Below, in pieces: positions 1 through 64,000 of a DNA stretch of 64,000 bases. Position 1 is the first letter of the stretch; each line of letters begins with the position of its first letter. The notes beneath the pieces are model-generated. The model saw nothing but the letters and a program-made list of their open reading frames with translations. It was not told where the DNA came from and did no database searches. The DNA comes from Lachnospiraceae bacterium (GTDB lineage: Bacteria > Bacillota > Clostridia > Lachnospirales > Lachnospiraceae), in assembly GCA_022510705.1 (NCBI GenBank), contig JAFLSX010000002.1, positions 41,818 to 105,817 on the forward strand. The letters are read 5' to 3'. A program made the translations under genes and the position numbers.

Positions 1-1
1 C

Positions 2-49
2 TACATTTCGACTTATACCTACGAGTACCGTTATACCGGGGATTTATAA
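2..49 (+). CDS. C-terminal end of an unidentified protein (partial)
   Basis: An open frame enters from the left edge and stops at a TAA at 47-49, leaving only about 15 residues rich in Tyr and Thr. It points toward tyrA and is followed by a GC hairpin and a bidirectional terminator, which fits the last codons of a real gene. The piece is too short to assign a family, and it could be chance open frame. Confidence 0.3.
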   Translation, partial: YISTYTYEYRYTGDL

Positions 50-91
50 GAAACGTTTGGGGGCTGTTACCCCCGGAATAGAAATGAAAAG

Positions 92-135
92 AACTGCCGT
101 CTGTCCATAAGGAACAGACGGCAGTTTTGGTTCTT
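92..135. terminator. Bidirectional intrinsic terminator between converging genes
   Basis: Perfect 13-bp arms (AACTGCCGTCTGT at 92-104, ACAGACGGCAGTT at 114-126) enclose a 9-nt loop. A T-rich tail follows on the plus strand, and a TTCTTTTC tail follows on the minus strand, so it can end both the gene entering from the left and tyrA. A smaller GGGGG/CCCCC hairpin lies just upstream at 59-74 without a T-run. Confidence 0.85.
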
Positions 136-1227
136 TTACTTTATATCATAATGCTTTTCTTGTAAAAGCTTCTTGGTCATTTGCATGGCGTCTTCTTCAT
201 AGAACTCCAGATGCATGGAGCCTTCGGCTGCCTCCCTGTTGTGGGTGATGCCGATATTTTTAATGCTGATGCCATGCTCTGCCAGGAGACTGACAATGGT
301 AGCCATGGATCCGGGTTTATCCGCAATATCCACAGTAAGGTCATAAGCCCTTTTAATAGGACCGCTGGAAGAATTGATAAAGGAATCCCGATATATCCTG
401 GCGGTATCAAACAGCTCATAGAGAGCAGCCTCGTCTTTGTTTTCAATGGCCGTTCTGGCCCGGGTCAGCGCATCGATATAGCGCTGTAACAAACCGGCAA
501 TATTCTCCCCGTTGCTTAAGCAGATCTGCTGCCACATGGTGGGAGAGGAAGATGCAATACGGGTAATATCCTTAAAACCGCCGGCTGCAATTTGTTTCAT
601 GGTACCCTCGGGAGAATCCGAGATTCTTACCAGATTCACCAGTGTGGAGGCAATGACATGGGGAAGATGGCTGACAGCCGCGGTGATGAAATCATGTTCT
701 TCATAGGAGAGTACCAATGGAATGGCTCCCATTTCACTCACCAGATTTTCATAGGATGCAAGCTTATGAGGATTTGTCTCCGGGGAAGGAGTCAGGATAT
801 AGTAGGCATTTTGCAGCAGCATTGCTTTGGAGTTCGCGTAGCCAAAACGCTCACTGCCGGCCATGGGATGTCCGCCGATGAATTGCGCTGACAAGCCTGC
901 TTCTTTTATATGTTGATGAATATTTGTTTTTACACTGCCTACATCGGTCAGAATACAATCGGGGGAGAGCACCTCTTTGATCGCCAACAAGTTATCGTCA
1001 TTGCAGGAAACCGGTGCGCACAAAAAGAGGTAATCACAGGAAGAGAAGCTATTGTCTATAGCGGAGGTAATGCTGTCGGCAACCCCTTCCTTTAGAGCCA
1101 GTGCCAGAGCCTCTTCATTGATATCATAGGCAATAATGCGTATATGAGGTCGGGCTTCTTTTAATGCGCGGGCAATGGAGCCGCCAATGAGTCCCAGACC
1201 TATAAAACCGCAGGTTAGTTCAGACAT
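136..1227 (-). CDS. tyrA: Prephenate dehydrogenase with C-terminal ACT domain
   Basis: Converts prephenate to 4-hydroxyphenylpyruvate with NAD+, the committed step to tyrosine, in the cytoplasm. The N-terminus has a Rossmann GLGLIGGS motif at about residues 10-17. The family motif GGHPMAGSE follows in the middle. The last ~75 residues look like an ACT regulatory domain (LTVDIADKPGSMATIVSLLAEHG read in part), suggesting feedback by tyrosine. I start it at 1227, giving 363 residues, because GAGGT lies 8 nt before that ATG; the ATG five codons upstream at 1242 has no ribosome site. It stands alone on the minus strand with its own promoter and a shared terminator. Family assignment is secure; the inhibitor is inferred from related enzymes. 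Confidence 0.93.
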   Translation of the reverse strand: MSELTCGFIGLGLIGGSIARALKEARPHIRIIAYDINEEALALALKEGVADSITSAIDNSFSSCDYLFLCAPVSCNDDNLLAIKEVLSPDCILTDVGSVKTNIHQHIKEAGLSAQFIGGHPMAGSERFGYANSKAMLLQNAYYILTPSPETNPHKLASYENLVSEMGAIPLVLSYEEHDFITAAVSHLPHVIASTLVNLVRISDSPEGTMKQIAAGGFKDITRIASSSPTMWQQICLSNGENIAGLLQRYIDALTRARTAIENKDEAALYELFDTARIYRDSFINSSSGPIKRAYDLTVDIADKPGSMATIVSLLAEHGISIKNIGITHNREAAEGSMHLEFYEEDAMQMTKKLLQEKHYDIK

Positions 1228-1294
1228 AGATGCATACCTCATACATAGGATAACGGCTTTTGGCCGCTTTGTTGTCAGCTTTTGAATATGCTAT

Positions 1295-1323
1295 ATTTTA
1301 GCATGGCCTTTCAGGTTCGTCAA
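1295..1323 (-). promoter_or_regulatory. Sigma-A-type promoter for tyrA
   Basis: On the minus strand TTGACG (plus-strand complement at 1318-1323) is followed after exactly 17 nt by TAAAAT (1295-1300). Transcription would start near 1288, giving a leader of about 60 nt before the ATG at 1227. Confidence 0.7.
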
Positions 1324-1348
1324 TCTTGCATAAAATAAGCAAATAATC

Positions 1349-1377
1349 TTGTAATTAGATAAAAAATTTAGTAATAT
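1349..1377 (+). promoter_or_regulatory. Probable promoter for the EF-G-like gene
   Basis: TTGTAA (1349-1354) and TAATAT (1372-1377) are spaced by 17 nt in an AT-rich stretch. It is divergent from the tyrA promoter and about 75 nt before the start at 1454. Confidence 0.55.
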
Positions 1378-1453
1378 ATACCTATAGTGTTTTGGAAATC
1401 AGCTTAAAAGTTGTAAATTAGCACAAAAATAAACAAGAAAGGACGTAATCAGC

Positions 1454-3544
1454 ATGAAAGTTTACACGACCGACAAGATCCGCAACGTTGTTTTACTGGG
1501 GCATGGTGGCTCCGGTAAGACCAGTCTGGCTGAGGCTATGGCTTATTTATCCGGCATTACTTCCCGTATGGGGAAAGTGGAGGACGGCAATACAGTTAGC
1601 GATTACAGTAAGGAAGAACAGAAGAGGCAGTTTTCTATTTCTACTTCCGTCATTCCGGTAGAGTGGGAGGGTTACAAGATCAACATTTTGGATGCTCCCG
1701 GCTATTTTGATTTTGTTGGAGAGGTGGAGGAAGCCGTCAGTGCGGCAGGCGCTGCCATTATCGTAGTAAACGGTAAATCCGGTATAGAAGTGGGAACGGA
1801 GAAAGCATGGGAACTCTGTGAAAAATACAAGCTGCCGCGTTTTGTTTATGTAACCAACATGGATGTGGACAATGCTTCTTTCAGACAGGTAGTAGAGGAT
1901 ATGACAGAGAAATACGGCAAGAAGATCGCACCTTTCCATTTACCCATCCGCGAAAACGAAAAGTTTGTAGGTTATGTCAATGTAATTTCCGAAACCGGTC
2001 ACAGATGGCAGGGCAAGGAAGTTGCCCCCTGTGATGTGCCGGAGTATAATAAGCCCAATCTGCAGATCTGCAGAGACGCTCTCTTAGAGGCGGTAGCGGA
2101 GACCAGTGAGGAAATGATGGAGCGTTATTTCGGAGGAGAGGTATTCTCAGAGGCGGAAATCCGTGCGGCTCTGCGTACCAATGTCTGTGACGGCAGTATT
2201 GTTCCCGTGAGTATGGGATCCAATACGCTCTGCCAGGGTATTTATACGCTTTTGGACGATATTATCAAGTATCTGCCCAGTCCCGAGAATCGCCAGGTGG
2301 CAGGTATCAATATGAAAACCAATGATATCTACCATGCGGACTATGATTTTTCTAAGGCAAAATCCGCTTACATATGGAAGACTATTGTGGATCCGTTCAT
2401 CGGCAAATATTCCTTGATAAAAGTTAATTCGGGCGTTTTAAAAACAGATGATCTGATCTACAATGTGGACAGGGATATTGAAGAAAAAATAGGAAAGCTC
2501 TATGTGATGCAGGGTAATAAGCCCATAGAGGTTCCGGAGCTGCATGCAGGTGATATCGGCGCACTGGCCAAACTGACCGCAGCCAGAACAGGAAACAGTC
2601 TTTCCACCAAGGCCGTTACCATTAAATACGGTAAATGGGAGATTTCCAAGCCCTACACTTATATGCGTTATAAGCCCAAGAATAAGGGGGATGTGGATAA
2701 GATTTCCCAGGCACTGCAGAAGATGTCTCATGAGGACCAGACCCTGCAGATCGTCAACGATGCAGAGAACAGGCAGACACTTTTATACGGTATTGGTGAG
2801 CAGCATCTGGACATCGTAGCCAGCAGACTTCTGAATGAATACAAAGTGGAAATTGAATTGGCAAAGCCCAAGATTGCTTATAAGGAAACCGTTAAAAAGA
2901 CTTCGGATGTGGAATATAAGTACAAGAAACAGTCCGGCGGACACGGACAGTACGGCCATGTCAAGATGAGATTCTCTTCTTCGGGAGATTTGGAGACGCC
3001 ATTTGTTTTTGAGCAGGAAGTAGTGGGAGGTGCGGTTCCCAAGAATTTCTTCCCCGCTGTGGAGAAGGGACTGCAGGATTCCGTTGAAAGAGGCCCCATG
3101 GCTGCCTATCCGGTAGTGGGCGTAAAGGCCGTGCTCTATGACGGTTCCTATCATCCCGTGGATTCTTCGGAAATGGCTTTTAAGATGGCGACGATCCAGG
3201 CTTTCAAGAAGGGATTTATGGAGGCAGGACCGGTGCTCTTAGAGCCCATTGCTTCCTTGAAAGTGACGGTGCCGGATTCTTATACCGGAGATATCATGGG
3301 TGATCTGAATAAGCGCCGCGGCAGGGTATTAGGTATGAATCCTTTACCCGGAGGTAAACAGGTGATCGAGGCGGATATTCCCATGAGCAGTCTGTACGGC
3401 TATTGTACGGATCTGCGTTCCATGACCGGCGGACGGGGTGAATACACTTACGAATTTGCACGCTATGAACAGGCCCCCTCCGATGTACAGGAGAAGGAAG
3501 TAGCGGAAAGAGCTGCTAAGGTAGCGGAAGGAAATGTGGAGTAA
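1454..3544 (+). CDS. EF-G-like translational GTPase (EF-G paralogue)
   Basis: A 696-residue protein with the whole EF-G domain order: G domain, beta-barrel, and the C-terminal domains including the conserved GGHGQYGHVK region near residue 495. The G motifs differ from housekeeping EF-G. The P-loop is GHGGSGKT (residues 17-24), the switch II motif is DAPGYFDF with Tyr where translational GTPases carry the catalytic His, and the base-recognition motif reads TNMD rather than NKxD. This pattern belongs to the clostridial EF-G-like group rather than FusA, which normally sits with rpsL/rpsG and tuf. Its role is uncertain: ribosome recycling or a stress-specific translocase are possible. SD AAGAAAGGA precedes the ATG. 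A small membrane protein overlaps its end. Confidence 0.85.
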   Translation: MKVYTTDKIRNVVLLGHGGSGKTSLAEAMAYLSGITSRMGKVEDGNTVSDYSKEEQKRQFSISTSVIPVEWEGYKINILDAPGYFDFVGEVEEAVSAAGAAIIVVNGKSGIEVGTEKAWELCEKYKLPRFVYVTNMDVDNASFRQVVEDMTEKYGKKIAPFHLPIRENEKFVGYVNVISETGHRWQGKEVAPCDVPEYNKPNLQICRDALLEAVAETSEEMMERYFGGEVFSEAEIRAALRTNVCDGSIVPVSMGSNTLCQGIYTLLDDIIKYLPSPENRQVAGINMKTNDIYHADYDFSKAKSAYIWKTIVDPFIGKYSLIKVNSGVLKTDDLIYNVDRDIEEKIGKLYVMQGNKPIEVPELHAGDIGALAKLTAARTGNSLSTKAVTIKYGKWEISKPYTYMRYKPKNKGDVDKISQALQKMSHEDQTLQIVNDAENRQTLLYGIGEQHLDIVASRLLNEYKVEIELAKPKIAYKETVKKTSDVEYKYKKQSGGHGQYGHVKMRFSSSGDLETPFVFEQEVVGGAVPKNFFPAVEKGLQDSVERGPMAAYPVVGVKAVLYDGSYHPVDSSEMAFKMATIQAFKKGFMEAGPVLLEPIASLKVTVPDSYTGDIMGDLNKRRGRVLGMNPLPGGKQVIEADIPMSSLYGYCTDLRSMTGGRGEYTYEFARYEQAPSDVQEKEVAERAAKVAEGNVE

Positions 3545-3887
3545 AAAATTTTTGATCATTGCTATAGTGGTTACGATAGCTGCATGCCTTATCAATCTTG
3601 CCGAGGCCTATTTCTGGGAAGTGCTGCCGATTGCTACCGATGTGGATAAAGATAAGTGGTTTTCCGGCGAAACAAAAAGGGGCTATGGTGTTGAACTGCG
3701 TACAAGATATGATTATTCGGTACACGACTGGGGAGACCCCATAGTGGAAATGAGGTTTAGCCTTTTTTCTCTGATTTCCGATTTTGTGTTTACCTATTTT
3801 TATGTTGTTATGGGCTGGGCGCTTCTCGGTATTGGGAAGGAAGCAGTGAAGGATGTCACAAATTTTGGCAAGGAGGATGAATCCTGA
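3534..3887 (+). CDS. Small two-helix membrane protein, unknown function
   Basis: A 117-residue protein that I do not recognise. An N-terminal hydrophobic helix (residues about 5-26) and a second one (about 76-103) flank a charged ~45-residue stretch rich in Asp, Lys, Arg and Tyr, so both ends probably face the same side of the membrane. Its ATG overlaps the last 11 nt of the EF-G-like gene in another frame, which suggests translational coupling; a GGAAGGAA stretch sits directly before the ATG with very short spacing. The leuS promoter follows it. Confidence 0.6.
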   Translation: MWSKKFLIIAIVVTIAACLINLAEAYFWEVLPIATDVDKDKWFSGETKRGYGVELRTRYDYSVHDWGDPIVEMRFSLFSLISDFVFTYFYVVMGWALLGIGKEAVKDVTNFGKEDES

Positions 3888-3896
3888 TATTCCTGC

Positions 3897-3925
3897 TTGA
3901 CAGAAAACTCCAAAACGGATAAAAT
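3897..3925 (+). promoter_or_regulatory. Sigma-A promoter for the T-box-leuS unit
   Basis: TTGACA (3897-3902), 17-nt spacer, TAAAAT (3920-3925). Transcription would start near 3932 and run through the T-box leader. Confidence 0.8.
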
Positions 3926-3931
3926 GTAGGC

Positions 3932-4216
3932 AGTTTAAAGTATAAGGAAATGCAGAGAAGGAGAAGAGTAACAGCGCCAGGCTGTCAGAGAGCTGCCGGT
4001 TGGTGAGAGGCAGCAGCGCAAGGCTGTGAACTGGCTCCGGAGTTCCTGTGGGGAAATGCAGATTGTGCAGAGTAGTTGCAGGCGGCCCACTACCGTTATC
4101 AGTTATAAGTGCGTGGATATTTCTTTGTAATTCGGAGAATGTTCACGAAGCAGAGTGGTACCACGGAATGGAAAGCCCTTTCGTCTCTAGAAAACGAAAG
4201 GGCTTTATTATTTTTT
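3932..4216 (+). ncRNA. T-box leader (tRNA-Leu sensing) of leuS
   Basis: An untranslated leader of about 285 nt. The T-box sequence AGAGTGGTACCACGG at 4152-4166 offers TGGT to pair with an uncharged tRNA acceptor end. A stem-I apical segment (GCTGCC, GGTTGGTGAGA, GGCAGC near 3990-4015) is present. The likely specifier is CTG at 4031-4033, in GTGAA-CTG-G, matching leucine. It ends in a strong terminator with arms AAAGCCCTTTCGT (4172-4184) and ACGAAAGGGCTTT (4194-4206) followed by a T-run. By analogy with known T-boxes, uncharged tRNA-Leu would stabilise the antiterminator and let leuS be read. The exact specifier codon is my inference; CTC two bases further is the alternative. Confidence 0.9.
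4172..4216 (+). terminator. Conditional terminator inside the leuS T-box
   Basis: Perfect 13-bp stem with a 9-nt loop and a TTATTATTTTTT tail. The 5' arm directly follows the T-box motif, as expected when terminator and antiterminator are mutually exclusive. The leuS ribosome site AGGAGG follows immediately. Confidence 0.88.
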
Positions 4217-4230
4217 AGGAGGAGAACAAA

Positions 4231-6645
4231 ATGGCAGAACCGTACAATCACAGTGAGGTGGAAGCAAAATGGCAGAAAATATGGGATGATGAAAGGGCTT
4301 TTGCTACTTCAGAAGACTATAGTAAACCCAAATACTATGCGCTGGTAGAATTTCCCTACCCTTCGGGCCAGGGACTTCATGTAGGACATCCCCGTCCTTA
4401 TACGGCTCTTGATATTGTGGCAAGAAAGCGGAGAATGCAGGGTTATAACGTGCTCTATCCCATGGGCTGGGACGCATTTGGTCTGCCCACGGAGAATTAT
4501 GCGATTCAGAATCATATTCATCCCAGAATTGTAACAAAAAATAATGTGGAGCGTTTCAAAGGACAGCTTCATGCGCTGGGTTATTCCTTTGACTGGGATA
4601 GAGAGATCAACACTACGGATGAACACTATTATAAATGGACCCAGTGGATTTTTTTAAAGCTTTTTAATGCAGGACTGGCTTATAAGAGTGAAATGCCCAT
4701 CAACTGGTGTACTTCCTGTAAGGTGGGACTGGCCAATGAAGAGGTGGTAAACGGCGTCTGTGAGCGCTGTGGCTCCGAGGTTGTCCGTAAGGTCAAGAGC
4801 CAGTGGATGTTAAAGATTACGGAATATGCGGATAAATTGCTTCAGGGACTTGACAGCGTGGACTATGTGGAGCGCGTCAAGGTATCCCAGAAGAACTGGA
4901 TTGGTAAATCCACCGGTGCGGAAGTGGACTTTATCTTAAAAGATAAGGAAGATAAGCTGACAGTCTATACCACCAGACCGGATACTCTTTTCGGTGTTAC
5001 CTATATGGTTATGAGCCCGGAGCATCCTTTCATTGACAAGTATAAAGCGGACATTAAAAACTGGGATGCAGTGGTGGCTTACAGAGAGCAAGCTGCCAGA
5101 AAGTCCGATTTTGAGCGTACCGAGATAGCCAAAGACAAGACCGGTGTTATGTTAAACGGCCTGACAGCCGTAAATCCGGTAAACGGCAAGGAGATTCCGG
5201 TATGGATTTCCGACTATGTCCTCATGACCTACGGTACCGGTGCCATTATGGCGGTGCCTGCTCATGATGAGAGAGACTGGGAATTTGCAAAGAAGTTTGA
5301 TATGCCCATCATTGAAGTGGTGGCGGGTAGTCCAGTGGACGTGAATGAAGCGGTTTATACGGATGTTGCAAGCGGTATCTTGGTGAATTCTGAGTTTTTA
5401 AACGGTCTTTCCGTTGCGGATGCCAAGAAGAAGATTATTGAGTATTTAACCGAAAAAGGGATCGGACATCAAAAGACCAATTTTAAATTGAGGGACTGGG
5501 TATTTTCTAGACAGCGTTACTGGGGAGAGCCGATTCCTATTGTACACTGTGAAAAATGCGGTTATGTGGCTCTGCCGGAAAGTGAACTGCCTTTGGAATT
5601 ACCTGAGGTGGAGAGCTATATGCCCACGGACAACGGAGAATCCCCTCTGGCCCATATGACAGACTGGGTAAATACTACCTGTCCGCACTGCGGCGGTCCG
5701 GCTAAGCGGGAGACGGATACCATGCCCCAGTGGGCGGGTTCTTCCTGGTATTTCCTTAGATATACCGACCCGAAGAACGAGAAGGAACTGGCAAGTAAAG
5801 AAGCGCTGAACTACTGGATGCCCGTAGACTGGTATAACGGCGGTATGGAGCATACCACGCTGCACCTTTTATATTCCCGTTTTTGGCATAGATTTCTCTA
5901 TGATCAGAAGGTGGTACCTTGTCCGGAACCCTATCAGAAGAGAACCTCCCACGGTATGATCTTGGGATCCAACGGCGAGAAGATGAGTAAGTCCAGGGGA
6001 AATGTGGTCAATCCTGACGATATTGTCAGGGAATACGGCGCAGATACTCTGCGTACTTATGAAATGTTTATCGGTGCATTCGATCTGAGCGCTGCATGGT
6101 CTGAGGATGGTGTTAAGGGATGTCGCAGATTTTTGGAGAGAGTATGGAAACTGCAGGATATTCTGACGGATGAGGAAGGCTATTCCGCTGATATGGAAAC
6201 CAAACTGCATCAGACCATTAAGAAGGTCAGCTCGGATTTTGAAAATTTGAAATACAACACGGCTATTGCCGCTATGATGGCCCTGTTAAATGATTTCTAC
6301 AAGAAGAATGCGGTTACGAAGGGAGAGTTTAAAATTCTGCTCACTCTTTTAAATCCTGTAGCACCCCATATTACGGAGCAGCTTTGGGAAACTGTGGGAT
6401 ATGAGGGAAGGATCTACCAGACCTCCTGGCCCGAGTATGACGAGGCTAAGACAGTGGAAGCCAATGTGGAAGTTGCCGTGCAGATAAACGGCAAGACCAA
6501 GGCTACCATCCTGATTCCTAAGGAGGAAGGGAAGGAGAAGGTACTTACAATGGCAAAAGAGGTATTGGGAAGCAAGCTTTCCGGCACCATTGTAAAAGAA
6601 ATCTATGTACCAGGCAGAATTGTCAATCTTGTTGTAAAGCCTTAA
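4231..6645 (+). CDS. leuS: Leucyl-tRNA synthetase
   Basis: Charges tRNA-Leu with leucine in the cytoplasm (class Ia synthetase, 804 residues, usual bacterial length). The HIGH motif appears as HVGH at residues 50-53 and the KMSKS loop at 584-588. Zinc-ribbon-like cysteine pairs (CTSCK/CERCG and CEKCG/CPHCG) lie in the inserts, and the editing domain ([12 protein letters not shown], then [15 protein letters not shown]) lies between them. A strong AGGAGG lies before the ATG. Expression is set by the T-box upstream and transcription ends at the hairpin after the stop. Confidence 0.97.
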
Positions 6646-6649
6646 TAGT

Positions 6650-6682
6650 AAAAGCGCCGGTCAGTGGATCGGCGCTTTTCTC
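6650..6682. terminator. Bidirectional terminator between leuS and a minus-strand gene
   Basis: Arms AAAAGCGCCG (6650-6659) and CGGCGCTTTT (6670-6679) form a 10-bp stem with an A-tract before and a T-tract after, so it works in both directions. It overlaps the last codons of the converging minus-strand gene. Confidence 0.8.
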
Positions 6683-6936
6683 ATGATATTATCTATCTGT
6701 TTCAGTTCCTCCGGTGTGCTGTATTTTTTGATGGCGCTTATAACGGCGCCAACCTCGGCGGAGGAAAAAGAAATGGATTCGTTTTTTGCCTGTTTCATTT
6801 TGGTCATCATAAAGGGCATGAGTTCTTTTTGACTCTTTCCCTGACAGCCTGTTACCAGTTCTCCTAAAAAACGCAGCTTATTTTCTTCTATGTTGTTTAA
6901 GATGGGATCTGACATCCACTCAGGTCTGTTTTCCAT
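6661..6936 (-). CDS. Conserved-looking hypothetical protein, 91 residues
   Basis: Not recognised. A soluble, mostly helical protein rich in Lys, Glu and Met with no signal peptide or membrane helix. I start at 6936 (MENRPEW...) because GGAGAG lies about 5 nt upstream; a longer reading from 6978 adds 14 residues, has no ribosome site, but its ATG overlaps the stop of the upstream gene. It follows the 145-residue hypothetical at 6978-7415 in the same direction, and both proteins have similar acidic/Met-rich helical composition, so they may form a pair. The low-complexity-free sequence and clean ribosome site argue for a real gene. Confidence 0.6.
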   Translation of the reverse strand: MENRPEWMSDPILNNIEENKLRFLGELVTGCQGKSQKELMPFMMTKMKQAKNESISFSSAEVGAVISAIKKYSTPEELKQIDNIMRKAPIH

Positions 6937-6977
6937 ATTTCTCTCCAATGTGTGGGTGCACACGAATCTTTCTTTCA

Positions 6978-7415
6978 TTATTTTGAGAGCATCTGAAACA
7001 TCTGCATAAAATCCTCTGCGCCGCCATCCCCGTCACCGAAGTGAAAGCCTTCGGGAAAAATCTCTTTCATCATATTGACGGTTTCCATCATTTCCTCAGC
7101 ATTTTTTAGGGTGGAGAAGATATCTATCAGCCGCTCCACCTTTTTTCTTTCCGCATAGGAGCAGTAGGGGAGAATTTCATGATAGAGTTGTGTGGTATCC
7201 GACAAGATCTCCCTCGGCATACAGCCGAAGGGATGATGTTTAAAATAGGCGGCAGTATATTGAAATTCCAGATACTTGATATAGACGGCAAGCTGCTGTT
7301 GCAGGGACGGATCCAGATAGGGGAGAAGCAGCTTGTATATCTGTATATGATTGGTTGTAAAGAGTGCGTCAAAGGCCCGAATTCTGTCCTTTTTTTCGGC
7401 TTCATCCCTGCTCAT
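6978..7415 (-). CDS. Hypothetical helical protein, 145 residues
   Basis: Not recognised. A soluble protein, predicted mainly helical, with many aromatic residues (repeated Tyr/Phe) and a Gly/Asp-rich patch (GDGDGG near residue 127) before a Met/Phe-rich C-terminal helix. GAGGAA lies about 6 nt before the ATG. It is the first gene of a pair with 6661-6936, downstream of the small Cys-rich gene on the same strand. The order Cys-rich protein then these two suggests a possible spore-related cluster, but nothing in the protein itself shows that. Confidence 0.6.
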   Translation of the reverse strand: MSRDEAEKKDRIRAFDALFTTNHIQIYKLLLPYLDPSLQQQLAVYIKYLEFQYTAAYFKHHPFGCMPREILSDTTQLYHEILPYCSYAERKKVERLIDIFSTLKNAEEMMETVNMMKEIFPEGFHFGDGDGGAEDFMQMFQMLSK

Positions 7416-7469
7416 ACCTTTTTCCTCGTGCTTTCTTCGTATTAATCTTATGAAAGGTGACGAGTATGT

Positions 7470-7507
7470 ATGCGTGAAACAGGCTCTTTAAAAGAGCCTG
7501 CACGCAT
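7470..7507 (-). terminator. Hairpin after the Cys-rich gene, possible weak terminator
   Basis: CAGGCTCTTT (7480-7489) pairs with AAAGAGCCTG (7491-7500), extended outward by ATGCGTG/CACGCAT. The stem is strong, but no T-run follows on the minus strand, so it may be a processing site or partial terminator before the two hypothetical genes. Confidence 0.4.
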
Positions 7508-7515
7508 CAGAGTTG

Positions 7516-7734
7516 TTAGTTGTTGCAGCCACCGCAGAAGCAGGAGATCAACAGAATCCAGATTAACAGATCGCAGCTGTTGTTGTTGCCCCAGCCGTCA
7601 TTGTTGTTTAAGAGTCCGATACCGTTGTTGCCATTGCAGAAAGCAAGCAGCAGGATGATCCAGATCAGATTGTTGTTGCCGCTGCGGCCTTCATTACCGG
7701 AGCATCCGCAGTTGCTGGCAGTTAAATCGCTCAT
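7516..7734 (-). CDS. Small Gly/Asn/Cys-rich protein (type annotated as HCB protein 13)
   Basis: A 72-residue protein of low complexity: N-terminus MSDLTASNCGCSG, two very similar hydrophobic blocks (LIWIILLLAFC and LLIWILLISCFCGG) separated by Asn/Gly-rich spacers, and a CGGCNN end. Similar short proteins are common in Lachnospiraceae and are usually labelled 'chorion class high-cysteine HCB protein 13'; their role is not known to me and a coat or surface role is only a guess. The ATG at 7734 has GAGGTG 6 nt upstream; a GTG three codons earlier is less likely. A candidate sigma-K promoter precedes it. Confidence 0.72.
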   Translation of the reverse strand: MSDLTASNCGCSGNEGRSGNNNLIWIILLLAFCNGNNGIGLLNNNDGWGNNNSCDLLIWILLISCFCGGCNN

Positions 7735-7763
7735 ATTAAGCACCTCTAGGTTTTTTTATGGTT

Positions 7764-7791
7764 TATATTATGAGGGTGAGCATGTCAATGT
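7764..7791 (-). promoter_or_regulatory. Candidate sigma-K-like promoter for the Cys-rich gene
   Basis: On the minus strand AC (7790-7791), 17 nt, then CATAATATA (7764-7772) fits the Bacillus-type sigma-K pattern AC-N16/17-CATAnnnTA. The same stretch also contains TTGACA (7783-7788) with TATAAA after 15 nt, a poorer sigma-A match because of spacing. Which sigma factor is used cannot be settled from sequence. Confidence 0.4.
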
Positions 7792-7828
7792 TTCCTGATT
7801 TTGTTAAAAAAATTAAAACTTTAAGGTC

Positions 7829-7856
7829 TTGCATTAATTTTAATATGTAGTAAAAT
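7829..7856 (+). promoter_or_regulatory. Promoter of the sortase/LRR locus
   Basis: TTGCAT (7829-7834), 16-nt spacer, TAAAAT (7851-7856). The start of transcription would be near 7863, which is after the first in-frame ATG at 7861; this supports a translation start further in, at 7885. Confidence 0.55.
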
Positions 7857-7884
7857 AATCATGTATAATAAAATTAGGGATAGT

Positions 7885-9081
7885 ATGTATTCGAGGCTGA
7901 TGGATATGAATACACAAATGGTTTCGGGAAGGCAGTTTCGAAATGCCGCTGACTATGAGGCGGCTCTCAAGGATGCCGCTTACATAGATGCACTCAAGAA
8001 AAGGTATGATCTGAATACCAAAGAGGGTGTTACTTCCTTTCTGCAGGACATACGGAGTGGAAAGTACCGCTTCCGTACTATCTTAGGTCAGGATCTGAAG
8101 GAAGAACTGGAAGAACTGTTGGAACAGAAGAAAAAAGAAGCGGCTGCAGATACCGGTAAGAGTAAGAAAGGAAAAAGAAGCGGTTCCGGTATTTCAAGCC
8201 CAAAGAAGTCCTCTGCAAAAAAACAAAACACAAAGAAATTGGAAGATTATGATGCGGATATGCAGAAGTCCATTCTGCAGGAATTAAAAAAACGGGAGCG
8301 CATCAGAAAGCTTGTTATGGTTGTCTGCCTATGTATGGCAGGGGGATGTTTTGTTTATCTGGGGATTTATTCCTATCAGACCAGTAGACTGGACGCCTAT
8401 GCGGCTTCCCAAAGGAGACTGATCGGAACCACGGGTATTGTGGCGGATCAGACACCGGAAACGGTGGTGATCCATTATGACAATCAGGAACTTGTGGTGC
8501 CGGATGTCTTAGATGATTATAAAACTTTATATACTTTGAACAAAAATCTAATCGGATGGGTTAAAATTGACGATACATATATAGATTACCCTGTATTGCA
8601 GACAACGAACAATGAATACTATCTGGATCATAATTTTGATCAGGAACAGGATAAGAACGGCAGCATTTTTTTGGATAAGGATTGCAGCATCTTTCCAAGA
8701 AGTGACAATCTGATCATTTATGGGCATCATATGCGCAGCGGCCGAATGTTCGGACAGTTAAACAAGTACAGTTCGGAGTCCTTTTATGAGGATCATAAAT
8801 ACATTCAGTTCGATACCATCTATGAAATGGGCACCTATGAAGTCATGTATGTGTTCCGTTCTAAAATTTATGAAGAAAGTGAAATAGTCTTTAAATATTA
8901 TCAGTTCACTAATGCGACATCGGAAATAGAGTTCAACTCCTATATGCGGGAGATGGCGGAGATGTCCTTATATGATACCGGTGTAACGGCGCAGTACGGA
9001 GATGAGCTTCTGACGCTGTCCACCTGTGATTATTACACGGATTACGGCCGTTTTGTGGTAGTGGCAAAACGAATCTATTAA
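7885..9081 (+). CDS. Class B sortase with long cytoplasmic N-terminus
   Basis: A membrane transpeptidase that cuts surface proteins at a sorting motif and joins them to peptidoglycan. Numbering from the start chosen here (398 residues): a Lys-rich, disordered cytoplasmic stretch, one membrane helix at about 143-165, then the sortase domain with catalytic His at about 281 (YGHHMRSG), Cys at about 381 (TLSTC) and Arg at about 389 (GRFVVVAKR). The spacing and the IGWVKI/IDYPVLQ segments are class B. I chose the ATG at 7885 (AGGGA 5 nt upstream) because the ATG at 7861 sits at the predicted transcription start. Known class B enzymes of Clostridioides accept (S/P)PxTG, and the two downstream proteins end in SPKTG and SPDTG, so they are the likely substrates. 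Confidence 0.9.
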   Translation: MYSRLMDMNTQMVSGRQFRNAADYEAALKDAAYIDALKKRYDLNTKEGVTSFLQDIRSGKYRFRTILGQDLKEELEELLEQKKKEAAADTGKSKKGKRSGSGISSPKKSSAKKQNTKKLEDYDADMQKSILQELKKRERIRKLVMVVCLCMAGGCFVYLGIYSYQTSRLDAYAASQRRLIGTTGIVADQTPETVVIHYDNQELVVPDVLDDYKTLYTLNKNLIGWVKIDDTYIDYPVLQTTNNEYYLDHNFDQEQDKNGSIFLDKDCSIFPRSDNLIIYGHHMRSGRMFGQLNKYSSESFYEDHKYIQFDTIYEMGTYEVMYVFRSKIYEESEIVFKYYQFTNATSEIEFNSYMREMAEMSLYDTGVTAQYGDELLTLSTCDYYTDYGRFVVVAKRIY

Positions 9082-9110
9082 ACCGGATTTCCGGATGAAG
9101 GAGATGCGAA

Positions 9111-12100
9111 ATGGCAAAGAACAGTGAAAAGAAAAAGAATATCGGGCTGCGCAGGAGAGTGCGTAAAACCATGGGTGCAGCCTGTCTGATCACGGCAATT
9201 TTGGTAGCGGCGATCCCGGTACCGGAAGCGAGCGCGGCGGAAGAGGGCCCGAAAAAACTGACTTGGGTGGATCAGATTGAAAAGAATTCTAAAATTCCGC
9301 TGGTTCCCGGGGACTGCGAAACTATCTATACTACGGACGACGGCAGGTATCAGTTTGCATGGGTGACTGCGTCTGCACAGGATACAAAGAGGATAGCGGT
9401 AATCTTAGGTTATAACGGCGGTACTCTTACCGGCGGCAATCTGGTGATCCCGGACGAAGTTGACGCTTACACCAAGTTCAGTGAGAACGAGGGTACGGGC
9501 ACGGGATACGTGGCCGTAAGCCAGAGCCAGAAGCCCCTGTACTATATGTCCGAGGTTGTCTATAACAAGGATGTTTCGGGAAATGATATCATTGGTGACA
9601 TTGATTATGAAAATTCCAAGTATCTTCCCTGCTATGCCAATACCCGTGACCAATGGATGTATGTAGGAGAAGGGACCGGCAGGAAAGAAAGACCTCTGGA
9701 TGAGTTTTACTATCTGGAAAGAGGAGAATATAAGCGTACTGAGAATAGCAATGAGCAGTGGATCCGTAAGATTACGGTGGCCTATATCGGCAACCAGTAT
9801 CTGGAGCCTAATAAGAGCGGTCCGAATGCGGACGGAATACAAGTGGAATGGAAAATAGCCGACGCTGTTAAAACCACTTACAATACGAATCCGGATAAGG
9901 GCATCTTTGCAAACCAGGGAAATATTACCAACCTGACGGTGGGTGAGAACTTAGTAGGTATCGGTAACTATGCCTTTTATAATTGCAGCACGTTAGATAC
10001 CATCACCTTAGGAAACGGTATTGAAGAAATCGGGCACCATGCTTTTGCCGAATGCATCAACATGCGGTCCATCGGATTGGATTTTGGCAGCAATTTAAAC
10101 TATATTTCCGACTATACCTTCTATAATTGCCGCGCCCTGACCAGCTTCCAGCTGCCGGCCGGCGTGAATAAGATTTACGACCATGCCTTTGATGGATGCG
10201 AGGCCTTGACAACCGTAGATTTAAACGGAGCGAAAGACGGTAGAAATACTGCGCTGCAGGATTTGGGCTACTATGTATTTAACGGTTGTATAGCCTTAGA
10301 AGATTTAGTATTGCCAAGTTCCTTGACGGGAAATACGGTAAATGGTACAGCCAATGCGATTCATTTGAACAATTTTGCAGGCTGCAGCAAACTAAAAAGG
10401 ATTCAGGTGCTGGCTTCTTCACTGCACTTGGTAACGGATGGCCTGTTTACCGTAGAGAATTTTAAGAATTCCGTGGATCCTACTTTCTATTTTGAAGCGG
10501 ATGGCACTGCCAATACGCATACGTTTACACAGGATAATGCTATTGCGTTCAAATATGCGGGTGAGGATCGATATGAGATCATCATTATAGAAAAAGCAAC
10601 AAAGCAGGCAGGCGGCGGAGATTCCAAATTGACATATCAGGTCAACTCCCGCAATGAGTTGCTGAATTTTGATATGGAACTGCCGGTGGAAGTGGTGACG
10701 ATTCCCAGCACCATCGGTCCTTACGGCGTGTCCGCCATTAATTCGGGAAGCTTTGGCGGCGGTGCCGGCAGCTGTTACTTAAAGAAGATCACCATTCCGG
10801 GAACCGTAACCGTCATTGGTGAGAACGCTTTTAGAGGCTGTCACAATCTGGAGCATGTTATTTTTCTGGATGCAAGCAGAATCACCACTATCGGGAAAAA
10901 TGCATTTGCGACACAGCTGGTTGTGGGCAGCCATCAGGGTCAATGCGAAAATCCGAAGTTCCTGGAGCCTGTCGGTGGTATTGTGGCTGCTCCCAAACTG
11001 ACCTTTACAGGTGCGGTATATGATGAGGCGACCGGGAAGATCTGTGAACCCTTTGCCTATGCAATGAACCCAAGCAGTAATATCAATCAGGGTTCGCAGC
11101 CCAGTACCTATATTACCTATTACACCGGATGGCCCACCAATCTGGAGATACAGTATGTTTATGATCAGGGGACCAAAACCGGAGCGGCTACGCTGATAGA
11201 CTATCCGACAGCTACGGAGTTAAAGACAGGTTCTAAGTATACAACCGCTGCATATCCTTATATGACCCAGGAATATGTGGAGGCGGCAAAGAATGCCTTT
11301 AGCAAGGATCCGGGTAGTAGATCCGACTATGAGAAACAGATCGTGGACGCGGCCTTGAATGTATCCGTGCCCATGGGTGTAAAGCGCATTGCAACCGGAC
11401 TGTTTTCCAATGCGACATCATCGGTAACGCAAAATGAGAAAGGTGAATATATCTATACTGGTGAGGTGGAGAAAGTTGATGAATCTAAAACGGCGGATAC
11501 CGATATCCAGAGCGTGACTTTCGCCGATATTGCGGAGTTTGAGCCCTACAGCTTTACCGGCTGCACCAGCTTAACGACCATCAATATTACCGGCGGAGAG
11601 GCTGTAATAGATGATTATGCCTTTGCTTATGAATATACTGATCCGGAGAATGAAGAGGGCAGTCAGTCTGCACTGACTACTGTGAATATGACGCGCGGCG
11701 GCAGCACGATTGGTGATTATGCATTTTGTAATAACAAAAAACTGACCAATGTGAAGCTTTCCTCCACCGTATCGGAATTGGGACTTCGACCTTTTAAAGA
11801 TTGCTCGGCGCTTACTAATGTGGACTTCTCCGGAGGACCGTATTTTAAAACCGAAACATGCATTATCTACGGACTGGATGCTGCCGGTAATAAGAAGGTT
11901 TTGGTAGAATGTCTGGAGAGCCGCGGTAAGGGAGGCGAACGCGGAAGTTCTACGGTCAGTGCAACGGAGACCGCGGGCATTAAGGAGATCCGCCCGGAAG
12001 CCTTTATGAATTGTGATAGCGTGGGAGAGGTGGATTTTAGCAGTTCCAATATTGAGACTGTGCCGGTGCGTGCCTTTGCCGATACCGATAATCTGTACTC

Positions 12101-13799
12101 CGTGTATCTGCCCACTACCTGCTATAGTATTGGTGATCAAGCCTTCCATGACAGTAGTCTGCAGCGTATAGGGATTCCCCGCAGTGTCAGCCTTATCAGC
12201 CTGACTGCGTTTAATCATAAGGATAATCCCCGGACGGACGGCGAGACGAGAACGATAAACTTTTACACTGAGTTGGAATTGCCGAAATGCGCGGCTGTGG
12301 TTTATGCAGAAAATTACGAGAACATTGATCCTACGGAAGCGCCGGATTCCAGAGAGTTTACGGTATACTTCTGGTATTATGACTACAGTGCGGAGGTAGA
12401 GGAAGGCGAGGCACCCCCTCTGGTACTGAAGGAACAGTGGACGGTAAGCATTGGAACGACTATCGATGAAAGGCTTTTGCCTACCGCACCTGATTTTACG
12501 AAGTATGGCTATGAGTTTGTACGCTGGACCGGCAATCTGGTCGATATTTCCATGGATACGAATATTACTGCGTATTATAAGAGTATCGATTCCTCGGAAT
12601 CCATGTTAAAAGTAAGTTACTATCTTGATACGGGTGATGCGGAGCCTTGGCAGATTATGGAAGTGCGGTACGGTGCGACTGCTCCCTTTTTGATGCCGCC
12701 GGCTGATAAGATACCGGAAGGGTATACCTTTGTTGGCTGGAGCGGCGAGCAGGGCTTAGAGAATATTACGCATGATACAAGATTTTATGCTAAGTATGAA
12801 CTCGGTGACAGCACAGGAGGCAACGGTTCCGGCAATGGTACTGATGGAGACGGTAATGGTAACGGCAATGGCAATGGTAATGGTAATGGTCAGAATGGTA
12901 CGTTCTATACGCTGACCGTCAAAAACGGCAGCGGTTCCGGCAGTTATGTGGCCGGCGCTACGGTCATCATTGTAGCTAACGAGCCTGCCAGCACGCAGCA
13001 GTTTGACAAATGGACGCAGGAAGGCAGTACCGATCTGAAGATGGCAAGCACCACCATTTCGGCTACCACATTGGTAATGCCTGCGGCAAATACTACGGTA
13101 ACGGCAAATTATACCACGAAACCCGGAAGCGGAAGTGGCGGAAGCGGAAGCGGCAGTGGTGGAAGCGGAAGCGGAAGCGGTGGCGGAACCACAAACAAGC
13201 CCACCGTATCCGGCAACGGAGGTACGACCACAGTTGTGATCGATAAGAACGGACTTTCCAATACCGGCGTGGTATCGGTAACGGTAAAAGGATCTTCGGA
13301 CAATTTTATCTTAAAGATTTCGGAGGACACCAATGCAACGGAGGCTGCTATCAGAGCACTGATAGCAGAGTATGGAAGTCTGGATAATATTAAGTACTTC
13401 CCCATGGATATTTCACTCTATGATTCAACGGGAACTACCAAAATTACGGATACTTCGGGGCTTTCCATTACGATTACACTGCCCCTGCCGGATTCCATGA
13501 TTACCTATGCGGGTAACAACAGAATTGCGGGTGTGGTAAATGATAAGTTGGATAAACTTTCACCTAAGTTTACTACGATTGACGGCGTATCCTGTATCAC
13601 CTTTACGGCGGAGCATTTCTCACCCTATGTTATTTATGTGGATACTTCGAATTTGGAGTCTGCGGGTGTGACCGACAGATCACCGAAGACGGGAGATATT
13701 CATCCTAAGTGGTTTATAGTGATGGGACTGGCATGTATGTCCGTTATCCTGTTTGTAAAGAAGGATAAGAGCGGCAAAAAGGTACTGGTCCGGGCTTAA
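9111..13799 (+). CDS. Giant BspA-type leucine-rich-repeat surface protein, SPKTG anchor
   Basis: A 1562-residue secreted wall protein. It has a basic N-terminus and signal peptide (cleavage near residue 42). BspA-type LRR_5 repeats (units like IGNYAFYNCSTL and IGHHAFAECINM) occur from about 282 to 1070, interrupted by non-repeat segments. Two InlB-type Listeria/Bacteroides repeats (YEFVRWTGN, YTFVGWSGE) lie at about 1083-1230. A Gly/Asn linker (about 1235-1265), a further small domain and a Gly/Ser linker (about 1338-1360) follow. The anchor is SPKTG at 1524-1528, a hydrophobic helix and a Lys/Arg tail. GGAG lies 8 nt before the ATG. BspA-type repeats commonly bind host or bacterial surface ligands; the ligand here is unknown. 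It lies 29 nt after the sortase gene, probably in one operon. Confidence 0.92.
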   Translation: MAKNSEKKKNIGLRRRVRKTMGAACLITAILVAAIPVPEASAAEEGPKKLTWVDQIEKNSKIPLVPGDCETIYTTDDGRYQFAWVTASAQDTKRIAVILGYNGGTLTGGNLVIPDEVDAYTKFSENEGTGTGYVAVSQSQKPLYYMSEVVYNKDVSGNDIIGDIDYENSKYLPCYANTRDQWMYVGEGTGRKERPLDEFYYLERGEYKRTENSNEQWIRKITVAYIGNQYLEPNKSGPNADGIQVEWKIADAVKTTYNTNPDKGIFANQGNITNLTVGENLVGIGNYAFYNCSTLDTITLGNGIEEIGHHAFAECINMRSIGLDFGSNLNYISDYTFYNCRALTSFQLPAGVNKIYDHAFDGCEALTTVDLNGAKDGRNTALQDLGYYVFNGCIALEDLVLPSSLTGNTVNGTANAIHLNNFAGCSKLKRIQVLASSLHLVTDGLFTVENFKNSVDPTFYFEADGTANTHTFTQDNAIAFKYAGEDRYEIIIIEKATKQAGGGDSKLTYQVNSRNELLNFDMELPVEVVTIPSTIGPYGVSAINSGSFGGGAGSCYLKKITIPGTVTVIGENAFRGCHNLEHVIFLDASRITTIGKNAFATQLVVGSHQGQCENPKFLEPVGGIVAAPKLTFTGAVYDEATGKICEPFAYAMNPSSNINQGSQPSTYITYYTGWPTNLEIQYVYDQGTKTGAATLIDYPTATELKTGSKYTTAAYPYMTQEYVEAAKNAFSKDPGSRSDYEKQIVDAALNVSVPMGVKRIATGLFSNATSSVTQNEKGEYIYTGEVEKVDESKTADTDIQSVTFADIAEFEPYSFTGCTSLTTINITGGEAVIDDYAFAYEYTDPENEEGSQSALTTVNMTRGGSTIGDYAFCNNKKLTNVKLSSTVSELGLRPFKDCSALTNVDFSGGPYFKTETCIIYGLDAAGNKKVLVECLESRGKGGERGSSTVSATETAGIKEIRPEAFMNCDSVGEVDFSSSNIETVPVRAFADTDNLYSVYLPTTCYSIGDQAFHDSSLQRIGIPRSVSLISLTAFNHKDNPRTDGETRTINFYTELELPKCAAVVYAENYENIDPTEAPDSREFTVYFWYYDYSAEVEEGEAPPLVLKEQWTVSIGTTIDERLLPTAPDFTKYGYEFVRWTGNLVDISMDTNITAYYKSIDSSESMLKVSYYLDTGDAEPWQIMEVRYGATAPFLMPPADKIPEGYTFVGWSGEQGLENITHDTRFYAKYELGDSTGGNGSGNGTDGDGNGNGNGNGNGNGQNGTFYTLTVKNGSGSGSYVAGATVIIVANEPASTQQFDKWTQEGSTDLKMASTTISATTLVMPAANTTVTANYTTKPGSGSGGSGSGSGGSGSGSGGGTTNKPTVSGNGGTTTVVIDKNGLSNTGVVSVTVKGSSDNFILKISEDTNATEAAIRALIAEYGSLDNIKYFPMDISLYDSTGTTKITDTSGLSITITLPLPDSMITYAGNNRIAGVVNDKLDKLSPKFTTIDGVSCITFTAEHFSPYVIYVDTSNLESAGVTDRSPKTGDIHPKWFIVMGLACMSVILFVKKDKSGKKVLVRA
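12815..12899 (+). repeat. Gly-Asn linker microsatellite in the LRR gene
   Basis: Consecutive GGTAAT/GGCAAT-type 6-nt units encode a run of Gly-Asn dipeptides between the InlB-type repeats and the next domain. Such 6-nt tandem units are prone to length change without frameshift. A second, GGAAGCGG-based repeat (Gly-Ser) lies at about 13122-13190. Confidence 0.8.
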
Positions 13800-13823
13800 G
13801 ACCGGAAAGGTATGGGGATTTAT

Positions 13824-16685
13824 ATGAAGAAAACGCTGCGACTTTCTTTAAGCGCACTGCTTCTGGCCATTGCCATTGGGGTGACGCAGATACCGGCGCT
13901 GCCATTGATAGCAGAGGAATCGGTATCCAAAGATTCGGATTTTGAATTAAAAGGGACCATATTGGTCAGTTATACAGGCACGGCTAAAACCGTGTCTGTT
14001 CCTGCTTCTGTTACGGAGATAGGTGCAGAGGCTTTTGCGGGCAATACTACTATGGAGAAGCTGGAGTTTAAGGGGAGCGCAGTAGAAAAGGTTGACTACA
14101 GGGCTTTTGCAGGCTGCAGTGGTCTGAAAGAAGTAAAACTACCCAATTCCGTACTGCGTCTGGGAAACGGTGCTTTTGCAGATTGTACCGCACTTGAAAA
14201 ATTTACGATCGGTTCAGGATTATCTGATCCGGGTATCGGTACCTTTGCGGGTTGTATAGCATTAAAAACCATTACCGTAGACAAGAACAATACAGCTTTT
14301 TCCGTGGATGACGGATGTTTATATAATGCTGATAAGAGCAAACTTTATTTACTGTTGCCGGTGAGGAAATCAGACAGCTATACCATGCCTTCTTCTGTAA
14401 CGGATATTGCGGAATATGCTTTTTGGGGTAATGAGGCCGTTACTACCGTAAGACTAAGCAGTAATTTAAAGAAGATACCTGACTATGCCTTTGCAAACTG
14501 TAAAAGTTTGACGGGTATTTCAATCCCTTATTCGGTTACCGTCATTGGACTGAAATCCTTTGCTGACTGCGTGAATCTGGAAAATGTCAGCATTCCTTCT
14601 TCTGTACTTATCATACATGATACAGCTTTTGACGGATGCAAAAAACTCAATATCATAGCACAGGAGAATACACCTGCCTATGACTTTTTTGAGGAATGGA
14701 AAAAGAGAAATCCATCAAAAAATGAAGATGTGACAACGGATAATACAAATTCATTTCCTTTTGGCGATTTATTAGGCAGCGTCAGCGGAGGAGATTCCCA
14801 AGGGAATATATCTCAAGGGAATACGTCCCAAGGGAATACGTCCCAAGGGAATACTTCTCAAGGAAGCAATCATGGTACGGGGAATACCACTGTTGAGAGC
14901 GGACCTATGGGAAATATACTGGGCAGCACCTATATTGTGGGGAATTCTGCGGTAGTTCTCGTGGACAGTGCATTGCTCAATGCACAGGGCACTGCGGCAG
15001 TCCCGAATGCTGGGCAGAGTGATGGCAGTAGTGGTAACACAGAAGGTAATACCGGCACAATCCCTGACGGAAGCGTAGGCGGAACGGACGGTATTGTTGA
15101 GGAGATAAAACCGGAAGGAAGTACAGAAAAGGGCTATGATATTCCCAAAATGATAGTGGCCGGAAATACCGTTTTAGCAGATCTGGCTTATTATCAGAGC
15201 AGCGGTATGGCGGATTATCAGTTCCCTAACGGCATAGAGGAAATCGGAGAGTTCGCATTTGCACGGAGCAATATCACTAAGGCGAATATACCTAACGGTG
15301 TGAAAGAAATTGCGTATGGTGCGTTTTATCACTGTGATTATCTGAGCGAGGTTCGCATTCCGTCCTCTGTTACATATATTGCGCCCAAAGCATTTGATAA
15401 GAGTATGTGGTTGGAAACCTGGCTGAATGCCTCGGGTGATGACTATTTAATCGTGGGAGACGGTATTCTGTTAGCCTATCGGGGAGATGGAGGCAATCTT
15501 ACGCTTCCGGATACGGTGAAGGTCATTGCACCGGAAGCATTTGCGAATAACCACAGCATTGTTTCTGTATATTTGCCGGATTCGGTCACTGATATTGGAG
15601 AGGATGCCTTTGCAGGCTGTATCAATTTGGAAAAAGTAACCGGTGGAGCCAATGTAAAGACGATCCGTGACAGGGCTTTCGCAGGCTGTGAATTAAGTTC
15701 GGCCCATGTTTTTGCCAATGTAACGCAGTTAGGGCTGCGGAGCTTTGATTTTTCCCAGACATCCTATGGAGATTCCCAGAAAGTAGTGGTATTTGACAGT
15801 ACGGATGCATTGCCGGTTGCGGGACATGAGTTGACGGCCGAAAGACTTTCTAACACACAGGCAAGGGGCAATATTTTAGGTGATACCAAAATTGTAGTGG
15901 TGGATAAAAAGATTCGGGCAGAGCAGTTGGCCAATCTGGCACTCTTTACGGATGGCAGTGGGTTTAAGGGTCTGATCGTATATATCAGTTCCAGAGATCA
16001 GGCACAGGTTACCTGTCTGGCAACCACCTATACAAAAGAGGAACTGGCAAGTGTTTATCTACCGGACTATGTTTCCATTGATGGAAAAAGTTATGAAATA
16101 TTGGGCAAGGAAAATCCTGTGATATTGGGAAATTCGCAGACCTATACACCGGGAAGCATAGAGGTAGTAAATACCGGAAGTGCGTTAACGGGCAATATCA
16201 GTGCGACACTGGGAGGAAATACAGGAGCCTACAGGCTGGATATAACGGATGATGAAAACGGAGCGGAGGCCATAAAAGCAGGATATGAGGCTGTTTATCG
16301 AGAGGAACTTCCTTCCAATGCGGTATTTGCGGAAATGAACCTGATCGATTGCAATACGGGTGTGCCGATAACCAAGATGGGAATGCAGTCCCTGCAGGTA
16401 ACGGTAACCCTGCCTGCTTCGGTAAGCGGTGGCAGTCTGCGGATATTTACGGTGGACAGAAACGGACAGCTTGAAAGTCTGAGCTATACTTTATCCGGCA
16501 ATAATGTGACCTTTTCCACAAATCATCTATCCCCCATTGCTTTTTGCAGGGTAAGCAATACTGTATCGGGCAGGTTGGACGCTTCTCCGGATACGGGGGA
16601 TAAGCAGATCAATCCCAATTATATTTTGGCGGCAGGTCTCGTGGGTCTGGCCGTAGCAATTCTGTTTATTAAAAAGAAGAGATAG
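13824..16685 (+). CDS. Second BspA-type leucine-rich-repeat surface protein, SPDTG anchor
   Basis: A 953-residue wall-anchored protein from the ATG at 13824 (GGGGA 5 nt upstream; the ATG at 13812 is poorly spaced from its ribosome site). Signal peptide MKKTLRLSLSALLLAIAIG. LRR_5 repeats fill about residues 30-285. A Ser/Gln/Gly/Asn linker of SQGNT pentapeptides follows, then a second LRR block (about 445-655), a C-terminal domain resembling that of the preceding protein, and the anchor SPDTG at 921-925 with a hydrophobic helix and KKKR tail. It follows the larger LRR gene by 24 nt and ends at a terminator, so sortase and both substrates probably form one transcript. The shared C-terminal design suggests a duplication with divergence. 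Confidence 0.92.
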   Translation: MKKTLRLSLSALLLAIAIGVTQIPALPLIAEESVSKDSDFELKGTILVSYTGTAKTVSVPASVTEIGAEAFAGNTTMEKLEFKGSAVEKVDYRAFAGCSGLKEVKLPNSVLRLGNGAFADCTALEKFTIGSGLSDPGIGTFAGCIALKTITVDKNNTAFSVDDGCLYNADKSKLYLLLPVRKSDSYTMPSSVTDIAEYAFWGNEAVTTVRLSSNLKKIPDYAFANCKSLTGISIPYSVTVIGLKSFADCVNLENVSIPSSVLIIHDTAFDGCKKLNIIAQENTPAYDFFEEWKKRNPSKNEDVTTDNTNSFPFGDLLGSVSGGDSQGNISQGNTSQGNTSQGNTSQGSNHGTGNTTVESGPMGNILGSTYIVGNSAVVLVDSALLNAQGTAAVPNAGQSDGSSGNTEGNTGTIPDGSVGGTDGIVEEIKPEGSTEKGYDIPKMIVAGNTVLADLAYYQSSGMADYQFPNGIEEIGEFAFARSNITKANIPNGVKEIAYGAFYHCDYLSEVRIPSSVTYIAPKAFDKSMWLETWLNASGDDYLIVGDGILLAYRGDGGNLTLPDTVKVIAPEAFANNHSIVSVYLPDSVTDIGEDAFAGCINLEKVTGGANVKTIRDRAFAGCELSSAHVFANVTQLGLRSFDFSQTSYGDSQKVVVFDSTDALPVAGHELTAERLSNTQARGNILGDTKIVVVDKKIRAEQLANLALFTDGSGFKGLIVYISSRDQAQVTCLATTYTKEELASVYLPDYVSIDGKSYEILGKENPVILGNSQTYTPGSIEVVNTGSALTGNISATLGGNTGAYRLDITDDENGAEAIKAGYEAVYREELPSNAVFAEMNLIDCNTGVPITKMGMQSLQVTVTLPASVSGGSLRIFTVDRNGQLESLSYTLSGNNVTFSTNHLSPIAFCRVSNTVSGRLDASPDTGDKQINPNYILAAGLVGLAVAILFIKKKR
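14796..14867 (+). repeat. 15-nt tandem repeat encoding SQGNT
   Basis: Nearly five copies of a 15-nt unit (TCCCAAGGGAATACG with small changes) encode SQGNI, SQGNT three times and SQGS. It forms the flexible linker between the two LRR blocks. Copy number could vary by slippage in frame. Confidence 0.85.
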
Positions 16686-16695
16686 AACACCAAAG

Positions 16696-16738
16696 AAAAA
16701 CTTCGGCATATGATAAGGAAAAAGCCGGAGTTTTTCTT
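16696..16738 (+). terminator. Intrinsic terminator after the LRR genes, overlapping the protease ribosome site
   Basis: AAAAACTTCGGC (16696-16707) pairs with GCCGGAGTTTTT (16724-16735), one G-T pair, then TTCTTAT. The 3' arm contains the only candidate ribosome site (GGAG, 16727-16730) for the protease that starts at 16741, so the hairpin may both end the LRR transcript and mask that site in read-through RNA. Confidence 0.7.
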
Positions 16739-16740
16739 AT

Positions 16741-17646
16741 ATGTACAGAGTACGTAAGCAAATTGACGCTGCGGTCACGGAAGCCGGTAACGAAAAGCTG
16801 GCCGTTGCGGTACTGGATACGGGAGTTGTGGAACATCCGGATTTGAGAGGGCGAATTAAAGGTTTTCAGGATTTTATTGAAGGCGGCCGCAAAATTTATG
16901 ATGACAGCGGACACGGTACGCATGTCTGCGGAATCATAGGAGGCAACGGGGCGCTCTCCGGCGGCAAATACAGAGGCATCGCACCTTCGGTCAACCTGGT
17001 GGTTGGAAAGGTATTGGATAAAAAAGGGGACGGAACGGTGGAGGCCATGTTGGATGGTATCGACTGGGTATTGGAAAAAAAGTCGGAATGGAATATCCGG
17101 ATTTTAAATATATCGGTGGGAATTGGCCGGCTGATGAATGAAGAGAAAGAGGCCATGTTAAAAAACAAACTGGAAAATGCCTGGAAAAAGGGGCTTCTGG
17201 TGGTCTGTGCGGCCGGTAATAACGGTCCTGCCTGTGATACGCTTTCTTCCATCGGAAAAAGTAAACTGTTGATAACGGTGGGATGCCATGACGGAGAATA
17301 CTTTCAGGGCAGCGCAAAACGCTGTGCAGCTTATTCTTCCAGAGGCGACAGATTTGATACAGGCAAAAAGCCGGATATTGTTGCACCGGGAACGGAGATC
17401 ATATCCTGTAACGGTGGTGTGAGCAGAGGTTTGGGAGGCTATAGCAATGCTTATATTTCAAAAAGCGGCACCTCTATGGCTACACCCATTATATCAGGTG
17501 CTCTGGCACTGCTTGTGCAGAAACATCCGGAATATGACAATGAAACGGCAAAACGTAAGCTCTTATACACGGCTACGGATTTAGGAGAACCCTGGTACCA
17601 ACAAGGCTGGGGAATGGTGAATGTAAAGCGGCTGCTGGAAGGATAG
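16741..17646 (+). CDS. Subtilisin-like serine protease (S8), no signal peptide
   Basis: A 301-residue protease domain of the S8 family with the full triad: Asp26 (VLDTG), His58 (SGHGTH), Ser245 (SGTSMATP), and the oxyanion Asn in CAAGNNGP. The protein begins almost directly with the catalytic core; there is no signal peptide or propeptide, which is the design of intracellular subtilisins or of enzymes acting on cytoplasmic substrates. It starts 3 nt after the terminator hairpin of the LRR genes. The only ribosome-site candidate, GGAG, is 10 nt upstream within the hairpin's 3' arm. Position next to a sortase and its substrates suggests a link, but without an export signal it cannot trim them outside unless exported another way. 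Confidence 0.88.
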   Translation: MYRVRKQIDAAVTEAGNEKLAVAVLDTGVVEHPDLRGRIKGFQDFIEGGRKIYDDSGHGTHVCGIIGGNGALSGGKYRGIAPSVNLVVGKVLDKKGDGTVEAMLDGIDWVLEKKSEWNIRILNISVGIGRLMNEEKEAMLKNKLENAWKKGLLVVCAAGNNGPACDTLSSIGKSKLLITVGCHDGEYFQGSAKRCAAYSSRGDRFDTGKKPDIVAPGTEIISCNGGVSRGLGGYSNAYISKSGTSMATPIISGALALLVQKHPEYDNETAKRKLLYTATDLGEPWYQQGWGMVNVKRLLEG

Positions 17647-17660
17647 CAGCCGCTTTATCT
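17625..17660 (+). terminator. Intrinsic terminator overlapping the protease stop codon
   Basis: AAAGCGGCTGCT (17625-17636) pairs perfectly with AGCAGCCGCTTT (17645-17656), loop of 8 nt, followed by ATCTTT. The 5' arm is coding sequence for the last residues of the protease. Confidence 0.8.
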
Positions 17661-17676
17661 TTACGTATTTCAGGTA

Positions 17677-17705
17677 TTGACATACCTCGTATGATTGTAT
17701 ACAAT
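17677..17705 (+). promoter_or_regulatory. Sigma-A promoter of the citrate operon
   Basis: TTGACA (17677-17682), exactly 17 nt, TACAAT (17700-17705). The spacer and -10 lie inside a palindrome, so the promoter is expected to be shut by a bound repressor. Confidence 0.85.
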
Positions 17706-17716
17706 TATACGAGGTA
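17683..17716. promoter_or_regulatory. Palindromic operator, probable GntR/FCD regulator site
   Basis: A 34-bp palindrome with 16 of 17 positions matching between halves. The core ATTGTATACAAT (17694-17705) is perfect and the outer arms are TACCTCGTAT and ATACGAGGTA. The core resembles sites of FadR-type GntR regulators. It covers the spacer and -10, so binding should repress. The GntR gene two positions down (19248) is the obvious candidate. A partial second copy (ATTGTATAATATAAT, 17729-17743) follows. Confidence 0.75.
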
Positions 17717-17765
17717 AAACTGCGGTACATTGTATAATATAATTTTTTGCAGTAAACGGAAAGGC

Positions 17766-19193
17766 ATGATGGTAGATATGATGGATATGAATAATGTGGA
17801 AATGTTTCAAAACCGCCCTGTGAATATGAATCACAAAAATAATCTTTTGGAAATTGAAGAGCATATGTATATATTGGACGATGTAGAAAAGCCCAATGTA
17901 TTTCGGAATATGTTTCCCTACTCGGAGATTCCGAAGATTCCTTTCAATGATCGAATTGTGCCCCACAATATGCCCAAAGAAATCTGGATTACGGATACCA
18001 CCTTTAGGGATGGACAGCAGTCCAGAGCTCCCTATACTACGGAGCAGATAGTAACGATTTATGACTATTTACATAAATTGGGCGGACCCAACGGCATGAT
18101 TCGTGCTTCCGAGTTTTTCCTTTACAGTAAAAAGGATAGAGATGCCGTATACAAATGTATGGAGCGGGGGTATCAGTTTCCGGAAGTGACCAGCTGGATC
18201 AGAGCTAACAAGGAGGACTTTAAACTGGTAAAGGAAATCGGTATGAAAGAAACCGGTATTCTGGTAAGCTGTTCCGATTATCATATTTTTTTAAAATTAA
18301 AAATGACGAGAAGACAAGCTATGGAACACTATTTAAGTGTGATTCGCGACTGTCTGGAGGAGGGTATTTCGCCCCGTTGTCATTTAGAAGATATTACCAG
18401 AGCAGATATCTACGGCTATGTAGTGCCTTTCTGTCTGGAACTGATGAAACTGCAAAAGCAATATGGGATTCCCATTAAAGTGCGCGCCTGTGACACCATG
18501 GGATATGGCGTAAACTATCCCGGTGCGGTTATTCCCAGAAGTGTACAGGGTATTATCTACGCATTGCACACTCATGCAGGCGTACCGCATGCGAATATTG
18601 AATGGCATGGTCATAATGACTTCTACAAGGCCGTATCCAATTCTACTACGGCATGGCTGTACGGTTGCGCAGGAATCAATACTTCTTTATTCGGTATCGG
18701 AGAGCGGACGGGCAATACGCCTTTGGAGGCTATGGTATTTGAGTATGCACAGCTGCGGGGAGATCTAAACGGTATGGATACCACCGTCATTACCGAGCTG
18801 GCGGAGTATTATGAAAAAGAGATAGGATATCATATTCCGGAAAGAACGCCTTTTGTGGGCAAGAATTTCAATGTCACAAGAGCGGGCATTCATGCGGACG
18901 GTCTGTTAAAAAACGAGGAAATATACAATATCTTTGATACGGATAAATTTTTGAACAGACCTGTGTTGTGTGCGGTTTCCAATACTTCCGGCCTGGCAGG
19001 AATTGCCCACTGGATCAACACCTACTACAAGTTAAAGGGCGATAGACAGGTGGACAAGAACAGTGAACTGGTAAAAGAGATAAAGCTTTGGGTGGACGAA
19101 GAATATGCAGGCGGTCGTGTGACGGTGCTGACGGATGGGGAATTGGTTGAGGTCATTGACAAAATCAGCCGGAAACTCAATATTTCACTTTAG
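17766..19193 (+). CDS. Probable Re-citrate synthase (homocitrate/isopropylmalate synthase family)
   Basis: A DRE-TIM metallolyase-type condensing enzyme. DTTFRDGQQ at residues 77-85 and the metal-binding WHGHND at 280-285 define the HMGL-like family. The sequence as I recall it is closest to the Re-face citrate synthase of Clostridium kluyveri and its relatives (segments such as YSKKDRDAV, RANKEDFKLVKE, CSDYHIFLKLK) rather than to LeuA or NifV, and it lacks a LeuA regulatory domain. It would make citrate from acetyl-CoA and oxaloacetate. The operon partner isocitrate dehydrogenase supports this: together with an aconitase encoded elsewhere they give 2-oxoglutarate for glutamate. The start is uncertain among clustered ATGs at 17766-17787; GGAAAGG lies just upstream. 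Alternative: homocitrate synthase-like enzyme. Confidence 0.8.
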   Translation: MMVDMMDMNNVEMFQNRPVNMNHKNNLLEIEEHMYILDDVEKPNVFRNMFPYSEIPKIPFNDRIVPHNMPKEIWITDTTFRDGQQSRAPYTTEQIVTIYDYLHKLGGPNGMIRASEFFLYSKKDRDAVYKCMERGYQFPEVTSWIRANKEDFKLVKEIGMKETGILVSCSDYHIFLKLKMTRRQAMEHYLSVIRDCLEEGISPRCHLEDITRADIYGYVVPFCLELMKLQKQYGIPIKVRACDTMGYGVNYPGAVIPRSVQGIIYALHTHAGVPHANIEWHGHNDFYKAVSNSTTAWLYGCAGINTSLFGIGERTGNTPLEAMVFEYAQLRGDLNGMDTTVITELAEYYEKEIGYHIPERTPFVGKNFNVTRAGIHADGLLKNEEIYNIFDTDKFLNRPVLCAVSNTSGLAGIAHWINTYYKLKGDRQVDKNSELVKEIKLWVDEEYAGGRVTVLTDGELVEVIDKISRKLNISL

Positions 19194-19247
19194 ACAGATG
19201 GAGCTTTAAGCGTATAGCGGCTCTAATCCGGCAGGGGAGGAAGGATT

Positions 19248-19973
19248 GTGGCAAATTATAATGTCAAAGAGGAAGTAACGGACAAATATTCGCTGCGAGG
19301 CAGGGTTTTTCATAAACTCAGGGAGAATATTTTAAACGGTACCTATAAGGAACACGAAGAATTAAAAGAGGTTACTATTGGGGAGGAGCTGGGTGTCAGC
19401 CGAACTCCGGTGAGAGAGGCGTTTAGACAGTTAGAGTTAGAAGGTCTGATTCAGATCATACCCAACAAGGGTGCCTATGTGACGGGGATTACAGAGAAAG
19501 ATGTTAAGGATATCTATATGATCCGTTCCCTTTTAGAAGGACTTTGTGCCAGATGGGCAACTGCTCACATTAAAAAGGAGCAGTTAGAGGAAATGGAGGA
19601 AAATGTTTATCTTGCCAGATTCCATGCCGAGAAAGGACATATGGAGCAGTTGGCGCAGCTTGATAATCGTTTCCACGAAATCATGTATGAGGCCTGCAAT
19701 TCCAAGATGTTGGAACATCAGTTGAAAGACTTTCATGAATATGTTCTGCGCGTCAGAAAAAAGACTCTGGCAGATATCAACAGGGGAACCGCCTCCAATG
19801 AGGAGCATGAAAAGATCATGTTGGCGATCAAGGCAGGGGATGCGGACAGTGCGGAGCGGCTGGCCCATATGCATATGATCAATGCCTATGAAAATATGGT
19901 AAAAAATGGTTTGCATGAGGTCTACCAAAAGGAAGGCATGGAACCCTATAAGGAAGATACACAAAATAATTGA
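19248..19973 (+). CDS. GntR-family transcription regulator with FCD domain
   Basis: A 241-residue regulator of the FadR/FCD subgroup. The winged helix-turn-helix lies at about residues 20-80 (EELGVSRTPVREAFRQLELEGLI, read in part). The all-helical FCD ligand domain follows, with the Asp and three His of the usual metal site (LDNRFHE, EEHEK, AHMHM). It starts at a GTG with GGGGAGGAAGG upstream. It lies between Re-citrate synthase and isocitrate dehydrogenase, in the same direction with short gaps. The palindrome over the operon promoter is its likely site, so it should repress its own operon; the effector may be citrate, 2-oxoglutarate or another organic acid, which the sequence does not reveal. 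Confidence 0.9.
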   Translation: MANYNVKEEVTDKYSLRGRVFHKLRENILNGTYKEHEELKEVTIGEELGVSRTPVREAFRQLELEGLIQIIPNKGAYVTGITEKDVKDIYMIRSLLEGLCARWATAHIKKEQLEEMEENVYLARFHAEKGHMEQLAQLDNRFHEIMYEACNSKMLEHQLKDFHEYVLRVRKKTLADINRGTASNEEHEKIMLAIKAGDADSAERLAHMHMINAYENMVKNGLHEVYQKEGMEPYKEDTQNN

Positions 19974-20001
19974 GCAGGAAGACCTGTAGAAGGAGGACAA
20001 T

Positions 20002-21207
20002 ATGAGTAAAATTCAGATGACAACCCCTCTGGTAGAGATGGACGGAGATGAAATGACCCGGATTCTCTGGAAGATGATTAAGGAAGAGTTATTGCTTCCC
20101 TTTATTGATTTAAAAACGGAATATTACGATCTGGGACTGGAAAACCGTAATAAAACTGATGATCAGGTGACCGTTGATTCTGCCAATGCGACTTTGCAAT
20201 ACGGCGTTGCGGTTAAATGTGCCACCATTACACCCAATGCGGCCAGGATGACAGAATATAATCTAAAAGAGATGTGGAAGAGTCCTAACGGCACCATCCG
20301 TGCCATTTTAGACGGTACGGTATTTAGGGCGCCCATTGTGGTGAATGGTATCGAGCCCTGTGTGAAGAACTGGAAGAAGCCGATTACACTGGCCCGCCAT
20401 GCTTACGGGGATGTGTATAAGAATACGGAAATCAAAGTAGGAGGACCCGGCAAGGCAGAACTGGTATTTACCGATGCAGAGGGGAAGGAGACCAGGGAAC
20501 TGATACATACTTTTAATGGTGCAGGTATTCTGCAAGGTATGCACAATACGAATCAGTCCATTGAGAGTTTTGCAAGGGCATGTTTTGGTTATGCTGTTGA
20601 TACAAAGCAGGATTTGTGGTTTGCGACCAAAGATACCATTTCCAAAAAGTATGATCATACCTTTAAAGATATTTTTCAGGAGATCTATGATGCGGAATAC
20701 AAGGTAAAATTTGAGGAACTGGGCATCGAATATTTCTATACCCTGATTGACGATGCGGTAGCCCGTGTTATGAAGTCAGAAGGCGGATTTATCTGGGCTT
20801 GCAAGAATTATGACGGAGATGTCATGTCGGACATGGTCTCATCGGCATTCGGCTCTTTAGCCATGATGACCTCTGTACTGACATCGCCGAGCGGCGTTTA
20901 TGAGTATGAAGCAGCCCACGGTACCGTGCAAAGACATTATTATAAGCATTTAAAGGGAGAAGAGACCTCTACGAATTCTGTAGCAACGATCTTTGCCTGG
21001 ACCGGTGCGCTTAGAAAGAGGGGCGAACTGGATGAAAACAAGGCGCTTATGGAATTTGCGGATAAACTGGAGAAGGCCACATTAAGTACCATAGAAAGCG
21101 GTAAGATGACAAAGGACTTGGCGCTGATCACGTCCCTTGAAAATGTGACGGTTTTAAACAGCGGGGACTTTATCAAAGCAATCCGGGCTACTTATGAAGC
21201 AATGTAG
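20002..21207 (+). CDS. icd: NADP-dependent isocitrate dehydrogenase
   Basis: Oxidises isocitrate to 2-oxoglutarate and CO2 with NADP+. At 401 residues it belongs to the homodimeric, eukaryote-like group: the N-terminus reads [13 protein letters not shown], and the C-terminal half has the [12 protein letters not shown] nucleotide region and [19 protein letters not shown] lies about 5 nt before the ATG. It closes the citrate operon; no aconitase gene lies in this window. The product feeds glutamate synthesis in an organism that probably runs only this oxidative half of the TCA cycle. Confidence 0.95.
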
Positions 21208-21237
21208 GACTTCAAATTTAAGTAATTAATATGCAAA

Positions 21238-21295
21238 AGAAAAGGTGTTTGGAGGGATGAGCCGAAACAGGCTGCATGTCCAAACACCTTTTTTG
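21238..21295. terminator. Bidirectional terminator between icd and the ABC-F gene
   Basis: AAAAGGTGTTTGGA (21240-21253) pairs with TCCAAACACCTTTT (from 21279). The loop of 25 nt contains a smaller hairpin (AGCC...GGCT). A T-run follows on the plus strand and an A-tract precedes it for the minus strand. Confidence 0.82.
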
Positions 21296-21299
21296 CGCG

Positions 21300-23192
21300 T
21301 TACTCCGCTAATTGCTCCCATTGCTCATATAGTATATCCAATTCATCCGTAATTTCCTGCTGTTCTTTTGCAATGGCCTGCAGTTTTGCTACATCGGTTG
21401 CCACTTCGGGGACATTCATTTCTTCACTCAGCACATTTTGACGCTGTTCCAAAACGGCAATTCGTTCTTCGCATTTTTTTAAGTCATTTTCCTTCTTGCG
21501 AAGTTTAGCTTGTTCTTCTTTCTGCTGTTGCCAGTCTGCTTTGGCTGCGGTAGTCTGAGATGCTTGTATTTTTACAGGATCGGAAACAGCCGGAGAAAGA
21601 AGCGTCTTTTTTTCCAGATAATAGTCATAATTACCTATATAGTTGACAAAGGTGGAGGCTGTAAGCTCCAAGATGCGGGAGGCAGTACGATTGATAAAAT
21701 ACCGGTCGTGGGAGACATAGAGCACCGTGCCTTCGTAACTGTTAAGAGCATCTTCCAGAATCTCCTTGGACTGAATATCCAGATGGTTGGTAGGCTCATC
21801 CAGAATGAGGAAATTTGCATTGCCCAGCATCAGCTTTGCTAAAGAGAGGCGGCCTTTTTCTCCGCCGCTTAAATCCTTTACCTGCTTAAAAACCTCTTCA
21901 CCGGTGAAGAGAAAAGCGGCCAGAACATTGCGGATTTCAGTATTATCTAAGTAGGGATACTCGTCGGAAATTTCATCAAACAAGGTCTTTTCCTGATGGA
22001 GGACATGATGTTCCTGATCATAGTAACCAATTTCCACATTGGCACCCAGCCGAAAGAAACCGTTATCGGCAGGAATCAGGTCATTTAATATTTTTAAAAG
22101 GGTGGTCTTTCCGGTACCGTTATCCCCGATAATGGCAACATGTTCACCGCGTTTTAGAGAAAAATGCACGTCACAAAACAGGGGTTGAGATCCAAAGGAC
22201 TTGGAGAGCCCCTCCACTGCCAGTACATCGTTGCCACTCTGTAGACGGGGTGTCAGTACCAGTCTCATGTCGGATCGAACGTCGGTTGGCTTTTCCAACA
22301 CCTCTATTTTTTCCAGTTGTTTTTCCCGGCTTTCCGCCCGCTTAATGGATTTTTCGCGATTGAAAGAGCGCAGTTTTTCAATCACTTCTTCCTGATGCTT
22401 AATTTCCCGTTGTTGATTTAAATAGGCATGCCATTTTGCTATACGCAGCTGTTCTTTTTTAGCTGCATAGTCGGTATAGTTACCGGAGAAAGTAGTGGCT
22501 TTACTCTGATCCAGTTCAATGATCTTTCCCGCAATGCGGTCCAGAAAATAACGGTCATGGGAAACAATTAAAACTGCTCCTTTATAATTCAATAAATAGG
22601 TTTCCAGCCAAGCTATGGAGTTCATATCCAAATGGTTGGTAGGCTCATCCAGAATGATCAAATCAGGAGAAAGTAACAGCAGCTTACCAAGTGCTACACG
22701 GGTTTTCTGACCGCCGGAGAGTGTGGAAACCGGTTTTGAGAATTCCTCTTCGGCAAATCCCAAACCTTTTAACACACCTATCAGTTCGCTTTTATAAAGA
22801 TAGCCGCCGTCGGTCTCAAAGCGGTGTGTCAAAACGCTGTACTGTTCTAAAAGAGTATCGTCTGCTTCCTTCATGGAGATTTCCAACTCACGTATGCGCT
22901 TCTCCAATGTGATCAGATCTTCTCTGACAGAGAGAAGTTCTTCATATATGGTATTTTCACTGTTTAAACCTGCGTTCTGAGCCAGATAGCCCAAGGTTTT
23001 TCCCTTTGCCAAAACGACTAATCCATCGTCTGCGGCAAGTCCGCCTACAATAATGCGTAGCAGCGTAGTTTTGCCTGCACCGTTAATACCAACAATAGCT
23101 GCTTTTTCATGGTCTTCTATATGAAATGATACATTGGAAAGTACAATATTATCCGGAAACTCCTTCCGGATGTTCTGACAGGACAGTATCAT
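21300..23192 (-). CDS. ABC-F family ATPase (ribosome-associated)
   Basis: A soluble protein with two ABC ATPase domains in one chain (630 residues) and no membrane helices. Walker A motifs are GINGAGKTT and GDNGTGKTT, the signatures LSGGQKTRV and LSGGEKGRL, and both Walker B motifs read LDEPTNHLD. The interdomain linker is charged and helical, and the C-terminus has a coiled coil. ABC-F proteins bind the ribosomal E site and rescue stalled translation; some protect against antibiotics. This one looks like the general YdiF/Uup-like type; nothing marks it as a resistance factor. Short leader without attenuator; AGGAG about 10 nt before the ATG. Confidence 0.92.
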   Translation of the reverse strand: MILSCQNIRKEFPDNIVLSNVSFHIEDHEKAAIVGINGAGKTTLLRIIVGGLAADDGLVVLAKGKTLGYLAQNAGLNSENTIYEELLSVREDLITLEKRIRELEISMKEADDTLLEQYSVLTHRFETDGGYLYKSELIGVLKGLGFAEEEFSKPVSTLSGGQKTRVALGKLLLLSPDLIILDEPTNHLDMNSIAWLETYLLNYKGAVLIVSHDRYFLDRIAGKIIELDQSKATTFSGNYTDYAAKKEQLRIAKWHAYLNQQREIKHQEEVIEKLRSFNREKSIKRAESREKQLEKIEVLEKPTDVRSDMRLVLTPRLQSGNDVLAVEGLSKSFGSQPLFCDVHFSLKRGEHVAIIGDNGTGKTTLLKILNDLIPADNGFFRLGANVEIGYYDQEHHVLHQEKTLFDEISDEYPYLDNTEIRNVLAAFLFTGEEVFKQVKDLSGGEKGRLSLAKLMLGNANFLILDEPTNHLDIQSKEILEDALNSYEGTVLYVSHDRYFINRTASRILELTASTFVNYIGNYDYYLEKKTLLSPAVSDPVKIQASQTTAAKADWQQQKEEQAKLRKKENDLKKCEERIAVLEQRQNVLSEEMNVPEVATDVAKLQAIAKEQQEITDELDILYEQWEQLAE

Positions 23193-23231
23193 AAGTATTT
23201 CACTCCTAAAGGCATAAAAGGTATCACAGTC

Positions 23232-23260
23232 AGTTTACAGTTCTGATAAAAGGATGTCAA
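23232..23260 (-). promoter_or_regulatory. Promoter for the ABC-F gene
   Basis: Minus strand TTGACA (complement at 23255-23260), 17 nt, TAAACT (23232-23237). It lies back to back with the rex promoter. Confidence 0.65.
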
Positions 23261-23274
23261 GCAGGGGCCCCGGA

Positions 23275-23303
23275 TTGACATTAATTTAACAGTCGGATAT
23301 AAT
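23275..23303 (+). promoter_or_regulatory. Consensus promoter of rex with possible Rex site
   Basis: TTGACA (23275-23280), 17 nt, TATAAT (23298-23303), a perfect sigma-A match. Positions 23275-23292 resemble the clostridial Rex pattern TTGTTAA-N4-TTAACAA, with 6 of 7 right in the 3' half (TTAACAG) and 4 of 7 in the 5' half, so autoregulation is possible. Confidence 0.7.
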
Positions 23304-23346
23304 AAAATAATAAGGGGACTTCGGGATGAGAGCAGGAGGTAGTAGG

Positions 23347-23991
23347 GTGGAGGAAAAAGGTATTTCCCAAGCGGTAATAGCACGTCTGCCACGTTATTTC
23401 AGGTATCTGGGAGAACTGAAGGATGAAGGTGTAGAGCGTATTTCTTCCCAGGAGCTTTCAGAACTGATGCATGTTACCGCATCCCAGATTCGTCAGGATT
23501 TCAATAATTTCGGTGGTTTCGGACAACAGGGGTATGGCTATAATGTAGAATTTCTGTATGAAGAGATCAGTAAGATACTGGGCTTAGATAAGACACACCA
23601 TTTGATTATCATCGGTGCCGGAAACTTAGGGCAGGCATTGGGCAACTACATGAATTTTGAACGCAGGGGATTTATCTTAAAGGGCATCTTTGATAAGAAT
23701 CCTGCATTATATGGGAAAAAGGTACGTGAAATTCAGGTACAGCCCATGGAAAAGGTAGAGAAATTTGTAAGGGAAAACGATATTGATATAGCGGTGCTGA
23801 CCGTTCCCAAAACCAGCGCGGTGGAGGTGGCGGAGATACTGGTTTCCAACGGTATTAAAGCTATTTGGAATTTTGCACATGTGGATTTAAATGTGCCTAA
23901 GGGTATTCAGGTAGAAAATGTTCATCTCTCGGACAGTTTGATGAAGCTTTCCTATAATTTGGAACGCTATAATCAGGAACAGGATAATTAG
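23347..23991 (+). CDS. rex: Redox-sensing transcriptional repressor Rex
   Basis: Senses the NADH/NAD+ ratio: it binds DNA when NAD+ is high and leaves when NADH rises, controlling fermentation genes. An N-terminal winged helix (about residues 1-75, SQAVIARLPRYFRYL and VTASQIRQDFNNFGGFG) is followed by a Rossmann domain (IIIGAGNLGQALG near 86-98). I start at the GTG at 23347, giving 214 residues, because AGGAGGT lies 6 nt upstream and the resulting N-terminus matches the family; the ATG at 23326 lies before that ribosome site. It is transcribed from a consensus promoter divergent from ABC-F, followed 23 nt later by a coiled-coil protein gene. Confidence 0.96.
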   Translation: MEEKGISQAVIARLPRYFRYLGELKDEGVERISSQELSELMHVTASQIRQDFNNFGGFGQQGYGYNVEFLYEEISKILGLDKTHHLIIIGAGNLGQALGNYMNFERRGFILKGIFDKNPALYGKKVREIQVQPMEKVEKFVRENDIDIAVLTVPKTSAVEVAEILVSNGIKAIWNFAHVDLNVPKGIQVENVHLSDSLMKLSYNLERYNQEQDN

Positions 23992-24014
23992 TTGATCCGG
24001 AAAGCGGGGTAGCT

Positions 24015-24689
24015 ATGGGACGAAAGGAAGATGTATTTGAACAGGCTTTAAAGAATAAGAATATTCCGGTGCTGACACTGGATCATAAATGGCATTTGCT
24101 ATTTAATACCGCTGATACGACAACGGCTATTTTGAAGCTGGAGGATAAGCTCAATACGCTGTTGAAAAGACAGGGAAAACTGAATACGGAAACCAAGGAT
24201 ATCCGAAAACTGAAAAAGAAACTGATGGATGAAATCGTCCCCATGGTGGATGAGCTGGAGCAGTCTCCCAGTCCTAAGCTGGATAAGAAAATTGAGGAAC
24301 ATAAGCGGCTGATCAGTGAGTGTAACGATAAGATGGAGCAATATAAGCAGGAACTGATGGAACTGCCCGCTCAAATTGAAACGGCCAATTATGAATTGAT
24401 GCTGGCTACCATGGATGCCTGCTATGATACTTTAAAAGAAAATACAAAAGAAATTGAAGAAATTGGAAACTGGATTGATACAATCCGCATTGAGCTAAAG
24501 AAAAAAATCATCCGCAAACAGGAAAAAGAGGAAAAAAATCATGACTTATACAACTATATGCATGCGATCTTCGGAGCGGATGTTATCAATCTTTTTGACA
24601 TGAAATATAATCCGGAAACGCAGCATCCGAAAAAAGCGGAAAAAAAGCCGCAGGATTCCGCCCGAAAGCCGGATACGAAAACAAAGTAA
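24015..24689 (+). CDS. Cytoplasmic coiled-coil protein, unknown function
   Basis: Not recognised. 224 residues, strongly charged and helical; a long coiled coil spans about residues 40-175 with alternating Lys and Glu. The N-terminus (FEQALKNKNIPVLTLDHKWHLLF) is globular-looking and the C-terminus ends in a Lys/Pro-rich tail. No signal peptide or membrane helix. It follows rex closely in the same direction and is closed by a terminator, so it is co-transcribed with rex. Confidence 0.7.
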   Translation: MGRKEDVFEQALKNKNIPVLTLDHKWHLLFNTADTTTAILKLEDKLNTLLKRQGKLNTETKDIRKLKKKLMDEIVPMVDELEQSPSPKLDKKIEEHKRLISECNDKMEQYKQELMELPAQIETANYELMLATMDACYDTLKENTKEIEEIGNWIDTIRIELKKKIIRKQEKEEKNHDLYNYMHAIFGADVINLFDMKYNPETQHPKKAEKKPQDSARKPDTKTK

Positions 24690-24690
24690 T

Positions 24691-24719
24691 GGGACTGTTG
24701 AGCAAACAGTCCCCTTTTT
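24691..24719 (+). terminator. Intrinsic terminator after rex operon
   Basis: GGGACTGTT (24691-24699) pairs with AACAGTCCC (24705-24713), 5-nt loop, followed by CTTTTT. Confidence 0.85.
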
Positions 24720-24737
24720 AAAAAATGGAGTGAAAAT

Positions 24738-26237
24738 ATGGATTATTTAGTAACACAGGAGGAAATGAGGGCATATGATATTTATACCATAGAGCATATA
24801 GGGATTCCGGCCCTGGTGCTGATGGAGAGGGCGGCATTGGCTGTGGCCCGACGGGTGGAATGTGCCCTGCAGGATAGAAAAGGGAAGGTGCTGTGTGTCT
24901 GCGGAAGCGGGAACAATGGAGGAGACGGCCTGGCTCTGGCACGTCTGCTCTTGGATAAAGGCATTGCAGTACAGACAGTTTTTTTGGGAGAAAGGGATCG
25001 TGCGAGCAAGGAGACGGCATGCCAGCTCTCTATTTTGCAGAAATATGAAGTCACACTTTTAAACGAAATTCCCCATGAAGAATATGCGGTGGTGGTAGAT
25101 GCCATATTCGGTACCGGATTATCCAGAGAGGTGACGGGGATTTTCCTAAAGGCTATAGAGACCATCAATGAACTTGGGGCTTATACCATTTCAGTAGATA
25201 TTCCTTCGGGATTGGACGGGGATACGGGAAAAGTGCTGGGAGCTGCCGTAGAGGCTGACGAGACGGTAACGCTGGCCTTTGCAAAAAGAGGGCTCTATCT
25301 TTATCCCGGGCCTTACTATGCCGGAAAAATACAGGTGGCAGATATCGGAATTACACGGAAAAGCTTTAACGGAAGAATCCCGGGTATGTATACCCGCAAA
25401 GATGCGCCGGCCATGCTCTGGCCGAAAAGGAGGCCGGACGGCAACAAAGGCACTTTTGGGAAACTGTTGTTAGCAGCGGGCAGCGAAGGGATGACAGGTG
25501 CGGCATTGTTAGCGGGAGAGAGCGCTTACCGGGCAGGGGCCGGTATGGTAAAGCTGGTTGTACCAGAAAGCATCAAGGGAACAGTACAGGAAAAACTGCC
25601 GGAGGCTTTACTGTTAAGCTATAGTAAAAGTATGGGATTGGCAGATAAGGAGGAAACCGCCTTTTTAGAGAGCTGTGAGTGGGCGAATACGCTGGCAGTC
25701 GGGCCGGGACTCTCGGTATGCGAAAGCGGCAGAAGACTATTGGAACTGGCGCTCCAAACAACCAAACCACTGCTGATTGATGCGGACGGTCTGAATATAC
25801 TGGCAAAAGATGAAAGTCTTAAGCAGATTTTAAAAAGAAGGCAGGGTAGGACGATACTCACTCCCCATATGGGGGAACTGGCGAGACTTTTGGGAAAGTC
25901 CCTGGCAGAGATAACGGACACAGAGGCAGAAAGCACGTACCGGGCTGCGGAAGAGTTTAGGTGTATTGTGGTCGGTAAGAGTGCCAGAAGCTATGTATGC
26001 GAGCCAGGTGGAGCAATGTTTTTAAATATTGCGGGAAATGATAAATTGGCTACCGCAGGAAGCGGGGATACCCTGTTTGGTATTCTGGCTGCCTTGACAG
26101 CTCAGGGAATGGATATGCGGGATGCAGCTGAAGCCGGCGTCTATCTGCATGCCTGTGCAGGAGACGTGGCGGCTAAGATGGCAAAAGGAGCGGGCATTAC
26201 GGCCTCGGATATTATAAAGAGTCTGTCCGTACTGTGA
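24738..26237 (+). CDS. nnr: Bifunctional NAD(P)HX epimerase / ADP-dependent dehydratase
   Basis: Repairs hydrated NADH and NADPH. The N-terminal epimerase half (about residues 1-215) carries CGSGNNGGDGLALARLL and the DAIFGTGL segment. The C-terminal kinase-like dehydratase half (about 225-499) carries NKGTFGKLLLAAGS, the active-site stretch LTPHMGELARL and AGSGDTLFGILAAL. At 499 residues it has the normal fused length. GGAGTG lies 8 nt before the ATG. It begins a group with alr and the MazF-type gene, as in many Firmicutes, where an acpS gene often also lies between them; none is seen here. Confidence 0.94.
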   Translation: MDYLVTQEEMRAYDIYTIEHIGIPALVLMERAALAVARRVECALQDRKGKVLCVCGSGNNGGDGLALARLLLDKGIAVQTVFLGERDRASKETACQLSILQKYEVTLLNEIPHEEYAVVVDAIFGTGLSREVTGIFLKAIETINELGAYTISVDIPSGLDGDTGKVLGAAVEADETVTLAFAKRGLYLYPGPYYAGKIQVADIGITRKSFNGRIPGMYTRKDAPAMLWPKRRPDGNKGTFGKLLLAAGSEGMTGAALLAGESAYRAGAGMVKLVVPESIKGTVQEKLPEALLLSYSKSMGLADKEETAFLESCEWANTLAVGPGLSVCESGRRLLELALQTTKPLLIDADGLNILAKDESLKQILKRRQGRTILTPHMGELARLLGKSLAEITDTEAESTYRAAEEFRCIVVGKSARSYVCEPGGAMFLNIAGNDKLATAGSGDTLFGILAALTAQGMDMRDAAEAGVYLHACAGDVAAKMAKGAGITASDIIKSLSVL

Positions 26238-26265
26238 GAAGAATAGGATGAGAGGAAACATAGAG

Positions 26266-27405
26266 ATGGAACGATACGCAAGAGGGTATGCGGAAGTAAA
26301 TTTGGATGCCATTGTATCCAATATGAAAAACATGAAGGCCCATGTCAAAGCAGACACTCGCATGATGGGAGTGATCAAAACGGATGGCTATGGGCATGGA
26401 AGTATTCCTATCGCAAAAGAATTAGAAAAATTAAGCGGTATGTACGGCTTTGCGGTGGCTACTGCAGAGGAGGCCTTTGAACTCCGTGAGGCGGGTATCA
26501 AGCTGCCTATTCTGATACTGGGCTATACCTTTCCCGATGACTATGCAAAACTGATAGAATGGGATATCAGCTTAACTGTTTTTCGGATGGATTCAGTAGA
26601 ACTTTTGAGTAGAGAGGCAGCAAAGCAGCACAAGATGGCCAGAGTACACATCAAGGTAGATACGGGTATGGGCAGGATCGGTATTCTGCCCGATGAGGAA
26701 GGCCTGAACTTTGTAAGACATATTGCAAAAATTCCCGGAATTGTTATAGAGGGTATCTTCACTCATTTTGCCAGAGCTGACGAAGTAGATAAGGAAAATG
26801 CCATACAGCAATTGTCCCTATTTAGACATTTTACAGAAGAAGTAGAAAATGCCACGGGCCTAAAGGGATTGATCAAACACTGTGCCAACAGTGCCGGTAT
26901 TTTGGAACTTCCCGAGGCCAATATGGATGTTGTCAGGGCGGGAATCAGCCTTTATGGACTGGCGCCTTCAAAAGATATAGATATGAGCCGTATTCCTTTA
27001 AAACCTGCCATGGCATTCTACAGTACCGTGGTTTATATTAAGTGGCTGCCAGCCGGTTCACCAATCAGCTATGGGGGGACCTATGTGACGGATAAAAAGA
27101 GCCGGATCGCTACGATTCCTTTAGGCTATGGGGACGGATATCCCAGAGGATTGTCGGGAAAAGGCTATGTGTTGATAAGAGGGCAAAAGGCCCCCATTGT
27201 AGGACGTATCTGCATGGACCAGTTTATGGTAGATGTAACGGATATCCCCGAAGTACGGGAAGGTGACAGGGTTACCCTCATGGGACGGGACGGAGAAGAA
27301 GAGATTTCCGCAGAAATGCTGGGAGAGCTTTCCGGGCGATTTAATTATGAGCTTGTCTGTATGTTGAGCAAACGGATTCCCAGAGTGTATATAGGAGGAG
27401 AATGA
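26266..27405 (+). CDS. alr: Alanine racemase
   Basis: A PLP enzyme making D-alanine for peptidoglycan. The PLP lysine is in GVIKTDGYGHG near the N-terminus, and the second catalytic residue, Tyr, is in SYGGTYV in the C-terminal half. The N-terminal AEVNLDAIVSNM matches the family. I prefer the ATG at 26266 (379 residues), which has AGAGGA 9 nt upstream; the ATG at 26248 has no usable spacing. It follows nnr by 28 nt and precedes the MazF-type gene. Confidence 0.95.
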   Translation: MERYARGYAEVNLDAIVSNMKNMKAHVKADTRMMGVIKTDGYGHGSIPIAKELEKLSGMYGFAVATAEEAFELREAGIKLPILILGYTFPDDYAKLIEWDISLTVFRMDSVELLSREAAKQHKMARVHIKVDTGMGRIGILPDEEGLNFVRHIAKIPGIVIEGIFTHFARADEVDKENAIQQLSLFRHFTEEVENATGLKGLIKHCANSAGILELPEANMDVVRAGISLYGLAPSKDIDMSRIPLKPAMAFYSTVVYIKWLPAGSPISYGGTYVTDKKSRIATIPLGYGDGYPRGLSGKGYVLIRGQKAPIVGRICMDQFMVDVTDIPEVREGDRVTLMGRDGEEEISAEMLGELSGRFNYELVCMLSKRIPRVYIGGE

Positions 27406-27507
27406 AAGAGCAAAAGAACAACTGAATAGCCAAAGATAAACTGGCAATACTACTACCAGAGCAGGAAAGCCCGGGAAAATCCGGGAAGCCGGAAAGGAAT
27501 GCATGCT

Positions 27508-27849
27508 ATGAGAAGAGGCGACGTATATTATGCAGATTTAAGACCGGTGGTAGGTTCCGAACAGGGAGGTATCCGGCCGGTTTTGATCATACAGAATGAT
27601 GTGGGAAACCGTCACAGTCCTACAGTGATCTGTGCTGCTATCACATCCAAGATGAATAAGGCCAAACTGCCTACTCATATTGAGCTGTCCACACTGCAGT
27701 ATGATATGGATAAAGATTCTGTTATATTGCTGGAACAGCTGCGTACCATAGATAAAAAGAGATTAAAAGATAAGGTCTGCCATTTGGACCCTCAGATTAT
27801 GAAAAAAGTGAATAAAGCTCTGATGATAAGTCTGGAACTGGATACATAA
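27508..27849 (+). CDS. MazF/EndoA-type mRNA interferase, no adjacent antitoxin
   Basis: A 113-residue PemK/MazF-fold endoribonuclease. The N-terminal [20 protein letters not shown] and the [11 protein letters not shown] segment are typical, and [15 protein letters not shown] and the [15 protein letters not shown] segment follow. In Bacillus subtilis the order is alr, antitoxin ndoAI, toxin ndoA. Here only about 100 nt separate alr from this gene and hold no antitoxin frame. It may be controlled by a distant antitoxin or have become harmless. The start at 27508 uses AAAGGA about 9 nt upstream; an ATG three codons earlier is too close to that site. Confidence 0.9.
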
Positions 27850-27866
27850 TCAAAGGGCGGTCCGGC

Positions 27867-27895
27867 TTGACGAATGAACCCATAAATGGTATATT
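27867..27895 (+). promoter_or_regulatory. Promoter for the YebC-family gene
   Basis: TTGACG (27867-27872), 17 nt, TATATT (27890-27895); the transcript would begin near 27902, shortly before the ribosome site AAAGGAGAG. Confidence 0.7.
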
Positions 27896-27930
27896 TAAAT
27901 TTACGGAAAAAGTACTAAAGGAGAGTAATT

Positions 27931-28659
27931 ATGTCAGGACATTCTAAGTTTGCCAATATAAAGCATAAAAAAGAAAAGAACGATGCTGCCAAGGGAAAGA
28001 TTTTTACCATCATCGGAAGGGAAATTGCGGTAGCCGTAAAGGAGGGTGGACCGGATCCGTCCAACAATTTTAAGCTGGCGCAGGTAATAGCAAAAGCAAA
28101 GTCAAACAACATGCCTAATGATACGATTGAAAGAGGCATTAAAAAAGCAGCCGGTGATGTGGGAAATGTGAATTACGAGTATGTAACTTATGAAGGCTAT
28201 GGTCCTAACGGCATTGCCATTATCGTAGATGCGCTGACGGACAATAAAAATCGTACCGCAGCCAATGTCAGAAGTGCCTTTACCAAAGGGCAGGGCAATG
28301 TAGGAACTCCCGGTTGTGTATCTTTCATGTTTGATAAAAAGGGACAGATTATCATTGATAAGGAAGAATATGAGGCTGATCCGGATGAACTGATGATGCA
28401 GGTTCTGGATGCAGGTGCAGAGGATTTTACCGAGGAGGAAGACAGCTATGAAGTGTTGACCGATCCCGATTCCTTCGAAGAGGTCAGAAAAGCCTTGGAG
28501 GAGGCCGGTATCCCCATGTTGAGCGCCGAAGTGACCATGATTCCTCAGAATTATGTCGAATTGACGGACGAAACCGCGATCAAAAATTTACAGCGCACAT
28601 TAGATCTTTTGGAAGATGATGATGATGTGCAGGCTGTTTACCATAACTGGGATGAATAA
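27931..28659 (+). CDS. YebC/PmpR-family DNA- or ribosome-associated protein
   Basis: A 242-residue three-domain protein with the family N-terminus [21 protein letters not shown] and the [19 protein letters not shown] and [11 protein letters not shown] segments. Members have been reported as transcription regulators and, more recently, as factors that relieve ribosome stalling at proline stretches. Which role applies here cannot be told. It has its own promoter and a GGAGAG ribosome site. Confidence 0.93.
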
Positions 28660-28690
28660 AAACCCTATACATATTTTTGGTTTTTGATGC
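28658..28690 (+). terminator. Weak candidate terminator after the YebC gene
   Basis: AAAAACC (28658-28664) can pair with GGTTTTT (28679-28685) around a 14-nt loop; an AT-rich, short stem, so only a tentative call. Confidence 0.3.
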
Positions 28691-28729
28691 AGGCATTGAC
28701 CCATATTTGCAGAAGAAAGGAAGTTACAT

Positions 28730-29674
28730 ATGGATAAATTGGCAATTGTGGTTCCCTGCTATAATGAAGAAGAGGTTCTTCATATTGCGGCCGATGCACT
28801 CAGAGATGTGCTGGACGATTTGATCAGGAAGCAAAAAATTGCGCAGGACAGCTTTCTTTTGTTTGTAAACGATGGCAGTAAGGACAGAACATGGGAATTG
28901 ATTGAAGAAGAACATGCGGCTCATCCCGCACAGATACGCGGCGTAAAGCTGGCCGGCAATGTGGGACATCAATTTGCACTGACTGCGGGGCTGCTGATCG
29001 CAAAGGACAGAAGTGATGTTGCCATATCCATAGATGCGGATTTACAGGATGACGTGTCTGTTATTGAGGAAATGATCGATAAATATCATGCAGGAAATGA
29101 TATTGTATACGGTGTGCGCAGTAACAGGAAAAAGGATTCCTTTTTCAAGCGTTTTACAGCTCAGGGTTTTTATAGGTTTATGGGAATCATGGGCGTAAAA
29201 ACAATATATAATCATGCGGATTTTAGGCTGATGAGCAAACGGGCTCTGGAGCAGTTTTCTCAATACGGAGAAAACAATCTGTTCCTTCGGGGAATCGTGC
29301 CTTTGATCGGATATCAGACGGATTGTGTCTACTACGAGCGAAAGGAGCGGGTAGCAGGGGAGTCCAAATATCCGCTTAAAAAAATGTTGGCACTGGCATT
29401 TAACGGTATTACTTCTTTTTCCATAAAGCCCATCAGTCTGATCACTTGGTTGGGCTGCGTCATTATTGTTGGCAGTGTACTGGCAGCTGTTTATGCCTTG
29501 ATATCGTATTTTACCGGCAATGTTGTACAGGGTTGGACTTCTTTGATCTTGTCCATTTGGTTCATCGGAGGTGTACAGCTTTTGGCCATCGGGATGGTTG
29601 GACAGTATATCGGAAAGATTTACGTAGAGGTAAAGCATCGTCCACGTTACAATGTAGAAAAGGTGTTGGAATAG
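28730..29674 (+). CDS. Family 2 glycosyltransferase with C-terminal membrane helices
   Basis: A 314-residue enzyme of the GtrB/dolichol-phosphate-mannose-synthase-like GT2 group. The GT-A domain starts with VVPCYNEEE and has the SIDADLQDD metal motif near residue 100. Two membrane helices fill about 237-300 (ISLITWLGCVIIVGSVLAA and the second near IWFIGGVQLLAIGMVGQY). Such enzymes move a sugar from a nucleotide to undecaprenyl phosphate for later use outside. The next gene is a large polytopic membrane protein, a plausible acceptor-side partner. AAAGGAAG precedes the ATG. Confidence 0.9.
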   Translation: MDKLAIVVPCYNEEEVLHIAADALRDVLDDLIRKQKIAQDSFLLFVNDGSKDRTWELIEEEHAAHPAQIRGVKLAGNVGHQFALTAGLLIAKDRSDVAISIDADLQDDVSVIEEMIDKYHAGNDIVYGVRSNRKKDSFFKRFTAQGFYRFMGIMGVKTIYNHADFRLMSKRALEQFSQYGENNLFLRGIVPLIGYQTDCVYYERKERVAGESKYPLKKMLALAFNGITSFSIKPISLITWLGCVIIVGSVLAAVYALISYFTGNVVQGWTSLILSIWFIGGVQLLAIGMVGQYIGKIYVEVKHRPRYNVEKVLE

Positions 29675-29722
29675 CAGGTCTTTTCTCAATGAAAAAGCAT
29701 TAAAACAGGTGGTGAGCGCAAA

Positions 29723-31327
29723 ATGACTTTTAGAAAAAATGTTTTTAGTTATCTGTTATGGGCTGTTTTTACGGCATCTATCTGCATTTATCATATCGCA
29801 ATCGTTACCCTCTTTTTAGAGCAGACGCCTTTGAAAGATGCCTATGCCCAGATGGGTGTTATCGGTCTGACTATTGTATTGGCTGCGGGATTTTTTGCGC
29901 TGCTTCGAAGACTGGTTAAGAAACAGGATAAAGAAGCGGATAAACATACGATATCCCATTTGATATGGGAGTCCACTCTGGCGATTCTGCTATTGGGAGC
30001 CGGCATTTTTATACGGGCCTGCATGGCCGGTGACGGTACTCAGGAAGCTGCTTTTTTTGAGACCGCCAGTATTACCGGGCAGCCGGTGATCCCGATTGCT
30101 CATGGTGCGCAGTATTTGTATGTAGTAGTATTGCGTGGCCTCTTTTTCATGGTGGGTAACAATTTTACGGCCGGCATTATTCTGCAAATTTGCTTGCAGG
30201 CATTGGCGGCGATAGTATGGTATTTCGGTATCAGAAGAATTTCAGGAACGGTTGCGGCATTATTGTTTTTAGCCGGTACCATGTTGCTGCCCATGTCTAT
30301 GCAGGAGGGAATCACCTATTCTCCCAAAATGCTGTATCTGCTCTTATTCGGACTGGTATTTCTCATGGTGGGTCGCTTTCTGCATAGACAGAAAAAAGGC
30401 GTTTCCCTAAAATGGTATTCATGGATACATATTGTGGTTTTAGGAATTGGCATTGGTATTCTGACATATCTGGATGTATCGGGGTTGACTTTACTTCTTC
30501 CTGTTCTTTTTATCTATGGAGTAAAGGAAGATGAAGCAGCCGAGAAAGGAGCAAAGCGCTTTCTAAAGCTGTCTCTGCAAGTGATGACCGTCATTTTGGT
30601 TTTTTTGCTGACAGTGATCCTGTTGATGTTTTTAGATGCTATGCAGAGCAATGCGGATATTATACAGGTGTTTGATATCTGGTGTCTGCTCTTTTCCTAT
30701 AAGGAAATGGGAGGGGTACCTGCTTTACTGTATCCCAATGCACTTTCCGGTGTTTATGCTATGCCGTTAATATCTTTTCTCTTGGTATTAGGCATTCCTG
30801 CCTTCTTTATACATGAAAAAAGAGAATCTCAGATGCTGTACTTTTTCTTCCTTGCAGGGGTGGCGGTCATTCTTGCCGGAAATTTCCATGCATCCGGTAT
30901 GACGGCGGGATATCTTGCCTTTTCCCTGGTACTGGCATTGATGGGCGCCGGTGTACAGGAGACACTGCAGAAGAGTATAAAAGAAGCAGATTTGGCTGCT
31001 GTAAAAGCCGAGGATGATTCCAAGCAGGGGGCAGAGCAGGATCAAAAGGATGTTGCTGATAAGCCGGAAGCAAAGGCAAAAGAGAAAAAAGCAGAAAAAG
31101 TCAAGAAACAAAAGCCCGAGAAAAAGAAAAAAGCCGGTAAAGTTGCTGATATTCCGGTACTTGCACCGACTGCCGGAGCACAGGAGAAACGGGGAAATTA
31201 CATAGAGAATCCATTGCCCTTACCGAAAAAGCACGAAACAAAGGTTTTGGACTATCCTTATTTTGTAGCTACGGATAAGTTAAGATATGATGTCCGTGTG
31301 GCGGACGATGACGATTTTGATATTTAA
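29723..31327 (+). CDS. Polytopic membrane protein with Lys-rich cytoplasmic tail
   Basis: A 534-residue protein with about 10-12 predicted helices over residues 1-420, then a ~110-residue charged tail, first Lys/Glu/Ala-rich (KAKEKKAEKVKKQKPEKKKK) and then a motif-like end (YIENPLPLPKKHETKVLDYP, followed by ADDDDFDI). The family is not certain. The layout and the GT2 gene 49 nt upstream suggest a GT-C-type glycosyltransferase or flippase, but I see no clear catalytic Asp motif in the first loop. The Lys-rich tail could bind the membrane surface or a partner. Confidence 0.7.
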   Translation: MTFRKNVFSYLLWAVFTASICIYHIAIVTLFLEQTPLKDAYAQMGVIGLTIVLAAGFFALLRRLVKKQDKEADKHTISHLIWESTLAILLLGAGIFIRACMAGDGTQEAAFFETASITGQPVIPIAHGAQYLYVVVLRGLFFMVGNNFTAGIILQICLQALAAIVWYFGIRRISGTVAALLFLAGTMLLPMSMQEGITYSPKMLYLLLFGLVFLMVGRFLHRQKKGVSLKWYSWIHIVVLGIGIGILTYLDVSGLTLLLPVLFIYGVKEDEAAEKGAKRFLKLSLQVMTVILVFLLTVILLMFLDAMQSNADIIQVFDIWCLLFSYKEMGGVPALLYPNALSGVYAMPLISFLLVLGIPAFFIHEKRESQMLYFFFLAGVAVILAGNFHASGMTAGYLAFSLVLALMGAGVQETLQKSIKEADLAAVKAEDDSKQGAEQDQKDVADKPEAKAKEKKAEKVKKQKPEKKKKAGKVADIPVLAPTAGAQEKRGNYIENPLPLPKKHETKVLDYPYFVATDKLRYDVRVADDDDFDI

Positions 31328-31373
31328 ACGGCGTTTCTTATAAGTATGAAATCAAAATTCCTGCACACAATAG

Positions 31374-31404
31374 TAGAGAACCGTGATTCGGTTCTCTATT
31401 TTTG
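31374..31404 (+). terminator. Intrinsic terminator before the TepA-like gene
   Basis: TAGAGAACCG (31374-31383) pairs perfectly with CGGTTCTCTA (31389-31398), 5-nt loop, followed by TTTTTG. The ribosome site of the next gene follows at once. Confidence 0.85.
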
Positions 31405-31418
31405 TTGGAGGAAAGTGT

Positions 31419-32126
31419 ATGCAGAAAAATCGGGACAATGCTCAAGACGATAAGAGGCGAGAAGAAGAGAAGCACAAAGATGAGCGGATTGAACAACTCG
31501 GACAGGTGACATTGAACAAGAATAAAGAAAAGCAGAATATACATCTTCTTACCATTATTGGGGAGGTAGAGGGACACGACAATCTGAACAGCTCCGCAAA
31601 AACAACTAAATATGAGCATATTCTGCCCCAACTGGCTGCGATTGAGGACAGTCAGGAAATCCAGGGTGTCATGGTGCTTTTAAATACTGTGGGAGGAGAT
31701 GTAGAAGCAGGACTGGCTATTGCGGAGATGTTATCTTCCCTTTCCAAACCTACGGTATCCCTGGTACTGGGAGGCAGCCATTCCATCGGGGTGCCCATTG
31801 CAGTCAGCACAGACTATTCTTATATTGTTCCCTCGGGGACCATGGTCATACATCCCGTACGGATGAACGGTATGGTAATCGGGGTTCCGCAGACTTTTGA
31901 TTATTTTAAACAGATTCAGGACAGGATCACAGGCTTTGTATGTACCCATTGTGATATAAAAAAACAAAGGTTGGAAGAACTTATGATGGAGACCGGTGTG
32001 CTCACCAAGGATGTAGGAACCATTCTGGTGGGGCAGGAAGCGGTGAACGAAGGAATTATCGACGCGGTAGGCGGAATCAAAGAGGCCATGCGTAAGCTGC
32101 ATAAGTTGATTTCAGAGGGAAAGTAA
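31419..32126 (+). CDS. ClpP-fold translocation-enhancing protein TepA-like
   Basis: A 235-residue cytoplasmic protein of the ClpP/crotonase-like peptidase group related to Bacillus TepA (YmfB). A charged N-terminal helix is followed by the ClpP-like core (GVMVLLNTVGGDVEAGLAIAE and SLVLGGSHSIGVPIAVS, then SGTMVIHPVRM). TepA is linked to protein secretion and spore development. The ATG at 31419 has GGAGG 8 nt upstream; an upstream ATG in the same frame lies inside the terminator. The next gene is spoIIIE/ftsK, as in Bacillus, which supports the assignment. Confidence 0.85.
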   Translation: MQKNRDNAQDDKRREEEKHKDERIEQLGQVTLNKNKEKQNIHLLTIIGEVEGHDNLNSSAKTTKYEHILPQLAAIEDSQEIQGVMVLLNTVGGDVEAGLAIAEMLSSLSKPTVSLVLGGSHSIGVPIAVSTDYSYIVPSGTMVIHPVRMNGMVIGVPQTFDYFKQIQDRITGFVCTHCDIKKQRLEELMMETGVLTKDVGTILVGQEAVNEGIIDAVGGIKEAMRKLHKLISEGK

Positions 32127-32144
32127 AAAACGATTGTATACATG

Positions 32145-32173
32145 ATGACAAGCCCGCAGAAAAATGATATAAT
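32145..32173 (+). promoter_or_regulatory. Promoter for spoIIIE/ftsK
   Basis: ATGACA (32145-32150), 17 nt, TATAAT (32168-32173), 34 nt before the start codon. Confidence 0.55.
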
Positions 32174-32206
32174 AGTCGAAGCATATGAAGCGGGGTTTAA
32201 GAATAT

Positions 32207-34906
32207 ATGGCATCCAATCAGAATAAAAAGTCATCAGCTTCGAAGAGAAGCACACAGAACACCAGAAGGCATGATGAAGATACCAGACAGTATACGGAGC
32301 AGGAGAGCGCTCTTTTTCATGAAGTAGCGTTAATCCTGCTGTTTGCAGTTGCAGTCATTTTATTTTTGTGCAATTTTGGCGTGATCGGAACCGTAGGAAA
32401 TGCTATTAGTGCTGTGTTGTTCGGCCTATTCGGCTTCTTAGCCTATGTGATCGCGATTGCTGCTTTTGTGGCAATGGCCTTCTGGTCTGCAAATCAGGGC
32501 AATCCCGCCGCTGTCAGAAAGCTGATAGCGGCCTGTGTTTTGTTTGTGTTGGTCGGAATTGTATGTGAGCTTGTTTCCGGTAATCCTTCGGCACCGGAGT
32601 ACAGTGTGGGAGAGATTTACCGGTTTTCCAGTGAAAATAAGGCAGGCGGTGGTGTGATCGCAGGCAGTTTGGCTTATTTAATGGTGCATTTTTTGGATAT
32701 GATAGGTACGATCTTAGTAGTGCTGATATTGAGTATTATCAGTGCGGTTCTTTTGACTGAACGTTCTTTTGTAGACAGTGTTAAAAAAGGTGGCAGAAGA
32801 ATGGCCGAGCTTTCCAAAGAAGATGCAGAGAGAAGGCGGGAACAGGCCAGAATACGCCGCAGTGATTATGAAGAAGCCCGTGCAAGAAGAGACGAAGAGC
32901 GGGCCAAACGTGAAGAAGAACGTCGGTTGAAAGCGGAGGAGAAGGAAAATGAAAAGATTCTCCGTATGGATAAAAAAGTGACGGGTGTCATGGCAGATAC
33001 CGCCTTGACGGCAAGCACCGATAAAAGAGGCAGAGATGATATTCACGAGATAACCCTGAATGAAGAGAATCTGACAGATTTTGAGAATCTTACGGATTAT
33101 AATAATATCAGAATTAACGGGGAAACTGTGGACTATGAGCCCGAAGAGCACTACGAGGATGTGAGGGAAATCTATGCGCCTGAGGAAGAGGAAGCAGATT
33201 TTGAATCCTATCCGGAAGAGCAGCCCATATATAGGGAAGCTACTATTCGTATGAGTACTGTAGGCAAAGAAGAGCAGCCTATACAAAGGCAAGCGATACA
33301 GGAAGAAGCGCCGGCTTATCAGTCTGACAAACCATCCGTCAGGCCGATAGCCAGACCCGCTGCAGTACCCAGACCGAAAGGCAGTGAAGCCCGCATGAAG
33401 GAAGAGGTTTTCTCTGTGGAAAAGAAGATTCCTAAGAAGTACATATTCCCGCCGCTGTCTCGTTTACAGAAGGGTCAAGGCGGCAGAGGTGATTCTTCCA
33501 AAGAATTGAAGGATACCGCCTACAGGTTGCAACAGACCTTAAATACTTTTGGCGTAAAGGTGTCCATTACCGACATCAGTCAGGGGCCTGCGGTTACCAG
33601 ATATGAACTGCAGCCGGAGCAGGGTGTAAAGGTCAGCAAAATAGTGGGACTGGCAGATGATATCAAACTGAATCTGGCAGCTACGGATATTCGTATTGAA
33701 GCGCCTATTCCCGGAAAAGCGGCTATTGGCATCGAGGTGCCGAATAAAGAAAATACGGCTGTTGCTCTTAGGGATTTGTTGGAAAGTAATGAGTTTAAGG
33801 AATTCTCATCCAATCTGGCCTTTGCGGTAGGTAAGGACATTGCCGGCAAGGTGGTCGTGACGGATATTGCGAAAATGCCGCACATGCTGATCGCGGGAGC
33901 TACCGGCTCCGGTAAATCTGTTTGTATCAATACTCTGATCATGAGTATTCTCTATAAGGCACATCCGGATGATGTAAAACTCATTATGGTAGATCCTAAG
34001 GTGGTGGAATTGAGTGTCTACAATGGAATCCCCCATCTTATGATCCCTGTGGTCACGGATCCCAAGAAGGCCGCAGCAGCCCTGCACTGGGGTGTTTCCG
34101 AAATGACGGACCGCTATAAAAAATTTGCCGATTTCAATGTAAGGGATTTAAAAGGATATAACCAAAAAGTAGAAAGTATGAAGGAACGGGGGCAGGAGGA
34201 TGCGCCGGCCAAGCTGCCACAGATAGTCATTATTGTGGACGAGTTGGCGGATTTGATGATGGTGGCACCCGGTGAAGTAGAAGAGTCCATATGCCGTCTG
34301 GCACAGCTTGCCAGGGCTGCAGGAATTCATTTGATCATTGCAACACAAAGACCTTCCGTGGATGTTATTACCGGTTTGATCAAAGCAAATATGCCAAGCC
34401 GTATTGCTTTCAGCGTATCCAGTGGAGTGGACTCCCGTACGATTCTGGATATGAATGGTGCGGAGAAACTTTTGGGTAAGGGAGATATGCTGTTCTATCC
34501 ACAGGGCTATACCAAGCCTGCGCGCGTACAGGGAGCGTTTGTTTCCGACAAGGAAGTATCCGATGTGGTAGACTTCTTAAAGAATCAGAATCTGGGTAAT
34601 GTATATGCGGAGGATATTGAAGAAAAAATCATGAATATGGGTTCCGGAGGCGGTTCAAATGGCTCTTCAGGTGAAGGAGGCAGTTCATTGGACGAATATT
34701 TTGCCGATGCCGGAAGGTTTATTATCGATAAGGATAAGGCGTCCATAGGAATGTTTCAGAGAATGTTCAAGATAGGCTTTAACCGGGCAGCCCGTATTAT
34801 GGACCAGTTGTATGAATACGGTGTGGTAGGCGAAGAAGAAGGGACGAAGCCCCGCAAGGTATTGATGAGTATGGAGCAATTTGAGCAGCTATTGGAGGAA
34901 ATATAG
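32207..34906 (+). CDS. spoIIIE: DNA translocase FtsK/SpoIIIE
   Basis: Pumps DNA across the division or sporulation septum. 899 residues: four membrane helices in about residues 40-190, a long charged linker (about 190-410) rich in Arg/Glu, and the motor with Walker [10 protein letters not shown] near 564 and Walker [12 protein letters not shown]. The C-terminal gamma winged helix ([12 protein letters not shown] ... [16 protein letters not shown]) reads the oriented DNA sites. It lies next to tepA as in Bacillus, where SpoIIIE moves the chromosome into the forespore; whether there is a second FtsK in this genome is not visible. Confidence 0.95.
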
Positions 34907-34908
34907 TC

Positions 34909-36579
34909 ATGAAGACAGACATCGAAATTGCGCAGGAAGCCGTGATGCAGCCTATCACCGAGGTGGCGGCAAAGCTGGATATCGGAGCGGAGGAACTGGA
35001 ACTCTACGGCAAATACAAAGCAAAAATATCTGACGAATACATAAATCGCATCTCTTCTAATGAGGATGGAAAATTGATCTTGGTAACCGCTATCAATCCG
35101 ACTCCGGCAGGAGAAGGTAAGACTACCACCAGTGTCGGCCTAGGACAGGCATTCGGCAAGTTAGGTAAAAAAGCGGTCATTGCGCTTAGGGAGCCTTCTC
35201 TGGGTCCCTGTTTTGGCATCAAAGGCGGCGCGGCGGGAGGCGGCTACGCACAGGTAGTGCCAATGGAAGATTTGAACCTGCATTTTACAGGAGATTTCCA
35301 TGCTATAACCTCTGCCAATAATTTACTGGCAGCTCTTTTGGATAATCATATTCAACAAGGAAATGAATTGGGGATTGATACCAGACAGATAGTCTGGAAA
35401 CGCTGTCTGGACATGAATGACCGTGTGCTCCGTAATATCGTGGTAGGACTTGGCAGTAAAACTGACGGTGTTGTCAGAGAGGATCATTTTGTTATCACGG
35501 TAGCTTCGGAAATCATGGCGGTACTTTGTTTGGCAGAAGATATGCAGGATTTAAAAGAAAGGCTTTCCCGTATGGTAGTAGCCTATAATTATGACGGAGA
35601 GCCGGTATCGGCCGGGGATCTGCAGGCAGTGGGCTCCATGGCAGCACTTTTAAAGGATGCCCTAAAGCCCAATTTAATCCAAACCTTGGAGCATACGCCG
35701 GCCCTGGTACACGGCGGTCCCTTTGCCAATATTGCCCACGGCTGCAATTCGGTACGGGCTACTAAAACTGCTTTAAAGATGGCGGATTATGTTATTACCG
35801 AGGCCGGTTTTGGCGCTGATCTGGGTGCGGAAAAATTCTTTGATATCAAATGCCGCATGACAGGACTGAAACCTGATGCGGTTGTGCTGGTTGCTACAAT
35901 AAGGGCTTTGAAGTATAATGGAGGTGTTCCCAAAGCGGAACTTGGAAAGGAAAACATAGAAGCGCTTGAGAGGGGAATTGTCAATCTGGAGAAGCATATT
36001 GAAAATCTGCAGATATATGGAGTGCCGGTGGTAGTGACCCTGAATTCTTTTGTATCGGATACGGAAGCGGAAATAAATTTTGTAAAGCAGTTCTGTGAAG
36101 AACGGGATTGTGAATTTGCAATTTCCGAAGTCTGGGAAAAAGGCGGCGAGGGAGGTATCGAACTGGCCCATAAGGTGCTTAAGACCTTGGAAACGAAAGA
36201 GAGTCATTTCAAAGTGCTCTATGAGGACACTCTGTCTCTGAAAGAGAAAATAGAAACGGTTGCCAGGAAAATATACGGTGCAGGCAGCATCAGCTTTTCA
36301 CCTGCTGTCATTAAACAGCTGGAAAAGTTGGAGTCATTGGGATTTGGAAATCTGCCTGTTTGTATGGCAAAGAATCAGTACTCATTGTCGGATGATCCGG
36401 ATAAGTTAGGGAGACCCGAAGGCTTTGAATTGGGAGTCAGGGAGGTCTATGTTTCCGCAGGCGCCGGCTTTGTTGTTGTGCTGACAGGCGCTATCATGAC
36501 TATGCCGGGTCTTTCCAAAAATCCGGCAGCGTACGGCATTGATGTGGATGAAAGCGGTAGGATTACCGGCCTGTTCTAG
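34909..36579 (+). CDS. fhs: Formate-tetrahydrofolate ligase
   Basis: Joins formate to tetrahydrofolate using ATP, giving 10-formyl-THF. 556 residues, the usual length; the P-loop TPAGEGKTT is at 65-73 and the family stretch [20 protein letters not shown] follows. It starts 2 nt after spoIIIE and is followed by folD, so the two enzymes link formate to methylene-THF. In Clostridia this serves purine, Met and Ser supply, and in acetogens the methyl branch of the Wood-Ljungdahl route; no other pathway gene lies here, so acetogenesis cannot be inferred. Confidence 0.96.
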
Positions 36580-36605
36580 AAGGAAGATGAAGGAGTTTAT
36601 AAATT

Positions 36606-37454
36606 ATGGCACAGATAATTGACGGAAAAGCCATTTCCTCCCTGATAAAAGATGAACTGAAGGAAAAGGTCAGCAATTTAAAGGCACAGGGAAAGGAAAC
36701 CACATTGGCGGTGATTCAGGTGGGTGCGGATCCTGCCTCCACTGTATATGTGGGAAATAAGAAAAAAGCCTGTGAATATATCGGGATCAACTCCCTGGCA
36801 TACGAGCTTCCGGAAGAAACCGGTGAGGATGAGCTGTTAAACCTTATAGCAGAGCTGAATGCCAGAAAAGACGTAAACGGCATCTTGGTACAGCTGCCTT
36901 TGCCGGAGCATATTGATGAGGATAAAGTAATAAAAAGCATTGCGCCTGCCAAGGATGTGGACGGTTTTCATCCTCAGAATGTTGGCGCTCTTTGTATCGG
37001 TGAACCGGGTTTTGTTTCCTGTACGCCTGCCGGTATTATTGAACTGTTAAAGCGTTCGGGTATTGAAATAGAGGGAAAAGAATGTGTAGTAGTGGGCAGG
37101 AGTAATATTGTGGGAAAACCTATGGCACTTTTGCTGCTTAGAGAAAACGGTACGGTTACAGTTGCGCATTCCAAAACCGAGAATTTAAAAGAGATTACGA
37201 AAAGGGCCGATATTTTTGTGGCTGCTGTTGGAAAGCCTAAAATGATCACCAGAGAATATGTAAAAGAGGGTGCGGTGGTTATCGACGTGGGAATTCATCG
37301 CATGGAGAACAAAAAGCTTTGCGGGGATGTGGACTATGAGGATGTAGAACCGATCTGTAGTGCGATCACGCCGGTTCCGGGAGGCGTAGGCCCCATGACG
37401 ATTGCCATGCTGATGCATAATTGTGTAGAATCTTTAAACTTGCAGGAAGGTTAG
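36606..37454 (+). CDS. folD: Methylene-THF dehydrogenase / methenyl-THF cyclohydrolase
   Basis: A bifunctional enzyme that interconverts 5,10-methylene-, methenyl- and 10-formyl-THF with NADP(H). 282 residues, with the catalytic Lys region (VGNKKKACEYIG), the GILVQLPLP and DVDGFHPQNVG segments, the nucleotide motif VVGRSNIVGKP and the C-terminal PGGVGPMT. AAGGAG lies before the ATG, and it follows fhs by 26 nt in the same operon. Confidence 0.97.
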   Translation: MAQIIDGKAISSLIKDELKEKVSNLKAQGKETTLAVIQVGADPASTVYVGNKKKACEYIGINSLAYELPEETGEDELLNLIAELNARKDVNGILVQLPLPEHIDEDKVIKSIAPAKDVDGFHPQNVGALCIGEPGFVSCTPAGIIELLKRSGIEIEGKECVVVGRSNIVGKPMALLLLRENGTVTVAHSKTENLKEITKRADIFVAAVGKPKMITREYVKEGAVVIDVGIHRMENKKLCGDVDYEDVEPICSAITPVPGGVGPMTIAMLMHNCVESLNLQEG

Positions 37455-37463
37455 GAGTTCCTT

Positions 37464-38906
37464 ATGAAATGTCCCAATTGCGGAACAGACATGAAGGATG
37501 GCAATCTTTACTGTGAGGTGTGTGGTGAAGAGATACATATTGTGCCAGACTTTGAACCTGAAATTGAATATAGTATAACGGAAACGCTGTCCGGCATCAG
37601 GGACGAAGTCTTAGAGGAAGTTCCTGATGATAAGACGGTATTGAAAGAACAGGACGGTTTTTCTAAGCGCATAAACATCAGACGTATCATGATCATTGTC
37701 TGCTTAACTGTTCTGCTATGCGGTATTGTGATCATAATTGTCGCAGGTATACGAGATTACCGCCGTAATTCGGTACAGTATCAGATTTCACAGGCGCAGA
37801 CCTGTGTGGCTTCCGGAAATATGGAGGGAGCCATTGACTATTATGAAAGAGCAGTGGAACTGGAGGAAAATATCAATCTACGGCTCCAATTGGCGGCACT
37901 TTATGAACAGAGCGGACAGAATCAGGAATATGTAAGCTGCCTGAGTCTTATTATTTCCTCTCCCGAGACATCGGCGGAGGAACTGGAAGTTGCTTATAAA
38001 AGGCTGATCGCATATTTTCGTGATAGGGAAGATTACGCATCCATCCATACGCTTTTAACGAATACGAAGAATGAAAACATTCTCGATATGTTTCAACATT
38101 ATATGGCGGCCCCGCCGGAGTTTAGTTATGCCGCCGGTACCTATGCGGAGGTCATTCCGCTCAAACTGACGGCCAGTAACCGGGGAACTATATATTATAC
38201 CTTGGACGGTACCCTTCCCAATGAGAGCAGTGAGGTTTATACGACCCCTATTTTTCTGGAAACGGGAACTTATGAAATAGCCGCTATATTTGTAAACGAG
38301 TACGGCATTACCAGTGAAGTGGTTGCCAGAACTTATATTATCGATGTTTTAAAGCCACCGGCGCCTGAGGTGGAAACCTATAGCGGGGAATACACCGCAC
38401 CTACTATGATAAAAGTTTCGGTACCTGCGGATGGCACTGTTTATTATACAACAGACGGCACTACTCCCACGGATCATTCCACAAGGTATACAGGGGCCAT
38501 TCCTATGCCGCTGGGAAAAACTACTTTTAAATTTATCACTTACAATGAAGAAGGTGTATCGGGCAGTACTACTACAAGACAATATGAATTAGTGCTTCCC
38601 ACTGATTTTACAGTGGATATGGCGTTGCATGGTGTTAAGGAAGAATTGATCCAAAGCGGCAAACTTCTGGATATGGAAGGGACGATTGCAGGCAATCTGC
38701 CGGGAAGATACCTGTACGTATTCCATTCCGCACAGACTCTTTCGGGTGCCGGCGATTTTTATATCCTGGCCGAAATCTACGAGGATGCCGACGGTGTACA
38801 GAATATGACAGGTACCCTTTATGCAGTAGGTATCTATACGGGAAGTTATTATCAGTTATTCCTGGAAATCTCCGATAGTCCCGTTTTGGAACCGATTAAC
38901 GATTAA
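37464..38906 (+). CDS. Zinc-ribbon membrane protein with TPR and chitobiase-like C-terminal repeats
   Basis: A 480-residue protein. It begins with a zinc ribbon (Cys at 3, 6, 17 and 20; CPNC and CEVC), has one membrane helix at about 75-96, then an outside part: a TPR-like helical stretch (GNMEGAIDYYERAVELEENI near 110-130) and two CHB_HEX_C-type beta domains, each with YYTLDGTLPN- or YYTTDGTTPT-type motifs (about 230-290 and 310-370), ending in an unassigned domain. The ribbon stays in the cytoplasm. Function unknown; the architecture suggests a sensor or wall-binding protein. It starts 9 nt after folD and may be in the same operon. Confidence 0.8.
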   Translation: MKCPNCGTDMKDGNLYCEVCGEEIHIVPDFEPEIEYSITETLSGIRDEVLEEVPDDKTVLKEQDGFSKRINIRRIMIIVCLTVLLCGIVIIIVAGIRDYRRNSVQYQISQAQTCVASGNMEGAIDYYERAVELEENINLRLQLAALYEQSGQNQEYVSCLSLIISSPETSAEELEVAYKRLIAYFRDREDYASIHTLLTNTKNENILDMFQHYMAAPPEFSYAAGTYAEVIPLKLTASNRGTIYYTLDGTLPNESSEVYTTPIFLETGTYEIAAIFVNEYGITSEVVARTYIIDVLKPPAPEVETYSGEYTAPTMIKVSVPADGTVYYTTDGTTPTDHSTRYTGAIPMPLGKTTFKFITYNEEGVSGSTTTRQYELVLPTDFTVDMALHGVKEELIQSGKLLDMEGTIAGNLPGRYLYVFHSAQTLSGAGDFYILAEIYEDADGVQNMTGTLYAVGIYTGSYYQLFLEISDSPVLEPIND

Positions 38907-38930
38907 AAATACAAACCGCCAAAAGAAACT

Positions 38931-38952
38931 GGCAGAATGAGAGGAAAAAATG
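38931..38952 (+). promoter_or_regulatory. Translation start region shared by the two Nfn-type genes
   Basis: The 22 nt ending at the start codon of the nfnA-like gene (GGCAGAATGAGAGGAAAAA then ATG) recur exactly at 39877-39898 before the nfnB-like gene. The common GAGAGG ribosome site with the same spacing would give matched translation of the two subunits. Confidence 0.7.
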
Positions 38953-39828
38953 TATAAGATTATTGATGCAAAACAACTAACTGACACAATTTTTCAAATG
39001 GAAGTAGAGGCTGTAAGAATAGCAAAGGCCTGCCAGCCGGGACAATTTGTAATTGTCAGAATGGATGAAGAAGGAGAAAGAATTCCGCTTACCATCTGCG
39101 ATTATAACAGGGAAAAAGGTACGATCACAATTGTATTTCAGATCGTGGGTGCTGCAACGCAGATGATGGCAGGATTGAAGATTGGAGATTCTTTCCATGA
39201 TTTTGTAGGACCTCTTGGATGTCCCTCGGAATTTGTATCAGAGGATTTGGAAAGCCTAAAAAAGAAAAAGATGCTTTTTGTTGCAGGCGGCGTAGGTACT
39301 GCACCCGTATATCCACAGGTAAAGTGGCTGCACGAGCATGGTATTGAAACTGATGTGATCGTAGGCGCTAAAACAAAAGATCTGGTGATCTTAGAGAAGG
39401 AAATGGAAGCGGTGGCAGGTAATCTGTATATCACCACCGACGACGGTTCCTATGGCAGAAGCGGCATGGTAACCCAGACCATTCAGGATTTGGTAAACGA
39501 GGGTAAACACTATGATATCTGCGTTGCCATCGGTCCCATGATCATGATGAAATTTGTCTGCAAGCTGACAAAGGAGTTAGGTCTGCCCACAATCGTCAGC
39601 TTAAATCCTATTATGGTGGACGGCACGGGAATGTGCGGCGCCTGCCGTGTCAGCGTGGACGGAAAAGTGAAATTTGCCTGTGTGGACGGACCGGAATTTG
39701 ACGGCCATCAGGTGGATTTTGACGAGGCCATGCAAAGACAACAGATTTATAAGACTGCAGAAGGCAGAGCATTTTTAAAGGCAAAAGAAGGCAGTACGCA
39801 TCACGGAGGCTGTGGCAACTGTCATTAA
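38950..39828 (+). CDS. nfnA: NfnA-type FAD/NAD and [2Fe-2S] subunit (ferredoxin-NADP reductase alpha-like)
   Basis: 292 residues of the ferredoxin-NADP+ reductase / dihydroorotate dehydrogenase electron-transfer family. An N-terminal FAD domain (RIPLTICDYN) is followed by a nucleotide domain (LFVAGGVGTAPVYPQ) and a C-terminal [2Fe-2S] cluster with Cys in GMCGACRV and KFACVDGP, plus a final Cys. With the next gene it forms the NADH-dependent ferredoxin:NADP+ oxidoreductase, which bifurcates electrons between NAD(H), ferredoxin and NADP(H). Its 67-nt gap to nfnB and identical start regions support co-expression. A sulfide dehydrogenase subunit is the older label for this family. Confidence 0.88.
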   Translation: MYKIIDAKQLTDTIFQMEVEAVRIAKACQPGQFVIVRMDEEGERIPLTICDYNREKGTITIVFQIVGAATQMMAGLKIGDSFHDFVGPLGCPSEFVSEDLESLKKKKMLFVAGGVGTAPVYPQVKWLHEHGIETDVIVGAKTKDLVILEKEMEAVAGNLYITTDDGSYGRSGMVTQTIQDLVNEGKHYDICVAIGPMIMMKFVCKLTKELGLPTIVSLNPIMVDGTGMCGACRVSVDGKVKFACVDGPEFDGHQVDFDEAMQRQQIYKTAEGRAFLKAKEGSTHHGGCGNCH

Positions 39829-39895
39829 TATCACATCGAAACAAAATAGAATTCAAATAAAATGTAAGCCGTTTACGGCAGAATGAGAGGAAAAA

Positions 39896-41281
39896 ATGGA
39901 CGTAATGAAGAAAGTGCCGGTTCGCGAGCAGGAACCTCAGGTGCGCGCGGCAAATTTTGAAGAAGTATGCTTAGGTTATAATAAGGAGGAAGCGATGGAA
40001 GAAGCTTCCCGTTGTATTGGCTGTAAGAATGCCCAGTGTATTCAGGGGTGCCCTGTAGCTATTAATATTCCGGGTTTTATCGATCGTATTAAAACAGGAG
40101 ATGTGGAAGGTGCTTATCAGGTTATCAGCGAGTCCTCTGCATTACCTGCAGTTTGCGGCCGTGTATGCCCTCAGGAAAGCCAGTGCGAAGGAAAATGTAT
40201 CCGGGGCATCAAAGGTGAACCGATTTCCATCGGTAAGTTGGAACGTTTTGCTGCTGACTGGGCAAGAGAAAACGGTATTAAGCCGGAAGGTGCCAAAGAT
40301 AAGAATGGTAAGAAGGTGGCTGTGATCGGTTCGGGCCCCGCAGGTCTTACCTGTGCAGGTGATCTGGCCAAGATGGGCTATGATGTGACTATTTTTGAAG
40401 CGCTGCATGAGCCCGGAGGCGTATTGGTATACGGCATTCCCGAGTTCCGTCTGCCCAAGGAAGCGGTTGTGGCAAAAGAGATTGAAAATGTAAAAGGACT
40501 GGGGGTTAAGATTGAAACCAATGTGGTAGTGGGTAAATCCGTTACCATTGATGAACTCCTTTCTGAGGAGGGCTTTTCCGCGGTATTTATTGGCTCCGGT
40601 GCGGGTCTTCCTAAGTTTATGGGTATTCCCGGAGAAAATGCTAACGGAGTGTTCTCGGCAAACGAATATCTGACCAGAAGCAATTTGATGAAAGCATTCA
40701 GTGAAGATTCCAATACACCCATCATGAGAGGTAAAAAGGTAGCGGTAGTAGGCGGAGGAAATGTAGCTATGGATGCTGCCAGAACTGCGTTGCGGTTGGG
40801 GGCAGAGGTGCATATTGTATACCGAAGAAGTGAAGAAGAACTGCCCGCCCGTGTGGAAGAAGTGCATCATGCCAAGGAAGAAGGAATTATCTTTGATTTA
40901 TTGACCAATCCGGTCGAAATCTTGCAGGATGAAAAAGGTTGGGTAACCGGCATGAAATGTATCAGAATGGAACTGGGTGCACCGGATGAATCCGGCAGAA
41001 GACGTCCGGTGGAAGTGGCCGGCTCCGAATTTGTTATCGATGTGGATACGGTTATTATGTCTTTGGGAACTTCCCCCAATCCATTGATCTCTTCTACGAC
41101 GGAAGGTTTGGAAACTAACAAGTGGAAATGTATTATTGCGGAGGAAGAGAACGGCAAAACCACCAAGGAAGGCGTTTATGCCGGCGGTGATGCGGTAACG
41201 GGTGCTGCAACCGTTATTCTGGCTATGGGTGCCGGAAAAGCGGGTGCAAAAGGTATTGACGAGTATCTTCGCAATAAATAA
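39896..41281 (+). CDS. nfnB: NfnB-type large subunit (glutamate synthase small-subunit-like)
   Basis: 461 residues. The N-terminal part carries two [4Fe-4S] cysteine sets (CIGCKNAQCIQGCPV and CGRVCPQESQCEGKC), and then come two Rossmann domains (VIGSGPAGLTCAGDLAKMG; VVGGGNVAMDAARTALRLG) for FAD and NADP(H). The family is shared with GltD-type glutamate synthase small subunits. The NfnA partner immediately upstream makes NfnB the better call: no GltB large subunit lies nearby. Located in the cytoplasm, the complex links the NADPH pool (also served by isocitrate dehydrogenase here) to ferredoxin and NADH. Confidence 0.88.
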   Translation: MDVMKKVPVREQEPQVRAANFEEVCLGYNKEEAMEEASRCIGCKNAQCIQGCPVAINIPGFIDRIKTGDVEGAYQVISESSALPAVCGRVCPQESQCEGKCIRGIKGEPISIGKLERFAADWARENGIKPEGAKDKNGKKVAVIGSGPAGLTCAGDLAKMGYDVTIFEALHEPGGVLVYGIPEFRLPKEAVVAKEIENVKGLGVKIETNVVVGKSVTIDELLSEEGFSAVFIGSGAGLPKFMGIPGENANGVFSANEYLTRSNLMKAFSEDSNTPIMRGKKVAVVGGGNVAMDAARTALRLGAEVHIVYRRSEEELPARVEEVHHAKEEGIIFDLLTNPVEILQDEKGWVTGMKCIRMELGAPDESGRRRPVEVAGSEFVIDVDTVIMSLGTSPNPLISSTTEGLETNKWKCIIAEEENGKTTKEGVYAGGDAVTGAATVILAMGAGKAGAKGIDEYLRNK

Positions 41282-41292
41282 AAGGAGCGCAT

Positions 41293-41592
41293 ATGATAAA
41301 GCATATTGTTTTATGGAATTTTAATCCGGAAATGACGGCTGAAGAGAAAAAGGCTGCAGGGGATAAGATGAAATCCCTGTTAGAGCCTATTAAGGAGCTG
41401 GTGGATGGTGCAGTGGACATTCGGGTGGTAGTAAACGAACTGGAGTCCAGCAACCGTGAGATCGCATTGATCGGTACCTATGAAACGGTTGAAGCACTGA
41501 AAGCCTATCAGGTTCATCCTGCTCATGTAGAAGCCGGAAAGTTTGTAAGAAGCGTGACGTGTGACCGCGCCTGTCTGGATTATGAGGAATAA
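41293..41592 (+). CDS. Dabb-domain (stress-responsive alpha/beta barrel) protein
   Basis: 99 residues, one Dabb dimeric ferredoxin-like domain: starts MIKHIVLWNF, with the HPAHVEAGKFV segment near the C-terminus that is typical. Such proteins form dimers; most have no assigned reaction. It starts 12 nt after nfnB with AAAGGAG, so it is probably co-transcribed. A function tied to the Nfn complex is not supported by anything visible. Confidence 0.85.
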   Translation: MIKHIVLWNFNPEMTAEEKKAAGDKMKSLLEPIKELVDGAVDIRVVVNELESSNREIALIGTYETVEALKAYQVHPAHVEAGKFVRSVTCDRACLDYEE

Positions 41593-41618
41593 AAGATTTC
41601 CCAACTGGAGGAATAGAT

Positions 41619-42458
41619 ATGCCATGGTGTCCACAATGTAAAAACGAGTACAAGGAAGGAATCACAGTCTGCACAGACTGTGGCTGTGAATTGGTTTCCG
41701 ATGAGACGGAAAGCTATAAACCTCTTACTTTTGGAAGTAAGGAAGAGCTTTCCGAATTGGAAGATTTTTTGAAATACAGCGGTATTTCTAAAGTCAGAAT
41801 TTCTGAAAGCCGGGATGCAGCCGAAAGCGCGCAGAAGAGTGAAGAGGAAGCTATAAAAGAGGATTATGAACTCTTTGTAGATGAGACGGTCTTTGAAAAA
41901 GCCGCAAAATTAGTCTATATTTATAAGCGCCAGAAAGCGGAATCGGAGCCGGAAGAAAAAACACCGATTGCACCCTCGGCCCTGTATGAAAACAGTGCGG
42001 AGAGAGCGGCAGACAACAAATCGTCGGCTTATATGCTGCTCATAGTGGGAGGATTGGGCCTGTTAGTGATCGTGCTGGGAATCGCAGGTGTGCTGCCCTT
42101 TCATCTGACCGGTACTATGAAATACATGACCTACGGCATCATGAGTGCCCTATTTGTTCTGTTTGTAATTATGGGCATTATATCCATGAAATCCTACCAT
42201 ATTTTTGCAAAGAAAGCAGAGTCTGAGAATTCTTTGAGGAGTACGATTGAAAAATGGTGTCTCGAAAATGTAAAAGCCGAGAATATTGATGGAGAGATCA
42301 CTGCCGCTGAGGTCTCGGATGAAGAAAAATATTTTAAACGTACATCTTGGATGAAGGAGAAGATTTCAAAACAATTTCTCAATCTGGACGAAGCTTTTTT
42401 GGAAAATTTTGTAGATGAAATCTATGACAGGGTTTTTGAAGAAGAGAAAGAAGTATGA
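41619..42458 (+). CDS. Zinc-ribbon membrane protein with two helices, unknown
   Basis: 279 residues. Cys at 4, 7, 18 and 21 (CPQC, CTDC) form a zinc ribbon, followed by a soluble domain, a Glu/Lys-rich part, two membrane helices at about 133-155 and 165-188 and a C-terminal ~90-residue helical, charged domain (SLRSTIEKWCLENV onward). I do not know its role. The middle part with LEDFLKYSGISKVRIS resembles small DUF2007-like signal-transducing domains that often sit beside such ribbons. GGAGG lies before the ATG; its last codons overlap rlmH by 4 nt. Confidence 0.75.
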   Translation: MPWCPQCKNEYKEGITVCTDCGCELVSDETESYKPLTFGSKEELSELEDFLKYSGISKVRISESRDAAESAQKSEEEAIKEDYELFVDETVFEKAAKLVYIYKRQKAESEPEEKTPIAPSALYENSAERAADNKSSAYMLLIVGGLGLLVIVLGIAGVLPFHLTGTMKYMTYGIMSALFVLFVIMGIISMKSYHIFAKKAESENSLRSTIEKWCLENVKAENIDGEITAAEVSDEEKYFKRTSWMKEKISKQFLNLDEAFLENFVDEIYDRVFEEEKEV

Positions 42459-42934
42459 AAATATCCATTGTATGCGTAGGAAAGATAAAAGAAAAATTCT
42501 ATAAGGATGCAATGGAAGAATACTTAAAACGGCTTTCCCGCTATTGCAAAACGGAAGTTGTAGAAGTGACGGACGAGAGCACGCCGGACGGTGCAAGTCT
42601 TGTTTTAGAGGAACAGATCAAACGGCGAGAAGGCGAGCGGCTGCTTGCAAAGCTAAAAGAGGATGCCTATGTCATAACTTTGGAAATTGCAGGTGATAAG
42701 GAAGATTCCTTTTCTTTTTCAAATATCATAAAACAGGTCGGCATAAGCGGTAAGAGTCATATTCAGTTTGTGATCGGCGGTTCTTTGGGCCTGCATGAAA
42801 CGGTCAGTGCACGAGCGGATAAAAAGTTAAGCTTTTCCGATATGACCTTTCCCCATCAGTTGATGCGGGTCATCCTCTGTGAGCAGATTTACAGGGGGTA
42901 CCGTATTATGAACGGAGAGCCGTATCATAAATAA
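42455..42934 (+). CDS. rlmH: 23S rRNA (pseudouridine1915-N3)-methyltransferase
   Basis: A SPOUT methyltransferase of 159 residues that modifies pseudouridine 1915 in helix 69 of 23S rRNA. The N-terminus IVCVGKIKEKF and the C-terminal knot with FVIGGSLGLHE, LSFSDMTFPHQLMRVIL and EQIYRGYRIMNGEPYHK are full-length matches to the family. Its ATG overlaps the stop of the previous gene (ATGA), so it is translationally coupled. Confidence 0.97.
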   Translation: MKISIVCVGKIKEKFYKDAMEEYLKRLSRYCKTEVVEVTDESTPDGASLVLEEQIKRREGERLLAKLKEDAYVITLEIAGDKEDSFSFSNIIKQVGISGKSHIQFVIGGSLGLHETVSARADKKLSFSDMTFPHQLMRVILCEQIYRGYRIMNGEPYHK

Positions 42935-42956
42935 ATTAAAAAACAGGAGGAGAAAA

Positions 42957-43313
42957 ATGAGTTTAAAATTTGGTGATTTTAGTAATGTAGACATATTCGG
43001 AATGCATGTGGACTATATTCAGATTTTAATTATTGCCGCACTGGTTTTCTTTGTGTTTATCATTGCATTGGTTATTATTTTAGTCAATGTAAAGGGAAAG
43101 AAGAATAAGAAGGTTCCCAATATGCAGCCGATGCAGGGATTTCAGCAGACGCAGCAGATACAAACATACCAGACGGCAGGACAGGTACAGTCAGCGCAAT
43201 CCAATCAGGCGGTTTCAGCCGGGGGCATTACGATGCGCTTTTGTCCGTCCTGTGGTGGCAAACTGGTGCCTGAATCAAGTTTCTGTGTACAATGCGGTAC
43301 CAAGATTAGATAG
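42957..43313 (+). CDS. Membrane-anchored C-terminal zinc-ribbon protein
   Basis: 118 residues: an N-terminal amphipathic stretch, one membrane helix at about 21-45, a Gln-rich linker (repeated GFQQTQQIQTY-like text, residues ~65-90), then a zinc ribbon with CPSC and CVQC at about 97-115. The ribbon is cytoplasmic if the Lys-rich stretch after the helix is inside. Function unknown. AGGAGG precedes the ATG; it follows rlmH by 22 nt and ends at a terminator. Confidence 0.72.
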   Translation: MSLKFGDFSNVDIFGMHVDYIQILIIAALVFFVFIIALVIILVNVKGKKNKKVPNMQPMQGFQQTQQIQTYQTAGQVQSAQSNQAVSAGGITMRFCPSCGGKLVPESSFCVQCGTKIR

Positions 43314-43341
43314 TGGAAAAACAGAATTCACAAATATTTTT

Positions 43342-43375
43342 AAAGGGGAACTTACGGGTTCCCCTTTCATTTTAG
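43342..43375. terminator. Intrinsic terminator between rlmH operon and CAP gene
   Basis: AAAGGGGAAC (43342-43351) pairs with GTTCCCCTTT (43358-43367), 6-nt loop, followed by CATTTT; A-rich sequence before it also allows function for the minus-strand gene. Confidence 0.8.
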
Positions 43376-43408
43376 AATTGACGCGTATTCTTCTATAAAT
43401 GATTTTAA

Positions 43409-43945
43409 TTATTGCGCAAAAATCTGAACATAGTGGAGTTGTCCTTCCTCTGATAGATAGACAGCTGTTCCTATTTTGTTAAAATCGCCAACCAGATTCG
43501 CCTGATGCGAAGGAGAGGCAATCCACATCTCCATAACCTGAGAAACCGAATCCTGATATCTGGCAAGATTCTCGCCAACCAGTGGTGAGGGATATTGCAT
43601 TTCTACAAGGATATCTACATATTTTGTTCCATCCGGGCGGATATGCGACCAAGTGGTCACAATTTCCTGCGCACGGATACGTGCTACATATGTAAGCTGA
43701 TCATCCTGCGTCAATTCGTTCAAACCAAGACTAACACGATACTCATTGGTCTGACGAATGATTTCTGCTTCCATTTCAAGCAACTCTTCAGGTGATGGAG
43801 TCGTTGCTGCATCGGAATCCCCCGCCTGGCTGGTGTTTTGGTCAGAAGGTGCGGTTCCGTGCATAGATACATGGATTCCCCATGCCGTCACCAGTGTTAT
43901 TGTGGCGGCCACCAAGAAGGTCAGCCACCATTTTTTGGGCATCAT
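43409..43945 (-). CDS. Secreted/anchored CAP-domain (SCP/PR1-like) protein
   Basis: 178 residues from the ATG pair at 43940-43945, where AAGGAG lies 9 nt upstream. A longer frame reaches 44053 but would cover the promoter. An N-terminal helix (KKWWLTFLVAATITLVTAWG) anchors or exports it, then a Ser/Asp/Thr-rich linker, then the CAP domain: QTNEYRVSLGL, YVARIRAQEIVTTWSHIRPDG, GENLARY, and MWIASPSHQANLVG. His and Glu of the canonical pocket are present. Bacterial YkwD-like CAP proteins are common in spore formers and their ligand is unknown. Confidence 0.9.
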   Translation of the reverse strand: MMPKKWWLTFLVAATITLVTAWGIHVSMHGTAPSDQNTSQAGDSDAATTPSPEELLEMEAEIIRQTNEYRVSLGLNELTQDDQLTYVARIRAQEIVTTWSHIRPDGTKYVDILVEMQYPSPLVGENLARYQDSVSQVMEMWIASPSHQANLVGDFNKIGTAVYLSEEGQLHYVQIFAQ

Positions 43946-44024
43946 AATGAATTTCTCCTTACTTTGTGGGAAATAATTTCCAATTAAATTACTATCTGCT
44001 AATATATCTAAATCACTGTTTATA

Positions 44025-44053
44025 AGTATAAGGGAACTATAAAGTAATATCAA
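44025..44053 (-). promoter_or_regulatory. Promoter for the CAP-domain gene
   Basis: Minus strand TTGATA (complement 44048-44053), 17 nt, TATACT (44025-44030). It lies inside the longer possible frame and confirms the shorter start at 43945. Confidence 0.7.
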
Positions 44054-44153
44054 CCCAAATTAGTTATTACGCATATCATGAAATGTATTTGTTCTCTCAT
44101 TTGTAAAATTTTGTTTAATATTTATGGATTTTCTTTTATTGTAGAAAATGGTA

Positions 44154-44162
44154 TGTTATAAT
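44154..44162 (+). promoter_or_regulatory. Extended -10 promoter of lgt
   Basis: TGTTATAAT (44154-44162) fits TGn-TATAAT; no good -35 at the usual distance, so it would rely on the extended -10. The start codon is 42 nt downstream. Confidence 0.5.
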
Positions 44163-44203
44163 AAGCAAGCTCGAAAACATAACATTTCCCGTGGAGGATT
44201 TAT

Positions 44204-44956
44204 ATGTATAATGATTTATTTTCTGTTGGTCCCATTACCATACATACTTATGGTGTGATGATTGCAATCGGCGTGTTGGCGGCTCTGTTTTCCGGAGAGG
44301 CCAGAGCGAAAAAACGGGACATGAATGCCGATGTTTTATATCCCATGACTTTTTTATGTGTGGTTTTGGGGTTTTGTGCGGCAAAGGTGCTATTCTGTAT
44401 TGTGGAATGGAAGAGATTTATTCAAAACCCGTTAAGCATGCTGAGTAATAGCGGATTTGTGGTTTATGGAGGCATTTTGGGCGGTGTATTGACTGCTTAT
44501 GTGTACTGCAGGATTAAGAAGTTGAACTTTGTGGACTATTTTGATCTGATGCTTCCTTCGGTGGCATTGGCTCAAGGCTTCGGAAGGTTTGGCTGTTTCT
44601 TTGCGGGATGCTGCTATGGCAGGGAAACGAATTCTTTTATAGGAATTGCTTTTTCTCGCTCCGATTATGCACCAAATGGCGTAAAGTTGATTCCAACACA
44701 GCTGTTTTCCGGTGCGGGTATGTTTATCATTGCCGGTATTTTATTTTACTACGCAAAAAAAGAAAGGGCAAAAGCAAAAGTTGGTGCCCTGTATTTGATT
44801 CTTTACAGTATCGGCAGATTTAGTATAGAGTTTTTCCGAAATGATTATCGAGGAGCGGTGGGGATTTTTTCCACTTCCCAGTTTATTTCCTTTTTTATTT
44901 TGGCGCTGGGACTCCTTTTGTTTTTTCGGAAACAGAAAAGTGAGGAAAAGGCATGA
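44204..44956 (+). CDS. lgt: Prolipoprotein diacylglyceryl transferase
   Basis: A membrane enzyme that attaches diacylglycerol to the lipobox cysteine of lipoproteins. 250 residues, about seven helices; the family motif near LAQGFGRFGCFFAGCCYG and VVYGGILGG are clear. GGAGG lies before the ATG. Its end overlaps the ABC ATPase start by 4 nt (ATGA), so lgt and the ABC exporter pair form one operon. Confidence 0.94.
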   Translation: MYNDLFSVGPITIHTYGVMIAIGVLAALFSGEARAKKRDMNADVLYPMTFLCVVLGFCAAKVLFCIVEWKRFIQNPLSMLSNSGFVVYGGILGGVLTAYVYCRIKKLNFVDYFDLMLPSVALAQGFGRFGCFFAGCCYGRETNSFIGIAFSRSDYAPNGVKLIPTQLFSGAGMFIIAGILFYYAKKERAKAKVGALYLILYSIGRFSIEFFRNDYRGAVGIFSTSQFISFFILALGLLLFFRKQKSEEKA

Positions 44957-45657
44957 GCGCATTTGTTGAATTCCAAGCAGTAGATAAGATATATCAATCG
45001 GGTGAGATTTCCATTCAGGCCTTAAGGGATGTAAATTTTGAAATAAATAAGGGGGAATTCTGCGTTGTGGTAGGAGCATCCGGCGCAGGAAAGACCACCA
45101 TCTTAAATATTTTGGGTGGAATGGATACGCTGACTGCGGGTAAAGTATTTTTGGATGGGCAGGAAATTTCCGCCTATAATAAAAGGCAGTTGACTGCATA
45201 TCGCAGATATGATGTAGGTTTCGTATTTCAGTTCTACAATTTGGTACAGAATCTGACAGCACTGGAAAATGTGGAATTGGCAGCACAGATATGCAAGGAG
45301 CCGTTAGATGCGGCAGAGGTGTTAAAGGGAGTCGGTTTGCAGGACCGTATGGGAAATTTCCCGGCGCAGCTTTCCGGCGGAGAGCAGCAGCGTGTTGCAA
45401 TAGCCAGAGCGTTAGCAAAGAATCCGAAACTGCTTTTGTGTGATGAACCGACGGGTGCGTTGGATTATAATACGGGCAAGGCGGTCTTAAAACTATTGCA
45501 GGATACTTGCCGTAAAATGGGGCGAACCGTGGTAGTGATCACTCACAATCAGGCCTTGACAGCTATGGCTGATAGGATCATTACGGTAAAGAGCGGCACT
45601 ATACATAGTATGGTAGAAAATAAAAATATTGTGGATATAGACAAGATTGAATGGTAA
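44953..45657 (+). CDS. ABC transporter ATPase, MacB/LolD type
   Basis: 234 residues with Walker [10 protein letters not shown], signature LSGGEQQRV and Walker [13 protein letters not shown]. It pairs with the FtsX-type permease 16 nt downstream. This group (MacB, LolD, BceA) drives mechanotransmission: it moves the extracytoplasmic part of the permease rather than passing a substrate through a channel. GAGGAAAAGG lies before the ATG. Confidence 0.93.
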
Positions 45658-45673
45658 TAGAGGTTAGCTGGCA

Positions 45674-48600
45674 ATGAAATCCATGATGCGAAAAACAACA
45701 TTTAGGGAAATTAAACAGAGCCTCGGTAGATACTTGGCAATTCTGGCAATTATATCACTTGGAGTCGGTTTTTTTGCCGGTCTTAAAGAAACGAGGGATA
45801 CTATGGTGACCTCTGCCGGAGAATATCTTAACGGGTTGCAGTTATATGATTACAGGCTTTTATCCACGCTTGGTTTTGAAGAAGAGGCTGTTGAGGCACT
45901 GGCACAAAAAGAAGGTGTCAGGGCTGTGGAAGGAGCCGTATCCGCAGATATTTTATATATTGATGACGCAGGAAATGAAAATGTGTTGAAGATTCATTCG
46001 CTGACCAATACAGTCAATGCTACTGTGTTGACGGCAGGGAGGATGCCGGAGAATGCGTCGGAATGTGTTGTGGACAATTTGTTATTTGATGAAAGTGCGA
46101 TCGGTACGCAACTGGTGCTATCAGAAAATAACAAAGAAGAGGATCTGGATCATTTTTCTTTCCGGGAATATACGATTACCGGATTGGTACAGTCCTCTTA
46201 TTATATACAGTTTGAACGGGGTAATACATCTCTCGGAAGCGGACGGATAAGTGGATTTGCCTATTTGCTGCCGGATGGCTTCGCCATGGATTATTATACG
46301 GAAATTTTTGTGAAATTTGATGCAGACTATACATTATATTCAGAGGAATATGAGGCCTTTTTAGACAAACAGCAGCCCCTGTGGGAAGCTTACACCGATG
46401 AAGTTGCAATGCGTAGATACGATGAGTTGATCGAAGATGCAAAAGCCGAACTTGCGGATGCAGAAAGCGAACTTGCCGAAACGGTGGCTGATGCGGAGGC
46501 TGAACTTGCAGATGCGGAAAGAGAACTCTTGGACGGAGAAGCTAAACTAGCCGATGCAGAGGCCGAGTTTTTAGATGCAGAGAGAGATATTGCGGATGCG
46601 AGAAAAGAACTGGATATCGGCTGGAAGGAACTTGCTGATGCAGAAAAGGAGCTCGCGGACGGGGAAATTGCGCTTGCAGATGCAAAGATAACATTAGAAG
46701 AAAATGAGGCGCTGCTTGCCGGAAAACAGCAGGAATATGAGGACGGCATGAGAGCCTATACTTCCGGCAAAGAGCAGATTGCGGCGCAGCAGAGGGAACT
46801 TGATGCTGCTCGTATCCGCTTGAATACGGCGCAAGCGGATCTTGATAATGGGCAGGCATTATTTGATAGTTCTATGAATAGCTTACAAGGTGGATTTGCG
46901 GGTGGACTTCCGGATGATTTTTTGGATAATTTTCCGGATGGATTACCGGATGGCTTTCTGGATAATTTACCGAATGAGTTAATTGAAGAATTAATGTATT
47001 TAAAACAATTAAAAATTAAACTGGAAACCGGCAGAGCAGAGTTAGCCGCAGGCTGGGCACAGGTCAATGCAGGAACCGGACAGCTTAATTCTGCGAATGC
47101 TCAGTTAAACGGCGTCTATGCGCAGCTTTTGGATGCAGAGAAGCAGCTTACGGAAGGCTGGGAGGAACTAAATGCCGGTTGGGAGGAATATTACGATGGC
47201 GAGATAGAACTCGAAAACGCCAGAGCGGAAATTAAGGATGCCAGGCGTAAACTGCTGGACGGTGAGAAGGAGCTTGCGGATGGAGAAGCGGAGCTTGCGG
47301 ATGCCAGGGTGGAAATTGAGGATGCAAGGCAGGAACTTTTAGACGGCTGGGAGGAATATTACGACGGTCAGAGGGAACTTGCAGAAGAGGTTGCTGATGC
47401 AGAAGCAAAAATCGCGGATGCCAGAGCAGAAATAGATGATATTGATGCCCCTGATATTTATGTGCTGGGCCGCAACACCAATGTGGGTTATGTAATGTTT
47501 GAAAATGATTCAGGCATTGTGGAAGGTATGTCCAATGTCTTTCCTGTCATGTTCTTTTTAGTGGCAGCGTTAGTGTGCATGACCACCATGAACCGCATGG
47601 TGGAAGAGCAGCGGATACAGATTGGCGTATTGAAAGCACTCGGCTACGGTGAAGGCGCCATTATGGGAAAATACCTCTTTTATTCCGGCAGTGCGGCCAT
47701 TGCGGGCGGCTTGTTAGGGTTTGTATTTGGCACGCTGCTGTTTCCGACAGTGATTTGGGTAGTATATGGTATTATGTATCGGCTGGGTGATATCGTTCAT
47801 CTGTTTGACTTAAAGATTGCCGTGATTTCTCTGGCGGTGGCAGCGCTTTGTTCCATGGGTACAACCTGGTTTACCTGCAGGCAGGAACTTAGAGAGGTGG
47901 CCGCGGATCTGATGCGCCCGAAAGCCCCAAAAGCAGGCAAACGGGTCTTTTTAGAGCATGTCCCCTTTATCTGGCGGCATCTTAAATTCTTACATAAGGT
48001 ATCAGTCAGAAACATTGTGCGCTATAAAAAGCGTTTCTTCATGATGGTATTGGGAATCAGCGGGTGTACCGCACTTTTGCTGACGGGATTTGGCATTCGG
48101 GATTCCGTAACGGATATTGCCAATCTGCAGTTTGAGACGATCCATATTTTTGATATGAGCATTACCCTGCAGGATAGGCTTTCCGGGACAGGTGATGAGG
48201 AGATACTTAAAACCGCACAATCCTATGGCGTAGAAGTGCTTCCGGTTTTGGAAGAAAGCTGGGATTTGGAGGTGGATGGCACAATTAAGGCCATCAATCT
48301 GGTGATTGCGGGGGAACCGGAACATTCGGAGAATTTTCTTGATCTGCATACGGGAGATGGAATTTCAATTGCATATCCGGGAGAGGGAGAAGCAGTGATT
48401 TCCGATAAGCTTGCGGAGACTTACGGATTAAAAGCAGGAGATGAAATTTTCCTTTATAATGGAAACCGTACACAGTTGCATGCCGTTATATCCGGTATCT
48501 GTGAAAATTATATTTATAACTACGTTTATCTGACCCCGCAGACATATGAAAAGCAGGTAGGGGTTCCCGAATATAAGAGCCTGTATCTGAATGTACCGGA

Positions 48601-49111
48601 AGCGGAGGATGTCCATCGGGTGGGCGCTGCGCTCATGATGGCGGAGGGCGTAACGGGTGTTAACATCAATGAGGATATTCGGACACGTGTATCCGGAATG
48701 ATGGGAAGCATGAATTATATTGTGATCGTGATCATTTTTTCCGCAGGCTCGCTGGCCTTTGTAGTACTGTATAATTTGAATAATATCAATATCACGGAGC
48801 GGCTTCGGGAAATTGCGACCATCAAGGTGTTAGGCTTTTACAAAAAGGAAACGGAAGCTTATGTGTTTCGGGAAAACATTGCGCTGACTGCTATCGGCTG
48901 CGCGGTGGGCCTGGTTTTAGGAAAGCTTCTGCACCTTTTCGTGATGGGAGAGATCAATATCGATATGATATCCTTCGATGTACAGATCAGGCCCAGCAGT
49001 TATGTCTTCAGTGTACTTTTAACCTTTGTTTTCACCTGGTTTATTAATCGGCTGATGTCCGGTAAACTGAACCGGATCAATATGGCGGAATCCTTAAAAT
49101 CCGTGGATTAA
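45674..49111 (+). CDS. FtsX-type ABC permease with a very long coiled-coil ectodomain
   Basis: 1145 residues. Membrane helix at about 18-40; a large outer region up to about 620; an FtsX domain at about 625-745, a second set of helices from about 795, another outer domain, and a last FtsX domain at about 1010-1135. Between about 245 and 595 the sequence is a heptad-like chain of Ala/Asp/Glu/Leu units (ELADAERELLDGEAKLADAE style), broken by a repeat (DDFLDNFPDGLPDGFLDNLP) at about 412-435, then resumes. That makes two antiparallel-capable coiled coils. It probably spans the wall; it could carry lipoproteins or transmit a force to wall enzymes, which fits lgt beside it. Substrate unknown. Confidence 0.88.
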   Translation: MKSMMRKTTFREIKQSLGRYLAILAIISLGVGFFAGLKETRDTMVTSAGEYLNGLQLYDYRLLSTLGFEEEAVEALAQKEGVRAVEGAVSADILYIDDAGNENVLKIHSLTNTVNATVLTAGRMPENASECVVDNLLFDESAIGTQLVLSENNKEEDLDHFSFREYTITGLVQSSYYIQFERGNTSLGSGRISGFAYLLPDGFAMDYYTEIFVKFDADYTLYSEEYEAFLDKQQPLWEAYTDEVAMRRYDELIEDAKAELADAESELAETVADAEAELADAERELLDGEAKLADAEAEFLDAERDIADARKELDIGWKELADAEKELADGEIALADAKITLEENEALLAGKQQEYEDGMRAYTSGKEQIAAQQRELDAARIRLNTAQADLDNGQALFDSSMNSLQGGFAGGLPDDFLDNFPDGLPDGFLDNLPNELIEELMYLKQLKIKLETGRAELAAGWAQVNAGTGQLNSANAQLNGVYAQLLDAEKQLTEGWEELNAGWEEYYDGEIELENARAEIKDARRKLLDGEKELADGEAELADARVEIEDARQELLDGWEEYYDGQRELAEEVADAEAKIADARAEIDDIDAPDIYVLGRNTNVGYVMFENDSGIVEGMSNVFPVMFFLVAALVCMTTMNRMVEEQRIQIGVLKALGYGEGAIMGKYLFYSGSAAIAGGLLGFVFGTLLFPTVIWVVYGIMYRLGDIVHLFDLKIAVISLAVAALCSMGTTWFTCRQELREVAADLMRPKAPKAGKRVFLEHVPFIWRHLKFLHKVSVRNIVRYKKRFFMMVLGISGCTALLLTGFGIRDSVTDIANLQFETIHIFDMSITLQDRLSGTGDEEILKTAQSYGVEVLPVLEESWDLEVDGTIKAINLVIAGEPEHSENFLDLHTGDGISIAYPGEGEAVISDKLAETYGLKAGDEIFLYNGNRTQLHAVISGICENYIYNYVYLTPQTYEKQVGVPEYKSLYLNVPEAEDVHRVGAALMMAEGVTGVNINEDIRTRVSGMMGSMNYIVIVIIFSAGSLAFVVLYNLNNINITERLREIATIKVLGFYKKETEAYVFRENIALTAIGCAVGLVLGKLLHLFVMGEINIDMISFDVQIRPSSYVFSVLLTFVFTWFINRLMSGKLNRINMAESLKSVD

Positions 49112-49141
49112 CGGTTGAATAAGGCAATGAAACATGCAAAG

Positions 49142-49178
49142 AAGCGTCCTTTAGCCGGCAGGCGGGGATGCTTTTTTA
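49142..49178 (+). terminator. Intrinsic terminator after the ABC exporter operon
   Basis: AAGCGTCC (49142-49149) pairs with GGATGCTT (49166-49173), one G-T pair, 16-nt loop, T-run to 49177. From here to the next promoter at 49303 I see nothing. Confidence 0.7.
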
Positions 49179-49302
49179 CATTGCGTGAAGGCATGAGGCA
49201 AGATTTGCCGCTGCCCACAAACCAAAGAAACTCACAAAGCGTGCTTCGATGGTGTGGCAAGGTCTGTAGAGATTGCATATTAGAATTTAGATAATATATT
49301 AC

Positions 49303-49331
49303 TTGACATATATAGATAACCTATATATAAT
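49303..49331 (+). promoter_or_regulatory. Consensus sigma-A promoter of the vanZ-padR module
   Basis: TTGACA (49303-49308), exactly 17 nt, TATAAT (49326-49331); a perfect match buried in an inverted repeat that reaches past the start site. Confidence 0.9.
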
Positions 49332-49353
49332 CATATATAGGTTATCTATATAT
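49308..49353. promoter_or_regulatory. Perfect 46-bp inverted-repeat operator, likely PadR site
   Basis: Two 21-bp arms (49308-49328 and 49333-49353) are exact complements around AATC. Each arm itself has TATAG...CTATA symmetry, i.e. two operator units facing each other. It covers the spacer, -10 and start site, so a bound repressor would block transcription. A PadR gene is second in the operon and is the natural candidate. Confidence 0.8.
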
Positions 49354-49395
49354 GATTATAAAATTTTTTTGATTTAGGAACATAGTGAGGTAAAT

Positions 49396-49971
49396 ATGAT
49401 TTATGACATTCATTTATCCGTTATGCTTGTTTTATATGCTGTAATTTTGGGCTGTCTGATTTTTTATTATAGAATACGAAAACAGAAAAAGAGGAAGATA
49501 TTGATTTGGCGCTGTTTATTTGCTTTATATATACTTTTACTCATAAAAGTGACAATATTTCCTATTACTTTTACACATTTTGAATGGATGGAAGATACCT
49601 CATATTTGGCAGTGCAGCTAGAGCCGTTTAAGAGTATTGTGTCCATGGTGAAACATAAAAATTATATTCAGATTACAGGGAATATCATACTTTTGATGCC
49701 CCTTCCTCTGTTATTGCAGGGGATAAAGGATCAGATGTTTTCCCGAATGAAATGTTTTGTTTCCGTGTGTGCGGCAAGTCTGGTTATTGAAGTTTTGCAG
49801 TTGGGAATCAATCTGTTAACCGGTGTTAGAAACCGTGTTTTTGACGTGGATGATCTGATTTTGAACATATCAGGAGGTATTCTTTTGATGATTCTATATA
49901 AACCGATAAACTATGCAGCTAAAGGAGTTGTTTCTTATATAGCAGGAGAAGGCTTAAAGAATAACGATTAG
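49396..49971 (+). CDS. VanZ-like membrane protein
   Basis: 191 residues with four to five membrane helices. The segment from FPITFTHFEWMED through LEPFKSIVSM, NIILLMPLPLLL and VFDVDDLILNISGGIL is the VanZ pattern. VanZ gives low teicoplanin resistance in enterococci by an unknown mechanism; most homologues have no proven role. GAGG lies 5 nt before the ATG. First gene of the module controlled by the palindromic operator. Confidence 0.85.
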   Translation: MIYDIHLSVMLVLYAVILGCLIFYYRIRKQKKRKILIWRCLFALYILLLIKVTIFPITFTHFEWMEDTSYLAVQLEPFKSIVSMVKHKNYIQITGNIILLMPLPLLLQGIKDQMFSRMKCFVSVCAASLVIEVLQLGINLLTGVRNRVFDVDDLILNISGGILLMILYKPINYAAKGVVSYIAGEGLKNND

Positions 49972-50014
49972 TTATCAATATGAGCACAGTAAAGCGGATG
50001 AAGGAGGAGAGCGT

Positions 50015-50356
50015 ATGGCAGTGGATAAAAGTCTGGTATCGGGAAGTATGACTTTGCTATTGTTAAAATTATTGGAGGATAAGGACAGATACGGCTATGA
50101 GATGATCGAGCAGTTATCGGAGAAGTCCCAGAATGTATTTGAATTAAAGGCAGGGACTTTGTATCCACTCTTACATGGGTTGGAAGAAAAGGGATTGGTA
50201 AATTCCTATGAAAAAGAAGTAAACGGAAAGCAGCGGAAGTATTACCATTTGACAAAAGAGGGGCGTAAGAGTCTTTCTGAGAAGAAAGAAGAATGGCAGC
50301 GTTATGCCGGCGCTGTAAACAGGGTGTTGGGAGGTGTGGTTTATGCAGGTATCTGA
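50015..50356 (+). CDS. PadR-family transcription regulator
   Basis: 113 residues, winged helix with GSMTLLLLKLLEDKDRYGYEMIEQL, GTLYPLLHGLEEKGLV and the RKYYHLTKEGRK wing, then a helix for dimer formation. Strong AAGGAGGAG before the ATG. Overlaps the next gene by 14 nt. PadR repressors of this kind (LmrR, BcPadR) usually control membrane proteins encoded beside them and respond to drugs or envelope stress; the inducer here is unknown. Confidence 0.93.
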   Translation: MAVDKSLVSGSMTLLLLKLLEDKDRYGYEMIEQLSEKSQNVFELKAGTLYPLLHGLEEKGLVNSYEKEVNGKQRKYYHLTKEGRKSLSEKKEEWQRYAGAVNRVLGGVVYAGI

Positions 50357-51701
50357 ATATCTGGAAGCGGTCACGGCACAAATGCGCTGTAAAAGGGCCA
50401 GAGGTATGGTGGAAAAAGAACTGAAGGCCCATATTGAGGATCAGGCCGATACGTATATGGAATATGGAATACCGAAAGAGGAAGCATACAAAAAAGCAGT
50501 AGCACAGATGGGAGATCCCATACAGGTAGGCACCGATATGGACAGGCTGCATCGTCCCGATATAGATAAAAAAGCGCTTTTTCTCATATGTCTGCTCAGT
50601 CTGGCAGGCGGTGTCTTATACAGATGGAGCATGGATATGGGAGATGGCCGTATGTTCCAGATGGGGGATTTTTTCGAACACCTGTTATTGGATGTACTCC
50701 CGGGAATGTTTCTCATGTGGCTGATCATTAAAATAGATTATACCAGAATTGCCAGACATCCTTTTCTTTTCAGTTTAGTGCTCGTTATGATTGCTCCATA
50801 TGCAGAACATTTCGAAGCTCGCGGTAAATATGGGTATGTATTTTTAAGTTTTACTTTGATTGCAATCCTTTTTGGAGCAGTCCTTCATAAACTGCGTGAA
50901 TATAAGCTGATGGGGATGTTCTTTGGCTTTCTCTGGCTTATGTTTATCATATTACTGTATCACTTTTCAGGTCGGGCTAATATAGCAAATTCCGTAAATC
51001 TGCTGGTGATCGGTATGTTCCTTTTGGGCACGGGTGCCTTTAAAGATTGGTTTGAGGCGGGGAAAAAGAAATCTGTGGCTATGTATTTGGGACTGTTGTG
51101 TGAGCTGATTCTTCTTGGCGGGTTCGGACTGGTGCTTCACAGATTTTTTGGACAGTCCTATGTCAGACACCGGTTAATGGGCTGGATAAATGCTGATCAG
51201 GAAGGTAATTATATTTTTAATGTGATCAGAACGCAAGCGGCAAATGCCGGCTTCTTTAAGGGAAGCGGCAACTTAACGGGGGTTGGCAATGAAAATGAAT
51301 ACTTTATCATCAATCTGATTTCCAGATACGGTTATTTAGCAGCTATCTTGGTAGCAGTTCTCCTGGGGCTGTTGTTTTTGGTATTGTTATCAGGTGTTAA
51401 AAAGCAGCAGAACAGATTGGGCACGTTAATGGGAATTGCGGCAATCCTTACCCTCTGTATACCTGTAGTGGAGCATATAGCCTATAATTTGAGTTTGATT
51501 CCTACGGGGGCGCTGATCTTACCGTTCTTTTCCGGTACCGGTGCGGATGCATGGATGCAGGGAGATTACTGCAGAGGAGCAATTCTAAGTTATTATGCGG
51601 CTATGGGCATCTGCCTATCGGTATACCGAAGCCGTAACATTGTAGCGGAGCAGGATGCCATTCCAAAGCTGCGGTTAAAATTAAAACTGGAACGGCAGTA
51701 G
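50343..51701 (+). CDS. Permease-prefix/HAAS-like domain fused to a SEDS (FtsW/RodA)-like membrane core
   Basis: 452 residues from the ATG at 50343 (GGAGGT 7 nt upstream). Residues 1-75 are a helical domain seen at the N-terminus of PadR-linked membrane proteins (QVSEYLEAVTAQMRCKRARG, EELKAHIEDQ-like text, IPKEEAYKKAVAQMGDP). Then come about ten helices that align with SEDS glycosyltransferases: the loop ending NENEYFIINLISRYGY corresponds to the TDFIFAVIxEExG loop, and IPTGALILPFFSGTG to PxTGLxLPFISYGGS. The catalytic Asp of that loop is Glu here (E319) and the following EE is SR. So it is a divergent SEDS relative; whether it polymerises glycan or acts as a sensor is unknown. It should be repressed with vanZ. 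Confidence 0.75.
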   Translation: MQVSEYLEAVTAQMRCKRARGMVEKELKAHIEDQADTYMEYGIPKEEAYKKAVAQMGDPIQVGTDMDRLHRPDIDKKALFLICLLSLAGGVLYRWSMDMGDGRMFQMGDFFEHLLLDVLPGMFLMWLIIKIDYTRIARHPFLFSLVLVMIAPYAEHFEARGKYGYVFLSFTLIAILFGAVLHKLREYKLMGMFFGFLWLMFIILLYHFSGRANIANSVNLLVIGMFLLGTGAFKDWFEAGKKKSVAMYLGLLCELILLGGFGLVLHRFFGQSYVRHRLMGWINADQEGNYIFNVIRTQAANAGFFKGSGNLTGVGNENEYFIINLISRYGYLAAILVAVLLGLLFLVLLSGVKKQQNRLGTLMGIAAILTLCIPVVEHIAYNLSLIPTGALILPFFSGTGADAWMQGDYCRGAILSYYAAMGICLSVYRSRNIVAEQDAIPKLRLKLKLERQ

Positions 51702-51732
51702 AGATTGATAACAGTTGATATGATCTATATTT

Positions 51733-51780
51733 ACACCCATATTTTAGGAAGAGGCGTCCGAAAATATGGGTGTCTTTTTA
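51733..51780 (+). terminator. Intrinsic terminator after the PadR module
   Basis: ACACCCATATTTT (51733-51745) pairs perfectly with AAAATATGGGTGT (51761-51773), 15-nt loop, followed by CTTTTTA. Confidence 0.85.
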
Positions 51781-51789
51781 TTTAAATTA

Positions 51790-51798
51790 TGCTAGAAT
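51790..51798 (+). promoter_or_regulatory. Extended -10 promoter candidate
   Basis: TGCTAGAAT (51790-51798) fits TGn-TAgAAT for the deacylase gene 40 nt downstream; no clear -35. Confidence 0.35.
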
Positions 51799-51837
51799 AG
51801 AACTGTCGGGTGAATTTAATGTATACGGAGGTTTTTT

Positions 51838-52314
51838 ATGGCAATCGAAAAGGTGAGAGAATATTTAAAAGCGTATCAGATGGCGGATAAGATACTGGAG
51901 TTTTCCGTATCTTCCGCTACGGTGGAGCTGGCGGCGGAGGCTCTTTGTTGTGAGCCGAAGCGGATAGCCAAGACCCTTTCCTTTCAGGTGGGTGAGGAAG
52001 CTATACTGATCGTCACTGCAGGAGATGCCAGAATTGACAATCATAAATATAAAGAGTTGTTTCAAACAAAGGCCAAGATGCTGGCCTTTGAAGAGGTAGA
52101 GGAGAAAATCGGTCACGAAGTAGGCGGGGTATGTCCCTTTGGTATTAATGAGGGCGTTAAAGTATATTTGGACGTGTCCTTACAACGTTTTACAACCGTA
52201 TATCCGGCCTGCGGCAGTTCCAACAGTGCGATAGAACTGAATATGGAGGAGCTTAAGAGACTGACCGGTGAAAATTTTGTTAGCTGGATAGATGTCTGCA
52301 AGGATTGGGAGTAA
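51838..52314 (+). CDS. YbaK/ProX-family aminoacyl-tRNA deacylase
   Basis: 158 residues with the editing-domain fold that frees mischarged amino acids from tRNA (Cys-tRNA-Pro or Ala-tRNA-Pro in known members). The conserved Lys lies in AKTLSFQV and the GGVCPFGI and YPACGSSNSAIELN motifs follow. Cytoplasmic. CGGAGG lies 6 nt before the ATG. The exact tRNA cannot be told from sequence. Confidence 0.9.
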   Translation: MAIEKVREYLKAYQMADKILEFSVSSATVELAAEALCCEPKRIAKTLSFQVGEEAILIVTAGDARIDNHKYKELFQTKAKMLAFEEVEEKIGHEVGGVCPFGINEGVKVYLDVSLQRFTTVYPACGSSNSAIELNMEELKRLTGENFVSWIDVCKDWE

Positions 52315-52350
52315 TAATTCATATTTCACAGGAAAGGCAGGATTACATAG

Positions 52351-53655
52351 ATGAGAATGTATGATTTGATCGTAAAGAAAAGAAATGGGGAAAACCTGTC
52401 GAAAGAAGAAATTCGTTTTATGATACAGGGATATACCGAAGGCAGTATCCCGGACTATCAGATGTCCGCCATGATGATGGCAATTTATTTTCAGGGCATG
52501 AATGAGGAAGAAACTCTGGAATTGACTTTAGCTATGGAACATAGCGGGGAGGTGCTGGATCTGAGTCCTATTAAGGGGATTAAAGTAGATAAGCACTCCA
52601 CAGGCGGCGTGGGCGATAAGACCTCCTTAGCACTGACTCCCATGGTGGCGGCTTGCGGTATTCCCGTAGCAAAAATGAGCGGCAGGGGACTTGGGCATAC
52701 CGGAGGGACTATTGACAAATTGGAGAGTTTTCCTGGGTTTTCCACAGAATTGACGCCGGATCAGTTTATAGAAAATGTGAATCGTATTGGAATTGCCATT
52801 ATGGGTCAGACTGCAGATTTAGCTCCTGCGGATAAGAAACTGTATGCACTGCGGGATGTGACCGCTACCGTGGATAATATGTCCCTGATCGCAAGTTCCA
52901 TTATGAGTAAAAAACTGGCCGCGGGAGCAGATGCCATCGTGTTGGATGTAAAGACCGGCAGCGGCGCTTTTATGAAGCGGGAGGAAGATGCCTATGCATT
53001 GGCAAAAGAAATGGTGCGCATAGGAAACGGTGCAGGAAAAAAGACGATAGCGGTTATTTCCGATATGGATCAGCCTTTGGGCTATGCAGTGGGCAATGCC
53101 CTGGAGGTAAAGGAAGCGCTTGCTACGCTTAGAGGAGAAGGACCGGCGGATTTTCTGGAGTTATGTCTGACACTGGGGGCACAGATGTTAATAGCCGGTG
53201 GCAAAGCGAAGGAAGAGACGGAGGCAAGAGAACAACTGCAGCATGTGATAGAGGATGGCAGTGCGCTTAAGAAGCTGGCGGAGTTCGTGGAAGCACAGGG
53301 CGGAGATCCGGCCGCAGTATACCATGAGGCGCTTTTACCCAAAGCCTCTATGATAGAAGAATGCAGGGCAGAGCAAGAGGGTTATATCGGTCATATTGCC
53401 TGTGACGAAGTGGGTATCTGTTCTCTGATCTTAGGCGGGGGCAGGGAAACAAAGGAAAGTACGATCGATCTGGCAGTTGGCATTGTCCTGTTAAAGAAAA
53501 CAGGGGACTATGTGAAGGCAGGTGAGGCATTGGCGGTTTTACATGCCAATGATAAAGAAAAATGCAATGCCGCAAAAACGCGTCTTTTAAAGGCTTATCA
53601 CATCACACAGGAAAAACCGGTGAGCGCGCCTTTTATACGGAACATTCTGCAATAG
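52351..53655 (+). CDS. pdp: Pyrimidine-nucleoside phosphorylase
   Basis: Splits uridine and thymidine with phosphate, salvage pathway. 434 residues with the signature SGRGLGHTGGTIDKLESFPG near residue 110 and the early KHSTGGVGDKTSL phosphate motif. It follows the deacylase gene by 36 nt with GGAAAGGCAGG upstream. Gram-positive enzymes of this type usually accept both uridine and thymidine, hence pdp rather than deoA. Confidence 0.95.
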   Translation: MRMYDLIVKKRNGENLSKEEIRFMIQGYTEGSIPDYQMSAMMMAIYFQGMNEEETLELTLAMEHSGEVLDLSPIKGIKVDKHSTGGVGDKTSLALTPMVAACGIPVAKMSGRGLGHTGGTIDKLESFPGFSTELTPDQFIENVNRIGIAIMGQTADLAPADKKLYALRDVTATVDNMSLIASSIMSKKLAAGADAIVLDVKTGSGAFMKREEDAYALAKEMVRIGNGAGKKTIAVISDMDQPLGYAVGNALEVKEALATLRGEGPADFLELCLTLGAQMLIAGGKAKEETEAREQLQHVIEDGSALKKLAEFVEAQGGDPAAVYHEALLPKASMIEECRAEQEGYIGHIACDEVGICSLILGGGRETKESTIDLAVGIVLLKKTGDYVKAGEALAVLHANDKEKCNAAKTRLLKAYHITQEKPVSAPFIRNILQ

Positions 53656-53709
53656 AAACCCTTTTCACAATTTTGGTATGAGAATTCTGCCGCCGGAATA
53701 TAGTGTACT

Positions 53710-54003
53710 ATGAAAAAGAAGCAGAGAGCGGCAGAATTAAAAGAATCAAAAAAAGAAATGCTGGTGGAATCTTTAAAGCTGCCAAAGGATATGATGATGG
53801 GAGCTTTCATGCTCTCCATGACCGGCAACAGAGAAGCGTTTATTGAAAATTATAGGGGCATCCTGGAATATACGGATACCTGCATCTTGCTGCAGACCAA
53901 AAGCGGTCAGGTACGCTTTGAGGGAACAGGCCTTGTGATTGAATATTATACCAATGAGGACATGAAAATCGGAGGATACATCCAGAGTGTAATATTCGGA
54001 TAA
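53710..54003 (+). CDS. yqfC: Sporulation protein YqfC (YabP/YqfC family)
   Basis: 97 residues with the YabP/YqfC pattern: a Lys/Glu-rich N-terminus, LPKDMMMGAFMLSMTGNREAFIENYRG (read in parts), and the C-terminal IEYYTNEDMKIGGYI stretch. The gene precedes yqfD and phoH as in Bacillus, where yqfC and yqfD are expressed in the mother cell. The ribosome site is weak: only GGAATA about 12 nt before the ATG, so translation may be low or coupled. Confidence 0.88.
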   Translation: MKKKQRAAELKESKKEMLVESLKLPKDMMMGAFMLSMTGNREAFIENYRGILEYTDTCILLQTKSGQVRFEGTGLVIEYYTNEDMKIGGYIQSVIFG

Positions 54004-54016
54004 GGAGCGGCGCCTT

Positions 54017-55255
54017 GTGATTGGGTTTTTGAAATGGGTCAGAGGATATGTGCAGATCAAAGTTTGGGGATTTGCACCGGAACGTTTTTTAAACCTCTGC
54101 AGCAATAAAAATATACTTTTGTGGGATATTAAGAAAGACGGGGATATCTATTATCTTTGCATCAGTCTTGCAGGCTTTTACCGTTTAAAGGAAATTACGC
54201 GGAAAACGGGAACCAGGGTAGTCATTCTGAAAAGATGCGGACTACCCTTTTTAGTGCCGCAAATCCTTTCCAGAAAGGTATTTGTTCTGGGCCTGTTTGC
54301 CGCATGCTTTTTCTGGTTCTGGTCTTCCCGCTATATATGGGAAATCAATATTACCGGCAATACGATCATTACCGAAGATGTTTTTATTGACTTTCTTAAG
54401 GAGCATGGCATCCGGGTCGGGATGCAGAGTGATGATCTGGATATAGAGGAACTGGAGAAGGAGATCCGTCGTGAATTTCAGGAAATCACCTGGACTTCGG
54501 CCAAGCTTTCCGGTACCAGTCTGGAAATATCCGTAAAGGAGAATGACGCCCTGCTTGCCCCCATGCAGGAGGATATTCTTTCGGATCTGTATGCGGAAAA
54601 AGACGGACTCATCGTTTCCATGATCGTGCGTTCGGGAGTGCCGCAGGTAAAAATCGGAGATCGTGTGGAAGAGGGCACACTGCTTGTGGACGGCAGAGTA
54701 CCCGTTTATAATGAGGATACCACCGTCAGAAAATATCAATGTGTACGTTCCGATGCGGATATTTATGTACAGCGGATACAGGAGGTTTATGAGGAGCTGC
54801 CCTTTTATTATATGGATAAGGTATATACGGGCAGGGAGCAGGAAAGCCACTATATGAAGCTGTTCGGCAAAATGCTGGAAGTAGGAGGAAGCTGTAGTTT
54901 TACTGTCTACGATACGGTCATAACAGAGAAAGAATTTGAACCGCTTAAGGGGCTGACCCTGCCCTTCATTCTGGGTACCAGATGTTATCGTGAATACCAG
55001 AATACGGAGCGAATTTACACGACAGACCAGGCGAAGGAACTGCTGATCAAAAAATATTCCGCATTTATTTCAGGTTTAGAGGAAAAAGGGGTACAAATTA
55101 TTGAAAAAGATGTTAAAATAGAAACAGGCAGTGACAGATGGATACTTGTAGGAAAGCTGCAGGTAATAGAAAAGATTGGAACGGAGGTTCCCTTCACGGA
55201 AGAAAGTATTGTGGAGGAAGGGACGGTAATACCTGAGTCCATAGAATCGGAGTAA
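54017..55255 (+). CDS. yqfD: Sporulation membrane protein YqfD
   Basis: 412 residues, starting at GTG (54017) with AAGGAG 9 nt upstream. The N-terminal cytoplasmic part is followed by one or two membrane helices near residues 85-105 (FVLGLFAACFFWFWSSRYIW) and a long outside part with a POTRA-like segment (ITGNTIITEDVFIDFLKE). The order yqfC-yqfD-phoH is kept across spore formers. Loss in Bacillus blocks sporulation at a late stage as I recall; the biochemical role is unknown. Confidence 0.92.
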   Translation: MIGFLKWVRGYVQIKVWGFAPERFLNLCSNKNILLWDIKKDGDIYYLCISLAGFYRLKEITRKTGTRVVILKRCGLPFLVPQILSRKVFVLGLFAACFFWFWSSRYIWEINITGNTIITEDVFIDFLKEHGIRVGMQSDDLDIEELEKEIRREFQEITWTSAKLSGTSLEISVKENDALLAPMQEDILSDLYAEKDGLIVSMIVRSGVPQVKIGDRVEEGTLLVDGRVPVYNEDTTVRKYQCVRSDADIYVQRIQEVYEELPFYYMDKVYTGREQESHYMKLFGKMLEVGGSCSFTVYDTVITEKEFEPLKGLTLPFILGTRCYREYQNTERIYTTDQAKELLIKKYSAFISGLEEKGVQIIEKDVKIETGSDRWILVGKLQVIEKIGTEVPFTEESIVEEGTVIPESIESE

Positions 55256-55257
55256 TA

Positions 55258-56256
55258 ATGAGTGTAACGACTTATACCATGGAAATGCCCACTGCTTATA
55301 TGCAAAGCATTTTCGGACAGAATGACAGATATATTAAAAAACTGGAAACAGACTTTCATGTAACGGTTGTGGATCGCAACGGTGCGATCAAGATAACGGG
55401 TGAGGAAACAGAGGTCAAAAAATGTGTCAATATTCTTTCCCGTTTATTTGAGGTGTCACAAAACGGCAGCGAAATAGAGGAACAAAAAGTGGATTATGCG
55501 ATTACATTAGGACAGGAAGAAAAGGAAGAGGAGCTTCTGGAAATTGATAAGGATCTTATTTGTCATACCATAAGCGGGAAACCCATTAAACCCAAGACTC
55601 TGGGACAGAAACAGTATGTGGATGCCATTCGAAACAATATGATAGTATTTGGACTGGGACCGGCCGGTACCGGTAAGACCTATCTGGCTATGGCCATGGC
55701 CATTACTGCTTTTAAAAATGATGAAGTGAGCCGTATTATACTGACCAGGCCGGCCATTGAAGCAGGAGAGAAGCTGGGTTTTCTTCCCGGTGATCTGCAG
55801 AGCAAGGTGGATCCTTATCTGCGCCCGCTCTACGATGCACTATATCAGATTATGGGGGCGGACAGTTTTACCAAAAATATGGAAAAGGGACTGATTGAAG
55901 TGGCCCCTTTGGCTTATATGCGCGGCCGCACTTTGGACAACGCTTTTATTATTTTGGATGAGGCACAGAATACCACACCGGCCCAGATGAAAATGTTCTT
56001 GACAAGAATTGGTTTTGGTTCTAAGGTCATCGTAACAGGAGATGCTTCCCAAAAGGACTTGCCTCAGGGAAGCCGTTCGGGTCTGGATGTAGCGGAACGA
56101 GTTTTAAAAAACATCGAGGATATTGCCTTTTGTACACTGACAAGCAGAGATGTTGTCAGACATCCGCTGGTGCAGAAGATAGTGAAAGCCTATGACGATT
56201 ATGAGGCAAAAGAAAAGAAGGGAAATAAGGATATCCGAAAAAATGGCAGACGATAA
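55258..56256 (+). CDS. PhoH-family ATPase
   Basis: 332 residues: an N-terminal KH-like part followed by the PhoH ATPase with Walker A GPAGTGKTYLAMAMA at about 136, ILDEAQNTTPAQMKMFLTR (Walker B) and the C-terminal TSRDVVRHPLVQKIVKAY. These proteins, often beside ybeY, are linked to RNA processing. GGAG lies 5 nt before the ATG, 2 nt after yqfD. The C-terminus overlaps the next gene. Confidence 0.93.
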   Translation: MSVTTYTMEMPTAYMQSIFGQNDRYIKKLETDFHVTVVDRNGAIKITGEETEVKKCVNILSRLFEVSQNGSEIEEQKVDYAITLGQEEKEEELLEIDKDLICHTISGKPIKPKTLGQKQYVDAIRNNMIVFGLGPAGTGKTYLAMAMAITAFKNDEVSRIILTRPAIEAGEKLGFLPGDLQSKVDPYLRPLYDALYQIMGADSFTKNMEKGLIEVAPLAYMRGRTLDNAFIILDEAQNTTPAQMKMFLTRIGFGSKVIVTGDASQKDLPQGSRSGLDVAERVLKNIEDIAFCTLTSRDVVRHPLVQKIVKAYDDYEAKEKKGNKDIRKNGRR

Positions 56257-57445
56257 GACAAAGAAAAAAAGCCACACGGGTCTCTGTGTGCTGATCCTGT
56301 TTTTTGTGACGATAGCAGGCACTTTTTTACTGTGCCTTTTAAAGGGCTGCGCCCGCATCGATATGCTCCGCAATGTGGTGCTCGGCGGCATTGGCTGCTT
56401 CGCGGTCCTGTTTTTAATGGTTCAGGCGGCGGAGAAGCATCTTTATGAGTACGACAATGAAGCGTTTTTACTTCGTTTTACCGGGCTGTATGCGGTGTGC
56501 TTCGTTTTAGCTGCCGCCTGTTCCTATCTGCCTTCGGAAGGCTGGCCTTTTTTAACTGTTTTTGTACTACTTGCCCTGTTTTCCAATACGATGATCGGAA
56601 TCTGTGCGGGAGGTCTTTTGTTAGCTGTTTCCGTCCTGTTGGCAGGCTGTGGCACGGAGATTTTTGTGCTGTATTTTACTTGTGGAATCATTGGAGCGGG
56701 ACTGTTCAGGCATCTGAACGATAAGGACAAGCTGATAGTGCCCATATTGCTTTCCGTGGCGTTTCTTCTGGTAGGAGAAACGGCCTGCGTAGTGATTTAT
56801 GCCAATGAAACTTTAAAAGTAGAGCTCTTTCTTGTTCCTTTACTAAATGTAATTATCAATATTGTATTACTTTTTATTTTAATAAAGTTTTTCTCGAATT
56901 TGGTGATTTATAAATATCGGGATAAATACATGGAAGTAAACGACCAGGAATTTGCATTGATGGTGGAACTGAAAGCCTATTCCAAAGAGGAATATTACAG
57001 AGCCATACATACCGCATATTTTTGTGATCGGATAGCAAAGAAGCTCCAGTTGGACGCAGATGCTGCAAAGGCTGGCGGCTATTACCATCGCATCGGCATT
57101 CTTAAGGGAGAAGTTACACTGGAAAATACGAAAGAACTGCTGGTTCCCCATGCCTTTCCGCCTGCGGCCGAAAGGCTTTTAACGGAATACTTAAGAACTG
57201 ATACCCCCATTAAGAGTAAAGAAGCAGTGGTGCTGCTATTGGCAGATGACGTTATTTGCTCTGTACTAAAGCTCTTTGCCGGGGATCCTAAGATACAGAT
57301 TGATTATAATGTGCTGATTGAAAAGATTTTTCAGAAAAAACTGGAGGATTCCGTTTTATGGGAGAGTGACATTACAATGGGAGAACTCACCAGTATGAAG
57401 AATACCTTCAAGGAGGAAAAACTCTACTATGACTTTTTACGTTGA
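56243..57445 (+). CDS. Degenerate PgpH/YqfF-like membrane HD protein
   Basis: 400 residues from the ATG at 56243 (overlaps phoH by 14 nt). About eight membrane helices (residues ~10-235), then a cytoplasmic domain resembling the HD phosphodiesterase of PgpH, which breaks down cyclic-di-AMP. The first His (AIHTAY) is present, but the HD doublet reads HR (GGYYHRIG), and the usual HHG is absent; a later His (VPHAFPPAAERLL) and the ADDV end are kept. The outside 7TMR-HDED domain, normally between the first two helices, is also missing. So it sits in the normal pgpH position (phoH-pgpH-ybeY) but has probably lost or changed its catalysis. Confidence 0.75.
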   Translation: MADDKTKKKSHTGLCVLILFFVTIAGTFLLCLLKGCARIDMLRNVVLGGIGCFAVLFLMVQAAEKHLYEYDNEAFLLRFTGLYAVCFVLAAACSYLPSEGWPFLTVFVLLALFSNTMIGICAGGLLLAVSVLLAGCGTEIFVLYFTCGIIGAGLFRHLNDKDKLIVPILLSVAFLLVGETACVVIYANETLKVELFLVPLLNVIINIVLLFILIKFFSNLVIYKYRDKYMEVNDQEFALMVELKAYSKEEYYRAIHTAYFCDRIAKKLQLDADAAKAGGYYHRIGILKGEVTLENTKELLVPHAFPPAAERLLTEYLRTDTPIKSKEAVVLLLADDVICSVLKLFAGDPKIQIDYNVLIEKIFQKKLEDSVLWESDITMGELTSMKNTFKEEKLYYDFLR

Positions 57446-57932
57446 AAATGAAACAGAAGAATCATTTTCCTTTGATATCAAAGAAATAGCCGGGATGGTT
57501 ATGGAAATTGTTCTGGAAAGTGAAGGATGCCCCTACGAAGCACAAGTCAATCTGGTTCTGACTGACAATGAGGGCATTAAAAGCTGTAACGCAGAGTTTC
57601 GCGGGATAGATAAGGAAACAGATGTTTTGTCTTTTCCCAATGTGGAATACACTGCGCCGGCCGATTTTTCCCATTTAGAGGAAGATGCGGCGGACTGTTT
57701 TGATCCGGAAAGCGGGGAATTGCTTTTAGGGGATATTATGATCTCCGTGGAGAAGATTAAGGAGCAGGCAGTAAGTTTTAATCATTCCGAAAAAAGAGAA
57801 TTTGCTTTTTTAGTGGCTCACAGTATGCTACATCTGTGCGGATATGACCATATGGAGAAAGAAGAAGCCACAGTTATGGAAAAAAAGCAGGAGGAAGTAC
57901 TGAAGACTTTAGGAATTACAAGAGAGGATTGA
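57429..57932 (+). CDS. ybeY: Endoribonuclease YbeY
   Basis: A metal-dependent single-strand RNase for 16S rRNA 3'-end maturation and ribosome quality control. 167 residues with the zinc motif HSMLHLCGYDHME near the C-terminus and the DVLSFPN segment. It has an acidic insertion (EEDAADCFDPESG) typical of clostridial forms. GGAGG lies about 11 nt before the ATG, and it overlaps the previous gene by 17 nt. Confidence 0.96.
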   Translation: MTFYVENETEESFSFDIKEIAGMVMEIVLESEGCPYEAQVNLVLTDNEGIKSCNAEFRGIDKETDVLSFPNVEYTAPADFSHLEEDAADCFDPESGELLLGDIMISVEKIKEQAVSFNHSEKREFAFLVAHSMLHLCGYDHMEKEEATVMEKKQEEVLKTLGITRED

Positions 57933-57935
57933 CGG

Positions 57936-59558
57936 ATGAAGCAGACAGAAATCAAAAAGAGACAGTTTATGATCGCAACCGAAATGTTTAAACTGGCCAT
58001 TTTTATTCTTCTGGTGCGAGTGATAGGAGATTGGGGAATGACCTATCTGGCTGCAGCGTTGGAGGTATACATTTTACTTCAGATCTTATTTATAGCCTGC
58101 ATACCTGATGGGATAGCCCGACTGTTAAAAGTGCGCATGAATAAAGGACAATATAAGAATGCGGGTAAGGTTTGTAAAGCGGCTGTAGGTTATTGTTTGA
58201 CGGTCGGGATCATCGGTTGTATTCTGATTTTCGCTCTGGCGGATTCCTTAATGGGAGGTCTGTTAAAACTGCCGGAAGCGGCTTATGCACTGCGCTTTCT
58301 GGCCCCCCTGTTTCTGATGGAAGCTGTCTGTGCAATCCTGCAAGGATATTTTCAGGGCATCGGCACATCTATGCCCACGGTGATCGCAGGATTATTAAAA
58401 CAGATTTTTTCCCTTTCTTTTGCACTGTTATTTGCGCATGTACTATACCGGCATGGCGAAAAGGTTTCGAACCTTTTACATACAGAAAAATTTACCTTTA
58501 TGTACGGGGCAGGAGGAATTACTCTGGGCATGTCCATGGCAGGTTTACTTACGCTCTGCTTTTTATTCTTTATTTACATGGGCGCCGGCAGAAAAGCTAT
58601 CAAGCGTGGTCAGGAGGGAATGCGACTGACGGAGAGTAGCTTGGAAGTACTGCGGCTTTTGATGTTGACCGTAACGGTAGAGATGGGTATTCAAATTTTT
58701 TTAAAAGCGGGTACGGTTGTCGGAATGGCAGTATATTTTAGAGGGATTGCAGATACGGAAATACTGCAGACAACCATGGCAGCCTATGGTGGGTTTTATG
58801 CAAAATATCTGCTGCCGGTGGGGTTTCTTACAGGAATTGCACTGCTGTTATGTATAGGAAACCAATCGAATCTCATCAATTCAGTTAAAAAAGAAGAATA
58901 CAAAAATGCTAAGAATTTGTTTACGGGAGGTATACAGACAATTTTTCTCATAAACGGGTTCTTTGCAGTTATCAATATGGTATTAAATCCGGGCATTCTG
59001 CTTGCTATCTTTGGAATTGGAGAAGGCACTCTTTTCGGAGTGGGCTGCATGCAGAGAGGATTTCTGGCAATTCTGTTTCTGCCCATGGGTATTTATTTTA
59101 TGAATCTGCTATGCGGTCTGGGAAGAAAGAAAATCGTATTTCTAAATGTCCTTGGTTCCTTTGCTGTTTTTTTGATTGTGGCTTTGATTGGAAGAAATGT
59201 TTCTAAAGACAGTATCTATACCCTGGCATTTGCTTTTATGATTTTTACTGCGGTAAACTGTATTTTAAACGGTGTTTTTGTTATGAAAACGTTAAAGTAC
59301 AGTCCGGAATGGCTGCATCTCTTTGCTATGCCGGCGCTGGCGTCAGTGGTTACCGGTCTGTGCCTGTTTTTACTAAACAAAGGATTGGTCATGGTGATGG
59401 GAATCATGCCGGCAATGCTGTTGGGAATTGTGATCGGCTGCGGCTGCTATATTGTTTTACTGTTTACTTTCCGATGTATTCGGGAAAAGGAACTATATAT
59501 GCTGCCGGGCGGCGGTGTTTTAAGAAGAATTGGAGAAATCTTACATATTCTGTCTTAA
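57936..59558 (+). CDS. SpoVB-like polysaccharide/lipid flippase (MVF family)
   Basis: 540 residues, about 14 membrane helices across the whole length, of the MurJ/SpoVB/PST superfamily. The loop GYFQGIGTSMPTVIAGLLKQI and the C-terminal helices fit SpoVB, which moves lipid-linked cortex precursors during sporulation. It could instead be a general lipid II or polysaccharide flippase. It follows ybeY by 3 nt with GAGG upstream. The neighbouring sporulation genes favour the SpoVB reading. Confidence 0.8.
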   Translation: MKQTEIKKRQFMIATEMFKLAIFILLVRVIGDWGMTYLAAALEVYILLQILFIACIPDGIARLLKVRMNKGQYKNAGKVCKAAVGYCLTVGIIGCILIFALADSLMGGLLKLPEAAYALRFLAPLFLMEAVCAILQGYFQGIGTSMPTVIAGLLKQIFSLSFALLFAHVLYRHGEKVSNLLHTEKFTFMYGAGGITLGMSMAGLLTLCFLFFIYMGAGRKAIKRGQEGMRLTESSLEVLRLLMLTVTVEMGIQIFLKAGTVVGMAVYFRGIADTEILQTTMAAYGGFYAKYLLPVGFLTGIALLLCIGNQSNLINSVKKEEYKNAKNLFTGGIQTIFLINGFFAVINMVLNPGILLAIFGIGEGTLFGVGCMQRGFLAILFLPMGIYFMNLLCGLGRKKIVFLNVLGSFAVFLIVALIGRNVSKDSIYTLAFAFMIFTAVNCILNGVFVMKTLKYSPEWLHLFAMPALASVVTGLCLFLLNKGLVMVMGIMPAMLLGIVIGCGCYIVLLFTFRCIREKELYMLPGGGVLRRIGEILHILS

Positions 59559-59608
59559 TTGAATAAATTTGAAAGATAGGCTGATACTGATAACAAAGGA
59601 GTCTGATT

Positions 59609-60223
59609 ATGAGATTTGTAAAAGGTATCAGTTTATTTTTCTTATATCCCTGTATGATGTTTTGCGCAGGTATTTATCTGGGTGTGGAAACGGAGCGGTA
59701 TTTTTATCCGGGAAAGCAGGATGTGGTGCAGGAGGAAATAGCAGAAGAGTCTATACAGCCGGTAGCGGTGGAAGAAGAGGAGATACTTACCGCAGACACG
59801 GAATATGTGTTAGAGGAGTTTGATACAAAACGTGGAAGTATTGTAGAAACCGTAACAAAGGTACCGGAAAAATATTTAGGCATGGACAGGGAAACTTTTG
59901 TGCAGTCCATGGATTTGTATGCGCTTACACCGCCCTTGTCCGAGCAGGAAAGAGGATTTATCGGATTGGAGGTAATGTCCTTTTCCAGAAGCCGGGTAGT
60001 AGTACGGATGAATTACCTTTATACTGAGCCAAGTAAGGGTTTCTATCTGAAAGTGGAAGACAATAATATTGTGGTATACTGTGATGATGAGAAAACAGTA
60101 TATATGTATACCACGATTTCAGCCCTAGAACTTCCGGAAAATTTAAGGATTCAGATTGTGGAAGGGATTTTTATGGAAGATGAAGCGGCATTATATAATT
60201 TTTTGGAAACTTATTCCAGCTAA
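59609..60223 (+). CDS. Anchored secreted protein, BofC-like C-terminus
   Basis: 204 residues: an N-terminal helix (GISLFFLYPCMMFCAGIYLG), a Glu-rich linker of about 40 residues, and a C-terminal domain whose ending (VVYCDDEKTVYMYT, LPENLRIQIVEGIFM, LYNFLETYSS) resembles the BofC C-terminal domain. BofC works in the intermembrane space of the forespore, where it restrains the SpoIVB protease. The likeness is from memory and weak, so the assignment is tentative. AAGGAG lies 8 nt before the ATG. Confidence 0.6.
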   Translation: MRFVKGISLFFLYPCMMFCAGIYLGVETERYFYPGKQDVVQEEIAEESIQPVAVEEEEILTADTEYVLEEFDTKRGSIVETVTKVPEKYLGMDRETFVQSMDLYALTPPLSEQERGFIGLEVMSFSRSRVVVRMNYLYTEPSKGFYLKVEDNNIVVYCDDEKTVYMYTTISALELPENLRIQIVEGIFMEDEAALYNFLETYSS

Positions 60224-60248
60224 ATAAGAAGAGACCGAGAGGATGAAT

Positions 60249-61484
60249 ATGAAGCAAAAAAAGATTGCGGTGATCGGCGGCGGAGCCGCCGGTATGATGG
60301 CAGCCATAACAGCCGCAGATAGGAAAGCTGCAGTAACACTCTATGAAAGGAATGAAAGAGTAGGTAAGAAGCTGCTTTCTACCGGGAATGGAAAATGCAA
60401 TTTTTCCAATATGGATTTGAAGCCCTGTCATTATTTTGGCAAAGATATAGAGACGGCCTGGAATGTGCTGAATCGTTTTGATAATCAGGCAGTGCTGAAT
60501 TTTTTTCATGGTTCGGGGATGTTGACGAAAGAAAAGAGGGGCGGTTTGTATCCCGCTGCGGAGCAGGCTTCCGTAGTATTGGACATTTTGCGGTTGCAAC
60601 TAAAAAATAAAGCAATTGAGGTCAGGACTGAAAATAAAGTGCAAAAACTAAGGCCTCTGTCGGAGGGCGGCATCGAGATCATAACAGAAAAAAGTAAGGA
60701 CAGATATGACAGTGTTATCCTTGCCTGCGGCAGTAAAGCGGCACCTAAAACAGGATCCGATGGGAACGGTTATGCGCTGGCGGAGGCCCTGGGACATTCC
60801 TTGATTCCTGTAGTACCGGCTCTGGTACAGTTAAGATGCGGGAATACGCAGTTAAAATCTGTAGCAGGTGTAAGAGCGGAAGCAGAAGTTACCCTTACAG
60901 TAAATAATAGAGAGATGGCAAAGGAACGGGGAGAATTGCAGCTTACCGATTACGGCATATCGGGAATCGTAGTATTTCAAATGAGCAGAATTGCCGCCTA
61001 TGCATTACGGGAGCAAAAGGATGTTACAGTTTACATAGATTTTTTACCGAATTTTTCTGATGAAGAATACAGCAGATGGGTATCCGAAAGAAAGGCCTCA
61101 TTAAACGGAGCAGAAAATGTGGAGCAGTTTTTCACTGGAATGCTTCACAAGAAACTGATGCTTTTTTTGATACGACTGGCAGGTTTAAAACCTACGGATA
61201 GTTATAACAAAGCACCCAAAGGCAGCATTGATAAGGTCTTTACATTATGCAGGCATCTTCCGCTGCATATTACAGGATATAATTCCTTTGATAATGCCCA
61301 GGTCTGTGCGGGAGGGATACCTCTTTGTGAGGTATCAGAGAATTTGGAATCCTTAAAGCAGAAAGGAATCTTTTTTGCAGGAGAGATGTTGGATGTGGAC
61401 GGAAAATGCGGAGGATACAATCTGCAGTGGGCATGGTCTTCCGGCTATGTGGCGGGAAAGAGTGCGGCGGAAAGGTTAATATGA
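60249..61484 (+). CDS. HI0933/YhiN-family flavoprotein
   Basis: 411 residues, with FAD motif VIGGGAAGMMAAITAAD at the N-terminus, STGNGKCNFSN, and the C-terminal GEMLDVDGKCGGYNLQWAWSSGYVAG. The family is soluble and binds FAD; the reaction is not established. I start at the ATG at 60249 because GAGAGG lies 6 nt upstream; the ATG at 60243 abuts it. The stop overlaps the start of the next flavoprotein gene by 4 nt. Confidence 0.92.
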   Translation: MKQKKIAVIGGGAAGMMAAITAADRKAAVTLYERNERVGKKLLSTGNGKCNFSNMDLKPCHYFGKDIETAWNVLNRFDNQAVLNFFHGSGMLTKEKRGGLYPAAEQASVVLDILRLQLKNKAIEVRTENKVQKLRPLSEGGIEIITEKSKDRYDSVILACGSKAAPKTGSDGNGYALAEALGHSLIPVVPALVQLRCGNTQLKSVAGVRAEAEVTLTVNNREMAKERGELQLTDYGISGIVVFQMSRIAAYALREQKDVTVYIDFLPNFSDEEYSRWVSERKASLNGAENVEQFFTGMLHKKLMLFLIRLAGLKPTDSYNKAPKGSIDKVFTLCRHLPLHITGYNSFDNAQVCAGGIPLCEVSENLESLKQKGIFFAGEMLDVDGKCGGYNLQWAWSSGYVAGKSAAERLI

Positions 61485-63088
61485 TTCGGATACAGATTAA
61501 GTTAAAACCGGGACATGCAGAGAAGGAGCTATATGAAAAAGCTGCCAAGCTGCTGCGGGTGCCTGAGAAAGAAATAAAACATATTACAATTCATAAAAAG
61601 TCTCTGGATGCAAGAAAAAAGCCTTCACTATTTTATTTATATACCTTGGATATAGAAGCGGCAGACGAGGAAAAATTAATAAAACGCAGCGCCGGGGCAG
61701 CCATAGCCGTACATCCTACGTGCTATCGGTTTCCTGATATCAGAGGTGAACAGCCGCTCATGCATCCCGTAGTGGTAGGAACAGGACCTGCAGGGCTTTT
61801 CTGCGGTCTTTTTTTGGCACGGGCCGGCTATGCTCCCATTCTGCTTGAACGCGGAAAAGCAGTGGAAGAACGCCGGAAAGATGTAGAAAGATATTGGGAG
61901 GGCGGCCCTCTTTGTCCTCAATCCAATGTTCAGTTCGGAGAGGGAGGCGCCGGTACTTTTTCCGACGGTAAGCTCAATACTTTAGTGAAGGATAAATATG
62001 GGCGTAATACCGAGGTGCTCCGACTACTGGTGGAGTTTGGAGCGCCCCCTGAAATTTTATATGAGAGTAAACCCCATATCGGAACGGATATTCTGCGAAA
62101 GGTAGTAAAGAATCTACGGGAAGAGATCTGCAGATTGGGCGGCGAGGTTTTATTTGAGAGCAAATTGACGGAGCTCATAACAGAGAGTGGCCGTATTAGC
62201 GGCGTGGTAATTAACGGAGAACGCCAATTGTCCACAAAAGCCGTGATACTGGCTATCGGACACAGTGCCAGAGATACCTTTTCCATGCTCTACGAGAAAG
62301 GGATTCCCATGGAGGCGAAACCTTTTGCAGTGGGATTTCGGGTAGAACATAGGCAGAAAGTGATCAATACCGGTCAATATGGGGCGGATTATCCGAAAAT
62401 ACTGCCTGCGGCATCCTATAAAGTTACTGCAAAAACCCATGACGGCAGGGGCGTCTATTCTTTCTGTATGTGTCCCGGAGGTTATGTGGTAAATGCATCC
62501 TCTGAGGAGGGCAGATTATGTGTAAACGGTATGAGTTATAGCGGAAGAAAAGGAGAGAATGCCAATAGTGCTATCATAGTTGCGGTATCGCCTGATGATT
62601 TTGAAAGCACTCATCCTCTGGCAGGAATTGCATTTCAGAGAGGGTTGGAAGAGAGGGCTTATCTTGCAGGAGCGGGTAAGGTGCCCGTGCAGACCTACGG
62701 AAGTTTTAAGGAAAACGTAGAGCAGAGTAAGAATTCTTCGGATGCGGCAAAAGGGGCATCCTTTGCGCCAGCCATCAAGGGAGAATACACATATGCGGAT
62801 CTCACCCATATTCTGCCCATGCATCTGAATCAAGGCATTATTGAGGGTATGGAGCAGTTTGCAGAGGCCATACATGGATTTAATGATCCGGATACGCTTC
62901 TTTCCGCAGTAGAAGCCAGAACCTCTTCTCCGGTTCGGATTCTGAGGAACGAAACATTACAATCGACCATAGAAGGCTTGTTTCCCTGTGGGGAGGGAGC
63001 CGGCTATGCAGGCGGTATTACTTCGGCTGCTATGGACGGGATTAAAGTGGCGGAAGCAGTGGCAGCGTCCTATAAACCGGTTTCATAA
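61481..63088 (+). CDS. FAD-dependent dehydrogenase of the COG2509 type
   Basis: 535 residues from the ATG at 61481 (GGAAAGG 5 nt upstream), with a short N-terminal domain (IRIQIKLKPGHAEKELYEKAAKLL read in part), the FAD motif VVGTGPAGLFCGLFLARAGY, the NVQFGEGGAGTFSDGKLNTL stretch and the C-terminal GEGAGYAGGITSAAMDGI. These proteins are common in Clostridia and have no assigned reaction. The overlap with the previous gene (ATGA) shows they are co-translated, two unrelated FAD proteins in a row. Confidence 0.9.
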   Translation: MIRIQIKLKPGHAEKELYEKAAKLLRVPEKEIKHITIHKKSLDARKKPSLFYLYTLDIEAADEEKLIKRSAGAAIAVHPTCYRFPDIRGEQPLMHPVVVGTGPAGLFCGLFLARAGYAPILLERGKAVEERRKDVERYWEGGPLCPQSNVQFGEGGAGTFSDGKLNTLVKDKYGRNTEVLRLLVEFGAPPEILYESKPHIGTDILRKVVKNLREEICRLGGEVLFESKLTELITESGRISGVVINGERQLSTKAVILAIGHSARDTFSMLYEKGIPMEAKPFAVGFRVEHRQKVINTGQYGADYPKILPAASYKVTAKTHDGRGVYSFCMCPGGYVVNASSEEGRLCVNGMSYSGRKGENANSAIIVAVSPDDFESTHPLAGIAFQRGLEERAYLAGAGKVPVQTYGSFKENVEQSKNSSDAAKGASFAPAIKGEYTYADLTHILPMHLNQGIIEGMEQFAEAIHGFNDPDTLLSAVEARTSSPVRILRNETLQSTIEGLFPCGEGAGYAGGITSAAMDGIKVAEAVAASYKPVS

Positions 63089-63128
63089 ATGTTTTTAGAA
63101 CCGAGGTTTGAAAAACCTTTTCTCTACG

Positions 63129-63157
63129 TTGACGGGCGGAGAAAAATACAGTAGAAT
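63129..63157 (+). promoter_or_regulatory. Promoter of proB
   Basis: TTGACG (63129-63134), 17 nt, TAGAAT (63152-63157); the leader of ~40 nt contains a small hairpin (CGGCC 63169-63173, GGCCG 63179-63183) before the ribosome site. Confidence 0.7.
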
Positions 63158-63203
63158 GGATACGCAATCGGCCTTTATGGCCGCAGAGAAAGGCAGATAA
63201 AAA

Positions 63204-64000
63204 ATGAATTACAGAGAACTTTTAAAAGATAAAAAGAGAATTGTGGTGAAGATTGGTTCCTCCTCCCTGCAGCATCCCCAAACGGGAGATCTGGATTATA
63301 TCAAGTTGGAAAAACTGGTCAGGGAGCTTTGTGATATCCGCAATCAGGGTAAGGATGTGGTATTGGTGACTTCCGGCGCTATTGCAGTAGGAAAAAAGGC
63401 GGTCAATCCCTACTCGGAGCATGAGGGAAAGCCGGTGACTGATTTAGCCTTTAAGCAAGCTTGTGCAGCAGTTGGGCAGGCCAGACTGATGATGACTTAT
63501 CAGAAGCTCTTTGCGGAATACAATCAGATCGTGGCACAGATTTTGATGACAAAAAACACCGTGGTGGATGATATGAACCGCTTCAATGCCCACAATACTT
63601 TTACGGAACTGTTAAAGATGGGCATTATCCCCATTGTCAATGAAAACGATACCATTGCCAGCTATGAAATCAACTATGAGAAGGACAGTGATACCTTGAT
63701 CGGAGATAACGATACGCTTTCTGCTATCGTGGCAGCTTTGGTAGAAGCAGATTTACTGATCCTGCTTTCAGATATTGATGGCCTTTATACCGATGATCCC
63801 CGTCAGAATCCAAACGCCAAATTCATATCCGAGGTAGAGGAACTGACGGAGGAATATCTGAATATGGCTAAGGCAAGTACGGGAAGCAATGTGGGTACCG
63901 GAGGCATGAATACAAAGATGGTAGCGGCCAGAATTGCCACGAGCGTCGGTGCAGACATGGTCATTGCAAACAGCCGGGATGTAGGCATCTTACATAGGAT
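63204..64000 (+). CDS. proB: Glutamate 5-kinase (C-terminus cut by window)
   Basis: First enzyme of proline synthesis, phosphorylating glutamate. About 265 residues are in the window. N-terminal VVKIGSSSL, VTSGAIAVGKKA, INPIVNENDTIA-like text (IPIVNENDTIAS), SDIDGLYTDDPR and GTGGMNTKMVAARIA define the amino-acid kinase domain. The frame runs off the right edge; a PUA domain, if present, would lie outside. AAAGG sits 9 nt before the ATG, and it has its own promoter. Proline synthesis here would draw on the glutamate made through the citrate operon. Confidence 0.95.
   Translation, partial: MNYRELLKDKKRIVVKIGSSSLQHPQTGDLDYIKLEKLVRELCDIRNQGKDVVLVTSGAIAVGKKAVNPYSEHEGKPVTDLAFKQACAAVGQARLMMTYQKLFAEYNQIVAQILMTKNTVVDDMNRFNAHNTFTELLKMGIIPIVNENDTIASYEINYEKDSDTLIGDNDTLSAIVAALVEADLLILLSDIDGLYTDDPRQNPNAKFISEVEELTEEYLNMAKASTGSNVGTGGMNTKMVAARIATSVGADMVIANSRDVGILHR

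Follow-up and report, generated by a model that had tools for sequence, protein, structure and literature searches.

A HAAS-SEDS fusion protein encoded downstream of padR in a Lachnospiraceae bacterium: altered catalytic residues and a possible role in a PadR-controlled switch

The window, a 64,000-nucleotide stretch of a gut-type Lachnospiraceae bacterium, carries on its forward strand an intact open reading frame (50343-51701, 452 amino acids) in which an N-terminal HAAS domain is fused to a SEDS-like membrane domain. Judged from its sequence, this protein descends from the SEDS family, but its residue content is not that of a RodA/FtsW polymerase. On balance, HAAS-SEDS more likely serves as the membrane-bound partner in a PadR switch than as an enzyme of wall synthesis. 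At the sequence level, four observations are well established and underlie this reading: the architecture of the protein, its residue losses, its linkage to padR and the conservation of an operator.

Domain structure and SEDS homology

The N-terminal domain (50343-50558, forward strand) covers residues 1-72. Here, the NCBIfam model perm_prefix_1 (NF038403) matched residues 15-66 with 48.2 bits (cut-off 30), and the Pfam model HAAS (PF22564) matched residues 5-62 with 18 bits, which is below its cut-off of 27. We took the perm_prefix_1 match in the N-terminal ~70 residues as a HAAS domain. The three helices and the GxP motif that characterize such domains were both found. The motif, which PMC11237479 describes for HAAS domains, is G57-D58-P59, and in the family G57 is conserved at 1.00 and P59 at 0.74. 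An AF2 model calculated from two sequences placed helices at residues 17-40, 45-56 and 59-69 with pLDDT values of about 63-80. As a whole, this model was poor (pLDDT 44, pTM 0.25); its helices would fit ~10 transmembrane segments, but this arrangement is untrustworthy.

The SEDS-like membrane domain (50568-51647, forward strand; residues 76-435) was assigned by profile homology. The Pfam model FTSW_RODA_SPOVE (PF01098) matched residues 251-401 with 28.8 bits, just above the cut-off of 26.4. When the PDB was searched with the single query sequence, no SEDS match was obtained and a family profile was required; with the profile of the HAAS-SEDS family, the best match was the RodA structure 8tj3 (6e-45, whole membrane domain), and FtsW structures were matched too. 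Because the family profile matches solved RodA and FtsW structures, the SEDS homology of the query can be considered safe, and the same match supports the alignment of Glu319 discussed below in place of the AF2 model. The first-pass annotation had described this reading frame as a SEDS homologue with a fused N-terminal domain. The former proposal is borne out by the PF01098 score, with which the family profile and hhalign agree, and the latter by the perm_prefix_1 match. The scores with the NCBIfam equivalog models remained far below the cut-offs (RodA, 24.1 vs 336.7 bits; FtsW, 15.7 vs 337.5 bits). The genome from which the window was taken encodes three ordinary SEDS proteins besides HAAS-SEDS, which makes the latter a fourth, divergent one. 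Scans of viral contigs found nothing.

The catalytic Asp column and other SEDS residues

Glu319 (codon 51297-51299, forward strand) occupies the place of the catalytic Asp262 of E. coli RodA. The two residues were paired in three alignments, one made with MAFFT and two with hhalign. When the five-member clade of the query was compared with 17 canonical SEDS proteins by hhalign, Glu319 fell on the D262 column (E 2.5e-15), and the same result was obtained with 40 family members (E 4.7e-48). The distance to the invariant Gly (G330 in the query, G273 in RodA) is identical. Thus, the Asp-to-Glu exchange predicted in the first-pass annotation can be confirmed.

To describe the family, we gathered 76 HAAS-SEDS homologues with the same fusion from one order, the phylum and the genus. 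Their D262 column contained D in 48, E in 11, A in 6, N in 5 and Y in 2 cases plus single others; Gly, Ser, Arg and Thr were seen there in some members. Canonical SEDS proteins carried Asp at this column in 32/32 cases with 0 changes. On the family tree, at least 16 changes between Asp and other residues were counted, along with at least 5 changes to or from Glu. The clade of the query itself reads E, E, A, A, A at this column; the acidic residue that is invariant in this clade lies two positions before Glu319 (E317). Glu319 is identical in the query and in its relative L005. Six related proteins from another family of the order (L015-L019) also have Glu in common, and the residue is locally conserved in this group. 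In L016 and L019 (about 1474-4303), a single padR is followed by two HAAS-SEDS genes in tandem, each of which encodes Glu at the catalytic position.

The motif PFFSGTG (residues 394-400; 51522-51542, forward strand) stands where PFISYGG or PLVSYGG would be expected, as the first-pass annotation had noticed for PFISYGGS. It is followed in the last extracytoplasmic loop by the insert ADAWMQGDYCRG (residues 401-412; 51543-51578), which we found in the query and L005 only. Moreover, the query lacks W102 and the ~13 loop residues directly before Glu319, among them Pro257. We used the 21 positions that are invariant across the alignment of 17 canonical SEDS proteins as a reference set and found that family members retain on average 9.2 of them and the query 7. 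Q111, E114 and K117 are jointly retained in 0/76 members, and E270 or E271 in 4/76. At the positions of Q111, P112, E114 and K117 the query has a gap, Tyr, Phe and Phe, and at E270/E271 Ser and Arg. Since most members are gapped in ECL2, the alignment is uncertain there, and the motif as a whole can be called lost with more certainty than any individual residue can be identified. Other positions are largely retained in the family (R210 in 61/76, G273 and P337 in 76/76 each, S340 and G342 in 67/76 each), and the query has kept R277 (corresponding to RodA R210), P394 and S397. For E. coli RodA, the D262A and P257A mutants were reported to be inactive, and mutants of R210, W102, Q111 and D159 were weakened (PMC10449877), which explains why the loss of such residues matters. 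Taken together, these data argue that the whole HAAS-SEDS family has left the RodA/FtsW active site.

Family hallmarks, operator and operon

All scanned family members (40/40) matched NF038403 at E<=0.001, which makes the N-terminal domain the real hallmark, and 73/76 homologues have padR directly upstream on the same strand. The first-pass annotation had proposed to check whether Glu and the N-terminal domain are both conserved among homologues; the N-terminal domain is, and Glu is not, since homologues carry Asp. The HAAS residues E26, H30, G42, A48, M56, G57, G63, H70 and P72 are conserved at 95-100%. Mean pairwise identity amounts to 39.6% for the HAAS domain and 23.6% for the SEDS part, compared with 38.9% for canonical SEDS proteins over the same columns. 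The HAAS ('permease prefix 1') domain, the upstream padR and the lost SEDS invariants (Q111, E114, K117, E270/E271) are the marks of this family, and the earlier proposal of a distinct subfamily holds. Apart from padR, we observed no recurrent neighbours at the family loci except a sigma-factor gene near padR in five basal members (L036, L037, L052, L053 and L055), as in the Listeria sigC operon.

For the query and L005, which are 80% identical, a dN/dS of 0.17 was calculated overall (0.06 for the HAAS domain, 0.20 for the SEDS part). From ECL4 to ECL5, a part that includes Glu319, the ratio was 0.09, and values for the loop region ranged from 0.06 to 0.09. These values indicate that the gene, including its altered loop, is maintained, which agrees with the first-pass view that it is not decaying. 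The strong purifying selection on ECL4-ECL5 would also be explicable by a catalytic role.

The padR gene (50015-50356, forward strand) codes for a PadR-family repressor of 113 amino acids (PadR-2 size; PF03551, E 1.2e-24) and overlaps the HAAS-SEDS gene by 14 nt. Further upstream, a predicted sigma-A-type promoter (TTGACA-N17-TATAAT; 49303-49331, forward strand) matches the consensus in 12/12 positions. It is overlaid by two tandem operator units, both of them 19-bp palindromes of the form TATATAG-N5-CTATATA, and the whole arrangement spans 49303-49352. Unit 1, TATATAGATAACCTATATA (49309-49327, forward strand), lies within the promoter spacer and recurs in relatives; unit 2, TATATAGGTTATCTATATA (49334-49352, forward strand), is located just 3' of the -10 element. 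Published PadR sites of the type ATGT-N8-ACAT (cited in PMC4517056) are absent from this promoter, where TATATAG-N5-CTATATA, which resembles that site but differs from it, occurs twice instead. ATGT-N9-ACAT forms are present in some relatives.

Upstream of padR, the operator unit was found with at most one mismatch in 43/74 regions (0.12 expected), and in 46/50 loci that have a site with at most two mismatches it overlaps the best promoter. In the genome of the window, the pattern with at most one mismatch occurs at two sites only, both at 49309-49352. A scan of 150 family genomes gave an exact operator site in 12 genomes. Among 12 operator loci examined outside the genome of the window, padR follows immediately 3' in 10, and in these 10 the next gene is HAAS-SEDS or, in one case, a short HAAS remnant. 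At this latter locus (L123, about 913-1480), the operator pair and padR precede an 80-aa HAAS remnant that lacks the SEDS core. A reversed control pattern was about equally frequent in the scanned genomes, so that the evidence for the operator lies in its placement and not in its frequency. The PadR protein of the window is predicted to bind the tandem operator.

A vanZ-like gene (PF04892; 49396-49971, forward strand) separates operator and padR in the window, which makes vanZ-padR-HAAS-SEDS the likely transcript there. In L005 the operator directly precedes padR with no vanZ between. The vanZ gene is likely a derived addition to the operon. As a conserved part of the unit it was rejected because L005 has no vanZ at this place and because vanZ is no recurrent neighbour in the family. 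An action on lipid-linked wall precursors has been predicted for VanZ proteins (PMC12419801), and fusions of VanZ with HAAS domains are also described (PMC11237479). After the operon, a terminator-like hairpin was found (51748-51779, forward strand), but the number of hairpins detected was close to the mean of shuffled sequences. On the other side, positions 45674-49111 encode a 1145-aa permease-like protein that contains a long repetitive coiled-coil insert of the ADAEAEL/AELADGE type. An ABC ATPase gene precedes it; this protein is only 58% identical in L005, and its neighbours are 80-92% identical.

A possible PadR-controlled switch and its relation to known systems

If HAAS-SEDS forms the membrane component of a PadR switch, it might work as follows. 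The SEDS-derived membrane domain would no longer polymerize glycan and would have kept the donor-cavity part of the fold (R277, P394, S397). Its probable ligand would be an undecaprenyl-(pyro)phosphate, for example lipid II; alternatively, the domain would respond to the lack of this ligand or to an antibiotic attached to it. The resulting change would be relayed to the HAAS domain at the cytoplasmic N-terminus. This domain may contact the PadR protein encoded upstream and hold or release it. PadR would repress the operon from the two tandem operator units that overlie the sole consensus promoter, and release of PadR would switch on vanZ-padR-HAAS-SEDS. A more specific version of this idea, for which we claim tentative standing, is that the SEDS fold, with its repeated loss of the catalytic Asp, may have been converted into a receptor for lipid II or undecaprenyl-pyrophosphate that controls a dedicated PadR repressor.

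An alternative that we regard as unlikely is a specialized or back-up glycosyltransferase, a divergent SEDS polymerase that PadR would induce when RodA/FtsW are blocked or lipid II is modified and in which Glu319 would act as general base. Hauf 2019 (PMC6624303) suggested such a role for the Listeria monocytogenes homologue Lmo0421. The strong constraint on the loop and the acidic residues at the D262 column (Asp in 48/76, Glu in 11/76) fit with it, and the 48 Asp-carrying members make polymerase activity possible in part of the family. However, several members have Ala, Tyr, Gly, Ser, Arg or Thr at this column (Ala in 3/5 of the query's own clade), the QPSExxK and EE motifs are lost throughout the family and the query lacks P257 together with its loop. 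Moreover, Lmo0421 replaced neither RodA nor FtsW and left moenomycin sensitivity unaltered (PMC6624303). Quite unlikely in our opinion is an envelope effector without sensing function, that is, an induced SEDS-like domain that sequesters lipid II or modulates the complexes of canonical SEDS proteins with PBPs while HAAS merely tunes the feedback on PadR. The location of the SEDS gene at the end of a predicted PadR-repressed operon would suit this scenario, and E. coli FtsW D297A, which lacks the Asp, is dominant-negative yet binds lipid II and FtsI (PMC8765783). It would leave unexplained, however, why the HAAS domain is best conserved and the SEDS part drifts freely.

Two further readings can be judged from the family data. 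The first-pass annotation had regarded Glu as a possible mark of a subfamily, and its sharing by the six proteins of the other family and by the query and L005 would be in line with a stable Glu-using group. We consider this very improbable, and Glu as a family mark was rejected on the basis of the 76 homologues and the tree, on which Glu changed separately at least five times and close relatives show mixed states. A decaying pseudogene might be suspected from the extreme divergence of the protein (7/21 canonical invariants left), but the open frame, the purifying selection relative to L005 and the intact promoter/operator and neighbours allow us to dismiss this option almost completely.

Should the proposed PadR switch exist, it would provide Bacillota with a route from the state of wall precursors to transcription that does not involve a histidine kinase. 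HAAS-SEDS/PadR pairs occur across Bacillota, yet no role has been assigned to Lmo0421, the single member tested so far. The operator and the recruitment of vanZ offer a direct and cheap route to asking whether the SEDS domain senses a precursor. Because the family as a whole appears to have departed from the RodA/FtsW active site, the annotation 'FtsW/RodA/SpoVE family cell cycle protein' is probably misleading for its members.

The architecture of HAAS-SEDS/PadR pairs is already known, since both Hauf 2019 and Ravi 2024 describe such pairs. In L. monocytogenes, the PadR protein LstR represses the lmo0421 operon about 145-fold, and overproduction of Lmo0421 leaves the sensitivity to wall antibiotics unchanged (Hauf 2019, PMC6624303). 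Lmo0421 (sigC operon, L036) resembles the query in its N-terminal HAAS domain fused to SEDS and in the padR gene directly upstream, and by profile it belongs to the same family. It differs in that Asp and PFISYGGS are kept and that its operon contains a sigma-factor gene and no vanZ; a search for TATATAG-N5-CTATATA before the padR of lmo0421 did not find this operator. This only tested member carries Asp and is separated from the query by a large distance on the tree. In Ravi 2024 (PMC11237479), HAAS-PadR is proposed as a two-part signalling system and possible alternative to two-component systems, and FtsW/RodA/SpoVE fusions (CAC98500.1) are listed among its examples. As in the HAAS-PadR-like wHTH systems described there, the query is a multi-transmembrane protein that begins with a GxP HAAS domain and has an adjoining standalone padR, but vanZ is a separate gene of the operon here and not a fusion. 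In the passages of that paper covered here, we found neither an analysis of the catalytic residues of SEDS fusions nor an operator sequence, and in a limited search of open-access literature no earlier description of the family-wide loss of catalytic residues, the tandem operator or the recruitment of vanZ was found. With canonical RodA/FtsW/SpoVE proteins (PF01098), the query shares a homologous membrane domain, as the match to RodA 8tj3 indicates, but not the catalytic Asp and the QPSExxK and EE motifs. To these known systems, our analysis adds the predicted tandem PadR-type operator over the promoter, which recurs before padR in most relatives.
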